Assembly (NCBI RefSeq): GCF_964355755.1
Contig: NC_092679.1
Span: forward strand, 21,948,432-22,012,431
Direction: 5' to 3'
From: Antedon mediterranea
Lineage: Eukaryota > Echinodermata > Crinoidea > Comatulida > Antedonidae
DNA: 64,000 bases
Of this stretch, positions 1 to 64,000 are shown one piece after another. Numbering within the stretch: the stretch's first letter is position 1; each line of letters begins with the position of its first letter. A model generated the notes under the pieces. That model worked only from the letters and a program-made list of their open reading frames with translations. It was not told the DNA's origin and did not search any database. Both the position numbers and the translations under genes were made by a program.

Positions 1-19
1 GTGTCCCACAAACTTGTCC

Positions 20-500
20 CCTAATTCACTCTACCAGGGAAGAGTGAATTCATTCTATCAGGGAAAAATAAATTCATTCTACCAGGGAAGAGTGAATTCA
101 CTAATTCACTCTATCAGGGAAGAGTGTACTCACCAATTCACTCTACCAGGGAAGAGTGAATTCACTCTACCATGGAAGAGTGAATTCACTCTACCATGGA
201 AGAGTGAATTCATTCTATCAGGGAAAAGTGAATTCATTCTACCAGGGAAGAGTGAATTCACTAATTCACTCTACCAGGGAAGAGTGAACTCACTAATTCA
301 CTCTACCAGAGAAGAGTGAACTCACTAATTCACTCTACCAGGGAAGAGTGAACTCACTAATTCACTCTACCAGAGAAGAGTGAACTCACTAATTCACTCT
401 ACCAGGGAAGAGTGAACTCACTAATTCACTCTACAAGAGTGAACTCACTAATTCACTCTACCAGGGAAGAGTGAATTCACTCTTTGTTGGTAGAGTGAAA
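20..500. repeat. Palindromic minisatellite
   Basis: Tandem units of roughly 25-35 bp whose core begins TTCACTCT and ends AGAGTGAA around ACCAGGGA, so each unit is itself a small inverted repeat. Units are separated by short CACTAA linkers of variable length. The last unit (about 476-515) is rearranged, with TCTTTGTTGG in the loop. The array ends just before the splice acceptor of the first UTP25 exon, so it lies in a UTP25 intron. The open frame across it is a by-product of the repeat period. Confidence 0.93.
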
Positions 501-542
501 TCACTCTTCCCTGCACTAACTGATAAATGTATCTTCTCTCAG

Positions 543-3500
543 GTCTTCATATTATCGACAGACGCTCATTTTGAGTGAAGTTTCTACTCCAGAAGTAAAC
601 GCCCTGTTTAACAAGAAGTGTCGAAATATCCTTTCATATGTTATAACAACATACAAATTGCAGTCAAAAGAGCAAAAAGATAATGTGCAAAAAATATTTT
701 TCTCTATTTTTTCAAGCATCTGCCTTCAATCTCTCAAAGCTATTTTCATTTAATCTTCTTGCATTGTATTTTTCTTATTATTTTTGTCAGAGTTTGTAAA
801 TAATTTTTATGAAAAATTAAATATCTTAAGTTATCTATCTTCAATATGGACGGAAATATTAGCATGCTCTCTTTTCTAAATATTTCTAATTATTTATTCT
901 GAAATCTCAGATCGGATTAGTAATAGTACATAATTATAAAAGTGCAGTACTCTTAATTATAGTATAGACTTTATAATACAAGTGATTGAATTGTGACTAG
1001 GACTAAGCTGTATAGTTTGACAAAAAAATGTAATGTGCCCATATAGGGCGGTGATATGCTCAAATATGGTAGTAAAATGACATCATTGTGTCCATATATC
1101 CACATCACCTTTTATTTTTTCACATAAAGTTTGATAAACCTTAAACTCCTTTAATTTAATAAATTTGATAATAAAGATAAATAACAAAAAGATAGTAAAC
1201 AATAAGTAGTGATAACAGTATCAATAAAATGTAATTTAAAAAAATAATTGTAGCCTGTGCACATATAAAAATACTACATTTATAGAAGAAGTAGTTTACT
1301 TAATATGATTATTCACTCACATCCTGTTTGTAAAGTCTATGTTTACATTAGATTATTCCCTTGTTTTGAATTTTGTATACTGGTACTTGTAAAAGGCTTA
1401 ATAACATTATTAATATTTATTTGGATCAACACTTTTTTAACAGTGGCACACATGCTAGATGGTGCGTCCATACAATTACAAAATTACAACAAAACTATAC
1501 AAAAACAATGGATCATAAAACTGAAACTAAAGAGACATTTGTACTATTTGATTAGGAACTTTCGTTCTCAACATAAAATTTGATTTGACATTTTGCATAA
1601 TTACTCAACGTTATAACAAACCATAAATGGAGAAATATACATAAATAAACATTCATATTGTCTTTGATGAAAATAATATTTCAAAAAAATGTCAAACGTC
1701 ATTATCAGTAACAGTAATACAATCATTATGATACAATGATTTTATTTATTATATTTTTTTTTTTTATTGTGAGGTCAATTGATTTATTTTAATTTTATGA
1801 CAGTATAGCATCTTCAGTGCAATTGTATTACAACTGAACATTCTAAATGGATCAGAGCGCTTGAAGAGAGTACTTGGGTTTCTGCCAGTAGTCTTATTAA
1901 TATATATATATTTATTTGAACTTACACCTTTAAATCGGTGGCACTCAATCAATGACAATTGGTGCGTTCTTAAGTAAAAGTTACAAATTCACAAACTTAT
2001 TCCAGATATTATAATAATTAATTAATTAATGCATGTTCAAGCTTACTACTGTAATATACTGAATACTGAAATGCTTTGTTTGTTTATTATCATAATAAAA
2101 TAACATTAACAATAGAAATTTGGCAAATAGTAGTAAGATAAAAAACAGATAAATTCAAATTTATTCACCTCCCTTAGGAGAAACATATTAAAACTGTACA
2201 GCAAAAATAAACACATCAAAATGAAGATTCACACAAATCAAAAGATTAAAATGGTCTTAACAAGTTAAATAAAGTGTAAAAATCATTGTGAAAAGGCAGA
2301 CTTTAACGCAATCACAGGTACCATGATTGACACAATCCACAGATTTTACACATTTTTAAAAGATTATGGCAGTATGTGCTATTAAAGACAATATTATAAA
2401 TAGAAAAGTCATTGCTTTGTATGTTGTAATATAAACAAAAATTCATATACAGAGTACACAGTCAAAATTGCACAAAAGGGGAATACAATACAAGTGACAG
2501 CCTTGGAGTACTCGTATTATTTGTTTCCCGATGTAATTAATTTCTTATGAAATGGAACTAATATATTCAGCTTTACAAACAGGTCACCATGGAAACATTA
2601 AACAATATGGAACCTAATAGCATCTTATGCCAATGAGATTTTAAGTATTTTGCATAAATTTTTTAAGAAAAATGATTCTCAATTGGTAATGTTTAATCTA
2701 CAATTGTACATTTTTGGGAAAAAAAATGTTTTCCTTAATGAAAATACATTTCAGTGGCAGAGTTGCTGTGGAAACAAAGCATATTGAATCTATTTGCCAT
2801 GTGACAACTCAACTCCCCCAGGTAATGTATGTTTGTGATTTGTTACTATGGCAAAAAGGTAAATATAACCATATACACTACATAATACATTTTTTTAAAT
2901 AGATAAAATTAAGGTCCTGTTCACACCAGCTCTGTCTACACTATCAAAGTTTATGTGACAAAAAAAATGTGATGTACCCATAATATGTCACGTCATATCA
3001 CTAACATATTTGGGCACATCACATTTCTTTTGTAAAACTAGTTTGATAGTGTAGACAGAGCTTTATCATTTAACGTGTCCTCCATTTTCACACCTGCAAA
3101 AAATAACAAGCATGTATGCGGAGTATGAAGGCAATTTTGTGAGAATTCTCCCAATATTTTACAGGGGAGCTCTAGTTGTGAAATTTGGGAGAAAAGCATA
3201 CATCCACAAAAGGTTTAAAAGTATTGGAGCATCGCAAGTTGAATGATTGAATGCTCTAATGAAGCAATCAACACAAAACATTATTATTAATTATTATTAT
3301 TATTATGAACATAGTTTTTGAACATAAGGAAGTGTAAACAGCTTGTGAATATGACCTTTAATAACATTTAATGATTACCGGTAAAAATTCAAATATTGAC
3401 TGTTTATGAATGATTAATTTGCTGGCGTTGAATCATTGACTGCACTAATAAAGTAGTCAACACAAAACATTATTATTATTATTATTGCAACATTACTGAT

Positions 3501-6500
3501 TGTAAACTTATCCACAGTTTCCATCTTGGATCATTGCCAGAGGCTAGGCCAACGTGAAGCAAAGCCATTAAAAAGGGCAGCAATAGACAATAGTACTGTA
3601 TCGTAGTCTATTACAATATAACAATTGATTTTTTTGCTTTGAGTCATATAGTTAATCAAAATTCATTATACTAGATGGTACGTTCGCTTCGCTCGCGTAC
3701 CATCTAGGTCGTGCCCACAGATGGTTCTCGAATACATAATAATGTCAGCGTTAAAAAACTGATCTAGGTCGTGCCCACAGATGGTTCTCGAATACATAAT
3801 AATGTCAGCGTTAAAAAACTGACGATTTCAAATGTACGTACAATAATACATGTCGTTTACACAGGAACGAATAAATAGACACTGACTTATGTACTCGACT
3901 AAAATTAGCACCCTGGGAATTACTTCCGAAAGAGAAACTTGTCAAAAAATGAGACCAATTGTTTAAGTCAAATTTAAACAAACTTAATTTGTGTTTTGTA
4001 TGTAACATTATAGGATTGAGGGATGGGGAAGAGGATGGGTGCAAAGAGGAACAATTTTTAAATATATTCTTTATCCATTTAGTTTTCATGTTTTACAAAT
4101 AATATACCACTAAACACAGTAAAACATTGCGATGTAATACTTTGTTGAAACTATCAGTATCACCGTCCTAGTAGATTGAAATAGCAGTACATGTAACGAT
4201 ACATCACTACGACGTGTATGTATGTTTATATAATGTAAAACAATTTGTGAAAACCACCTCTATTCGGGGAAAATCATAAATTCGATTTAATCGTCAATAA
4301 ATATTAAATTTTCTAACTCAACTTAATTAGTAGGCCTAATGGTTTTCAATTGTTTCTTAGAGCCAAGTCATACTTAAGTTGTTTCCTACCCTACCCACCA
4401 AAGTTGTTTTGCGTTTAGGGCATATGATGCACAGTAGGCCTATCAGGCTCTACTATGGCTTTACAACGCTACTCATGCCAGTGAAGGAAGGGTGATGATA
4501 TGGGTGGTTTAACTGCAATAATAAAGATTTGTACATACTATACGGCGACTGAAAACGCTAGCACTAGCTCATTATCCGTCTAAAAAAAATTATATCCAAC
4601 CTCTGCAGCACAGATTGAAAAAAAAAATGGATCGAATTTCTGTTATGAGTATAAAGTACTTTCCTTTACGACGCCTAAGGGAATAGACACTTGTGGAGCG
4701 ACACAGAGATTGGAATGTTCCATTCATCGCAAATCAATACATTTGTATAAACGTATATTAAATCTATCAAAAGAGTATTTTTTTAAGAAAATCGGCCTGT
4801 CTTCAACATTATGATACTGTACTCGAGCTGTTCAACCGGTTTTCAGCTATTAAAAACAATTATCGTAGGAGGAGATAGGAAAATGCGAAGCCTCCTCGCA
4901 TTTTTGTGGCGGGTATTTTCCAAGATGGACATCCATTAGACAGTGTATACCACGATCGGAAAACACCCTTATTTGGGGCAAATCGTTGAACCTAAATTCG
5001 TTTTAATCGTCAATAACTAATTATCTAACATAATTTAATTAGTAAACAGGGTTACGTCAGGTGGTTAAAATCAGTACCGAAAGTACGAACCAACTTTACA
5101 TACCATCGAGTAAAAATTATAAAAGTAAGGCGCGATTTACCGAATTTTGCCCTTACGTAAATTTATATATAGATTATTCACACATAGATTATTATTATTA
5201 CCACCTTCGTCAAGGAGGTTATTGTGACCAACCTGGTTTATTTGTTTGTGTATTTGTTTGTCTGTTAGCAAGATTACATGTACAGCTACTAAATGGATTC
5301 TTGACAAATGTGCACCATTTAATTTTTCGTAGGTTTAGGACTTGAATCATGTTCATTTTTCACTCACACTCATAAGTAATTGTTTGCTTCATACTTAAGG
5401 TTTTCCATAAGTTAGAATGTAACTGCTACTCGGAAGATGCACAGAAAAGATTTGATTTCTTTATCAAAAAGGTAAAATTATTAATTAACACATTTCTGTG
5501 AAAGATGTATTGTCTCCCAAAAACATGAAAAATGAAGATTTATAAATCATAGTTTAAATAGGCCATTTTGCAGTTTTAATATTAGTTATTCACCCCAACC
5601 CCCCTCCCCCCCCCCTATTTCACTTATAAAAAGATTTTTGTTTATTAAATTAGGTACTGCCACAATATAGTGATGCTGTGATGGCAAGAACTCTAATATT
5701 TATCCCGTCATATTTTGATTTTGTGCGCGTACGTAACCACTTCAGGAAGAACGAGTTGAACTTTGCTCAGATATGCGAGTAAGTTATGAACAATGTTTTG
5801 TTCTAATTTTTTTTTCAAAAAATTAAATCGTTGATAAGTACTACATTAAAATATTTAAAGGCCGCACTTAATTGATTTTTTCTACTACACTAAAAGCTTT
5901 CTGTTTGTTCTCAATCTTTGGACAGATTAGATAACATTTTAATGTAGATATTCTGTAATCAGTTTCCGCTGAAATTGATATGCAATAAAACATAAGGTTG
6001 TTACGATTTTGTATCTGAAGGATATTCACATATTGAACTTTGTCTACACTATCAAACTAGTTTGACAAAACAAGTGTGATGTACCCAAATATGGTAGTGA
6101 TATGTCCAAATATAGTAGTGATATGACATCATCCACATATGGGCACATCACATTTTGTTGTCACTTTATTTGTAAGTTGTATATTAAGGAAGCCGGCATT
6201 ACTGCGATAAGTTAGTTAGTGTGTAAGGCACAAAAAGAAGAAAAACTCAAGTTTGAAAACCTTTTAATTTATTTTTCTCTTTGGTCTCGAAGAGTACATA
6301 AGAATGAATATATAAAAAATATAATTTTTACTGAGACACCCCTATTAAGGGACACTATGACCAACCTCTATTAAGGGAACACCACTTTTAAAGGAGGAAT
6401 ACTACAACGGACCTCTATTCAGGGGACACTTTTTTGTATCCTGATTATGTCCCCTTATGCCTGGTTCCCACTAGAGACGCAACACAAGGACGTAACGCAA

Positions 6501-8771
6501 TGTAAGTGCGTTGAACAATTACAAGCGATGGATTATTCAAATTGTTGCTTATCATTGGTCAACACGCTTATGTCCTAGTGGGAACCAAGTTTTAATATAG
6601 TTCTACTTTATAACACTTAGGTATACAAGTCAACCAAACATTTCTAGAGCTCGTCACCACCTTGTGAAAGGAACAAGACATCTGTTGCTTTACACTGAAC
6701 GCTTTCATTACTATCACAGGTAAATCATTAACTTTCTATAATAGGGAGTTTTCGATTTGCGACCTAAAGGTCAGGTCAATTTACATGTCACCAGTCGTTG
6801 CCTGGTCCTAGAAAAGATCAAATATGCGCAGAAACGTGCAAATATTTCTGCATGCGCGCATTGAATAAACATGACATTCTTTGGTCGTCGCAAATCAAAA
6901 GCTTCCTAATAATAAAAATTCGGTCAATAAACCATTTCATTATTTACCTCTTTGAAAAAGGATTTTTGTAAAAATTGTTTTGTTGAATGCCATTTTATTG
7001 TCACATAATAGTTATTCACACATTTGAATTTGCCAACAAATTATTTCCTGAAAAAATGTAATTGTAAAAAGAATCAGTCAACAACGTTTAATTTAATTTA
7101 TTTTTGTTTATGAAAACTACAAAATTTAATTTTATTCATCTTTTATGTTTTGTGGCACAATTCATCTTTAATAAATATTAATATTATGCAAGTCTGTTGC
7201 TTCCAGTATATTCCTTTCGGTTTCCTTTTAGTACAGTAGTAGAAAATAATTTGTGACTATTGAGGCGTTTTAGAAAAATGTGTATCAGTAGAGTTGGCTG
7301 TAATAAATTCAAATGCGGAAATAATTGCATTACAATACCCCTATTATGAAATGTGTTTCATTGTTAATTATTGTACAGTCAACTCTCCCAATACCTTTGT
7401 GCTGATTTTTCCGGAAAGTCTGGTATTCAGAATGTGTTCTTATTGGATAATTTACATATACACATTGGATAAATGAATTTGGGACTTTTTGGAAGAGAAA
7501 AGTCTGGTTTTGGGAGAGTTTCTGTTTTTCAGAGAGTCTTGTATTGGGAGAGTTGACTGTACTAGTTTAGTACTGTAATTCATATATGTACAGTAACTGT
7601 ATTGTGGAAGCATTTTAGTGATTTTTATTTTATAGAATCGCTATTAAAGGGACACCTTTAGGACAAAACAGGGTGTCTCTAACGAGAGGCACTTGACAAA
7701 AATAATATGACTAAAACAATATTAATATTATTAAACTAATTATTAAGTATCTTGAATTGTATTTAAAAAGATAAAATATAATGACAACCAAAAAGGCAAA
7801 GTTGTAAAATAAACATATCAATAACTTTGTAAGGAATTAAATTACAGTAAATAAATATTATAACTTCACTGACGAGATCTAAGATTGAAACAGTATTATA
7901 TATAAATCCAAAGGCAAATTCCTGAAAAAACGACAATTCTGTTGGTATCAGTGGCTGGATCTCAATGGAGATACAAATAAATAAATTAAAATGATGTAAA
8001 ATTAGTATTAAAATAAGTAAAATAGCCAGAAAAAAAAAATATATATATATATATATTTCTGTACATATGACATTAAGGATAAACTCTTCGGTTTTTTCCA
8101 CTCCACTGTGTTTCCGAAGCCATAACTAAAATTATCAGTTAATTATTTTAACCAATCAGATAATTAATAAAAAGTGCACAGTTCAATCATTACCATATCG
8201 TAATAATAATTTGTTGTTCTGGAAAAAGGTTAACAATGATGGCAGTACAGTAATGGGATAATTATCTGATAATCTCAAGCAGGATCGGTTAAACCCCGTT
8301 TCCACAGAACCCCTATCATCAGTTAATCTTTGTATTGGATAATTATCTGTACATTTTTGGCTGTGGAAACCCAACCTTCGAGTAAGACTTCATATAGCAT
8401 GTTATGTTTCAGTTAAGCCCCGTTTCCACTGAACCTCTATCAGTTAATTTTTGTATTGGATAATTATCTGTAACGTTTTGGCTGTGGAAACACAACCTTT
8501 GAGTAAGACTTCATATATCACGTTATGTTTCATTCACAGGTACAAGTTGAAAGGAGTTCGTCACATAGTTTTCTACCAGCTTCCAACTTATCCACAATTC
8601 TTTAGCGAACTTTGCAATATGATTGATAACCGATCAACAAACAATTTCAACTGTTCCATTATCTATTCAAAGTTCGATGCGCAACGATTAGCCGGTGTAG
8701 TAGGAACGGAACGTTGTTCGCGTATGTTGTCCTCTGATAAAGACACGCATCTGTTGGTGACTGGTACATGA
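543..8771 (+). CDS. UTP25: UTP25 / DIEXF homologue, C-terminal six exons (5' end outside window)
   Basis: U3 snoRNA-associated protein 25 (digestive organ expansion factor), a nucleolar small-subunit processome factor with a helicase-like fold. Exons: 543-625, 2748-2821, 5400-5471, 5654-5778, 6621-6719, 8540-8771 (TGA). Phases chain without error and give about 228 residues, the C-terminal third of a family protein of about 750. Matching blocks in order, by comparison with the remembered human protein: [10 protein letters not shown] and [13 protein letters not shown] and [39 protein letters not shown] and [11 protein letters not shown]; then [27 protein letters not shown] and HLLVTG at the end. 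The first exon begins with one base completing a codon, so upstream exons exist. The first intron appears to be U12-type (separate entry). It converges with sialyltransferase copy A 356 bp downstream. The identification is secure; only the short exon at 5400 rests mainly on phase and position. Confidence 0.93.
626..2747 (+). other. UTP25: U12-type AT-AC intron of UTP25
   Basis: The intron starts ATATCCTTTC directly after codon CGA plus one base, an exact match to the minor-spliceosome AT-AC 5' site. At 2731-2739 lies TTCCTTAAT, matching the U12 branch consensus TTCCTTRAY, and the intron ends AC at 2746-2747, ten bases after the branch adenosine. Joining here gives a phase-1 junction reading KKCRNFSGRVAV, the same length as the KYCFNYQGQVAV segment remembered from the vertebrate protein. 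No GT-AG pair restores this spacing. The intron also carries a MITE-A copy (1003-1140) and otherwise plain AT-rich DNA. Confidence 0.88.
1003..1140. mobile_element. MITE-A copy 1 (diverged)
   Basis: Diverged copy of the palindromic element described at 63270. It keeps the TTTGACAAAA shoulder, the central AATATGGTAGT and CATCATTGTGTCC blocks, and a right arm ending AAAGTTTGATAAAC. The outer CTCTGTCTACAC ends are eroded. It lies within the U12-type intron of UTP25. Confidence 0.7.
2928..3063. mobile_element. MITE-A copy 2
   Basis: Nearly complete palindrome with left end AGCTCTGTCTACACTATC and right end GATAGTGTAGACAGAGCT. The middle carries CATAATATGTCACGTCAT. Flanked on the right by TA. It lies in the UTP25 intron between the exons at 2748 and 5400. 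Confidence 0.88.
3668..5190 (+). mobile_element. Non-autonomous DNA element with hairpin end (family B, longer copy)
   Basis: The left end is a strong hairpin, ACTAGATGGTACG pairing with CGTACCATCTAG around GTTCGCTTCGCT (about 3670-3707). Next come two perfect tandem copies of a 60-bp block (3702-3761, 3762-3821). The sequence from there to about 4210, and again near 5110-5170, is homologous in reverse orientation to 11890-12256, which ends with the same hairpin. I see no transposase frame. The right boundary is set only by where the similarity stops, so it is approximate. Confidence 0.6.
3702..3821. repeat. Perfect 2 x 60-bp tandem duplication
   Basis: Positions 3702-3761 and 3762-3821 are identical over all 60 bases, from ATCTAGGTCGTGCCC to AAAAAACTG. 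The other copy of this element (about 12170-12240, reverse strand) has only one unit, so the duplication is specific to this copy and recent, unless it is an assembly artefact. Confidence 0.95.
5195..5340 (+). repeat. Fragment of a CTCCGCC-AAGGAGG type repeat
   Basis: ACCTTCGTCAAGGAGGTTAT followed by a TTTGTTTGT-rich stretch and GTTAGCAAGATTAC closely resembles the start of the longer repeat at 56250-56890. It lies just upstream of the UTP25 exon at 5400. The short open frame over it is not supported as coding. Confidence 0.6.
5500..5640 (+). mobile_element. Half copy of MITE family C
   Basis: GATGTATTGTCTCCCAAAAA and the following bases match the left part of the complete element at 13497-13804. 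The right part is missing and is replaced by a C-rich run (about 5594-5616). It lies between two UTP25 exons. Confidence 0.65.
6036..6168. mobile_element. MITE-A copy 3
   Basis: Left end TTTGTCTACACTATCAAAC, two ATGGTAGTGATATG-like units, then CACATATGGGCACATCAC and a truncated right arm near TTGTCACTTTAT. UTP25 intron. Confidence 0.8.
6335..6458. repeat. GGGGACAC dispersed repeat (family E)
   Basis: CCCCTATTAAGGGACACTAT, CCTCTATTAAGGGAACACC and a closing GGGGACAC-TGTCCCC pair mark a member of the family that is expanded in tandem at 34211-35275. Other pieces lie at 7637-7695, 8774-8905, 33412-33750 and 58890-59075. Confidence 0.65.
6461..6590. mobile_element. MITE family D, compact copy
   Basis: TIR pair CTGGTTCCCACTAG and CTAGTGGGAACCAAG enclose GACGCAACACAAGGACGTAA on the left and a diverged AACACGCTTATGTC arm on the right. 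Same family as the larger element at 16478-18999. UTP25 intron. Confidence 0.85.
6742..6909. mobile_element. Short TIR element
   Basis: Left arm TAGGGAGTTTTCGATTTGCG matches in reverse the right arm CGCAAATCAAAAGCTTCCTA. The interior holds TGCGCAGAAACGTGC and GCATGCGCGC. About 168 bp, non-coding, in the last UTP25 intron, starting about 22 bp after the donor at 6720. Confidence 0.8.
7374..7561. mobile_element. Short TIR element, TACAGTCAACTC ends
   Basis: TACAGTCAACTCTCCCAATA at the left is the near-perfect reverse complement of TATTGGGAGAGTTGACTGTA at the right. The interior has sub-repeats built on AAAGTCTGG. Non-autonomous DNA element of 188 bp in the last UTP25 intron. Confidence 0.88.
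8289..8537. repeat. Two-unit tandem repeat abutting the last UTP25 acceptor
   Basis: Units 8289-8412 and 8413-8537 (about 124 bp) share the CCCCGTTTCCAC start, GTATTGGATAATTATCTGT, TTTGGCTGTGGAAAC and GAGTAAGACTTCATATA. The second unit ends ATGTTTCATTCACAG, which is the splice acceptor for the exon at 8540. The first unit ends ATGTTTCAGTTAAG, an unused acceptor-like site. Confidence 0.85.
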
Positions 8772-8773
8772 AT

Positions 8774-9070
8774 ACAGTAGAAACTCCCGTATTCAGAGGA
8801 CACCTCTATTAAGGGGACATTTTAACATGAAACGAATGATGGAAATATATGATTTAACACTGTGTATATGTTACCTCTATTAAGGGGACACTTTAACATG
8901 AAACGAATGATGGAAATATATGATTTAACACTGCGTATATCAATTGTGTTGCGTAAATTATATATGAATAATACTGTCAAATTATTGAAACAGTCCTCAT
9001 ATTTGGAACATGATGCTACGGCTAAAGTAACCCCTTTTCAGAAACATGTCTGTTATGGGGACACAAAGGT
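8774..9070. repeat. Intergenic family-E repeat pieces
   Basis: The space between the convergent UTP25 and sialyltransferase A stop codons holds two tandem copies (about 8801-8875 and 8876-8940) of a CCTCTATTAAGGGGACA unit followed by AACATGAAACGAATGATGG. A trailing GGGGACACAAAGGTG lies near 9057. No clear AATAAA was found for either gene. Confidence 0.75.
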
Positions 9071-9127
9071 GTAGATATTCTACAATATTTTCACAAGAAT
9101 TTTTAGTATAAATTAAAACTGGTTTCT

Positions 9128-12100
9128 TTAATAGTTACACCGATCTGTTACTAGTCTTACAACGCCATCTTTGTTCAATTGCGTCAGCGAAACATATTCC
9201 TGGGGCATCTTATGGTGACTATGGGTGTAGTTATATACCACTGTTTCGTAATAATGATGCTGTATAGGTCGGCCATGCGTGTCTTCGTAGAATGGAAAAA
9301 ACCCATATAAACTGATTTTATCACAATAGTAATTCATAGCAGAAAACATATTTATACCACTGGAAGGAAGACGTAAATGCCACAACCTAAAATAAATGAA
9401 ATTGAGTTTATTTATTACACCTTATTTATAGAGGGTGACCCTAAACAGCGTACAGTATGCTGACAATCAAGGGGGCCCTCTTGATGAGTGACAGTGGCTG
9501 TGTGTATACTAGTACACCGGGGTAAGCCCCTACTTGTCTCGAAAGATGTACTAGGTTCTTTAAAGTGCTCATGAGCCATAATAATACTGACAAAGTATGT
9601 GTTACTGTATATAAAACATGCAACGGTGGAGTAAAAAAGAAACGCCGTATTTGACATTATTTTTACTTTATGCTTATTTATATTGATAAACATTATAGAA
9701 AATGATACGAAAAGAAAAATAAAGAATTTTGGCTAATAATCGCTCTGATTGGAGAAGTCTTGTGAAGTGCGCGTTCGTGATGATAATGATGATGATGATA
9801 TTGCGATACACATAGTGATTCAGCATTTCACATGTAACCCCTGGATAATACAGTACTACTGCATATAGTACTACATATAGTATAAACAAAACGAAAGATA
9901 TGAAAGAATAAAACAAACTTACGTTTTTGACAACCTCATTGGCGATGAAAGTGAGTAACCGATCCTAATATTGTCAAATCCCAACTGCATACCAACCGCT
10001 TTCAGCGCAGCTGTACCGGTGCCACCTGCCCCCAAAGGGTACCACATAATTGTGTTTTTAAAAGTTCTAAACGTCTTCAGTTGATGACTGTCTAATACCA
10101 TTCTTTTCCCTCCAAGACGTCGTTTGAGCTGAATCGCTGACGCACGATTAAACGCCATTATACTAGTTTTTTTACCGACATCACTTTCAAATCCTAAAAT
10201 CCGTGCAGAGTTTGCGCGTACGACCAAATCATGTGCGTCGATTTCGCGTCCACATCCGCTATTTAGTAAAATCCCAGAATTTCCGATGATTGCGCATGTG
10301 TCGTGATGTTGCAGGAATTCCGTGCTATTCGCTTTTTTAAGTTGTGTAAGATTTGTGTCGAATTTCATATCTGTCAGCGATGTGTTATGTTTGTATACAA
10401 TCAATGATAATTTTCCATCCATGTATTTTTTTATTTTTTCCCTTAGAAAAGACAAAACAAATTTAAAATGTATTACTTTAATTTAATCTAATAGAAGAAT
10501 AAGTAGCATGCCGTGAGTTACCCTCCTCCCCTCCCCCCGCACACCCTCTTTTTTTAAAGCGGAAAGTTACCTCATATTTTCTACTGACGTCATGTTGATG
10601 TTGCTCCAGTCAATAAAAACATCCCCTGATGATGTTGGTGACGGTCTGGCTTTCGGTGTTGATGACCAGATGTTATGGTTTCTTTTAGAAGATGCCGGCG
10701 AAGCAGGTCGTAAGAATTGGCTATTGTTTTTATTAATTTTTAAAGAATATAGCATTCGATTCGTCGTATACAACCTATATAAAAATAAAAAAGAGATATA
10801 GCTAATTGTACATTGTTTAAAAAAAAAAATGTTCTGCCTCTCAGACGTCCCCGGGACTAAAAAGTCGGAATGTAGTCATTGCGAGAGACAAACTCAACTC
10901 CACTCTGTTAACTGGTTAAATAGAAAAAAAAAAACCATTTTCCATTAATGCAAATGGTGTGGGTAACTGCATAATTTATAATTGTTGTTTAGATACATGG
11001 GGAAAAGCCGCCCAACAAACGGAGGATGCTGGGCTCCGGAAATCAAAGGGTTTATCTGTGACTTCGACACGATTCCTGGTACTGTATAGTAAAGTTGGCA
11101 TTTGTCGCAGCCAGACATAAGCTCAAAGGACTGTTACGAGTTCCTATCTTGGCACAGCGAGTTCAGTGTCCAGCGGCCTTGGTTAGACCACTGGAGCTTT
11201 CATGGTACTCAAATCCGTTCAAATACTGACGCTTACCCTCCGCGTAATACTAAATAGAGATGACAGAGATATTATAGTATTATATTGTATTATTATATAT
11301 AGTATTATAGTTCACTATACTATCTCTATGGTAGAGAACCTATGGAACAGCACTAAGGTAGTTCCCGTTGAAGAATTATTGTTATCCGAAAGCTCGGTTC
11401 TTTCCTGTACCAGCTTTTTGCTTATTTTTAGTCTAGTCGCGTGCAACGCCACTCTACAGCTCACTGTGTCGGTTGGTCGGTCGGTATTAACACTAACTCA
11501 AATTTTAGCACGCGACTGCAGCCATATACATGGCCTCGTTCTCCATTGAGATCCAACCAATACTCGCAGAAATGTAAAAAATGTGTTTTTCCGGTAATTT
11601 GCCTTTAGCCGTATTGTATAATACAGCTGGTTCAATAATGGAATCAATCATAACTTAGATTTAAACGTTCCTTGATCAATGCCTATTGTTTGTGTTATTT
11701 ACTATTTTATATATTTACATCAACATATGTTCTTCCTTGACATTGTAATTACATTCTATGTACACACGTCAAATTAACCTAAATAAAAGTAAAACACAGT
11801 AATTGATCATGAGCAAAACACTTTTCATTTGAATTGTATCTTCGATCGATCGAAATAATTTCAAGTGCTGCCTATCGGAGTAAAACACGCATCTATATAT
11901 AAATTTACGTAAGGGCAACATTTGGTAAATCGCGCGTTATATAAACGTCATAGTGGTACTGTATCGTTGCATGTGCTTTACTATTTCAATCGACTATAAC
12001 AGGGACAGTTTTAGTTTTTTGGACTCATTTTAAGACAAGTTTCTCCTTCGGAAGTAGGCCTAATTCCCAATGGGCTAATTTTAGTTGACTACATTAATCA

Positions 12101-15100
12101 TCGTGTCTATTTATTCGTTTCTGAAAACGACAATGTATTTATAGTCCTGCGGTACGTACATTTGAAATCGCCAGTTTTTTTACGCTGAAATTACTAAATG
12201 TGTATTCGAGAATCATCTGTTGACACGACCTAGATGGTACGCGAGCGAACCATCTAGTAGTCTAAATTATAATATTACACTAGCTTTCTCCAGAACCGAC
12301 GCCCTTGTGGGTGTCCAACCACCCTCCACACCGTGCTCCTAAATGAGTTGATGTGGGTACAGGTTTAATGGACGAGTACACCGGGGTAACCCCCCTGCTT
12401 GTCTCGAAAGATGCACTAGTTTATGAATAAATACACCTACACGGCCTTTATTTGGCCAATATACAATATCTAGATGTTTGCTTAGTTTTGTCAACGCTGG
12501 AGCGAATAAATTGATCTTTGTTGGCAAGAGTTTGGAAAGATCAGTTTAACAATGTAGACTAAGTTCAATAAACATTAGTCAGTCAGTTGACAAACTAGAT
12601 GTTTGCTTAGTTTTGTCAACTCTAGAGCGAATCAAATGATCTTTGTGGGTAAGAGAGTTTGGGAAGATAGGTTTACTAATTTATAGAAGACCTTGATCAA
12701 TACATTTATTTGGAAAGTACACCTTTACATCGTGTCTAGGCTTAGCTATGAATGAAGGTCACTAATCCGGATAGACCCTAAACTCATAGATTGAATTGTG
12801 TACATGGCTTCTTGTGTAGAAAAACAAATGGAAGAGGTTGTGAAATCTGAAAATCAGTGCTCAATCAAAGAAAAACAGTTTTTCCTGTCAGTCTATAATG
12901 ATTCAATATACATGCTTTGAAGAAAAATAATGGCCTAAACACATTGAGCAACAACATTTTCTCTCATTTCACGAGTCTTTGCCTAACTCTCATCCAAAGT
13001 TTTCAGTGTCATTTATTATTATATTGCGCATAATAATAACACGTTTATGGGTTTTTATTTTTGGTTAAAAATTCACTCGTTACGTTTCACCGATCATTTC
13101 TGGCGTTTTCTAAACCCAATTAGCTTTATCAAGGAATCTACTCTACATTTTTGTCTCAGCAGTAGTGTATTGTCTGTAGATTGCAAAATACAAAAGGCGC
13201 ACTTAGACATGCATGATTAACATTTCCTTATAATGGTATAGGTATTATTTAGACTTTTCTACTATTGTCTACGTTCACAAAGAATAGCCTCAGAAGGTTA
13301 CGATTTTTACTAAACTGAAACTCTGAGAAAAATCTGATTGTGTTATTATAAGTCTGATTGTTATGTAAACAACGATTTTTTATATTGACTATATCTGTAT
13401 ATAATTCTTTCTATTTAAATGAATATTGGACAATAAATTGTTATTACAAATCGAAAAGTTGCTCACAGGGCCTATGTATTCATGAATGGTTTTAAAGATG
13501 TATTGTCCCCCAAAAACATGAAAAATGAAATTAAATCATACTTTGAATATGTTATTTTGTAGTTTTAATCAAGTTAATCACTTCTATAGAAAGAATAATG
13601 TTTTCACTTATAGATTGACAAAATAAATGGTTAAATTCAACCAATTTGACCATTTTTTGCTTTAAATTACAGTTTTTTCAGGTAAATACATTTTTTTTTC
13701 GATCCAATTTGTGGTTAAAGTGGATTCCTATTATATTACATTGAAATGACATATTGAACAAAATTTTTGTTAAGAATTATTTTTCCAGGGGACAATACAT
13801 TTTTAAACGTAAACAATATACAGGTTGTAAAAAAAAATAATTTCACAATATTCTAAATAATGTTTCAGAACAGTATATATAATATTAATACTGCATGGAT
13901 TCTACATCAACATGATCGAATAGGCCTATGCTACATGTCTCTCGTGTCTGAAATAAAGGACCCCAGGTACAAGGTTGTTGTGGGGATGGTGGGGCTGTGA
14001 GAAGTATACCAATTTTCTATTAGTTTAGCGGAAATAATTCCAATTTGTGTAATATACTTCGGGCTTTCGTCTATTTTCCTTTACACGCTATTAATTTTAT
14101 TTCGTCTATCACCAAAAATATAAATAATCCGTCGTCGTGACCGTGACTAAATACGTTGTATGAAGTTCTTTTGACATACGTTTTGCCAGAGGAATCACTT
14201 TCGTAGTTTTACCAAGGTCGAATGTTAATATCGATGTCTGGGTTGGGCGAATTTAATGTTTCAACACTGTTTTATTTTCAGATAATCCGCAGCGATTGTT
14301 TAGTAATTCCATTTTTTTATGGATAATTGTGTTTGTAACGACAAATGCCTACATAATATACGAGTCGCATACATGATGATAAAGCGGCCCTCCGGCAGCG
14401 AATTTGTTTTCGTAGGCCTAAAGTTGGGCACCCTGTAACGGTAGTCGTGTCGAGGGCCAAGACAATAACGACGGCACAAAATTATTCAAAATATAACCTT
14501 TATTCAATCAAAAGTAACATTATCAAACAATGTGAAAATGTAGTGATTCTGACTGATGTTAGTCTCAAGAATCAATACCCGAATTCTTAACTACAAAACA
14601 TATATTTATATTAAGGGGACAGGAAGGATGACTAATCAAATGGTACCACATCCTGAATAACTTTCCTTGGAAGACCCACCTCAGGAATGTAGTGTTCCAA
14701 GTTAAGTAGGCATCTGGGAGAGTAAGTGGTGAATAGCCTGTGTGACTAATAGGGTTTGGTCCCACCATGTTACACGTACCCCTTATGTGAAAGATAGCCG
14801 GTGAATAGCCTGTGTGACTAATAGGGTTTGGTCCCACCATGTTACACGTACCCCTTATGTGAAAGATAGCCGGTGAATAGCCTGTGTGATAATAGGGTTT
14901 GGTCCCACCATGTTACACGTACCCCTTATGTGAAAGATAGCCGGTGAATAGGCTGTGTGACTAATATGGTTTGGTCCCACCATGTTACACGTACCCCTTA
15001 TGTGAAAGATAGCCGGTGAATAGCCTGTGTGATAATAGGGTTTGGTCCCACCATGTTACACGTACCCCTTATGTGAAATATAGCCGGTGAATAGCCTGTG

Positions 15101-16238
15101 TGACAATAGGGTTTGGTCCCACCATGTTACACGTACCCCTTATGTGAAAGATAGCCGGTGAATAGCCTGTGTGATAATAGGGTTTGGTCCCACCATGTTA
15201 CACGTACCCCTTATGTGAAAGATAGCCGGTGAAATAGCCTGTGTGATAATAGGGTTTGGTCCCACCATGTTACACGTACCCCTTATGTGAAAGATAGCCG
15301 CGAAGTACTTGCAGAACTAAACCCAACCCTCTAAATAATCTCTCTCACTATAAAGTAAAAGTTGCTCATGGGATTCGAACCCCATACATCGTAAAGTCCA
15401 TAGGGCCTAATCTTATTTCTTTCGACTAAACAGACGGCTAGACAGAACCCGCAGTTGTTATATAAATTCTTACGTCACAACTTATGGATATGACTAATGA
15501 ATATTCATGTTTAATTTGTGACGTTTCATGAGGGGTCCCCCCCCCCCCAACTTATGTACGAAAAGGAATATACCCCCTCCCCCCTCCGGCACTATTTATT
15601 TTATACTCAAAAGTCTAGTCTATTCCACACCCGGTTTCGTCAGGTATACATTCCTGACATTGGCAGCGCGCGCGTCTGATCTTCGACGATCTAAAATGAT
15701 CGCTTCCGTCGTCTGTGTTTTTATTGGCACAAACGTATTACTATTACAGGCCTACAGTAGGCCTACCTCCATAAAATAAGAGCTAAACATTATTGGATTG
15801 ATTTATTGATAGCCTTGGTTGTGGCACCCCTCTAAATTCCGGAAATTAAAATCCAAAATATAAGACATTATTTCAAGTTCTGCTCGTTATTGCGCATAAT
15901 ATTTAGGCCCTATGGCCCCCCCCCCATCTCACGCACCCCTACTTCAAAACCCTAAACACTGGACGACCATCTAATTAAATTATTTGACACTAAAGGTATA
16001 ATTGCATGGTTTAATAACGTGCATAAAACACACCTGTGATCGATACATTATCATATGGAAAGAGATTTAGACCCCAATATAATCATGTAAATCTGTATGT
16101 GAAGGACACACTTCTCCACGGGCTTGGCCCGACTACTTACCATTTTCTGGAAGACATGTATTGGAACGTAAGTCCAGAAATTAATAAAACGTATATGATG
16201 CCAAGCACAACATACGCAGGTTTTAATTTAGCCATCAT
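9128..16238 (-). CDS. ST8Sia-type sialyltransferase, copy A (4 exons, intact)
   Basis: Predicted Golgi type II sialyltransferase of the alpha-2,8 (ST8Sia) class, transferring sialic acid from CMP-sialic acid. Exons on the minus strand: 16238-16141, 10774-10571, 10441-9923, 9386-9128. Total 1080 nt, 359 residues, the size of vertebrate ST8Sia4. Exon 1 encodes a short basic tail and a membrane anchor (residues about 8-26, YVVLGIIYVLLISGL). Exon 2 is a Ser/Pro-rich stem. Exon 3 has sialyl motif L (CAIIGNSGILLNSGCGREID) followed by VVRAN. Exon 4 has motif S (LPSSGINMFSAMNYYCDKIS), motif III (HHYYE) and motif VS (H-KMPQ-E). All junctions are GT-AG and in phase. ATGATG at 16238-16233 gives two possible starts. 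The exact acceptor glycan cannot be read from sequence. The 5.4-kb first intron is full of repeats. Confidence 0.9.
9463..9580 (-). mobile_element. SINE family S fragment
   Basis: The block TAGTACACCGGGGTAAGCCC, followed by TGTCTCGAAAGATG and GCTCATGAGCC, is shared with 12345-12425, 23697-23870 and 35415-35632. The tRNA-like head is absent here. It lies in the last intron of sialyltransferase A. Confidence 0.7.
10970..11215 (+). repeat. Dispersed repeat R, copy 1
   Basis: From about 11015 to 11200, GATGCTGGGCTCCGGAAATC through GCCAGACATAAGCTCAAAGG to CGAGTTCAGTGTCC closely matches 20975-21150 and 37010-37195. No TIR was seen and the function is unknown. Confidence 0.8.
11270..11890. other. 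Intronic stretch without recognised features
   Basis: Within the first intron of sialyltransferase A. AT-rich, with a short TATTATAGT-type microsatellite near 11271-11320. The open frame over 11202-11549 has no similarity I recognise. Confidence 0.5.
11890..12256 (-). mobile_element. Family B DNA element, short inverted copy
   Basis: Reverse-orientation relative of 3668-5190, ending at 12256 with the same hairpin (CTAGATGGT...ACCATCTAG). It joins the part equivalent to 3700-4210 directly to the part equivalent to about 5110-5170, so it looks like an internally deleted derivative. Confidence 0.7.
12345..12425 (-). mobile_element. SINE family S fragment
   Basis: GAGTACACCGGGGTAACCCC and TGTCTCGAAAGATGCACTAG match the body of the SINE at 35415-35632. 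Truncated, no tRNA-like head. Confidence 0.65.
12470..12675. repeat. Two-unit imperfect tandem repeat
   Basis: AGATGTTTGCTTAGTTTTGT followed by GAGCGAAT and GATCTTTGT occurs at about 12471 and again at about 12597, a period of about 126 bp. Non-coding, in the first intron of sialyltransferase A. Confidence 0.8.
12680..13490. other. Plain AT-rich intronic DNA
   Basis: No gene, TIR pair or tandem array recognised. It lies in the first intron of sialyltransferase A. Confidence 0.5.
13497..13804. mobile_element. MITE family C, complete copy
   Basis: Left end AGATGTATTGTCCCCCAAAA and right end CAGGGGACAATACATTTTTA are inverted. A half copy lies at 5500-5640. About 308 bp, non-coding. Confidence 0.8.
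14728..15300. repeat. Eight-unit tandem array, about 72-bp period
   Basis: Each unit runs GTGAATAGCCTGTGTGAC, TAATAGGGTTTGGTCCCACC, ATGTTACACGTACCCCTTAT, GTGAAAGATAGCC. Units differ by only a few single-base changes or indels (TGACTAATAG versus TGATAATAG), so the array is young. Some units stay open on the minus strand, but indels break the frame. It lies in the first intron of sialyltransferase A. Confidence 0.95.
15355..15430 (-). mobile_element. tRNA-like sequence (SINE head or tRNA remnant)
   Basis: On the minus strand GGGGTTCGAATCCCATGAGC is a good B-box and T-arm match, and TAGCCGTCTGTTTAGTCGA about 50 bases earlier resembles an A box. I could not draw a full cloverleaf with a paired acceptor stem, so a tRNA-derived SINE or degenerate tRNA is more likely than a working gene. 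Confidence 0.55.
16141..16238 (-). CDS. Exon 1 of sialyltransferase A (signal anchor)
   Basis: Minus-strand exon encoding MMAKLKPAYVV then LGIIYVLLISGLTFQYM and SSRK, ending AAATG before a GTAAGTAG donor. The two leftover bases pair with the single leading G of the exon at 10774 to make TGG (Trp). The equivalent exon of copy B (24752-24658) is clearly homologous and spliced in the same phase, which is the main support for this remote exon. The plus-strand frame over 16036-16332 is its antisense shadow. Confidence 0.9.
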
Positions 16239-16477
16239 AATATACAGTATAGGCTTATACTACCGGGTAAAAACTTCAGCAAAGCAATACTCGACATTCT
16301 ATAGTCCAGTGCATTTCTTTTCAAAGTGCTAACAACCAATGACAAGCATCTCTCTTCTTTTGTCGTCACTAATCACATTGCATTGTTTCACGTCTGACTC
16401 TTGAAGTGTAAATGATCTTATCATAATTGTTTTGGGCGAAAACCCCCTGCAACTCGCGCAAGGACGTTTTGAGCGTA

Positions 16478-18999
16478 AAGCGTGGTTCCCACTAGCGACG
16501 CAACACAAGGACGTAACGCAACGCAAGTGAATTGACCAATCACAAGCGATGGCTTATTCGCTTGTGATTGCTAACTGTCTATAACCATGGAGTAAAGAAT
16601 AAGAGGAGACACAACTTGAATAGTTCAGTCAGTTCATCGTGTTTACCGCTTGCTTAAGGCTATGCTTGTAATGAGTATTTAAGGAGGTGCTAAACACTGC
16701 CGTTACGTAACCCAATTAGCAAAGAGTACAATGTTTACTGCCCGCGGTCAATTTTGGTGTTAGTACACATGCGTATTAGGACGTCACAATACTCTTGCTA
16801 GGCGATGTGCGTTCAAGCGTGAAAGGTGTACTATATACTGTTTGTAGACCTACTGAACTTGTATTCCGACCTTGTTTATTAATTTTTATTAAAAAGCAGC
16901 GCTATATATATATTCTACTGGGTATCTTTTATTAATAAATTAATAATACGAGTTTTATACGGCACCAATAAAGGAATTATATTTATATGGTTTACTGTGT
17001 ACTAAATGTTGGTAATTTCTCCAGACAACTTATCATGAATCCCCGGCATGAATCATGATGAATAAATGGGTTTAATAAGGACCAGTGGTGGTGCCAGCGG
17101 GGGGGGGGGGGGTTACGGGGGCTGTACCCCTCGTCGTCTCCCCACCTCCCCTCTTCCCCGTCTGGGAAACGCGAGTACTTTTCGTCGGGGAATATAATAT
17201 ACAGTAAAAATCATTCGCGTTCACTTCGTATAACTTCAGCGCCTAGAAAAACCACGACGTTCCATTTTTTTTAGTACCTGTACTGTACGTTGCTTGGTGG
17301 AGCGGAGAGCTATTGCACTTTGCATGCATTATTGCCAGCGATCTAATAAACAATGAATAGGTACGCACTTGTCTGGCGGTTCCCCTTTGTACGAATTGTT
17401 TAACATTGGACCTGCTCCATTGCGGTCCATTGCGGTTTACGTGTGATATCATGTTCCATCCAGGGACCAGAATGTGTACTGTGTACTAGTTACTTTCCAG
17501 GCGAAGTTTACAGCCGCATCAGTCGTGATCGACGTACGCAATACAGCAAAAGGGTACGAATAATGTTGGCGATCTATTGTTCGTATGTCCGATTTTTAAA
17601 TTTTACGATTAACCGCTATGTACCGAACTGTACATAATCCTTTTAAACAATGGCTTATAATTACAAAAGAGCATAGACTATATTTGTAATTGAATTTTTA
17701 ACCAACACATATCATTTGTAGTTGTTGTTATGGGTTGATACTAAACGAATATTCTCGTAGTACCGTACCATTTTATACCATATTATATAATATTATAATA
17801 ACGACCAACCGAAAACTAAAACTAATTGATTAATTTCTTCTTTAATAAAATATTACTACTATTTGTTTTCTAACGTTATTACAATTATTAATATATTAAT
17901 ATAGACCTACATAAAAAAAACCTATTATTATTATTGATATTGTTTATTGTTACTATAGGCGCGCCTATGCCTGAACCTATTAGGCCTACCGGTTACGGTA
18001 TGCACTAAATATGTCCATCATTATGGGATTAAATATTATCCTTATTTAGGCTATTTATTAAATAATAATATATTACGAACTACTAGGCCTATGTGTAGCC
18101 ACAAATCGTTAAACGATATATAATTTAAGTCCTACAATTTCACTGAACTCTAAGTATGTGATCGTAAAAATCATATATTTTATTATTAATATCATAAATA
18201 ATTTAATTATACAATATCAGACTAAAATAGAAGAATGTTAGTTTTGCTAAACAGTCATAATATAGACTGAAACATAAATTAAATGTCATATACAGTAATA
18301 AAAATAAGAAATTGTGTCGTTGGAATTCTACTATACGTATATTTTTGAATATTCATGAGAACAAATTATATAATTTTTTTCATGCGCGCATTTGCGCGCA
18401 CTAAAATGTGATTTTAAAATAAGTTGGAGTCTTTAATATGCTACAAAATGCACTAGGGTTCGTAAATTAAAAAGTTGCTTAAACGGTAAAATTTCGATTT
18501 ACCAAATGATACGTCTATGGCTTGATAAAAAATATGATTAATTTGTTAGCTGGTATAAAAACTGCGATATCTCCGTGAAAATTTACTCGATTTTTAAACG
18601 GTTTTTTCGAGAAAAAAGCTCAAAGAACAATGAACAACTGCACAAAGGTCATGCTTCACTATGATGTATTAGAAACTACTGCGCAGCCTCTGTTTACTTT
18701 TTTTGTCATCGATGTCATGCCTGGCTTCTTCCTTAATTAGGGTGTTACGTAATCAGAGTCGACTCTGCAGCGAGCTGCACGGGTAAACAGGATGTTCTTC
18801 AAAGGATCGTTATGGGAAGTTTATTACCCTATGCTTAAGCACTACCGCACAGCGTGATACTAATTGGATTAACTGGATAGCTAGGCCGTGTTGTGCCTCC
18901 TCTTATTCTTTACTCCATGCTATAACTTCGCTTGTCATTGGTTAAAACGCTTGCGTTGCGTTTACGTCATTGCGTTACGTTCTAGTGGGAACCAAGCTT
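16478..18999. mobile_element. 2.5-kb TIR element, family D long form
   Basis: The left arm (16478 to about 16617, starting AAGCGTGGTTCCCACTAG) and the right arm (about 18886-18999, ending CTAGTGGGAACCAAGCTT) are imperfect inverted repeats of well over 100 bp. Both reach the shared CATGGAGTAAAGAATAAGAG block. The roughly 2.3-kb interior is AT-rich in the middle, with a G-run at 17099-17113, and contains no transposase that I recognise. Shorter family members at 6461-6590 and 20670-20839 look like terminal remnants joined together. It lies between sialyltransferase A exon 1 and copy B. Confidence 0.75.
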
Positions 19000-19044
19000 A
19001 ACATAAGTGAGTTGCGTCTCTGGAGGAACCAAAGTTACCTATAC

Positions 19045-19166
19045 GTTTATGTGTCCATATATGGATATGATGACGTCACATCACTACCATATTTAGGCAT
19101 ATCACTACCATATTTGGGCACATCACACTTGTTTGTCAAACTAGTTTGATAGTGTAGACAGAGCTT
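19045..19166. mobile_element. MITE-A copy 4 (left end missing)
   Basis: Starts inside the element (TGTCCATATATGGATATGAT), runs through two ACTACCATATTT units and ends GATAGTGTAGACAGAGCTT, followed by TA. Confidence 0.85.
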
Positions 19167-19389
19167 TAGACTTTTTAACCATTACTTTACAAACATTGAA
19201 TAAACGTTATATCATTTGTATGTTGCGTGTTATTTTTAACGTTTAGGTATAAGTTTTAGGTATAAACGACATTTACATGTTCAGACCTAACTTGGAAAAA
19301 ACTATCAGGAGTTTACGAAATTATATCCAAACTATAGGGGGCGTTAATAAACATCAAATTATAGAGGGCGCTATTTAAAAATTAAAGGC

Positions 19390-19475
19390 AGAGCCATATA
19401 TAAAGAGTTACGATATTGAAGATTAGAAGCCATTTTTGTGTCAAAGAATTTGCACGTCTCTTTATATATGGCTCT
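19390..19475. mobile_element. Minimal TIR element
   Basis: AGAGCCATATATAAAGAG at 19390-19407 is the exact reverse complement of CTCTTTATATATGGCTCT at 19458-19475. The 50-base interior is unique. Flanks ATTAAAGGC and GATTAAAGG suggest a short target duplication. Confidence 0.85.
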
Positions 19476-19479
19476 GATT

Positions 19480-20060
19480 AAAGGTATCGGTATAAATAAT
19501 AGTGGGCGTAAACTTGGGAATGTCACTGGCGTGCCAAAGCCGGAAAATACGATGCCAGCTCATTATTTCAATAATACAAGAATTTATTACAAACCTATCT
19601 TGCAGACCTATATTTAGTATATTTTTCTTTATCAAGAGTAAGAGCTATAAGAATTATCAGGATTTGTTTTGTTTATCCAAAATAACGGGTCGAAATTGCA
19701 TTTTTCGCCAGATCGGGAGATGACTTTATTTGACTTATAAATTATCGGAAGACTCTCGTCAATATCGGGGGAGTTTGTAGGTCTGCATGTTAACCGTTAG
19801 TTTTAAAACCTACTTCCAACGTCGATACGTTTGTATTTTAACTATTTTATGGGAAACGTTAAAATCAACGTTCTATAACAGTTATTGCATACCAATCGTT
19901 GTTGTACAAACGACTTGCTCCAAGTCTGTATTTATTGTCTTTTTTATGTCATTTCTACACGTCGTCGTTTTGATTTTTGTCCGAGTATCCAAACTCAAGT
20001 AATACACGTATGAAACGTCATATGTGCAAAATTGTTTATATTTTTTCACTTTTATTTTTT
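19480..20060. other. Intergenic stretch between sialyltransferase B and A
   Basis: No gene recognised. Two short open frames (19502-19723, 19787-20002) have no similarity I can place and no splice context. This DNA lies upstream of copy A exon 1 and downstream of copy B. Confidence 0.45.
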
Positions 20061-20061
20061 T

Positions 20062-20115
20062 TTCACTTGCGTTGCGTTACGTCCTTGTGTTGCGTCGCTA
20101 GTGGGAACCACACTT
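20062..20115. mobile_element. Family D terminal fragment
   Basis: TCACTTGCGTTGCGTTACGT followed by CTTGTGTTGCGTCGC and TAGTGGGAACCACACTT is a solo terminal arm of family D. It ends just 3' of the sialyltransferase B stop codon. Confidence 0.8.
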
Positions 20116-20169
20116 AATGTACATAATAATAGGGGCGTTACTCGCTTATAAGAAATTGGTTTCTGTAAT

Positions 20170-23100
20170 CTAATAATTACATTGATCTGTTACTAGTCTT
20201 AATACACCATCTTTGTTCAATTGCGTCAGCGAAACATATTCCTGAGGCATACTGTGTCTGCTATCAGTGTAGTTATATTTCACTGTTTCGTAATAATGAT
20301 GCCGAATAGGTCGACCATGCGTGTCTTTGTAGAATGGAAAAAACCCATATAAACTGATTTTATCACAATAATAATTCATAGCAGAAAACATATTTAGACC
20401 GCTGGAGGGAAGTCGTAAACGCCACAACCTAAAAAAAAAAAGAAAATTTAAAAGTAGTAAAAATACTGAGAAATGATTGTTACGTACAATTGAACTCTCG
20501 TCACTCTGAAGAGTACCGGTAAAGTTTGGTTTCTCGCAAGAACGTAAGCCGCACCGGAAGCGAATTGATCAATCACAAGAAACGGTTCGAATAATCCATC
20601 GCTTGGATTGGCCAATTTGCTTGCGTTCCGGCTTACGTCAGATTGCGTTGCGTTGTAGACTAGACTAGACACTAGAACGTAACGCAAGGACGTAAACGCA
20701 ATGCAAGCGTTTTAACCAATGACAAGCGAAGTTATAGACAGTTAGCAATCACAAGCGAATAAGCCATCGCTTGTGATTGGTCAATTCACTTGCGTTGCGT
20801 TACGTCCTTGTGTTGCGTCGCTAGTGGGAACCACGCTTTAGATCCGCGAAAACGCAACATTATGTTATGCACATATGGGGAAATATTATAAGATGTCTAT
20901 CATCCTGACCTGACATATAATTGTGTATACTCACGAAATATGTCTAATTTCTGTCATATCAAAGCAATCTAACAACATAATGCTGAACTCCGGAGATCAA
21001 AGTGGTTATCTGTGGCTGCGAGACGATCAGCGCGCGCTGCGAGGAATATGTACATAGTCACAGCAGTGTTGGTATTTGTCGCTGCCAGACATAAGATCAA
21101 AGGACTGTTACGAGTTCTTATCTCGACAAAGTAAGTTCAGTATTAAATATCTTTTTATTGGTCATATATTTTTATTAGTCATATTATACAGTAGTCTAAA
21201 CGGTGTACCAGATATTATCAGTGCTGTATTTCCATATACTATAATATTGATAAAGACGATAATAAGATATTATCTTATCAATATTCTTTAAAAGAATATT
21301 TGGTATGATACATGTGATATGATATTACCAACTATTCCTGGGCAAATCGAGATACAGTATGGGTTGGTATAAACTGTAGGTAGGCCCTATAGTGGTAGCA
21401 TATTGAAAATTTATTTTTTTGACATGAGATGTCATCAAAGTAAAATGGCCGTATCCGAAGAACATTTTAAGAGAAAACTGGTTAAAAAAAATCATGTTTT
21501 AAAGATCCAGGCGACCACATGATGATGATGACGTCAGGTGATTGAAACATGCGATGTTGAGTTTAGCCTATGCTACCAAATATTGAAAGAAAGACTGGGA
21601 GAAAATAATGACATATATTAGAAACTAAACTTAATTTCCAAAAGGTTTCTTAAAAAAGGTTTAACCAACTTACTCTTTCGACAAATCCATCGGCGTTGAA
21701 ATTGAGTAAGCGATCCTAAAATTGACAAACCCCAACTTCATACCAACCGCTTTTAGCGCACTTGTTTCTTTGCCACCTGCCCCCAAAGGGTACCATGCAA
21801 TTGTGTTGTTAAAAGTTCTAAACATCTTTAATAGACCACGATCGACTATTTTTCTCCCTCCAATTCGTTGTTTGAGTAGACGCATAGACGCTTGATTAAA
21901 CGCCATTATACTAGTTTTTTTACCGACATCATTTTCAAATCCTAAAATCCTTGCACAGTTTGCGCGTACGACCAAATCATGTGCGTCGATTTCGCGTCCA
22001 CATCCGCTATTTAGTAAAATCCCAGAATTTCCGATGATTGCGCATGTGTCGTGATGTTGCAGGAATTCCGTTGTATTCGCTTTTTTAAGTTTGTTAAGGT
22101 TTCTGTTGAATATCATGTACTTCGCGGGTGTGTTGTGTTTGTATATGATTAGTGATAATTTTCCATCGATGTGCTTGCTAATGTTTTGCCTTTGAAAACA
22201 AAGAGTCATACAAAAGATTAGTTACAGTATTATATATTATTAAAAAATGTATTTTTATATGGTTTACTACGGCAGCTTCTAAGTGCCATCCATTTGGCGA
22301 CTTGTCAAGATAATTTATCAAGTCGACATAAATACGACTATTATGTCGACATAGTGACCATTTTGTCGTCATGGCGAGATACATTATCATGCCAAGTTGA
22401 CTTCACAAAAATTGACAAGTGGGTGACACTTAGAAGCTTCCGTAGTTTACTGTATAAATCATACGCTATTATGGAACTAATCAAATTATTCATGGTTTAT
22501 TTCAAATTAGTAATTAATATAACAATAAACACAGTATTTTACTTTTGGCAACTCTCTGGTTTGGAATTTATTTCGGTATTTTAAACCTACATCAATCCAT
22601 TCAGCAAATTGAAAACAAAAGTAGGCCTAATTTTAAGAAAAATGTTAAATCATATTTTTTTTCAACCAAATAACTATAAGTCAATCATAGTCTGTTTTAT
22701 ATATATTATTGTTTTTGTTATATTTACGTGTTTAATGCAATAATTTGTAACGTTTATATTTTTTATTGTAGATTATAAAAGGATCCCAATGGAAATAAGT
22801 TAATAAGCTTTATTGGTTATCATGGAAAATCTTTTATAATGGATTATTTGTAATGTCAGTAATTTATGTTTGTATGCATTTTTTATGATGATTTTCCTAA
22901 TAAATTCAAAACAATAGGTTTAACGGGGCTTAATCTCATCATCTGATAACCTCTTCTTGATATCTGTTTATATAAGTATCCCTGTTTTAGAGCCGAAAGT
23001 TACCTCATATTTTGCAATTACGTCATGTTGATGTTTCTCCAGTCAATAACAACATCCCCTGGTGATTTTTGTGATGGTCTGGCTGTCGGTGTTGATGACG

Positions 23101-24752
23101 TCGTTGACCAGATGTTCTGGTGTCTTTTAGAAGATGTTTGCGAAGCAGTTCGTAAGAAGTAGCTATTGTTATTATATTGTAATGTTTTTAGTATTCGATT
23201 TTGAGTATACATCCTAGAGAAAAATAACAGAGAGATATATAATCTATTGTAGGTTGTTAAATAATATTTGCTATCTGGGTCCCGTGACTTAAAAGTTTAG
23301 TGTCAAGCGGGTCAAAATCAGACAAACGCAACAGCACCTGCAAACAAATTAATAAAACAAGGATTTAGAAGGGAAAACAATTGTCCGATTTCAAATGGTT
23401 ATTGCATACTTTATAAAATGTTGTTATACAAAGAGAAAGTGCAAAGTGAGTGAGGTGAGCAGATGAAGTAGGTTTGATGACGTGGACCTTTCTTAAACCG
23501 AATGTCTATATTAAAACGCTTCTCAGTTTATAATAAACAAAGACGTCCCACTGACTATGCAGTGTACAATCATCGCCTGCAATACTTGATTTCACAGGCA
23601 GAGAGCGAAAGTTATAAACTTGCCTAGGTCCGTCTTAGCCCAACATGTTGTAGACAAACCATGACATTTTGGAAGCGTGACGGGAGGTGAAATTGATTTG
23701 TACACCGGAGTAACCCCCTACTAGTCTCGAAAGATGTACTTGGTTCTAGTGCACATGAGCCAGATGTGTGTACACTGGACCTACTATTTATAGTCCTTAT
23801 CCGAGAAGACTCGTTCTACCACCAGAAGCATGGTGCGAGTGAGCTTCGAACCCTTGCCGATTTTGGCTGCGTATTACTGTTCCACTGTGTATGTGGGATA
23901 TAAAATGTGTGTTCGTATAGGCCTAGGCCTAATTAATTGTGTGTTTTTAAATTCTTTTTGGGCTAAATTCTTTCCATTCAGACCATTATATTATGGATTA
24001 GATCTAATCTATGCGGCGGGGCCCCATCGGGGGCCCCATCGTCTTTTATGCTACTTACATTATTATTTGCCACACAGACTTACATGCGGCCAACCCTATA
24101 AGTAGGCCTACAAACACGAATCCGGTAAATAATTATGTTCATCATATTTTCCATATACAAAATACATCCCTATTAAGGAGAATATGGGTTTCGGTTTGGT
24201 CGTGATTTGACTCGTTCCTAAAGAAAGTTTCCCTTATGAGGTGTCAGCAACGTATAACCTCGATCATGGAGAAATATGTTGGGATAAAGCTCTGTCTACA
24301 CAATCAAACATTATGAAACAAAAAAAATGTGATGTGCCCATTATATGGACATGATGATGTCATATCACTACCATATTTGGGTATATCACTACCATATTTG
24401 GGCACATCACACTTTTGTTGTTAAACTAGTTTGATGGTGTACACAGAGCTTATTAAATTTCTCTATGCCTCGATCAAATAAGTCTATTTAGTTAACATAT
24501 GCTGGTTTTTTTTAAACTGGTATAATGTACCGCATTTTAACAACATGCCAAAAATACACTTTATGATTGGTCAGATCATAATGGATATACTAGTTTAGAC
24601 TATAATATCATGTACAAATTTATATGGAGGACACACGGGCTTGGTCGGACTACTTACCATTTTCTGGAAGACATGTATTGGAACATAAATCCAGAAATGC
24701 ATAAAACGTATATGATTGCCAGCATAACATAAGTAGGCTTGAGTTTTTTCAT
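20170..24752 (-). CDS. ST8Sia-type sialyltransferase, copy B (4 exons; stem exon has a stop codon)
   Basis: Paralogue of copy A with the same four-exon plan and phases: 24752-24658 (anchor, MKKLKPTYVMLAIIYVLCIS), 23213-23004 (stem), 22189-21674 (motif L), 20428-20170 (motifs S, III HHYYE, VS H-SMPQ-E). Total 1080 nt as in A. The catalytic motifs are intact, and exon 4 differs from A at about ten of 85 residues. The stem exon reads ATG ACG TAA near its 3' end (TAA at 23020-23018) where A reads ATG ACG TCA. A GTAATT donor at 23021, exactly 18 nt upstream of the normal donor, would remove the stop and keep phase, giving 353 residues. So it is either a functional gene with a shifted donor or a young pseudogene. 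The alpha-2,8 sialyltransferase role is inferred from family. Confidence 0.8.
20519..20669. mobile_element. Family D-related element (diverged)
   Basis: Left AAGTTTGGTTTCTCGCAAGA and AACGTAAGCCGCACCGGAAG pair loosely with right TTGCTTGCGTTCCGGCTTAC and TTGCGTTGCGTTGTAGACTA. The centre carries the family landmark CCATCGCTTG(T)GATTGG. It abuts the next family D element. Confidence 0.65.
20670..20839. mobile_element. Family D internally deleted derivative
   Basis: The left half (ACTAGAACGTAACGCAAGGA through ACAAGCGAAGTTATAG) matches the right arm of 16478-18999. The right half (ACAGTTAGCAATCACAAGCG through GTGGGAACCACGCTT) matches its left arm. The central CATGGAGTAAAGAATAAG block and everything inside it are missing. 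It sits in the last intron of sialyltransferase B. Confidence 0.85.
20975..21150 (+). repeat. Dispersed repeat R, copy 2
   Basis: AATGCTGAACTCCGGAGATC to CGACAAAGTAAGTTCAGT matches copies at 11015-11200 and 37010-37195. It lies in the last intron of sialyltransferase B. Confidence 0.8.
22262..22450. mobile_element. TIR element in sialyltransferase B intron
   Basis: Left GTTTACTACGGCAGCTTCTA and right TAGAAGCTTCCGTAGTTTAC are inverted with two or three mismatches. The interior alternates TCGACATAAATACGAC and GTCGACATAGTGACC, itself partly palindromic around GTCGAC. About 189 bp, between the motif L exon and the stem exon. Confidence 0.85.
23697..23870 (-). mobile_element. SINE family S, near-complete copy
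   Basis: The minus strand carries a B-box-like GGGTTCGAAGCTCACTCGC followed by TGGTGGTAGAACGAGTC and the family body ending at GGTTACTCCGGTGTA. The extreme tRNA-like head is missing. It lies in the first intron of sialyltransferase B. Confidence 0.7.
24287..24451. mobile_element. MITE-A copy 5
   Basis: Complete palindrome with AAGCTCTGTCTACACAATC and GATGGTGTACACAGAGCTT ends. The interior has a GACATGATGATGTCATATC centre and two ACCATATTTGGG units. Preceded by TA. First intron of sialyltransferase B. Confidence 0.9.
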
Positions 24753-25610
24753 CGTCGTCACTATCTAATCGCTTTAATTTTACTGGCTCTCAATACCAAT
24801 GCTCTTTTCGGCGGAACGGGCCACGTAACAGATTTTTTACCAGGATTCGATTAGTCGTCCGGAGGAGATAACGATTATTAAACCATTTATTTTTCTTTCT
24901 AACTAGCTAGTGTAGCACTACAGCTGACTTGAAGAAGCTGACGTGTGATAATGCAACAATATAGGCGAGGCCTACAAAGTTTGTTTTTTTTATTTAATGG
25001 CTTTTTTTGCTCCACATCATCATTAAACAAAAAACTCGCCTATAGAACTTAATCAAGCAAAGCATTCTTTTGTGAAGAATTGTATTCATTTGGTCCCTGA
25101 TTTGTATGGTATTTTCATAATTGTGTAAAGTTATTGACCATGAAGGTTGTTTGGCTAAACAGGGCGTTTTCAGAACAGCTTTGTCCGTTTTAAAACACAT
25201 AATTGAACTTGTTGGGTGAGAGTTGTTCGTAGTTTTCTACGGGAATGTTTCATTCATTTGACATGAGCGATGTGTAAAAACTCAAAATGAGACATCGTTC
25301 GCCAACGACCCGATTGTATTATTATTAAGAACTTTAGTTGTATGTTTCTCTATTGGATGCTTCTGTGTTTAAGCAGATATTTTGAAAAATGTAAACAAAT
25401 GAACCGGATCACTTTCTCGTCTTTTAATGGCGGGAAAAACCAATAGATCTTACCGTAAAAACATCAATTTATATTTATGTGAATCTGATTATTTAAAATA
25501 TATAATTATGTATGCATGTATGAGAATACAGGTATAGTAAGAAACACACAAGAGTAAGAAAAACATTTTTTATAATTTTTTTTTTCTCAAGACTTTCGCA
25601 TTTTAAAATA
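24753..25610. other. 5' flank of sialyltransferase B
   Basis: Likely contains the promoter of copy B (transcribed leftward), but no TATA box or initiator could be assigned with confidence. The short minus frame at 24994-25200 has no recognised similarity. Confidence 0.4.
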
Positions 25611-25625
25611 ATGTATAGGCCTATA

Positions 25626-26857
25626 GTCTGTAAGATAAGATAAGATAAGATAACTTTTATTGATCCTCAAAAAGGAAATTCATTGCTCGTCATAATAACA
25701 AAGAAAACACTATAAAAACAAATATAGCATAAAACCATTCATATAAAAACATCTAAAAAATTACAATATAAAATTATCTTCTTGACTTCCTGTTGTACTG
25801 GATGATACCGGAGGGAATAAAGGATTTAGCAAATCGATTTGTTTTCACACTGAGGAGCCTCAATCTACCACTTGGATTAAGTTGGTCTATGATCACTTTG
25901 TGGAGAGGATGAGAGGCATCCGACTCAATGCGTTCGAAATCTTTCTGGAGGTGTTCTAGGTGCACATCGGTAAAGGAAGGCAGTTCCAGACCAATCATTT
26001 TACCAGCCCGACGGATGAAAGTTTCAAGGCGTCCTTTATTCCCTCCGGTAACATTACCAGCCCAACAGGAGAGGCAATACGTCCAAACACTAATAACGGA
26101 TCTATAGAACGAAAGTAACATCAAATCACAGGAGTTAAATTTATATAAAGTTCTCATACAATACATTCTGGGACTTAATTTTTTGCTGATGAAGTCTATA
26201 TGGTCTCCCCAACTCAGTTTATTATTGAAAACAATTCCTAGATACTTGTACTGGTCAACAATTTCAATTTCTTTACCTTTGATAGTGATTGGTTGAAAAT
26301 TAAATTTATGTTTAGTCCTAAAATCAATGATCATCTCCTTTGTTTTTGATGCATTTATTTGGAGATAATTATCGTCACAAAATTTAACAAATCTTTGTAT
26401 TTCGCTACGATAATTTTCATCATTGTTTGAAACTATGAGACCAATAGTACTAGTGTCATCAGCGAATTTAACAACGGGGCAAATCTCATCATTTAAAGAT
26501 CTGTAATCCGCCGTATACAAGGAATATAATTTAGGTGCGTTGACAGTACCCTGAGGAACACCGGTGTCAGAGGTTACGATTTCTGACTTAACACCATTAA
26601 TATTAACAAATTGTTTTCTATCACAAATGAAATTTAAAACTAAACGAACAATCGGACGGGGAAACTCCATATTCAACATTTTGTCTGCTAAGATATGGGG
26701 TTGTATGGTATTAAACGCAGATTGAAAATCAAAATACATAATACGTGCCGAGTGGCCTTTCTTTACATTATCTAGATGTGAATACAATTTATGTAGTTTA
26801 AAATAAATCGCATCACTGGTACTACGGAGTGATCGGTAAGCAAATTGCAACGGCCCG
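25626..26857 (-). mobile_element. 5'-truncated LINE with open reverse-transcriptase frame
   Basis: A continuous minus-strand frame (26850-25774, 358 codons) encodes the centre and C-terminus of a non-LTR reverse transcriptase: motif A (MYFDFQSAFNTI), motif B (TGVPQGTVNAPKLYSLY), motif C (VKFADDTS), then thumb and a C-terminal region (YKYLGIVFNNKLSWGDHI). The N-terminal fingers and any endonuclease are missing. The 3' end is a run of TTATC units (25633-25655), as in CR1/L2/Rex1-type LINEs. TAGGCCTATA directly flanks both ends (25616-25625 and 26858-26867), a probable 10-bp target duplication. The frame lacks stops, so insertion looks recent. The clade assignment is tentative. Confidence 0.9.
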
Positions 26858-26869
26858 TAGGCCTATATA

Positions 26870-27250
26870 GGCCTAGTGTAAAAAATGAATTATATATCTA
26901 GAAAATACTTGAAATAATTACATAACATTAGTAATTGTATCTTTTGCAGTAGACCTACATTTATTAGTTAAGTGTTTACAATTTAGATGTTGAGAATTAT
27001 AGAACAAAAAAAATATTATAAAATTATGAAGAATGGTGGATTTAACAGAAAAGAAATATTAATTCTAAGAACAGTAACATTGATAAAATCACATAATGTA
27101 AATATATATTTTAAAAAAAAACAAAAGTGAGAATAAAAATGAAATAGTTATTATTATACTGTAATTATTATCACAGAAGTTTTCAATTATTGTATTAACC
27201 TGTTGAAGATAAAATGAAAAAATAGTGATTAACGCCAAAAAAAAGAGAGA
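26870..27250. other. AT-rich spacer between two LINEs
   Basis: No gene or repeat recognised apart from homopolymer A/T runs. Confidence 0.5.
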
Positions 27251-27256
27251 AAAAAC

Positions 27257-29168
27257 CTTGATTTGATTTGAATTTATTCGGAAGTACACAAATATACATT
27301 ACAATTGGTAAACAAGAACAATTAAACCATACGGTAGTCTTCCATGGATAACCCAAAAAAGCCGGTAAATATCATTCCAGCTTATTTCCATTGGGGTCCA
27401 TTATATACATACATACAAACAATAAAATATTAAACCAGTAAAACAATAAAACATAGCATATAAAAGCATACTGTATATAAAATTGATTATTAAAATAATA
27501 TTTCATGTCATTCTTTAAAATCTTATAGTAAGTTAAAATTTATTTATTCATGAGACGTTGCTAAATATTCCTTTACTTTAAATCTAAAATCTGTCTTGTT
27601 AAAAATGGTTTTTAAAATGTGTGGTAATAGGTTCCATTGTTGTGCTGCTGTGTAGAAGAATGTGTCTTTGATATATGTGTCTGATTTAGACAGGTAGAAT
27701 GTATGAGAGCTTCTTCTTGTGATATTTTGGATGGTGGATGTCTTGGAGAAGTGTGTGTACATGTATGGAATGGCTTGGTTGTTGAATATTTTGTGAACAT
27801 GGTTTAGTTTTAATTGTTTAAACCGACTTTCAATATTAAGTTGACCAATAGATTTAAGTTCTTCCTTACCAATATGGGACCTGTTATCCCAGTTACAAAT
27901 CAATCTGGCAACTTTATTTTGGGCAACTTGAAGTTTTCCCTATAGTAACTGGTAAGTCCAGAATACCATGCACAACACGCATAATCAAAGTGACAAAGTA
28001 TGAGGGCGTTACTTAAAAGTTTACGATTTGATCTATTAAGATAACAACTTTGTCGATACAAATATTTAAGTCGTGCATACATTTTTGCAAGTACGGTTTC
28101 TACCATGGTTTCACCACGAAGATCTTCATCCATATAACATCCTAAGTATTTAACAGAATGCTTCCGTCATAGTTCTTTACCATTACAATGTACTTTAAAT
28201 TCTTCAACATTTTTAACTTTTTTCTTTGGGCCAAAAGAATAGCCTCAGTTTTATCAACGTGTAATGAAAGTTCATTATTGATTAACCAAGTGTGACATGA
28301 ATCAAGGTTGGTACTTAAAGAATTTGCAATATTTTCCGGGCTGTTACCAGAAACTAATAATGCGGTATCATCTGCATATAAGATAGTTTTACAGTTCGTA
28401 CTAATAGAGATATCATTTATATAGCATGTGAAAAGCAAAGGACCGAGTATGCTTCCTTGTGGAACACCGGTATTTATTAAACAATATTTTGATTGAACAT
28501 CATTCGAACAAACTACTTGTTTACGGCCAGTTAAGTATGACTTAAACCACTTTAAAGAATTAGGACAAACGCCCATTACACTAAGTTTATCAAGAAGTAT
28601 TGAATGCTTTACGGCATCAAATGCCTTTCTTAAGTCTAATAATACCATTCCTGTGTAATTACCTTTCGATGATTCATATCGAATGTAGTCGTGAATATAA
28701 ATTAAACATGTTTCTGTAGAGTAATCTCCTCTAAATCAAGATTGAAAATCATCTACCAGCTTGGCTTTATTTAAATAAACAGTAAACTGCTTGTAGACTA
28801 TCTTTTCCAACAACTTTGATATTACAGGAAGAACACTTATGGGTCTATAGTTACTTGCATCACTTTTGGAGCCTTTCTTATAAAGTGGAGTAATCTTAGC
28901 GTACTTAAATTCATCTGGGAATATATTACATGAAATAGAAAGGTTAGTGATGAAGGTGACAGGAGAAGCAATTGCAATAGACCCATCTTTAAGAAGGCAA
29001 GTTGTCCAATCCACAGCTTTTACCAATTTTCAGATTTTCAAGCTCCTTCAAAATCTCTTCCCCAGTAACTTCTTTAATTTCAAATTTATTTTCGCTCACT
29101 TTCTTGTCATAATAAGCCTTAATGCTGTTTTCGAGATCTCAAACAAATCTGGACAGGGTTTTAGCTGA
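27257..29168 (-). pseudogene. Degenerate LINE reverse transcriptase
   Basis: Four minus-strand fragments form one broken non-LTR reverse transcriptase. 29026-28736 has the fingers (YRPISVLPVISKLLEKIVY). 28648-28142 has motif A (LLDLRKAFDAVKH), motif B (NTGVPQGSILGPLLF) and motif C (LYADDTALL). 28133-27900 and 27903-27544 are the connector and C-terminal region. Breaks: one in-frame TGA at 28738-28736, where the family usually continues QSGFR, and frameshifts near 28140 and 27900. The 3' end is marked by short GATTT-type repeats near 27257-27272. It is a different family from the LINE at 25626. Upstream endonuclease sequence was not found. Confidence 0.88.
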
Positions 29169-29525
29169 GATGAAAGTTTCGATGCTGTAGTTGTTGTATA
29201 TTATAAGATACAGGTTAGGATAACCATTCAAAATCTCCATATAAAGCCACTTGAGTCAATGCTGGTGCGTATCGCCTCCATCTGCGTTTGAAGCCCTCAA
29301 TCTAAATTGGTCCCTCCAGTCCAGAGCAAGCATAGCCAATAGAAGGTAAAACTATTATTTCCATAAAAATGTTGTCAATTTGACAATTTATGTTCACATA
29401 AATGTCTTGATATGAACACTACGAGATATAATAGGTCTTTATGTGATGTAATGTTTGCCAAGATCCCGTTAATAAACTTGCTAGAGGGGGCCATCCAGAG
29501 AGCAGAGCTATGACAGAGGCTGCTT

Positions 29526-29640
29526 TGTACGAAAGCCCATTAGGGCAAAAAATATATATACATTACTTTCAGAAATTCGAAATTTCGAATTAATTATACG
29601 AAATAACGAATTAATAATTGGAAGTCCTTTTGCTCTTCAT
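29526..29640. mobile_element. Half copy of the TACGAAAGCCC element
   Basis: TACGAAAGCCCATTAGGGCA and TTACTTTCAGAAATTCGAAA match the left half of 29676-29844. The right arm is absent. Confidence 0.7.
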
Positions 29641-29675
29641 ATTATGTGTAAAAATGGGCAAAACGATTGTACTAG

Positions 29676-29844
29676 TACGAAAGCCCATTAGGGCCAAAAA
29701 AAAAAAGATATTACTTTCAGAAATTCTAAATAACGAATTACTAATTTGAAATTTCGAATTATAAATTTGAAATTTTGAATTACTATACAGTATTAATTTA
29801 AAATTTCGAAAGTAATATTTTTTTTATCCTAATGTGCTTCCGTA
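29676..29844. mobile_element. TIR element just upstream of CGRRF1
   Basis: Left arm TACGAAAGCCCATTAGGGC and ATTACTTTCAGAAATT pair with right arm AATTTCGAAAGTAAT and CCTAATGTGCTTCCGTA. The interior is repeats of AATTTCGAATT type. It ends 114 bp before the CGRRF1 start codon, so it overlaps the promoter or 5' UTR region. Confidence 0.8.
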
Positions 29845-29958
29845 GCTCTGGAGGTGCGCGCAGGAGGAGAGGGGGAACAGCAGCAAATTACATTTATAAC
29901 ATAGAGGGCGCTATATAGACCGACCCTGGGGGGAAAAAAAGAGGACCGGGTTGCCGTC

Positions 29959-32900
29959 ATGATGGATGGCGCAAGTTTTGCAGAGATCTCAGAAATATAT
30001 TGCATAGTGTTTATTTCATTCATAATATCATCATTTTGTATATTATTAGTTATATTTAAAAGGTATGATATTAATACTAGGCTAGGCCTAGATTAGTTAG
30101 GAGGAGAGGAGGAGCTAGAGGCTAGGCTAAATAAGCCTAGCCTACCAACTCTTCTACTACTACGGTACTACTACTAGGCTAAGTAGTAGCCTACACTCAC
30201 TGCTAGGCCGCGCCTTTAGGGGCCTAGAAAGTCTAGGCTAGTAGTCTAGTAGTAGTATCTATTTAATACTAATAGTAAACCTTTTACTAATTACCGTTCT
30301 ACCACCCATATAATAGGCCTATTAGGCCTATATAGCCTTGTACGTAAAAATAAAATAAAAATAAAAAATAAGAACAATCTGAGATCTGATATATAGCCTA
30401 CTGTGCGTTTGCTTCCTAGTATTCTGTATACAATATTTTTTGCATATTAACATTTATTTATTTTCAATGACATAGGCCTAGCCTAGCTAGGCTAGTAACA
30501 ACAAAAAAAGAAGATACATAATAATATGACAAAGTAACATTGAAAGAAGCCTTGATCCCTATGATAGAGGACTTGTGTTGGGCAAGCCTAAAACATAAAA
30601 TAAAGTGACATTTAATGAAAAAATAGATAAAGATATATTTTGATTACATTATATGCAATAATAATAAAAATATTATTATATATATATATATAATATAGGC
30701 CTAGCTAGTAAGAAAAAAAAAAGCCCTCCCTCCCCTGAAATGTATGTGTTATGCGCGATTTGAACGATTTGCGCAATTTGAAATTGCGCAATCAACTTGC
30801 GCAATTTCAAATTGCGCAAGAAAATCTTTGCGCAATTTTAAATTGCGCTGCACAATTTGTAAATACAATATGACACCTTTGCGCAATTTGAAAACGAACT
30901 GTAAATTTTCCCATACATGGCTAGGCTAGGCCTAGGCAGAGGAGTTTAAAATGTAGTATTTTATTATATAAATAAGACCATTTCAATGAAGATAATGTTT
31001 AATACTCACTTTTTAAGTTTTTAATATTAGTTTAAGCTAGGCCATGTAACCTAGTCAGTATCAGTAGTCCAGACCCTAGCTAGGCTAGAGTAGTAGGCTA
31101 TAGCCGGCCGCCCGCGCCGCGCCCGCCTGGTGGAACACCACCGCTTCATTTTCCTTCGTCGGTTCTTCGACGGTATGCTAACTTATAACAATATTTGCAC
31201 TACTAAAATAAGGAAATGCGATATTTATCTTTAATTTTGAATCATTCTTAGAAATTACTATAAAAATATGGGGGTGCATGATTTCACAATCTGTCGAAAA
31301 ACCTTGCGCAATTTGCAGATTACTTGCGCAATTTAATACGTTGCTTGCGCAATTTGAAACACATGTTTCAATTCAAATTGCGCAAGGATTTTTTTTGCGC
31401 AATTTCAAATTGCGCAAATCGTTCAAATCGCGCATAACATATGTATTCATAGGTTGATGCTTAACTAGTATATTTTTTTATTTGTCCTTAAATATAATAT
31501 GAATAATTGAATCATTTTTTTGGGGGGTTCTAGGCAAGGCTTAGCACCTGTGATACGATTATCAAGGAATGACAGTAGCATGGACTATGACATGCCTGGC
31601 ACTGTAATGGTTGGCCTAGGCAATCCTTATATATTGAGTATAACGCACCCAGAGTCTGCCACTTTAAAAGGTAAGTGAGCATTTTGATTGAGTGAAAATT
31701 TTAAAATGATGTTGTCTAGGCTAGTGTCCTACTCCACATCCAAAATTGGATGTCTTTTCAAATGGTTTAGGCATTTAGCCTCATAACAACAAATATTAAA
31801 TGTTTTATATTTATGCAATAGAACAAATAATTTCATTTGATTCTTTACAAGTTTTTATATGGTGCCCTACAAAGAACAGAGCGCACAATAATTAATTAAA
31901 ATGAAAAGTTTGATGAAATGAAAGATGAAATGTTCTATTTTCACCTCAAATTATTAAATTTATACCATTGCACTCATAATCATTCATTATTTGTATACTA
32001 TGCTGGTTTTTATGATAAAAAAAAAAAAAATATTATTTTGCAGATGGTGTTCAGGTGAAACTGACATCCTCAGTTGCGTGCAAGGTAACTGTCTACTGGG
32101 GGTTGCATTGTGACGTCCTCAAACACACACTATGCGTCCAGAAAAAGCGACTGACCGGTACAGACTGCTTAGACATGCTCAAAGATAAAGCAATTGCTGC
32201 CAACGTACCGGAATAGTATCCTTTTCATTTCCTAGAGGGGGTACTCTAAATTCTGAAATTCGCAACGCAAAATATAGAACTTTCAGGATAATTTTAACTA
32301 TTTTTAGCCCCTCCCCACCCCCCTTCCTCCATTTTAGAATCTTGTATCTGCCACTAAAAGTAATAAATCTCACCGTATTTGACAATTCTTTAAAGACATT
32401 AAAACATTTTTTTTTAAATTAAAAATTTTATTCTTTATGAATTCACGAACATGTTTGCTCCTAATTGATTACATGCTAGGTATACAAAAACATGGATGAG
32501 GCGACTACCATTGGGCAACCATGCATCTAAATTAGATGTTGATTGTGCCCATAGAAGTTAACCCTGAATTTTTTTTCTTTTAAACAATTCGTTTTATGTT
32601 TCTTTTTTAACTTTGTAAATATTGTCTGTCTTTATATTGTGATTACAATTTTTTTTTAAAGTTTTTTTGATGTCTTATATGAATGTTTTCAATCTATTGC
32701 TCAAAAAACAGGACCATATGTAAAACAGGTGCAATTTCTATACCTGATATGTTTTTAACCTGTCTAAATATGTTTTAAATTAAACAAAAAAATAAAGTAA
32801 AAAAACCTGTGCCGATAGTTAAATATCCTGTGTGGAGGCTATCGACACAATCATGTGTGGAATTAACTATTTCTACTGGAAAAATCAACCATGCTCCGTA

Positions 32901-35900
32901 ATTCTGTTTTTAATCGTCACATGGAACTAGGCGCACAGTTGATCCTATTAATGTTACATTAAACGCATTATCAACTATAAAAATAAGTCACACGCATGGT
33001 TGACGAATAGTCACTTCCTGTGCAGTCAACTCATCTGAAACTAGACTCCCTCTACTGTCCCGAAACAAAAGCTTGCTAATATGTTATAAACACTAGTGGA
33101 AATTTATTTCATAATTTTTTCTGTTTCTGTATATTTCCTTATCGTCATCTTCAGCCTAGCGGCAGATGAAACTAAAGAGTTGCACTTGGTTTCAGCTGAA
33201 CTCCAAGGTGAACAATTAGGCCCAGCACCTAGGCTTCGGTATCCCCTGGTGATGATAGTATCGTCCATCAAAACTCAACTAGAAGCTTACCAAGCAGCAG
33301 TCATTGTAAGTATAGTAATGTACAGGACCACTTGAACATGCACTGTGGCAGCTAATGGTGAGGATGAATAATGGTGAGGATGAATCGGAAATACATTAAC
33401 ATATAGTAGAACCCATATTAAGGGGACATCTTCAAGACCCAATAAAATGTCTCTTTAGTAGGGCTGTACCCTGAATAGGGGTTGGCTGTACTATTTAAAA
33501 CATATATTTTCTCTTGTTTGTTTGATGGAAAAATGTTCCCTTAATAGGGGTGTCCCCTGAATAGGGGTTGACTGTAGTGTTTAAAACATATATTTTCTCT
33601 TGTTTGTTTCATGGAAAAATGTTCCCTTAATAGGGGTGTCCCCTGAATAGGGGTTGGCTGTAGCGTTTAAAACATATATTTTCTCTTGTTTGTTTCACGG
33701 AAAAATGTTCCCTGAATAAGAGAGTCCCAAAGAGGTGTTCTACTGTTTGTACTTTAGATCCAATTGCATGTTCCATTTGCTATAAATACAACAAGAATAT
33801 GCACTCTGACATAGTCTATTGAACACCATGTGACCCACAATCCTCCAATCAAATCTATGTATGTATGTCATAATGGCAACCATTATACTTTATTAGGTTT
33901 GTTATAATACTAAATGTATAAATAAACTTGTCCCTCATGAATTATGTGAAATCTTTTGACACAAAACCATTCCTAAATTCGGGCTGATTAAAGGAAATAT
34001 TTACTCTTACAGATGAGACACTGGTAACATAATTCGCAGAGGTAATAATATTATGTATACGATTAAAATTGTGGTTTTTTTTTCATAGGAATCTTTAATT
34101 GCAATAATACATCTTCCTGATGATTCGTACGAAGTACCTTGTCACATGGTATCACAACTACTACAAACAAATACAAAGCAAGTTTATGATTTACAGGTCT
34201 GTATTACAACACAGTAGAACCTCTATTGAGGGGACACCACCTTCGGTGCATTGCTGTGTCCAAGGGGAAGGTGGAAGCTTAAAGGTTTTGGTCTAAACAT
34301 GGAGAAATAATACTAAATTGTGACCCAACAGAGTGTATTATAGCACAGTAAAACCTCTATTAAGGGGACACCTTCAGGTGCATTGCTGGGTCCAAAGGGA
34401 AAGTGGAAGCTTAAAGGTTTTGGTCTAAACATGGAGAAATAATACTAAATTGTGACCCAACAGAGTGTATTATAGCACAGTAAAACCTCTATTAAGGGGA
34501 CACCTTCAGGTGCATTGCTAGGTCCAAAGGGAAAGTGGAAGCTTAAAGGTTTTGGTCTAAACATGGAGAAATAATACTAAATTGTGACCCAACAGAGTGT
34601 ATTACAACACAGTAGAACCTCTATTGAGGGGACACCACCTTCGGTGCATTGCTGTGTCCAAGGGGAAGGTGGAAGCTTAAAGGTTTTGGTCTAAATATGG
34701 AGAAATAATACTAAATTGTGACCCAACAGAGTGTATTATAGCACAGTAAAACCTCTATTAAGGGGACACCTTCAGGTGCATTGCTGGGTCCAAAGGGAAA
34801 GTGGAAGCTTAAAGGTTTTGGTCTAAACATGGAGAAATAATACTAAATTGTGACCCAACAGAGTGTATTATAGCACAGTAAAACCTCTATTAAGGGGACA
34901 CCTTCAGGTGCATTGCTGGGTCCAAAGGGAAAGTGGAAGCTTAAAGGTTTTGGTCTAAACATGGAGAAATAATACTAAATTGTGACCCAACAGAGTGTAT
35001 TATAGCACAGTAAAACCTCTATTAAGGGGACACCTTCGGGTGCATTGCTGGGTCCAAAGGGAAAGTGGAAGCTTAAAGGTTTTGGTCTAAACATGGAGAA
35101 ATAATACTAAATTGTGACCCAACAGAGTGTATTATAGCACAGTAAAACCTCTATTAAGGGGACACCACCTTCGGGTGCATTGCTGTATCCAAGGGGAAGA
35201 TAGAAGCTTAAAGGTTTTGGTCTAAATTATGACCCAACAGAGTGTCCCCTTAATAGTGGTCCCCAAAAAAGGTGTTCTATTCTACTCTATTTGTCAACTT
35301 AAATTTCATTGTTGGGTCCAAGTTACACTTTTCAACTACAACTCTCCTAAGAGTCACGTCATGTCTGTGCTTTCAACTACGGCGTGGTCTCGTCTGACCA
35401 CGACTGTGGCTGTGTGAGCTAGCCTCCTACTCGTCTCGAAAGATGCACTAGGTACACATGAGAATTTTGTGTACAATGGGCCACCTATAATGGACCACCT
35501 AGAGTTTATAGTCCTTATCTGAGAAGATTTGTTCTACCACCAGAACCATGGAGCGAGTGAGCCTCAAACCCTTGCCATAAAGCTATAGATTACGTCTTGT
35601 ATTCTTAACCGCTTGGCCACTCACTCAGGTGTGTTATAATATTGAAATATTTAATCCTATCCCAAGAGGCATGTATTTTATTTAATACTTTTAATAATTT
35701 TCTATATTTTTTTTATAGAGAATGTACATTGCTGCAGATTCCACCTCTAGATTAAATCAAACAAATATTGGATCTGAAAACGCGGAACAAAATCTTGGTG
35801 ACTGCACAGTTTGTCAGACCTCTGCAATAACTCGCGTCATTTTACCGTGTAAGCATGCATGTTGTTGCGATTCCTGCTTTTCTCTATTGAACATGTGCCC

Positions 35901-36045
35901 AATATGTCGCGGCTATATTTATTCATATTTTCGTTTAGGAGATGAAACACAACAATTGGACGAAGGAGTTATGGATGATGATGGTATATTTGGCAAGTTT
36001 TACAGATTTAATGATTGGTTAAATAGATCGCTTGGTTTTCTTTGA
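29959..36045 (+). CDS. CGRRF1: CGRRF1 orthologue, membrane-anchored RING E3 ligase (6 exons, complete)
   Basis: Cell growth regulator with RING finger domain 1, an ER-associated ubiquitin ligase in vertebrates. Exons: 29959-30062, 31534-31670, 32044-32215, 33155-33305, 34089-34196, 35719-36045. Total 999 nt, 332 residues, the length I recall for the human protein. Exon 1 encodes an N-terminal membrane anchor (residues about 14-33). The middle part shows family blocks VKLTSSVACKV with YWG, LRYPLVMIVSS and IIHLPDDSYEVPC. The RING is near residues 255-295: C-TV-C, LPCKHACCCDSC, then CPIC, giving C-x2-C, C-x-H-x3-C-x2-C and C-x2-C. The acidic C-tail (DEGVMDDDG then a Phe-rich end) is unlike the basic vertebrate tail. 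Every junction is in phase; intron 3 looks U12-type. A second ATG directly follows the first. AATAAA lies at 36208-36213. Confidence 0.95.
30063..30740. other. First part of CGRRF1 intron 1
   Basis: Dense in short TAGGCTAG and TAGGCCTA words (about 30085-30250 and 30470-30495), a simple low-complexity style seen across this window, plus a TATATA run at 30677-30692. No coding potential recognised. Confidence 0.6.
30745..31441. mobile_element. TIR element packed with TTGCGCAATTT palindromes
   Basis: The left end (about 30745-30795: TGTTATGCGCGATTTGAACG then ATTTGCGCAATTTGAAATTG) is a near-perfect inverted copy of the right end (about 31395-31441). Inside each arm TTGCGCAATTT and its reverse AAATTGCGCAA recur about seven times on the left and seven on the right. 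The middle (30910-31300) is unrelated and contains a short GC-rich island (31100-31135). No transposase frame. About 700 bp, in CGRRF1 intron 1. Confidence 0.85.
32216..33154 (+). other. CGRRF1: U12-type GT-AG intron of CGRRF1
   Basis: The donor reads GTATCCTTTT directly after GAATA, an exact match to the minor-spliceosome GT-AG 5' consensus. Near the 3' end TTCCTTATC (33135-33143) matches the branch motif TTCCTTRAY at all but one position and lies 11 bases from the AG at 33153-33154. Splicing here is phase 2 (TA plus C gives Tyr) and joins VPEY to LAADE. Confidence 0.8.
33412..33750. repeat. Family E, three-unit tandem repeat
   Basis: Starts AGTAGAACCCATATTAAGGG and then repeats a unit of about 95 bp three times: GTTCCCTTAATAGGGGTGTC, CCTGAATAGGGGTTG, GCTGTAG, TTTAAAACATATATTTTCTC, TTGTTTGTTTCATGG. 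It ends GGTGTTCTACTG, the reverse complement of the start. It lies in CGRRF1 intron 4. Confidence 0.88.
34211..35275. repeat. Family E, large tandem array in CGRRF1 intron 5
   Basis: About eight units with a period near 137 bp. Each unit runs CACAGTAAAACCTCTATTAA, GGGGACACCTTCAGGTGCAT, TGCTGGGTCCAAAGGGAAAG, TGGAAGCTTAAAGG, TTTTGGTCTAAACATGG, AGAAATAATACTAAATTG, TGACCCAACAGAGTG. Two unit variants exist: GAGGGGACACCACCTTCGG with CAAGGGGAAGG, and AAGGGGACACCTTCAGG with CAAAGGGAAAG. They occur in an order suggesting a multi-unit duplication. The array ends in an inverted terminal piece, GTCCCCTTAATAGTGG then GGTGTTCTATTCTACTC. Confidence 0.95.
35415..35632 (-). mobile_element. SINE family S with tRNA-like head
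   Basis: The minus strand begins GAGTGAGTGGCCAAGCGGTT, an A-box-like tRNA(Ser/Leu)-style start. About 45 bases later comes GGGTTTGAGGCTCACTC, a B-box-like segment, followed by the family body down to CATCTTTCGAGACG. A full cloverleaf does not fold convincingly. It lies in CGRRF1 intron 5, about 85 bp before the last exon. Confidence 0.75.
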
Positions 36046-37005
36046 TTTGAAACTGTACGGTTGAGCCTCACTGTCTCGTAAGAAGATATTTTCCATGATG
36101 GCGCCCTCATTCAGAACCTGTTTGTTCCTATGTGATTAGTGCATCATAGTGGACACCCTCAGTTAGCAGACATGGAACTTTGTTATGTTTTAATAACTTA
36201 GCAACCAAATAAAAAAAATTATAAAAAATACAATTTATATCCCAAAAATTTATGAAAATCATTAATTTATATAAATTGTATTGAAATAATACTATGACAA
36301 TGACATTTTATTTTCTTTGTAAATAAAGTAGATAAATAAATGACAAAATGATTATTTATAATTACAAAATTACTATAGTAGATTGATAGTACAACAATAA
36401 AAACAGTACATATGTATTATGAATTTTTATATATATTTTATAATAGAAGATAATTATAAAAGAGTAGGCATAGCTATCTGTCTAATATATTATTTTGAAA
36501 GTTAAAAATTATCTTTTGCATAGATAAAATATAAATAAATTATTATTTAAACATTTGATACTTTATTTTTAGCAATTTGTAGGCCTATACATTTTAACTT
36601 GGTAGTACAGTAATTTAATAGTTAATGTATATATAAAGTATGTTCACTAGGGTAATTTGTGTGAATTGAAAGTGTTACTGGACTAGTAGAAAACAGTTTA
36701 ATATTAGCTTATCATGTTCATTATTAACTTCCCAGTTACAGAACATTCCCTGTGGTGTTTAGTGCAATCATTTTTATCTGCAATTGTATGAATACTATGA
36801 GAAGAAACGTAATTAATCATATTTCTACTACAGTACCTAAGCGACAGCTTAGAATTTTAATTCTTTTATAACAAAAAAATGGGATCATCATATTCAAATA
36901 AAAATAACCTGAAATTTACCAAAATATGTTTGTTACATTAGTGGACTTCATGCAACCATACAACAATTATCTCTTTGCTGCATCAGATTTTGTTTGCGGC
37001 ATAAT
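36046..37005. other. CGRRF1 3' flank and AT-rich spacer
   Basis: Contains the probable CGRRF1 3' UTR with AATAAA at 36208-36213. Beyond about 36250 the DNA is very AT-rich with no gene recognised. Confidence 0.6.
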
Positions 37006-37009
37006 TGTA

Positions 37010-37195
37010 CCAAGGCAATCTACCAAAGGATACTGAGCTCCGAAGATCAAAGAGTTTGTCTGTGGCTGCGACACGACCAGTCCCATGCTGCGGAGAATAT
37101 ATTGTACAGCACTGTTGGTATTTTTCGCAGCCAGACATAAGAACAAAGAACTGTTATGAGTTCCTATTTGGCCAAGACGAGCTCAGTGTCCTGTT
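37010..37195 (+). repeat. Dispersed repeat R, copy 3
   Basis: GGATACTGAGCTCCGAAGAT to GACGAGCTCAGTGTCC, homologous to 11015-11200 and 20975-21150. In this copy a frame reads PDIRTKNCYEFL, close to PDIRSKDCYEFL in copy 2. Confidence 0.8.
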
Positions 37196-37274
37196 GTTAG
37201 ATTGAATAGATTGAACATAGGTTTAAAGAAATTTTCATTATGCACAATATACAATTTTTCAAAATTGTAAGGGT

Positions 37275-37590
37275 GTGTTTTACATTGTGCTGGACACTAC
37301 TGATCGTGAGATCGCGGTTCGAATCCAACTCTGTTTCATTGCTTGTATCCTAGGCAAGAATAGATACTTTACTAATACATTTTCCTCTCTTCCATCCTGG
37401 TGTATAAATGAGCACCGGGTTAGATCAAGACAACTTTGCGCTGATTACTAGCTGCATTATGGGAGTATGTTTCCATAATTGTTGATGCAAAAATGACCGG
37501 GGTAATAATGTTCAGCACTTAGAGGTTTCAAAACATTAGGCGCTATACAAATTCAGGATATTATTATTATTAATATTATTACCGTATATC
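37275..37590 (+). mobile_element. SINE family T, tRNA-like head and (ATT)n tail
   Basis: The B-box-like GCGGTTCGAATCCAACTCTG near 37313 is followed by the body and a 3' end reading GGGGTAATAATGTTCAGC, AGAGGTTTCAAAACATTAGG, CGCTATACAAATTCAGG and an ATT repeat tail. The same 3' end lies at 47022-47094. Confidence 0.8.
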
Positions 37591-37599
37591 GTAGGTCAT

Positions 37600-40500
37600 G
37601 CATTTATCAACCAGCTATTTTTGCGTTGTGTTCTCATCATTTGTTGCCATACAACCAAGCCCTTTAAAGTATGTTTTTAAAAGCCAAATTATTATTTTTT
37701 TATTTCTCTTTCATCATGGTATTTTCTCTTTTTAAATTTTTTTTAAATTCCTTACATTTATAAAATACAGCACTCATATTGTTTTCGAGTACTCGAGTAC
37801 CTCTCCCCTCTTAAATTTAGCTAACCCGTGTACTATCCCATAAAGGTTCTTGAAAAATATTTGAGAAATAATAGGCTCTTTTGATCCAGATTCTAGCACA
37901 TCGTCATTGCATTCAACCTAATATTTCTGAAGAATGCATCGTTAAAGTTGCATCTTATATAGATTTTAGAGGACAAAATAATACTGAAACAAATAATAAG
38001 AACTGTTGTTCACGTTTCATTACAAATTATATAATTTTGAAGGTGTATTTTTATACTGTATTTCTACGTCATTCACTAACTAAAACCGCCTGGAGATCGA
38101 ACATGTATGAATTCCATTTTGGTATACCGATTTTAACTCTGGAAATTTGTGGACGAGTTGATGATATTTTGGGTATGAATATTGTTGATTAATGATACTG
38201 ATATTATTGTCTATCAAATATTGTGAATTGTAAATCAATTATTGCTATTTTTAATACTTTTAAAACAAATGTGTTATATCTTTTAGATAAATCTATTATA
38301 TAAAACGTAGATTTGTTGATTTTGTGATTTTATGTTATTGGCAATAGTCACCTAATATTATGTGGTAGCGTCCGGTGACACATGTTTTTGTGACCGATCG
38401 TCGCGAGACTCGAGTAGGATAGAGAGAGAGAGGATAGGCTAGGCCTGGGTGGTTTATTTTGAAGATTAGTATAATATTCATTTGTAAAAGGTTAGTTATA
38501 CATATTATACTTTTACAAATGACGTTATGGTAAGTTTAAGGTTCGGGAAGCCGTACTTTATTACAATTGTAACATATTTTGGCTTAAACTGTTTGTGTTT
38601 TGGTCTGAAATCTTGGGATATTTAGATTTTTTTTGCGGAGCGGAAAGAGCTGTTTCAACGCCTCAGAATGACGTTTTTAGCCGTGCTACTACTATTGTTG
38701 AAGACCTGGATCCCGGCCTAGATAAATACTTGTCTTCGGGACATTACACAATATAGTAAACGTAATACTTAATACTATCTAGGTTAGCTAAAAGTGGGCA
38801 TGGTGCCTAAGTCATAATTAGATAAACTAGCCTCTTTTGGTGTAACCTAACTAAAAGTAATATTAATATAATTTAGGCTAGGCTAGAGGCAATGAAACTG
38901 TTTAGAGGCCTACCTAGCTTAGTTTCTGGGCCATCATAGGCCTATCTGTAGTATATACTGTATATGTAGGCCTAGCTATCCGTGACTTGTACTACTACTA
39001 GAGTATTAAAGAGTAGACCTGTACTACAGTACTAGTTAGGAGGCTTATTAGGTCTTTATTATGAGAGGAAAATAAAGCCTATATAATTTAGAGGTTACAT
39101 TAGTTTAGTAAAAATTGTTTAGTGGTAGCCTACTAGAGTGAGGTGTGTGACAATCACTGCCTCGTCTGAATTTGGTTGAATTACCAATATCGTCTCCCCA
39201 TAAAAAATGTTATCACTCAAACTATTTTAAATGCGACTGATATTGTAAACAGAGGAATATCAACAGTTTACAGTACTAGCACTTTTTTCTAAATTCATAA
39301 TTTATTTGCTTGAAATGAAAGCGTTGGCTAACTGTATATAATACTCAGCATGCGTATTCACGTTTTCATCTTCAAATGGTTGTACATTCTGCGAATATTT
39401 TAATGGAAAACATAACGCTTTTTTTCTTTACTGAAACATTGGATGTGCATGAATAAATTCTCAAAGTAGAAGACAGGCTGCTTTAAGAACAAAATTCACC
39501 TTTTGAATGATGTTGATGCTAAAAAATAATTAACAAATTAATATGATATTACAGTCTACCTTACTATTGTTTTATAATAATTTGAGAAAAAAGATATTGT
39601 ACCGTAAATAATTTTGACTACCAGGGAATATTAAAATTATATAGTATCAAGTACTGTACAGTTAGTACTAAATGTGTGAGCTGCTAGTGTTAACTGGTAA
39701 TTAAAATCTCAGACATCATAATCCCTTTTCACAAGTCCTCAGACAACAAATTTATAATTATATTATTGTCGTTTTGCTAGGTTGTGCCACACTATACATT
39801 TTGTGTTTAATATGCTGTATGCTAGCGGTTACACCATGGAGCCATCTATCTAGTTGGTGAATTTATACAGTAATGATCTTTTTACAACCTGAATGTGACA
39901 TATAGAGAAAATTGCGATGTGCGTTCGTCCTAAAGTAAACACATTTTTTTGCCAAAAAATTACAGTTCTAGTACGCGAATTAAAGGTTTAAAAGGCGTCT
40001 CAGCACGATGCGCAACTTGAGTATTGGTTTAAAAGGCGTCTCAGCACGATGCGCAACATGAGTATTGGTTTAGGAGGAAACACTGTACAGTAGGGGACAA
40101 GGTTTCAGGGTTTTTTTATGTAAAAAATCTAATGTAATTGTAACTTTAAACTAAGTTTACCTTTTGCCAATAGGTACTGTACAGTACATAATTTACCTAA
40201 TACATAGGAATATTCAAGAAGTTGCTTATTCTATTTGCTATTGTAATCCGTTTATTGATATTTTTTGTGATACTATTATTGTTTTCGTTGTAAGATTACT
40301 GTTGCTATTAGTATTACATCTATTTAATTACTTTCTATATGATAATTTGCTACATGGTATTGATTTACCTGTAATTTTAGCTAATTGTGTTGTTACATTT
40401 ATTGATTCAATCCTGTTATGGGCGACTTTGGTCGCTGTTGGATGAAGATGAAATAAAAAAAATTAAAAAAACAAACTCCAAAATATTGATTTACTAAATA

Positions 40501-41004
40501 TATAAATAGTATAATGAATTTATAAGATTTAGAGTCATGTGTTACATCCAACTACGTCTTCATACTTCCTTTAATAAGCAGATTTATCAAATATTACTCA
40601 TCGTAGGAAGTCCCATTTGAATGGCTTCCAATTTGTATAGCTCACTGCCCATATAACATCCACTTCAAGTCAATACGATTTCTTATATACAGTTGGATCG
40701 ACGTCCTCACATTTCAAACCATAAAGCAGCATACCTCGAAATCTTCACACAACAATTATTTGTTTGAGATGTACAGTATGTTGTCTTGATATTGTTTTTG
40801 TTGACAGTATATTGAAATTTGTTGTTAACCTTTGACCTGTCAGTGAAACATAAGCTTTTCCTTCGTGTTCTCAGGAGGCTAACTCATTTCCTTGTTAACT
40901 TGTTCTTACTAGCATTTAGATCATGATGCAAGCCAAGTTCTTGGCCTGACATCGATCCGTCAACTTGACTGAAAGAAATCAGCATCCAGAGATCTCGTCC
41001 CAAG
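37600..41004. other. Intergenic region between CGRRF1 and SAMD4
   Basis: Probably contains the SAMD4 promoter and 5' UTR exon(s). A comparatively GC-rich patch at about 38365-38450 (GTCCGGTGACACATG, GATCGTCGCGAGACTCGAG, then a GA run) is the best promoter-like candidate, unproven. 38800-39060 is rich in TAGGCCTA words. A perfect-looking two-unit tandem of about 40 bp (GGTTTAAAAGGCGTCTCAGC...) lies at about 39987-40068 with one base difference. Open frames at 37881-38192 and 40164-40445 are not recognised. Confidence 0.5.
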
Positions 41005-44000
41005 ATGCCGACGAACGGTAAACCGACGTTTCTCTTTCGGGATCAAGTCAGCGCCGTCTCCAGTCTGTTCAAGGAATGGAACCACTGCGAACAAACAGTT
41101 GCGTTGTATTCTCTTTTGAAACGGATAACGTCGACACAGGCTCGTTTTCTCGCGCTTGTTTTGGATCAGTCTAATAGCGAGTCTGACTCGTTTAAGCAGC
41201 TGGAATTAGAAGCAAACGATCGAAGTGAGTATCTCCCTTTTTTTCTCTACTTCGATTTCATCTCTTCATAGTTTCTCTTTAGTAATAATCTAATCTAATA
41301 TTTGTCATACTCGTAGCGCTTTTAAAATCCTTTTTATAACATGTAAATTTGAGAAATTCCACACTTGTTTCCCATATTAATTGACCTAATGAAAGTCTAT
41401 ACTAAAAAAAAAAATTAACTTGCCCTTTGTGTACTATAAGTCACAGCGCCATTTTAAACATCTCATAAAACCATTTTGATCTTGCCTATTTTGTTTGTAT
41501 TGGTGGCATAGCATACCATACACTGTAGTATGTATTTGAATAGGGCAGTGTTTATTCGAGGGAGGCGTTTTTTTGGGTGTAATATGGAACAATTTATATT
41601 CAAATAAATACTTCCTAAGTAATATGAAAAAATACAACACAATTAATATTGAGAAGTGATAAAATACAGTAAAAATTGTATCAAAATGCTTGGTAAATTG
41701 AAGATCATGTCATTGTCAATCAATAAATTTTATTACAATTTAGAAATGTTTTGTACAGTAATGCAATATTGTGTACACTATATGCATGTGGTGGGCCACT
41801 TATTCGAGGCAATAATTGCCCCAAGGTGTTTATTCAAAGCGGGCCGTTTATTTGAATATATACGGTAGCTAGTTTTAGGCTAGCGAAAATTCCATGTTGA
41901 CAAGTAAAATCTTAAGCCAACTGGTCCAGTGGATAAATTGAATCAAGCCCTGGTCATTAATTTTATTGGTATTGCTTAAGATAGGAAGTGCATCAACATT
42001 ATTTCCTCATTAAGAAATATCCTGCTAAATTGTTAATTTGTTGCAATTAATTAATAATTTGATAATTAATTCCATCTTGATTTTGTTCAGATTATTCGGG
42101 GTTTTTTGAAAGAAATACATGAAATAAAAAGTTGAGTTTCCTGCGTTTTTCTAGAAGGGTTTTTTGAACTCGCAAGAACGTCACAAATGATGTCTGCCTG
42201 TGATAGCTGTTGACGTCATTAAGTTGCGGCCTCGAAATTCTTTCTTTTCATACTAAATTGACCATTGATTTATCAGCTACAAGATTTCTAGCCATTTTAT
42301 CATAACAAATTATTTTCAATTCTCTTTTATTTAAATAATTTTTGTTGGATAATTCTTGTTCGGTAAACAAAAAACACATTTTGACTATTTAACTGACTGA
42401 TAGAACTAATGTTTATTTCATAGTTTTTTTTTTCACTCTAAAAATATATCTTAAATTTGTATCTTCATGCTGTGTTTTATATTGACGATGATAAGATATT
42501 TATTTTATCTTATCTTTTTTTAGACATACTGTACACCGTATAGTTTGATGATATTAGTTCATGTACTGTACTACTGTATTTCTTCAAAATATCAGAAAAT
42601 CAAATCTAAGCCGAATACACTAATTTTTACAATTTTATAAATTGTTTTGTTTATTTTTAGACATGATATCTTATTTTTCATAAATCTTAAGGAAAATTTT
42701 ATCTTTTTTTAGACCTACACTGTATAGTTTGATATTTGTTCATCTATATTTCTCCAAAATAAAATATCAACAAAAATCTAAATCTAAGCCAAATACACTC
42801 GTTTTTACAATTTTATAAATTGTTTTGTTTATTTTTAGACATGATGTCTTATTGTTTGTAAATCTTAAGTAAAATTATAATTGTTTGGCAATTCTTCAAT
42901 TACCAGGATGCATAGTACACTTATAATAATCGACGTACATTATTGTACTTTGTTATTCCTATGAGCATTTGTATACGTAAATCTTGCATTATTTCCACCC
43001 ACTTACAGAGAAATCCGACAAGCTTAAACGTGTCTCCGCATTTGAAACAAAAATTATTTTCTTTTTTTGGATTCAAACTCATTTTACTACGCATATTATG
43101 AAAATTGAAGTAATGTTAGAATTGTTATGAAGATGTACAGTTAACAGAAAAAATGTAATTAAACTATTTTTTTATGACGGTTGTTGTCTAAAATGTGTCA
43201 ATTTTGTAAACAGTAGGCTAGATTTTTGTGGGATTTTTCACAGGTGAATTCTAGTTTTTTGGAGGAATAGGGAGGTCTAACATGGGCATTATCACAAAAA
43301 AAACTTTAAAATAAGTCTTGATGTACTAAAAAAAAATTATAATTTTTTTTTTAAATTTTAAACATTTGTACACTTTTTTAAAATAAAAATTCCATATTTA
43401 TATAATTTATTAAATTTTAAATATCACCGGGCGGTTTAGAATTAATGTTCTTTGCCTGATGTGTTTATATATTAAAATTAATGTACACAGTATTATTATT
43501 TGACTGAGAAGGGATGGGTGGGTGCAAGTTGGAGGTGGTTTGTTGCATCATCCAGTTCCATCTGAATTTAAAATGGATACAGTACATTTTATAAATGACA
43601 AATGTTATTGACATTTCCCATCATTTATTTTCTTTCCTTTCAATCCCATCAATAGTTAGAATGTTTCTTCAATATTAATTTTTTGTATTAAATGTTTAAT
43701 AATAATTAATGGAAGTCTGATAAAACAAAATATAAAATTAATTTTTTTTGATTATGAATAATTAATTAGTAGTGTTATCTACCATTAATATCTAGCATAT
43801 AACCATTGCGTTTCCTATTTGCTGAATCATGGCCTACTATAATATTAACAGTACTATAAATCTAACTGTGTTGCCATTAAAATATACAAGCCTACATAAA
43901 GTTACTAGGTCATATCCTGCACAAAAACAAAGGGTCGCCTATAAATAGACGTGATGAGCCAATTGTATGAGAGGGTATTTGCTGTTCACCCACACTCATT

Positions 44001-47000
44001 TTTTTAAGAACACACTTTCACAATACGAGGCTGTAATAAATTAAGCGGATTTGTTGACAACTGAACAAAAACAAGCAAATAATTGCTACAGTAAACAAAA
44101 TGCTTTGATAATATTCCATGGAGTATTTTTACCTCCATGATATTGATAATCAACAAATAACTATAATGGCAAAGTATACTGTAGTCTAGTCTTATTTTGA
44201 AATTTAAGACTAAAAGTAACACAATTTTTTACTGTAGGAGACTTAACATTATCTATTATTATTGACATATTTTCATACAATAAACTTCCATTTAGGACAC
44301 ATAAATAGTTAAAAATAGGATTTGTGAATGACATTATACTGTAGGTTCAACAAGGCCAACCCATGAGGCTATTCCTGTTTAGGGGTAGCCTTTAAGAGGA
44401 CACTTTGTGTTGGCTCCCAGAAGCAACTCCTACAGGTCTCTACTGTATAAACAGTAGGTGGGGAAAACATATGATTTGAACCATTGATGCTGAAAAAAAT
44501 TTTTATTTGAAGATTTATTTGGCAAAACTTACAATAGTAATTCACACATGTTGTCAGGGAATAATTTCGCCAGTGTAGCATGTACTGTAGCAAAAAGCTA
44601 TACAAAACAACCTTTTTGCTATAAATTTCGAAAATTGTGTTTCTTGACTAAAAAATCGGTTTGATTAGCAATATTGCTAAACAAAATTTTAAGATGAAAT
44701 TTACCCCTGCATGTTTAGCCCGTTTGAAAGACCCAATTAGTGAATATATTTACTTTTGGACTTGGCTGCTGTGTTAGGAATTTCACAAGGAAGTAAAAAA
44801 TATAGAGTACTGTATGTATAGTACAGACATTTGAGCATTACATAACACAGTATTACATTACAATCAATTGATATTGTCAAGTTGATACACTTTCAATTTC
44901 TTTATATATACAGTATTCGTAAACTATCCTAAAGCTCTGTCCACACTATCAAACTTTATGTACAGTACCAAAAAATGTGCCTAAATGGACATGATGATGT
45001 CATATCACTACCATATTTAAGCATATCACTACCATATTTAAGCATGTCACTACCATATTTAAGCATGTCACTACCATATTTAAACATGTCATTACCATAT
45101 TTGGTCACATCACACTTTTTGTCAGACTAGTTTGATAGTGTAAACAGAGCTTTCCCTGATGTTCAAATTTTAAAAATAATTAAATTGTTTCAAGTACTTA
45201 TAATTTTAAAGTACCATTTAGTAGATCAAGAAAAGTAGATTGTTGACAGCCATAATGTGCGAAATTCAGCCTGTCTTGCACAATCTTACACAAATAAATT
45301 TCATACCAAAATCTTGCACCACGTTTCAGTATCGTTTAATAGCAAACTTTTGTTTCGGGGCAGTAGATGAGGGAGTATGCATGCATATGACTAGTATTAG
45401 TACACACTGTTTGGTTCATTAATTACAGTAAAGATTGCATTTACTGTAGGTAAAGTTAACATTTGCCCTACTGTTCCGCAACAGACGCTCGCTAATTTCT
45501 ATCACTGTACCTACTGTACTACTAACTGTACCAATAACTGTACTGTAAAGGTATATTCCTGTATATTTAATATCAATCTACCATAGATTGTCTAAACAAC
45601 CTCAGGGGGAGAAACAGTAATTTACATTCTTATTCTGTGTGTATTTCTCAGTAATTTAATGGTAATGATTTATTACCAGAAATCTAATAACAGTTTACGA
45701 TGTTCTGATTTCATAGAAGAATATTAAAGTCAGAAAATTAAATTTAAGGGTATTTTTTCTAAGAATACATATGGATACCATACAGTTTCACATGTGGACA
45801 ATTTACTACAGTATGGTCGGACATGAAATAATTTATAGACAATCGACCATTTTGTGTAGGCTACTTCACAGGGAACATTTTCGCCAGTGTAGCATACCAA
45901 AAAGCTATACAAAACAACCTTATTGCTACACATTTTGAAAAGTATTCGTTTGGAAATTTAATCAATAACAGAAGTTGGAATAAACTGATTTTTTGTTTAT
46001 TTTTTTATAGAAATGTGTAGCAATAAGGTTGTTTAAATAGCTTTATGCTATGCTACACTGGTGAAATTATTCCCTGAAATATCTTTCAATTTTAAACTTT
46101 GGACTTGGTACTCTAAAATAAATTAAAATGATAAATTAAACGTTCAGAATATTTGAGTAAAATATGTAGAAGAGACTGAGAGAGGGCGGGTTTTATAAAA
46201 TAAAGTGCGCTGACTGTCGAAGATAGAAACAGGACAAATTGTATGAGACAGATTCTCCGGAAACTTTGAGGCAACTAAACTAACATGGCAAACCTCATTT
46301 TAATCATTTTAAAGTAGTAGCATCCTCAATTGGCCCAATTACTTATAAACCTGACAAATTGGTAATTAAATATGTTGTTAAAGACGTCTATAAAGGACAT
46401 TCCGGGTGACAGTCTAGAGGTAAGGGAAATTACCGAAGGAGAGGGTTTGTCCTGTATAGTAATTACTCTAGGATGTTTTGACCTCACTTCAATCAGAATG
46501 ACATCATAGGAAATTTTATAGGGGATAAATACCTTTGAATAAAATATGTAGTGCAGATGTTTTCCTTGCCTCCAGCTATTTTATGCCGGATTTGGCTAAA
46601 ATTGAATCCTCACAATTGATGTAATGTGATTAAAGAAATCCTGTTCTTTCTTCATTAATTTGTAGTTCACATTCGAGAAGTGTTTATGTTTTGAATTTAC
46701 CATGTGTTCTTGTTTCCTTTTATTTATTGATACAGATTGGAAGGAAGGGGCTTTTTAAAATGAGCCTGTCTCCCTCCTTCCTTGTACAGTTTTTTATACA
46801 TGTGGTTTTCTTTTAAAATGTACCGGATTTAATTATTACCAACAGTCAGGTTAGTGCAGGTTTTAGGATGGAGTGTATACAGTCTATAAAGTTGGTTTAT
46901 TAAAGCTTTGTCCACACTATCAAAGTTAATGTGACAAAAAATGTTGTCAAACTAGTTTGATAATGTAGACAAACCAACCCAGGTTCTACAGTAAATAACA

Positions 47001-50000
47001 TAATTGAATTAATTGTACTGGGATAATAATGTTCAGCGCCTAGAGGTTTCACAACATTAGGCGCTATATAAATCCAGGATATTATTATTATTAAAGCATT
47101 TTTTCGGGCAAAAACATGCCACCCACCTATCATCACTAGATCTCTGTGACCTATTTGAAAATCTTCCCCCATTTCAAATAAACATTTGATATTTGATGCT
47201 TGTGTGAAAATGAGAAAGTACTGTACAGTAATGGGAAATGGGTATGTCTCGTTTTCTTCTAATAGCCATCTCCACTGTCATCATACGGATCATCCTTTAC
47301 CCATGGTGGGCTTGTATCCGCATCTGATATTATTATCCTATCTTGCCTTCGTTCATCTGGCGAAGATTGTTTTGTCTTCTGTTTCTCCTTGGAATTTTTC
47401 ACCCTACTCGGTCACCTATTTTATGTTTTCCCATACTCATGTACAGTACTGTACTCTCATAGTCATAGATTTGTTCGAAAATGAAATTTGGGATATATAA
47501 AGCAAGATATATGTATCGTACCATACCTACTGTATGGTTTATTTCTGCTTACTAATTACATGTTTTAATGGATACCAGCATCAGTCAGTATCTACCGTGA
47601 TTATACACATTTTTGTGAGCTTTAAATAAAATGCTGGTAATGATTTGCAGCCGTTTTTTTTTTAGGTGGAGTTGTAAATGTAAGAGCTGACAAGAATAAA
47701 AAAAATATGATTTATTTGGTTATTTTAAATTTTTACTTTTCTTTGTAGCTTTTATTGTCTCCTTATTATGCCAAGCAAAATGAATTTCCATATTAAATGG
47801 GTTAATAGCATTTCTTGAATCTTGAATCCATGAAACATAAAAAATGATGTTTATCTCCAATTCAAGTTGTCTTGGCTAAAGGTTCAGTGTACTCATGTAC
47901 GGTAGCTTATCTAGTGTATTAGGAGGAAGTGTACTCCTTTTTCTGGTTCATTTTTAGTCATTTATCCCTTATTATAAATACACTTCACTTTGTAACCAAT
48001 TCTTTAATCCAAATTTCACTTCATTTATTCATCTCATTAATACATTAAAACATATACAAAGAAAAACCAAGAAACAAGAAATCTAAAAAGTGAACTTAAT
48101 CTACTATCAAGTGGTTTAAACAATTTAAAATGGAACACAATATAACATTGATAAATAAAAAATATGTCATCATTCACAATCAATGGTTTGTTTTAATTAT
48201 GTAAAGCTCTGTCTACACTATTAAACTAGTTTGACAAAAAGAATGTGATGTGCCCAAATGTGGTAGTGATATACCCAAATATGGTAGTGATGTGCCCAAA
48301 TGTGGTAGTGATATGCCCAAACATATATGACATCATGATGTCCATATATGTATGAAATAAAAATAATGTTTTTTCTCTTGTGTCTTACAGGTTTTGTAGC
48401 CAGTTTACTGAGTAAAAACAAAGAGACCGCTATCGAACAGTTACTCTCGCATCTTCCGTTGTTACAACCAGGAAACGTGGAAGCTAAAAAACAGTATTTA
48501 AATATCATCCCAAAAATACTTGCTCACTCACTAGAGGGCAGTATTCATCTTGATGAATGTCGACAGTTGTTATCGTATTTACTCATACACCCGGCTTTGT
48601 CAAACGACGAACGTGGATCGTTAACATACTGGTTGGGACGGTTGGACGAACATGCGAACGGACATGGCGTCTACCCACCGAGGATTTCTCCGGAGGGTTC
48701 ACCGTCTACGTCGCCGTATCAATCAAACGGTCACTATAATAACGAATCTAGGAATTTTATGCACGGGAGTAAAATAAATGGTTGGCGAGACTCTGGTATT
48801 GGCGAGACCACGTCGGGAACATTAAATAGTTATAGCAGCAGTGCTGGAAATAGCTTGACCCACCCTCCACTTACGTATACGGTGTCCGCTCCGCCAGCAG
48901 TTAACGTCCGTGTTAGTGGTCCACCTTCTACTTCGTCTATTCCTACAAGTATGTACTTTATATTAAAAGATAATTTTACAATATTTTAATAAAATGATTT
49001 TTTTTTAGGTTTAGAAAATACAGTACTGTAGATCCCTATTATAAGTTTGAGTTCTGTATCTCAGTTCTGTATCGCCACATACAACAATATTTGCCCAGTA
49101 TCATAGGAATATTGGTAATACAGCTTCTCATGTATTACATGTCTCCTAGTATCATGTCCGACTGTATCATGTAAGGTTAAAGGTTATGGTTGATGATACT
49201 AGGTGATACTGTGAAACACATTTGATGCTGTATTATGATACTGGTGAAATCTACAGTAGATACAGTATCAAGAATTGGGTATCCCAAATTAAGGGATCTA
49301 CAATAGTCTATTAATTAAGTTGGTGACATATACCGTATATTTCGGTGTATAAGTCGCACTTTTGACACGCAAATTTGACCTCTAAATTAAGGGTGCGTCT
49401 TATACACCGAACATATTGTGCCTCACCACACAGATTGTACATAGGCCTAAGGCTAGGCCTAGGCTATCGTCACCTCGTTTGCTAGGCCTGAGTAGGCTAG
49501 GCCTAGCTAAAGTAACTAACTAACGTAACGGCAACCTGCTTCTGCCTAGTTTTCAAGGCATTTTAGCATGATGTTATACTAAAAATATGATGAAAAGATT
49601 TGTTGATTATGGCGATTAAATTTCCTTTGTAAACGTTTACGTCGTACGATTGGAATAGTATTTATTTATACAGTAGTTATACGCACGATCGCCGTACCCC
49701 CAGCGCAAGCCCTTCTTTGGCGGCCACATGGTGTACGGTATTCGACTAGTATATTCTCCAGGTGATTATAGCATGGACCTAGCGTACACACTTCTCGGAT
49801 ACATAGATACTAATCGAATACGATTGTCCGTGAAAACGTCTGCCCTCTCGAAATGATCGAGCGAGGCTAGTCCACATACGTGTTACACACATGGTTATGC
49901 ACTCGATGTTGCGGCTGTTGAGGCTGGGCGCGGCCGAGCCTAGGTAAGAAAAACCTAAATAAAGGACGCCGTTGCAGATATAACAAAATATATTATTACA

Positions 50001-53000
50001 ATAATATTGATTACAATTTAAAAAAACATTGTTTTGATGAAATATAAGGTGCGTCTTATACACCGACGATATAAAAAATACCGATATTTTACTCTCAGTT
50101 AGGGGGTGCGTCTTATACACAGGTGCGACTTATATACCGAAATATATGGTAATACATTTTGAAGTACTGTATGGTATATTAATATTTATTTACAGCATTG
50201 TTTTTAAAAAATTAGTTGGACGTTACAAACAGAAAATTAAATATTTTTGGGAGCAAGTTAAACTTTAGGCCATCCAATAACTATAACTAGTTCCTGTTTT
50301 TTTTTCCCTGTCACCTGCCATTAAACCCATGCATGTTGATTTTAACGATTCTTGACTATAGCTTTTTTGCATACAAAATATTATAAATTGTAGACAAAAT
50401 GATAATATTATTAACAAACATAATTTTATTTTTTTTATATATTGTAGACAAAATGATTAATTATTAATTAACAGACATAGTATTATTGTTAATTACAATA
50501 TTTTCTTTCAAGGTGAATTTTACCATTACCAAAACACAAAATTTTTGTATTTCAATTTTAATATACAATAATAATTCACCTAGAGGTAGATACATCAATT
50601 GCTTCGGTGAATTTGTTAGTGATAGTGAAACGCATAATTAAACTATAAATACCACTAATATGTGTTTAATTTGTACTTGGAAATTCCAAAAATAGAACTT
50701 AAAAATAGAATATAATGGATCTGGAATTATATTATGAGAAATCACAAATTCTTTTCCAAGAAAATGTTATTTTGCCCACAAATTAAATCTATTCTATCAA
50801 TGTTTGATGTAGTATTGTTATTCTTAACTAAATAAAATATAAATTTATTGTAATCCCCCTTTGAATAGATGTTTTTGAGACCATGCATAAATTAATTTGT
50901 AAAAGATGGTAGCCTTTCTGTAACATAATTGTACAAGTACATTTGATATACTATAATATGCTATTAATTCTCTGTTGGGACTCGAACCCATGACCTCCAG
51001 ATCACTAGCCTGGGCCGTTCATACCTTTAGACCACCGAGCTTGCACTGATGGCTATACAATAGGTTAGATTCTAGCCCAATATATCATAGGGAAATCTGT
51101 GAGAATGAGAAAAAGCTGCCCTCCACCGAGATTCAAACTCAGAACCAGAAATTTTAAACAGCCTGGTGATGTAGTATATTATGGCAGACGTATGTTGTAA
51201 ACGACAAATACGCAATATTAATTAATATGTTATTCTGTTTCAGCCGGATCCACAACAACTTTGAATATTCCGCAAAAAAATAATCGCCGGAATTCACTAA
51301 CTCCTCCCGACACATTGGTGCAATCGTCCTTATCAACGCAAGACTGGTACTCGCATGAAGACCTTGATACACGAGGTAGTAGATCGTTACCCTTGCCTTC
51401 ACAATCTAATGAGCATGCTCCGTTGTCTCCTCAAAGTAGCACGGCGTCGTCGGGTAGTAGCACCGAGGCACACAACGAGGACGGTAGCATGCAACCGTTG
51501 CAAAAGTGTACTTTTCGCGAGGAGGGCAGCGGGATGAAGGGTGAGTATCCTAACACAAGAAACGTTGATTAACAGCACGTAGTAAAATTGGATAACTTGA
51601 TTTCAATCATGCATGGAAACATTTGAGTTTGCTTTTATAGTCTGGAATTAGGCTAACCATAATCATTCACTGTTGGCTATGCTTATTGGCCTTTCTCATG
51701 TTCACCTACTATGAATAACTGTACAAATTAAGTAAGGGTGCAACCAATGTATTTGATAGTCTCCATATAAAAATGTGAAGATACTTTAGATGATGTTTTG
51801 TATACTTCTATTTTCCACAGAGAGCCTATTTCTCTTTTTGTCCTATAGTACTGTATCTTGTCATCTTCAAGTGTAGGCCTACAGTATATATTTATTTGAA
51901 TTCTTTTTTTTTTTTCAATTTTCAGTTGTTGTGATTGGGTTCTTTTTGTAGCGAGTCATTTGACGGTGTTTCCTATTTTAAATTTGTTCTCACAAAATGT
52001 TTAGTTCTTTTACCATGTACTGTACTGTACTATTGAGGATGAGATTATATCCCAGAGTGGGCATATACAGTACTTGAATCAGTAAAGTCAAGTTTGTCGG
52101 TTTTTCTTATAAGCTTTTTTTAACAAATACAATAAAATTGCAAGTGAAAGTTATAAATATTACATCAGAAATTAACTTTGTATTAAGGTCAAATATTATA
52201 GTGTTTATTGTGTGTGAAAATGCTTTTAAAATGTGTTTCTCTAGACACGTTGATAAATACCTTTTCTAATTTTACCAAGGTTACTACATTGCTTTTACAA
52301 ATAACAGACAGAGTTGAAAATGAACCCATATTAATAGTTACCAATTACTGTCGGTGTCATGTCATTGTACCATCCTATTGTAATTGAAAGACAAAATCAA
52401 TTTTCCAAGTTTGAAATTTTAATTTGATTTATCAATGAATTTATAAGTTTAACACTGTCCCTGTTGTTAATTCAATGTATAATAATAATAATAATTAAAA
52501 GTTTCAAATTTGAAACTGTCCCTTTAATTTAATATATCAATGAATATTTAAGTTTGAAAATGTCCCTTTAATTTAAATAAACAAATGTTCCAAATTTAAA
52601 ACTGTTCTTTTAATTTAATTTTATTTATGAATTTCTGAGTTTGAAACTGTCCCTTTAATTCAATGTATAATAATAATCAAAAGTTTCAAGTTTGAAACTG
52701 TTCCTTTAATGTATAATCAATGAATGTTCCAATATATACAGTAAAGTGCTTGAATGTTTTTAAATATTTTATCAATATATAAATCACAAAGAAAACCCGT
52801 TACAGCCTTATTGTCTATATTGAGGAAAAAAAAAAGATTAATGCATTTTATTTTTACACAATCAATCGCATAGTGAGTGTTTACAATATAGATTATTTCT
52901 AACCACAGTATATCATTACATCGTCGTGTATGAGATAGATTAGTAATTTAAAATTTAATCTTCTGATTATGATAGCTTTTATATAACTGCAGTTTCCGCC

Positions 53001-56000
53001 TTTGATCTCTAAATGCATAGGATACCTTGTTAATTAACTGAGATTGCATAACAGCTACTCAGTTTTACCCGAGTGGCTATAGTACAAATGATATTATTAT
53101 TGTAATTACGGAGTAGCAATTATTACTTCTTGGTTGGATAAGTAATTTAAAATTTTGTACAAACAACATCATCAAAATTTATTTATGAATAATTTGGTGG
53201 TCAGAGATTTTTTCGTTGGAGGTATGTTTCTGCCAATATAATTGAATAATAATAATAATAATTGATATCCAATATTTTACATAACCTGGCAACAATTCAG
53301 AAACAAACTTTGGAAGTGTTTTTAGGTGCTAAATTGGTGCCTTAGGCAATTTATGGTTGATGACAAACCAAATTTAGAACAGAAGACGAGAAACGAGTAT
53401 GAACTGTCGCAAATTGACATAAAGCTAATGCTTGATCATGTGTATAACTGTGCATGAATGAATAGGCAGAATAACAAGATCAACACCATGCGACATGAAG
53501 CATCATGAAAAAGTTAATCATGATGAAAGATCTGAATGTGAACCTTGTTATAATGCTTGATCATGTTTAACTTTGCATGAACATGCTTAAAGTATATCAA
53601 GATCAACAGTACTGCAGGTTCACATAAAGCATCATGAGTAAGTTAATCATGATGAAAGATCTGAATGTGAACCTTGTTATAATGCTTGATCATGTTTAAC
53701 TTTGCATGAACATGCTTAAACAATATCAAGATCAACAGTACTGCAGGTTCACATGAAGTAAATTCATCATGATGAAATCTGAATGTGAACCCAGCTAATG
53801 CTTGATCATAACTTTGCATGAATGAACATGCTTAAAGAATATCAAGATGAACAGTTTTGGCAGGTTCACATTAAGCATCATGAATAAGTTGATCATGATG
53901 AAATCTGAATGTGAACCATTCTAATGCTCGATCATGTTTAACTTTGCATTAATGAACTTGCTTTAAAAAATACAGTAACAAGACCAACACTACCATAGGT
54001 CCATGCATGAAGTAAATTGATCATGATGGAATCAAAGCTAATCATGATAAATCAAAGCTAATCATTTGTAACAAATAAGTTCAATGAAGCATCATAAGTT
54101 GATCATGATGAAATCTGGATGTGAACCTATCTAGTAGGCCTAAATATCAAATAATCATTATTATTATTACAACTACAAATTGTTTCTTGAAATCACACTT
54201 TGAAATGGCTTGATTCCAAAAGTTCTAACATTACCAACTTCCGCTCCCTAACACAAACTTCCGACAACACTTGGCCTCCATTCAGAATTTTATTTGTGTC
54301 CTTCACAAATAGTTCTTATTTTTGAAGAAAATGTACAAATTTGATGATGATCCAAGAATCTATTTATTAAACATATACTAATTTTTGATAGCGACCTTAA
54401 AGATTGTGGTTTGATTGAGCCAAGTTCATTCCTGTTTAGTCTGGTATTATAAAGCTTAACTTTTGTCAGAACATTATCAGAAGATTCTAGAATGTATTTC
54501 CGGCTAGTTACTGTATTATGACGCGAAGGAGGTTTCCGAATGTCAAATGTGGGGCGGAGGAGGGGTGAGGATGATTTTGATTATGTAGAACGGACCATTA
54601 AAATGACCTTTTCAAGGGGAAGAACTGCTAAACAAAATGCTGAATTTCACCTTTGTTCTATCTTTGTTTTGATAAAATTGAGTGATGGAGGGAAAAATGT
54701 TATATTCTTGGCTATGAAGTTGTATCCTATTCTTTAATGCATTTTATATTGATGATGTGTGTACCATTAAAGGACACATTGTACTAATCTTAAGCCTCAA
54801 TTTTCCGGAAGCCGTTTTCCTGCCAAAACAATGTATTTTCCCCCATCCACATGTTGATTTTCATGCCAAACATAAATAGACTACAGTAGGTGTGTTTGAA
54901 AATGATTTGAATATCTTTTCTGGATAGCTACAATGATGGGATAGGAACCGTCAGGTCAAGGGTTTAAAACTTTGTTGTAGTTAAATAAGTTAAATTTGCC
55001 TAATTAGGATGAGAATCTTAACACTTTACTTTTGAACCAATCAGGTAGAGAATTAATAAACCTAAAATAGTTATTATATTCAGTATTTATTGTTTATTTG
55101 TTTATTTTTTAATTCTGTTATTGTATAAATTTTATCATTTCAAATATTTACTGATTCACTTTAGAAATTAGTATATTATTGTATTGAAAGAAACAAAAGT
55201 ATTTCACTGTTGTGAGCACTGTTGTTATTTCCAGTTTTTGGACAAAAAAGGAATTTTTTTATAATTTGTTTGTATCTTGCATGAATACCGCTTTTTCAAA
55301 ATAGATATATGTTTACTGTAGCATTGCTATTTTATTTTTGTTACAGTATATCCCATAACAAGATTAGTATTAAATTGTTTTTACCTACATTTGTTTTTTT
55401 CAGATGTACCAAGTTGGTTGAAAACTTTGAGACTACATAAATATTCTTGTATCTTTCAACAATTAACCTACCAAGATATGTTAGATCTCACAGAGGAACA
55501 ACTTGAGGCGATGGTATGTTATCAATAGTTTTGTCATTATCATTGAATGTTATTTCTAAGCTTTGTTTTTTTTGCTGATATCATATTAATTATCATTCAC
55601 AACATCAAAGTTACTTTGAGAATTCCCATCAATGTTTTTGTGAAAATTTCATTTCATTCAATTTACAAACACAAAACAGGTACAAGAAAACAATACTAAC
55701 TGAATGAACTGGCGATAACCCAAGAAAGTTTAATAAATAATATATAATAATAAAAAAAATTCTATTCGGGTCCCCAAAATCAATTCAGTTTCCAAAATGT
55801 TTACAAGGGAGCTCTTTTTCTGTAAAAGGTAAAGCTACTGCTTACAGTATCTCTTGTTTAAAAAAGGCACTTTGTGAAAAGGGGTTTTCTATCGAACCCT
55901 ACTAACATTTTTTTACAAGAAGATTTCCAGTTTCCCAAGTCTTATTTGGACCATCTTCTTTTTCTGGAAAATGTATTTTTATTGTTATTTGTCTTTAACT

Positions 56001-59000
56001 ATTACAATAATGTTAATCTTAGTTAGAGTCTCTTTAATTTTAACAGAATACAGTAAATGTCTTTTGTAGAATATAGTAAAACTTTTGTATAATCATTGTT
56101 GTCTTTGCATTTAATCAGAAACTTTGAGTTTGGTCAAGGAGTTGAAGATGACCAAACTGAACTTGCAGTTCCTTGGTGAATTTGTTAGCTTGAAAAATCC
56201 TGAGATAGACATTTTAGCAATCTTCTCTTTGATCCATAGTTTTATTTACCTCCGCCAAGGAGGTATATGTAATCGGTAGCGTGTGTTTGTTTGTTTGTTT
56301 GTTTGTTAGCAGGATTACTCAAAAAGTAATTACAAGATCTTTAGCAAAATGAATAGAGAGATAGATATGTGGTCAAGGACCATTCCATTAAATTTTGGGA
56401 CCACAGTCCCAATTCTGGACCACTTTTTAGTATACTTTTTTAGACCTGCTAGTGTTAAAAGATAGGCCGGCGAGCAGTCTTAAAGTAACAAGTAAACTGA
56501 AATTGCATTTTCTCGAACTACTTGTCCAAAAAACTTAATTTTTGAACAAGAGGCAAGAGTTATAATTTGTGATTTGTAATTTTAAAACATAATTTGATTG
56601 AATGTGCACATTTTTTGATGCAAGTAGTTTAAAAAACCTATTTCTTTTCACTCGTTTGCTTTTCGCGTTGCTGTTCTATTGTTAGTCAACTGAAGCTATT
56701 GTTAACTGAAAGGCTTGTTACATAACCATTACACCAAACTTGCATACACATGCTTGTAATGAAATTAGCCTAAATCACAAACAGCATTAAGACACACACA
56801 AATATATATATATATTTTTTTTACCGGAGAAATCTGATGTAGGAGAATTTTACAGTAGGCGGAGGTATGCCCTCTCGGAGTGGCTTTCTAGTTTTAAATT
56901 GTAGTAGTTTTTTCTCTATTCGTCATTCTACCTTTTTTTCAACCCCTTTTTCAGTATTTTGTTTAATTGTTGAACAGATTCAAGTTTCTCATTTAAATTT
57001 TTTTTTAAATTTCCCAAAATTGAGTTTTTTTATAACCATTTCTTTGCTTTTAAATAAGTAGGCAGTTTGTTTTTCCAACCGATGTTTAATTAAGAGACAT
57101 TCAGGCAATATTGTTTAGGTTAATTATGATGAGTTACTTACGTAAATGACGTCACTCAAATACTATTATAAAATGTGTGTAGGTTTTAATGCCTTGTTTA
57201 TGTTGACTTTACCTAGCAAAACATTGTTATTTACAGCTGATTTCATTTCATTTCATTTATTTTGTCTCACATATAACAAAAAATAACAAACAATGTTGTT
57301 GCTGCATTATTAATATCATACTTTTCCTAATTGACTCGAATTTTGGTTTATTATTTATGATTCTCGAAAAAAATTTATGTTAAAGATTGTTTTTAATGTT
57401 GTTGAATATGTCATATTAGTTATTCACCTTGACTAAAACTTAGATCAAAGAAATCTTTCCTGGAAAAACTGTAATTTAAAGCAATAAAATTAAAAAAAGA
57501 AATTCATGATGCTTGTTGTGTTTCTCTGCTGTTATAAAATATCAAATATAAGTGAGGTTATTATTAATGTTGTTTTAAATTTGAATCTATTCTGTAAATA
57601 CAAGATGTTTGTTTGGAGTCTTTGTGATTACAAGTCCCAATAGATCCTGTATCGCTATAAAAAATAAAGTGTTTACAGTTTCTAGTGACAGATCCGTTAA
57701 CAAATTAAAATTGATGAGAATCTGCCATTCGTATTGTTATTTGAAGGAATTAGTTTTACATATTGTTTCCTATGCTATTGTTTTAATTCATTTACACTAA
57801 GTGTTTGCTTAATGCGTGATGCCCTTTTTAACTTGTTTTTGTTTTATCCAATTAGTTGTACACTATGTTTTAACTTTGATATTTAAACTACAGTCGACTC
57901 CGCCTAAGTCGAATTCGCGTAAGTCGAAAAATCGCGAAAGTCGAATTTTTTGGAAAGTCCCAATTCTTTCCTATATATTACTGTGTAATTTTTATTTGTA
58001 AGTCGAATTTTTCTAAGTCGAAATTCGTCTAAGTCGATGTCTTTTTGCGGTCCGAATACACACATTCTTTAGTGATTTATATCGTATAAGTCGAAGTCAC
58101 AAATTACGCGGCAACAACGCGCTAAAAAAGCCGATGAAACAAACAACAGAGGGGATAATGTGGGACCATATCGGTTCTCTCAAGCAGGTTGTATAGTATA
58201 GGCGGCGTCCTACAACTCGCGCTAGTGTATAGTGTATGACTTGTTTCAGAGTTGAGAACTTGAGCGGCGTTTTGTGGGTACCTATTTTGTGCTAGACTGA
58301 TGGCAATAAACAATGGATACCGATTTCGAATAAAAACCGAAATGTATTTATTATACGTTTTTGTATTGTTTCGGGCTTAAACCATAAAAGAAAATACAGT
58401 TTATCATTGCCGATAAAGAGGCTTAGCATTTATTAGGCCTAGCTAGCTAGCTAGCTAAGCAAACTCAATTCAAGAAGGCTCATCGCGTGGGCCGCGATTG
58501 CGACAGGGCAGGGTCCACTAGGCCTAGCCATAGCGCGGCTAGTGAGTGAACCTAGGCCTAGCATTTTTTTTTGGCAAATCTGTAAGTCGAAGTTCGCGTA
58601 ACTCGAATTTTTATACCGGTCCCATTAGATTCGACTTAGGCGGAGTCGACTGTATTTCTAAAAAAATGTAGAACTTTTTTTAAGGGTACCTGTTTAGGAC
58701 CCCCAAAAGGCGTCCCCCTTTTTAACTTGATTTGGTTTTATCCGATTAGTTGTACATTATGTTTTAACTTTGATATTTAAACTATTTCTAAAAAAAATTA
58801 AAATTAAATATATATCAAGGGTACCCCTTTGGGACTGTATGTTTTAACTTTGATATTTAAACTAATTATGAAAAAATAATATTTAATTATATGTGGTAGA
58901 ACCTTTATTAAGGGGATCCCTTTGGGATCCCCCAAAAAATGTCCTCCTCCTCCTCCGAGTGTCCTCCTGTGAGTAGGAGTTCACCATATTGTTGAAACAT

Positions 59001-60246
59001 ATATTTCTTGTTTGTTTCATGGGAAAGTGTCCCCATTAAATAGTGTCCCAAGGGACTGGTTCCACTGTAATACAGTTAAATTGTAAGCAACGAAACTAAA
59101 CATATAGCTAATTAGCATAAAACTATAAATATATAGCTAATTAGCATAAAACTAAACATATAGCTAATTAGCATTAAACTAAACATATAGCTAATTAGCA
59201 TAAAACTGAACATATAGCTAATTAGCATAAAACTGAACATATAGCTAATTAACATAAGACTAAACTGTAGCTAATTAGCATAAAACTAAACATCAACTAA
59301 TTAGCATTAAACTAAATATCAGCAAATAACATACAATTAAACATTAGCTAATTAGCATAAATTAAATGGATAAATAGCAATATAAATTAAAATAGATAAA
59401 ACCAACAATTCATCATCATAGGCCTATGTTTATGTACGTTGTGATTATGACCTAAAATAGAATCTACACACATTTTCGTAGTGACACATGAATAGTTATA
59501 CTGCATGTTTTTGACGATCTAAATTGCTAGTTAAAAACCATCATGTTTATAAATACACACACACGATTTTTTCGAATGCCTTAGAGCTTGTTTTGATGAC
59601 GTCATTGTGTGAGGACATTTACTTATTATTCTCCGTCATTCATCATAAACGTATTACTTTCTATTTTTAAATATCATTTTAAACATTTTTATTTTTGTAT
59701 ATTTATTAATTATATTATTACTTGATGAGTAGTTATAATAACTGTTTTTAAAAATAAAAATATATTTACGTATTGGTCATTTATAATATTGTAAACTGTA
59801 GAAATTTATTATATATTTTTTTATTTATATTATAATATACAGTAACATGTAATAGATTCCTGTCATTTGATTGGACGATAGTGGTTCACATGTCATTTGA
59901 TAGTATTATAAAACGATCATGTGATACTAATAATGTAGTACTTTTTTCTGGGTTTTTTTTTGTATAATTTATAAACCATGAAATTATTTGTATCATCGCA
60001 CTCATAAACATTCATTATTTGTAGTATATAATTTTCCTAGTAGGTAGGTGAAGACATGTGACATCATAGGTCATCTCAAATTTAATGCTCCCTAGTATCT
60101 ATCCAAATGTACAATTTGCTTTATTATCATAAAGTTTAACATCTTTTTTCTTATAACAGAAAGTTACAAAAGGTGCAAGGCATAAGATAGTGTTAAGCAT
60201 TCAGAAGTTGAAAGAAAGACAAAGTACACTACAAAGTTTAGAAAAG
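41005..60246 (+). CDS. SAMD4: SAMD4 / Smaug homologue, first five coding exons (3' part beyond window)
   Basis: Smaug, an RNA-binding translational repressor that binds hairpin SRE elements through its SAM domain and recruits the CCR4-NOT deadenylase. Exons: 41005-41224, 48391-48948, 51244-51540, 55404-55513, 60160-60246; 1272 nt, 424 codons, all in phase with GT-AG introns. Exon 1 plus the start of exon 2 form the N-terminal SSR1/dimerisation region ([24 protein letters not shown]; then [33 protein letters not shown]). Exon 2 continues into a Ser/Pro/Asn-rich linker ([11 protein letters not shown]). Exon 3 has the SSR2-like segment ([34 protein letters not shown]). Exons 4-5 encode the SAM domain ([13 protein letters not shown], then [20 protein letters not shown]), including the basic patch used for RNA contact in the family. 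Start chosen at the ATG of [15 protein letters not shown]. The PHAT and C-terminal exons are not in the window. Confidence 0.95.
41225..42450. other. SAMD4 intron 1, first part
   Basis: AT-rich non-coding DNA. I see no repeats beyond homopolymers. Confidence 0.5.
42495..42870. repeat. Two-unit tandem duplication, about 190 bp
   Basis: TATCTTTTTTTAGACATACT to GTTTATTTTTAGACATGATA recurs once with indels (second unit from about 42702). Conserved words: ATCTAAGCCGAATACACT / ATCTAAGCCAAATACACT and TTTTACAATTTTATAAATTG. Confidence 0.85.
44555..44650. mobile_element. Half copy of the CAGGGAATAATTT element
   Basis: CAGGGAATAATTTCGCCAGT, GTAGC and AAAAAGCTATACAAAACAAC match the left arm of the complete element at 45869-46076. 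Confidence 0.7.
44932..45152. mobile_element. MITE-A copy 6, internally expanded
   Basis: Ends AAGCTCTGTCCACACTATC and GATAGTGTAAACAGAGCTT. Inside, the ACTACCATATTTAAGCAT unit (24 bp) is repeated four to five times instead of the usual two, making this copy about 60-80 bp longer than the others. Confidence 0.9.
45869..46076. mobile_element. TIR element CAGGGAA...TTCCCTG
   Basis: Left arm CAGGGAACATTTTCGCCAGT, GTAGCATACC, AAAAGCTATACAAAACAACC, TTATTGCTACAC is inverted at the right as GTGTAGCAATAAGGTTGTTT ... ACACTGGTGAAATTATTCCCTG. About 208 bp, in SAMD4 intron 1. Confidence 0.87.
46903..46972. mobile_element. MITE-A copy 7, minimal
   Basis: Only the two terminal arms remain: AAGCTTTGTCCACACTATCA plus AAGTTAATGTGACAAAAA joined to TGTCAAACTAGTTTGATAAT and GTAGAC. 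About 70 bp. Confidence 0.8.
47022..47094 (+). mobile_element. SINE family T 3' end
   Basis: GGATAATAATGTTCAGCGCC, AGAGGTTTCACAACATTAGG, CGCTATATAAATCCAGG and ATT repeats match the 3' end of 37275-37590. The 5' part is truncated. Confidence 0.8.
48204..48351. mobile_element. MITE-A copy 8, adjacent to SAMD4 exon 2 acceptor
   Basis: Begins AAGCTCTGTCTACACTATTA preceded by TA, with three to four GGTAGTGATATG-type units, and stops near CATGATGTCCATATATG. Its preserved part ends about 40 bp before the splice acceptor at 48390. The right TIR is missing. Confidence 0.88.
49060..49270. mobile_element. Palindromic repeat (family G)
   Basis: AATATTTGCCCAGTATCATA, AATACAGC, CATGTATTACATG, AGTATCATG and later inverted GATGCTGTATTATGATACTG give a loosely palindromic element. 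A relative lies at about 62320-62510. Confidence 0.6.
49331..50152. mobile_element. TIR element with TACCGTATATTTCGG ends
   Basis: Left TACCGTATATTTCGGTGTAT, AAGTCGCAC and right GTGCGACTTATATACCGAAA, TATATGGTA are inverted. The GTGCGTCTTATACACCGA motif occurs in several positions internally. About 820 bp with no transposase; SAMD4 intron 2. Confidence 0.85.
50965..51170 (-). mobile_element. tRNA-derived SINE fragments
   Basis: On the minus strand GCTCGGTGGTCTAAAGGTAT resembles an A box and GGTCATGGGTTCGAGTCCC (about 50969-50995) is a strong B box. A second B-box-like GAGTTTGAATCTCGGTGGAG lies at about 51116-51140. This suggests two SINE-type heads in succession just upstream of SAMD4 exon 3. 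An intact tRNA gene is not supported. Confidence 0.6.
51541..52430. other. SAMD4 intron 3, first part
   Basis: AT-rich non-coding DNA with TACTGTA words. Nothing else recognised. Confidence 0.45.
52440..52735. repeat. Degenerate tandem repeat, about 60-bp period
   Basis: AAGTTTGAAACTGTCCCTTT and AATTTAATATATCAATGAAT recur about five times with heavy divergence. SAMD4 intron 3. Confidence 0.7.
53420..54135. repeat. Tandem satellite, about 124-bp period
   Basis: About five or six units with ATGCTTGATCATGTTTAACT, TTGCATGAACATGCTTAAA, ATCAAGATCAACAGTACTGC, AGGTTCACATAAAGCATCAT, GAGTAAGTTAATCATGATGA, AAGATCTGAATGTGAACC. Each unit contains TGATCA and CATG palindromes and an inverted GGTTCACAT / ATGTGAACC pair. 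The two central units (53515-53755) are nearly identical. SAMD4 intron 3. Confidence 0.92.
54140..55400. other. SAMD4 intron 3, last part
   Basis: Nothing recognised. The short open frame at 54540-54737 lacks splice context and similarity. Confidence 0.45.
56250..56890 (+). mobile_element. CTCCGCCAAGGAGG repeat with GTTT run
   Basis: Starts TTTACCTCCGCCAAGGAGGT, then a (GTTT)5 run and GTTAGCAGGATTACTCAAAA. It ends AGGCGGAGGTATGCCCTCTC, GGAGTGGCTTTCTAG. The CCTCCGCC / GGCGGAGG ends are inverted. A fragment lies at 5195-5340. SAMD4 intron 4. Confidence 0.7.
57891..58652. mobile_element. Non-autonomous Tc1/mariner-pogo-like element, 762 bp, TA duplication
   Basis: CAGTCGACTCCGCCTAAGTC at the left is the exact reverse complement of GACTTAGGCGGAGTCGACTG at the right. 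TA flanks both sides (57889-57890 and 58653-58654), as expected of Tc1/mariner-superfamily insertion. Many internal AAGTCGAA words near both ends. There is no transposase frame. SAMD4 intron 4. Confidence 0.9.
58890..59075. repeat. Family E copy with inverted ends
   Basis: GTGGTAGAACCTTTATTAAG, GGGATCCCTTTGGGATCCCC and the closing GTGTCCCAAGGGACTGGTTC, CACTG. Related to 33412-33750 through CATATATTTCTTGTTTGTTT. Confidence 0.7.
59094..59365. repeat. Tandem repeat, 25-27-bp period
   Basis: About ten units of ATAGCTAATTAGCATAAAAC plus TAAACAT. The core TAGCTAATTAGC is itself near-palindromic. Later units diverge. SAMD4 intron 4. Confidence 0.92.
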
Positions 60247-60261
60247 GTAAGTACAGGCTAC

Positions 60262-60398
60262 AGCTCTATTCAAACTATCAAACTTTATGTGACAAAAAAT
60301 GTGATGTGCCCATATATGGACATGATGATGTTATCACTACCATATTTGGGAATATCACTACCATATTTGGGCACATTACACTGATAGTGTAGACATTT
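60262..60398. mobile_element. MITE-A copy 9, next to SAMD4 exon 5 donor
   Basis: Left CAGCTCTATTCAAACTATCA and a shortened right arm CTGATAGTGTAGACATT enclose the GACATGATGATGTTATC centre and two ACCATATTTGGG units. It starts about 15 bp after the donor at 60247. The open frame continuing from the exon into it is read-through. Confidence 0.85.
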
Positions 60399-60399
60399 T

Positions 60400-61560
60400 C
60401 AATGAACAGTTCTATTTTATAATTATTTGACTTTGTAACATTGGATTTGTTTTTTCTTTTAGTATATTAACAGTGTTTTAAGCGTTGAATTAGTACTGAA
60501 AAAACTTCTTTGTTTGTTTGTTAAATTGACATTTACCATTCAAATAAAAAATAGTTTTCTGATTCAAATACGAAAAACATCATTGCAAAAGTTGTTTTTT
60601 CGTTCACTATGCTGTTATTTACTGATTAACAATTAATTAATATTACAATACATTAGCGAATGTATCTGTGAAAACCGCCGTTACGTTAATTTATGGTAAC
60701 GATAATGCGAATACTGCTGCAAGTTTAGTTTGCGAGGCTTTTAACGCATTGACAAGTTACTTAAGCGATGTATATCGACGACGATATGAAGTGATATCTC
60801 TGATTTATCATCCCTGATCAGTCGAGGATTATATTTTCATTTGCCATCTCTGAGTTGAGATTAGGCTTGGTGCAAGTTTGACGGGTATAATCATTTCTGG
60901 CATTATCAACTCAACTCAATTTAAGTGTTGCTAGTCGCCATGTGCATATTCATTTTTTATATATTTATGTAAATTCTAAAAGTCGATGTTTATTTCAAGA
61001 TTTTTTGCCGTTTTTACTTGTGGTGACTGTGGTTGTGTTTGTTTTCAACACCCGTTTTTTATAGTAATTTATGTTCTAGTAATTTTCGTTAATTGTTTCA
61101 TATTTTAATTAATTATAATTATGTGGTAATTCTTTGATTTTCATGCATGGGTAAAAGAAAATAATATTCATAGAACACTTTCTTGGAAATTGTAATGCAG
61201 GCTTGTTATTGAGATGTTATATGGACAATATTTATTATTATTACTGTCTATTGATCTGTCCAATGCGGAAAATCGTGGTTGTTAAAAAAAAAGTTGTCAT
61301 TATTAAAATCATAATCATTGACATATCAACAGTAATATTAGATTGTCATCAAAATCATTGACATATCAGTGATATTAGTTGTTATATAACACCTAAATAT
61401 TATTCCTGTCTTTTTATCGGAGGATTATGGTCACATATTGTGCAATAGTATAAATAGTATTAACTTTTTTTAGCCTTTGGGAAGGAAAAAAATGTACAAA
61501 CATAACTGTGATTCTGAATGTAAAATACAACAGTGCTGCCTATTTTTTTATAACAATAAC
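60400..61560. other. SAMD4 intron after exon 5
   Basis: Non-coding, AT-rich. A less AT-rich patch at 60655-60800 (CCGCCGTTACG, GTATATCGACGACGATATG) has no gene recognised. Confidence 0.45.
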
Positions 61561-61570
61561 ATTTTTGGGG

Positions 61571-61643
61571 ATGAGGTGAATGATGAAAGGTTATATTTCA
61601 TCATTCGCCTTGTTGAAATATAACCTTTCATCATTCACCTCAT
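61571..61643. repeat. Perfect 30-bp inverted repeat, 13-nt loop
   Basis: ATGAGGTGAATGATGAAAGG plus TTATATTTCA (61571-61600) is the exact reverse complement of 61614-61643. The loop is TCATTCGCCTTGT. It is followed by CACTCATAAACATTCATTAT, which also occurs near 31975 and 59996, so it may be the end of a MITE family. Confidence 0.95.
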
Positions 61644-62319
61644 GCCATTATTTGTACCATTACACTCATAAACATTCATTATTTGTATATCATTATCAAT
61701 CACATCAACAATGATATTTGTTGCATTATCAAAATTATCATCAAATCATTTAAAAAACAACATTGATAAATTAATACTGATTTTGTTTCTAATTACCAAC
61801 AATGACATTTGTTGTTTAAATGACATAACATTTTAGTCAGTTGTTAGTTGACATTAAGAGTAGAAGTACATAGACGCTGAAATGTAAATCATTTCTATTC
61901 AAACTCTTATGATTAATTGATTCTTGATTAACTGTGACAGGCGAGTGTTTGTAAATATTACATACTCTCCTCTCCAAATCCATTAATAGATTGAAAACGT
62001 TCTATTAATCTATAAACATAAAGTTCGTATGTAGTTTGTGAAGTCATTAAAACTACTAATTATAGTTTTTTCATGTTTAAAAATACATTTTGATAATATA
62101 CATTTAGTTTATGATCACTCAAATCTAATTGTACTCAAAACAGCTCAATATTGTTTAGTTTGTTTTGAAGGATCATGTCAAAATTATTCTACTACATTAA
62201 TTCTACTGCAGCTACTGGAGTACTTAACTACAGTTTTACTTGAAATAATAATAATAGTTTGTTTATGTAGAGGTTCATGAAAGAGTTGCTGCAAGTCCAA
62301 AATATCAACCGAATATTTG

Positions 62320-62510
62320 TATAGTATCCAAATTTGTCCAGTATCATAGGTGAATTCGGTGATACAGCATCACGTGTTTCACATGTTACGCCTGTATCAT
62401 ACCCTAATCCTTATCCTATCCTTCCATGATACATGCACCGCATGTGATACATTACCTATAAGATGCTTTAATACAGAATTTGACAAATATTGCCATATGT
62501 AAAGATGTAG
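62320..62510. mobile_element. Palindromic repeat family G, second copy
   Basis: AAATTTGTCCAGTATCATAG at the left and AGAATTTGACAAATATTGCC at the right are partly inverted. Several GTATCAT/ATGATAC words lie between them. Related to 49060-49270. Confidence 0.55.
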
Positions 62511-63269
62511 CACTGAAAATCTGGTTTCAAATCAATTGTTTGATTTGGATTTTGTGGTTTTTCTTTGAGGCGAATGCATTATTAATATTATGAAGATTGT
62601 AATATTAATTTTAACATTAGTAAGCGTCGAAAGAAACACGTATAAATTACTTATAGTGCTATATGCATTGTTATAAAAAAAAAAATCCAGTTATCGATGC
62701 ACTATGTTATTGTAAAAGAAATTACCAATAACCAAATAAAATTATAAATATAAATTAATTTTTCATATGACAAGATTTTTAGTGAAACCAATAGTTCATT
62801 TATTATATGAAATCATAATTTTAAAAATACAGCGCATATAAACATTTCCAATTCCTTTTGTTATTAAATACAATATTACATAACATGTTTAAAAACAACA
62901 CTATGAGATAATGTAAAAAGGGATACACTCAAAAAATGAATGAGTAGATGACAATGGATTTAAGGGATTTTCTTGGTGGTTGTGAATTTAAAATGTGTAT
63001 TGAATTTTAAATTATTTATGTTCATAACAATTATGAGAGACACTGAAGGTGGATTGTAGAAATCAATTATTTAAAGACGTTGTGTTTTGTTGGTATTAGT
63101 TATTAATTCAGTCTATATCATGTTGAATAGAGACAAAAAGCTTATATGAGTGGGTGGGTAGTGTAGATTTTCCAGTACTGTTGGGGGTATAGTTTTGCTG
63201 GGGAGGGGGGGGGGGGCGGAGGTTGGTAAGCTTGGTCACTCATCAATATCCTCTGTCATGTTTGTTTTA

Positions 63270-63403
63270 AAGCTCTGTCTACACTATAAAAAAAAAGTGT
63301 CATGTGCCCAAATATGGTAGTGATATGACATCATCATGTCCATTATATGGGCACATCACATTTTTTGTTTGTCACATAGAGTTTGATAGTGTAGACAGAG
63401 CTT
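63270..63403. mobile_element. MITE-A copy 10, complete with TA duplication
   Basis: Best-preserved ends: AAGCTCTGTCTACACTATA and TTGATAGTGTAGACAGAGCTT, flanked by TA at 63268-63269 and 63404-63405. The interior is AAATATGGTAGTGATATGAC, ATCATCATGTCC and ATTATATGGGCACATCAC. Non-coding. The TA target and length near 135 bp suggest a Tc1/mariner-driven MITE. Confidence 0.92.
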
Positions 63404-63409
63404 TACATG

Positions 63410-64000
63410 GTAATGTAATCAACACTCTACAAAAAACACAATTCATCTATTTGGTCATCAATATTTAATAGATTTCTTAATATTATTTAAATTTATAATT
63501 TATTTAGTCTGGGCATTGTAGACGCTGTTGTTTACAAGTAGTAATATATTGGGCAAATAATATTTTTTATTGAGAGTTGAATTGAGAATAAAGTAAGAAT
63601 GATTGTATTTATTGTAATTATTTTTTTTGTTTATTTAATTTTTAAAGCATTAATACAGTGAATATGATAATGAATATTATTAAGTAATGTCTATTCCCAT
63701 CTACAGTACAATAACACCACTATAAAAATATAATAAGATTATGTTCAATATTATATGTAACTTATCTATTTTTTCATTAAAAAAATCAAATTATACTTTT
63801 TGCTATCTTTCTAATACCAGGGTCTTTGGTTCAAGTCATGAACAGTTCCAATACAGTGCCACTACCTAGCCTCATGTGAAACTTAATTTAGAAAGCCTGT
63901 AATTGGTGATTCACATAATTTGCTGTTGGAAGTTGTAAAATTAATAATAATAATAATATTTATTTCCACAACTAATAGAGCAAAATACAGAGTATCATAA
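63410..64000. other. Right edge, AT-rich SAMD4 intron
   Basis: No exon recognised. An ATA/TAA microsatellite lies at 63941-63960. Confidence 0.45.

Follow-up and report, generated by a model that had tools for sequence, protein, structure and literature searches.

The stretch of DNA analysed here, a window of 64,000 nucleotides (64 kb), begins at C10:21948432 of an assembly of 354,431,138 bases (354 Mb) in 18 contigs and carries the end of a UTP25 gene on its plus strand, within positions 1–8771. Six UTP25 exons lie in the window, at 543–625, 2748–2821, 5400–5471, 5654–5778, 6621–6719 and 8540–8771, the last of these containing the stop codon. Five further exons lie upstream in the same assembly (C10:21929655–21947952), and all 11 join into a single open frame of 434 residues that ends in a stop codon. 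The exon at 543–625 is preceded by a ctctcag acceptor, continues the frame of the preceding exon, which lies outside the window, and supplies 27 residues plus the first base of an N codon; the exon at 2748–2821 adds 24 residues in frame and is followed by a gtaatg donor. The other four window exons are likewise part of the joined open frame.

Identification of the gene as UTP25, proposed earlier by a sequence-only reading of the window, is upheld by Pfam. The window part of the gene alone matches Utp25_C (PF06862, 6.6e-65) and UTP25_NTPase-like (PF22916, 5.1e-8), the latter including the exon at 543–625, and the PF22916 match improves to 2.8e-44 once two more upstream exons are added. Genome profile searches with the two families returned 3 and 6 matches, one of them under the cut-off, all on C10 and all in this gene; they thus showed neither a second gene copy nor an intron-less one from which the spliced join might be read. 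A PDB search with a 227-residue reading gave no match at E 0.01. With the 434-residue reading, the best of the three hits within E 10 had an E-value of 0.45 and none was meaningful, so there was no relative of known structure to align. By tblastn, no plasmid sequence matched the C-terminal part, as expected for a eukaryotic gene. A search of the assembly for COX1, aimed at the mitochondrial genetic code, gave no match.

The gene model consists of the 11 exons found, without a start codon or the 5′ end of the gene. Between the first two exons found, within a repeat-rich stretch of 5.1 kb, the model probably lacks a small exon of about 22 profile columns, and the first of the ten introns in the model is therefore probably two. 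Neither the missing exon nor the absent start codon has a bearing on the intron described below. About 4 kb of repeats lie between these two exons (L008, ~1790–5798), where, judged from the frame list only, open frames recur in 19-bp steps. Within the window, a tandem array at 23–481 occupies the end of the intron that precedes the exon at 543, its 71–481 portion repeating a 32-bp unit about 14 times, and a perfect 60-bp tandem duplication in two copies is found at 3702–3822.

Elsewhere in the window, two similar exons of glycosyltransferase family 29 (sialyltransferase) lie on the minus strand at 9919–10482 and 21670–22221, about 11 kb apart, and are perhaps tandem duplicates. Two minus-strand open frames at 25774–26862 and 28142–28735 match reverse transcriptase (RVT_1) and are presumably retrotransposon pieces. 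A plus-strand open frame of 216 residues at 48339–48989 has no Pfam match at E 0.001; it resembles the start of Smaug/SAMD4 proteins.

The feature of main interest is the intron between the first two UTP25 exons of the window. It spans 626–2747 (2,122 nt), is in phase 1, begins with ATATCCTTTC and ends with TTCCTTAATGAAAATAC. Direct reading confirms both its AT and AC ends and the exon boundaries that had been proposed, at 543–625 and from 2748 onwards, and joining the flanking exons keeps a single UTP25 reading frame open. Introns of the U12 type carry the 5′ splice-site consensus RTATCCTTT and the branch-site consensus TTCCTTRAY close to the 3′ end. Scored by the number of letters that fit this consensus, out of nine per site, the intron reaches 9/9 at its 5′ splice site (ATATCCTTTC, 626–635) and 9/9 at its branch site (TTCCTTAAT, 2731–2739). 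The nine other introns of the UTP25 model are all GT-AG and reach 4–6 of 9 and 5–7 of 9 at the respective sites, so that full U12 motifs occur in one of the ten. Minor introns tend to avoid phase 0, according to passages of PMC7367187 and PMC10639083, and the phase of this intron fits that tendency.

The branch motif had been placed ten bases before the intron end. It is indeed present near the end, but TTCCTTAAT stops 8 bases before it, and its two A residues, 2737 and 2738, precede the last intron base by 10 and 9 nt, respectively. According to passages of PMC3584512, either A of the branch site is able to act as the branch point, and the branch site is optimally placed 11–13 nt from the 3′ splice site; the distance here is a little under that optimum, and the counting convention may shift it by one. 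From the branch site to the 3′ splice site the sequence is GAAAATAC, with no distinct polypyrimidine tract, as for U12-type introns.

Introns with AT and AC ends may also be removed by the major spliceosome, as is known for sodium-channel genes (passages of PMC2831892), and the ends alone would suit such a U2-type AT-AC intron. The same source describes G at position +5 in that class, whereas here position +5 is C within a 5′ splice site that fits the U12 consensus throughout, and the branch site also fits at every letter. We regard U2-type removal as exceedingly unlikely.

Chance occurrence of the motifs was modelled with 20,000 simulated pairs of 200-base flanks drawn from a first-order Markov model with the statistics of the window (not exact dinucleotide shuffles). 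ATATCCTT was present in 137 of the donor flanks, and 43 of the acceptor flanks had TTCCTTRAY with AC after it; no pair of the 20,000 had both, and the product of the two rates gives an estimate of about 1.5e-5 for their joint occurrence near two exon edges. In the window itself, ATATCCTTT occurs once over both strands, at 626, with 0.9 expected per strand, and TTCCTTRAY with AC occurs five times over both strands, with 0.55 expected per strand. Either motif alone is thus unremarkable in this A+T-rich window; what is notable is their placement at both edges of one coding gap. Inspection by eye gave no convincing intron at the GTATCCTTT sites (32216, plus strand; 37033, minus strand) or at the branch-like sites with AC at 11733 and 18729 on the plus strand and 31569 and 6191 on the minus strand.

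Inside the intron, the stretches 1874–1999 and 2151–2425 belong to dispersed repeats with copies elsewhere in the genome, 74–99% identical. A genome search with the intron as query returned the intron itself and at least 41 partial matches, within intron bases 1249–1420 and 1501–1800, these counts being lower bounds with 40 of 2,784 candidates scored. Among the partial matches listed, none touches the intron ends.

The junction can also be judged at the protein level. With donors at 560–759 and acceptors at 2560–2820, 126 joins over six dinucleotide classes keep the frame and are free of stops (12 GT-AG, 23 AT-AG, 37 AT-AC, 12 GC-AG, 22 GC-AC and 20 GT-AC). Nine were scored against Pfam, comprising the proposed AT-AC join, six of the 12 GT-AG joins, one of the 23 AT-AG joins and one other AT-AC join, with no GC-AG, GC-AC or GT-AC join among them. 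The proposed join, with its AC acceptor at 2746–2747, reaches 152 bits to UTP25_NTPase-like, and its residues 1–94 align without gaps to columns 173–266, the last column of the profile. The eight rival joins score 132.3–145.6 bits and end 4–11 columns short, none reaching column 266. Scores to Utp25_C are equal in all nine (99.2–99.4 bits). In the proposed join, nine residues separate the end of UTP25_NTPase-like from the start of the Utp25_C match, so no extra exon is needed between the two. The margin of 6.4 bits over the best rival is modest alone and counts together with the motifs. A residue-for-residue alignment across the junction to the vertebrate protein had been claimed; here the Pfam profile stands in for that protein, and the proposed join is the only one of the nine with a full-length alignment.

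These scores bear directly on a reading in which the major spliceosome removes a GT-AG intron at nearby sites, for example from GT 618 to AG 2754 with the loss of about five residues. Twelve GT-AG pairs in the ranges searched would keep the frame, which gives this reading some room. The six of these 12 that were scored, however, reach 132.3–145.5 bits to PF22916, against 152 for the proposed join, and a GT-AG intron would not account for the U12 motifs found at both intron edges. We therefore consider it very unlikely.

A different acceptor for the same 5′ splice site deserves separate consideration. AG 2753–2754 lies 7 nt downstream of the AC, within reach, and ends 16–17 nt from the branch A residues; alternative 3′ sites have been observed for U12-type introns, according to passages of PMC3584512. 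A U12-type AT-AG intron with AG 2754 as its main acceptor would, however, shift the frame, with the joined reading stopping at residue 44 and the product truncated, and the same source describes AT-AG combinations as disfavoured. Its use as the main acceptor is in our view highly improbable. Among the neighbouring sites, AG 2760 leads to a stop at residue 42, AG 2762 keeps the frame with loss of residues, and retention of the intron brings a translation stop at 751–753. A quality-control or regulatory outcome of intron retention or of alternative acceptors is possible. In one such scenario, AC 2747, near the branch site, would compete with AG 2754, yielding either the full protein or a frame-shifted message, and together with slow AT-AC splicing this might tie assembly of the ribosomal small subunit to minor-spliceosome activity; we consider this scenario very improbable.

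The genome encodes the RNA components relevant to the proposed AT-AC intron. Rfam matches over the cut-offs comprise U12 (125.7 bits), two U11 genes (88.6 and 82.9), U4atac (97.6) and U6atac (136.6), with a second U6atac match barely over its cut-off (33.7 vs 33) and lacking several stretches; a scan of the 64-kb window itself at gathering scores gave no match. The branch-site stretch TTCCTTA has its complement, TAAGGAA, in the genome's U12, and the 5′ splice-site stretch CCTTTC has its own, GAAAGG, in the genome's U6atac; both U11 genes start with AAAAAGGGC. A gene for CCDC84/CENATAC, the sole minor-spliceosome protein searched for, lies on C8 (5 matches). Passages of PMC8280824 report that this protein promotes AT-AN minor introns in human cells, where its depletion affected 92% of A-type and 24% of G-type introns.

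Taken together, the motifs, the frame, the profile alignment, the snRNA genes and the complementary stretches for U12 and U6atac are the evidence for the AT-AC reading. We conclude that 626–2747 is very probably a U12-type AT-AC intron of UTP25, with removal by the minor spliceosome in vivo predicted from these sequence features. The earlier assignment to the U12 type is accordingly well founded in the perfect scores at both motifs, the best Pfam alignment across the junction among the nine joins scored and the complete set of minor snRNAs in the genome. The intron would separate the exon in which the NTPase-like domain of UTP25 finishes from the one leading on to the C-terminal domain. Its 5′ splice site would be paired by U11 and then by U6atac snRNA, and its branch site by U12 snRNA; removal of the intron from AU to AC would then restore the N codon and the CRNFSGRVAV run.

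A gene-prediction pipeline that takes GT-AG only would be predicted to mis-join the exons 543–625 and 2748–2821. If the same intron is present in UTP25 of other animals, a ribosome-assembly gene would join those dependent on the minor spliceosome, which would extend a known pattern slightly. Among open-licence full texts, supplementary gene lists aside, no paper was found that links UTP25, DIEXF, C1orf107 or ‘digestive organ expansion factor’ with U12 or the minor spliceosome; as such lists fall outside this search, we make no claim that the intron is unreported. Among the papers listed by a broader search of these texts, one names both DIEXF and UTP25 but neither U12-type nor minor introns. 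Nor did open-licence full texts yield a paper on U12-type AT-AC introns that names Strongylocentrotus; four mention sea urchin alongside U12-type and AT-AC introns. The sequence-only reading called AT-AC introns rare even among the U12 type, which overstates the case, since they make up about a quarter (22–26%) of human minor introns according to passages of PMC10639083, PMC6717393 and PMC8280824 and Table 2 of PMC7367187.

Compared with known systems, the intron shares its AT and AC ends with U2-type AT-AC introns and differs from them in carrying C rather than G at +5, together with full U12 motifs. From animal U12-type AT-AC introns, as collected in IAOD, U12DB and MIDB, it departs in the distance of the branch A from the intron end (9–10 nt, against a reported optimum of 11–13). 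It agrees with them in its ATATCCTTT 5′ splice site, TTCCTTRAY near the end and terminal AC, in its non-zero phase and in being a single such intron among GT-AG introns. The UTP25 AT-AC intron is thus an unexceptional member of an established class.
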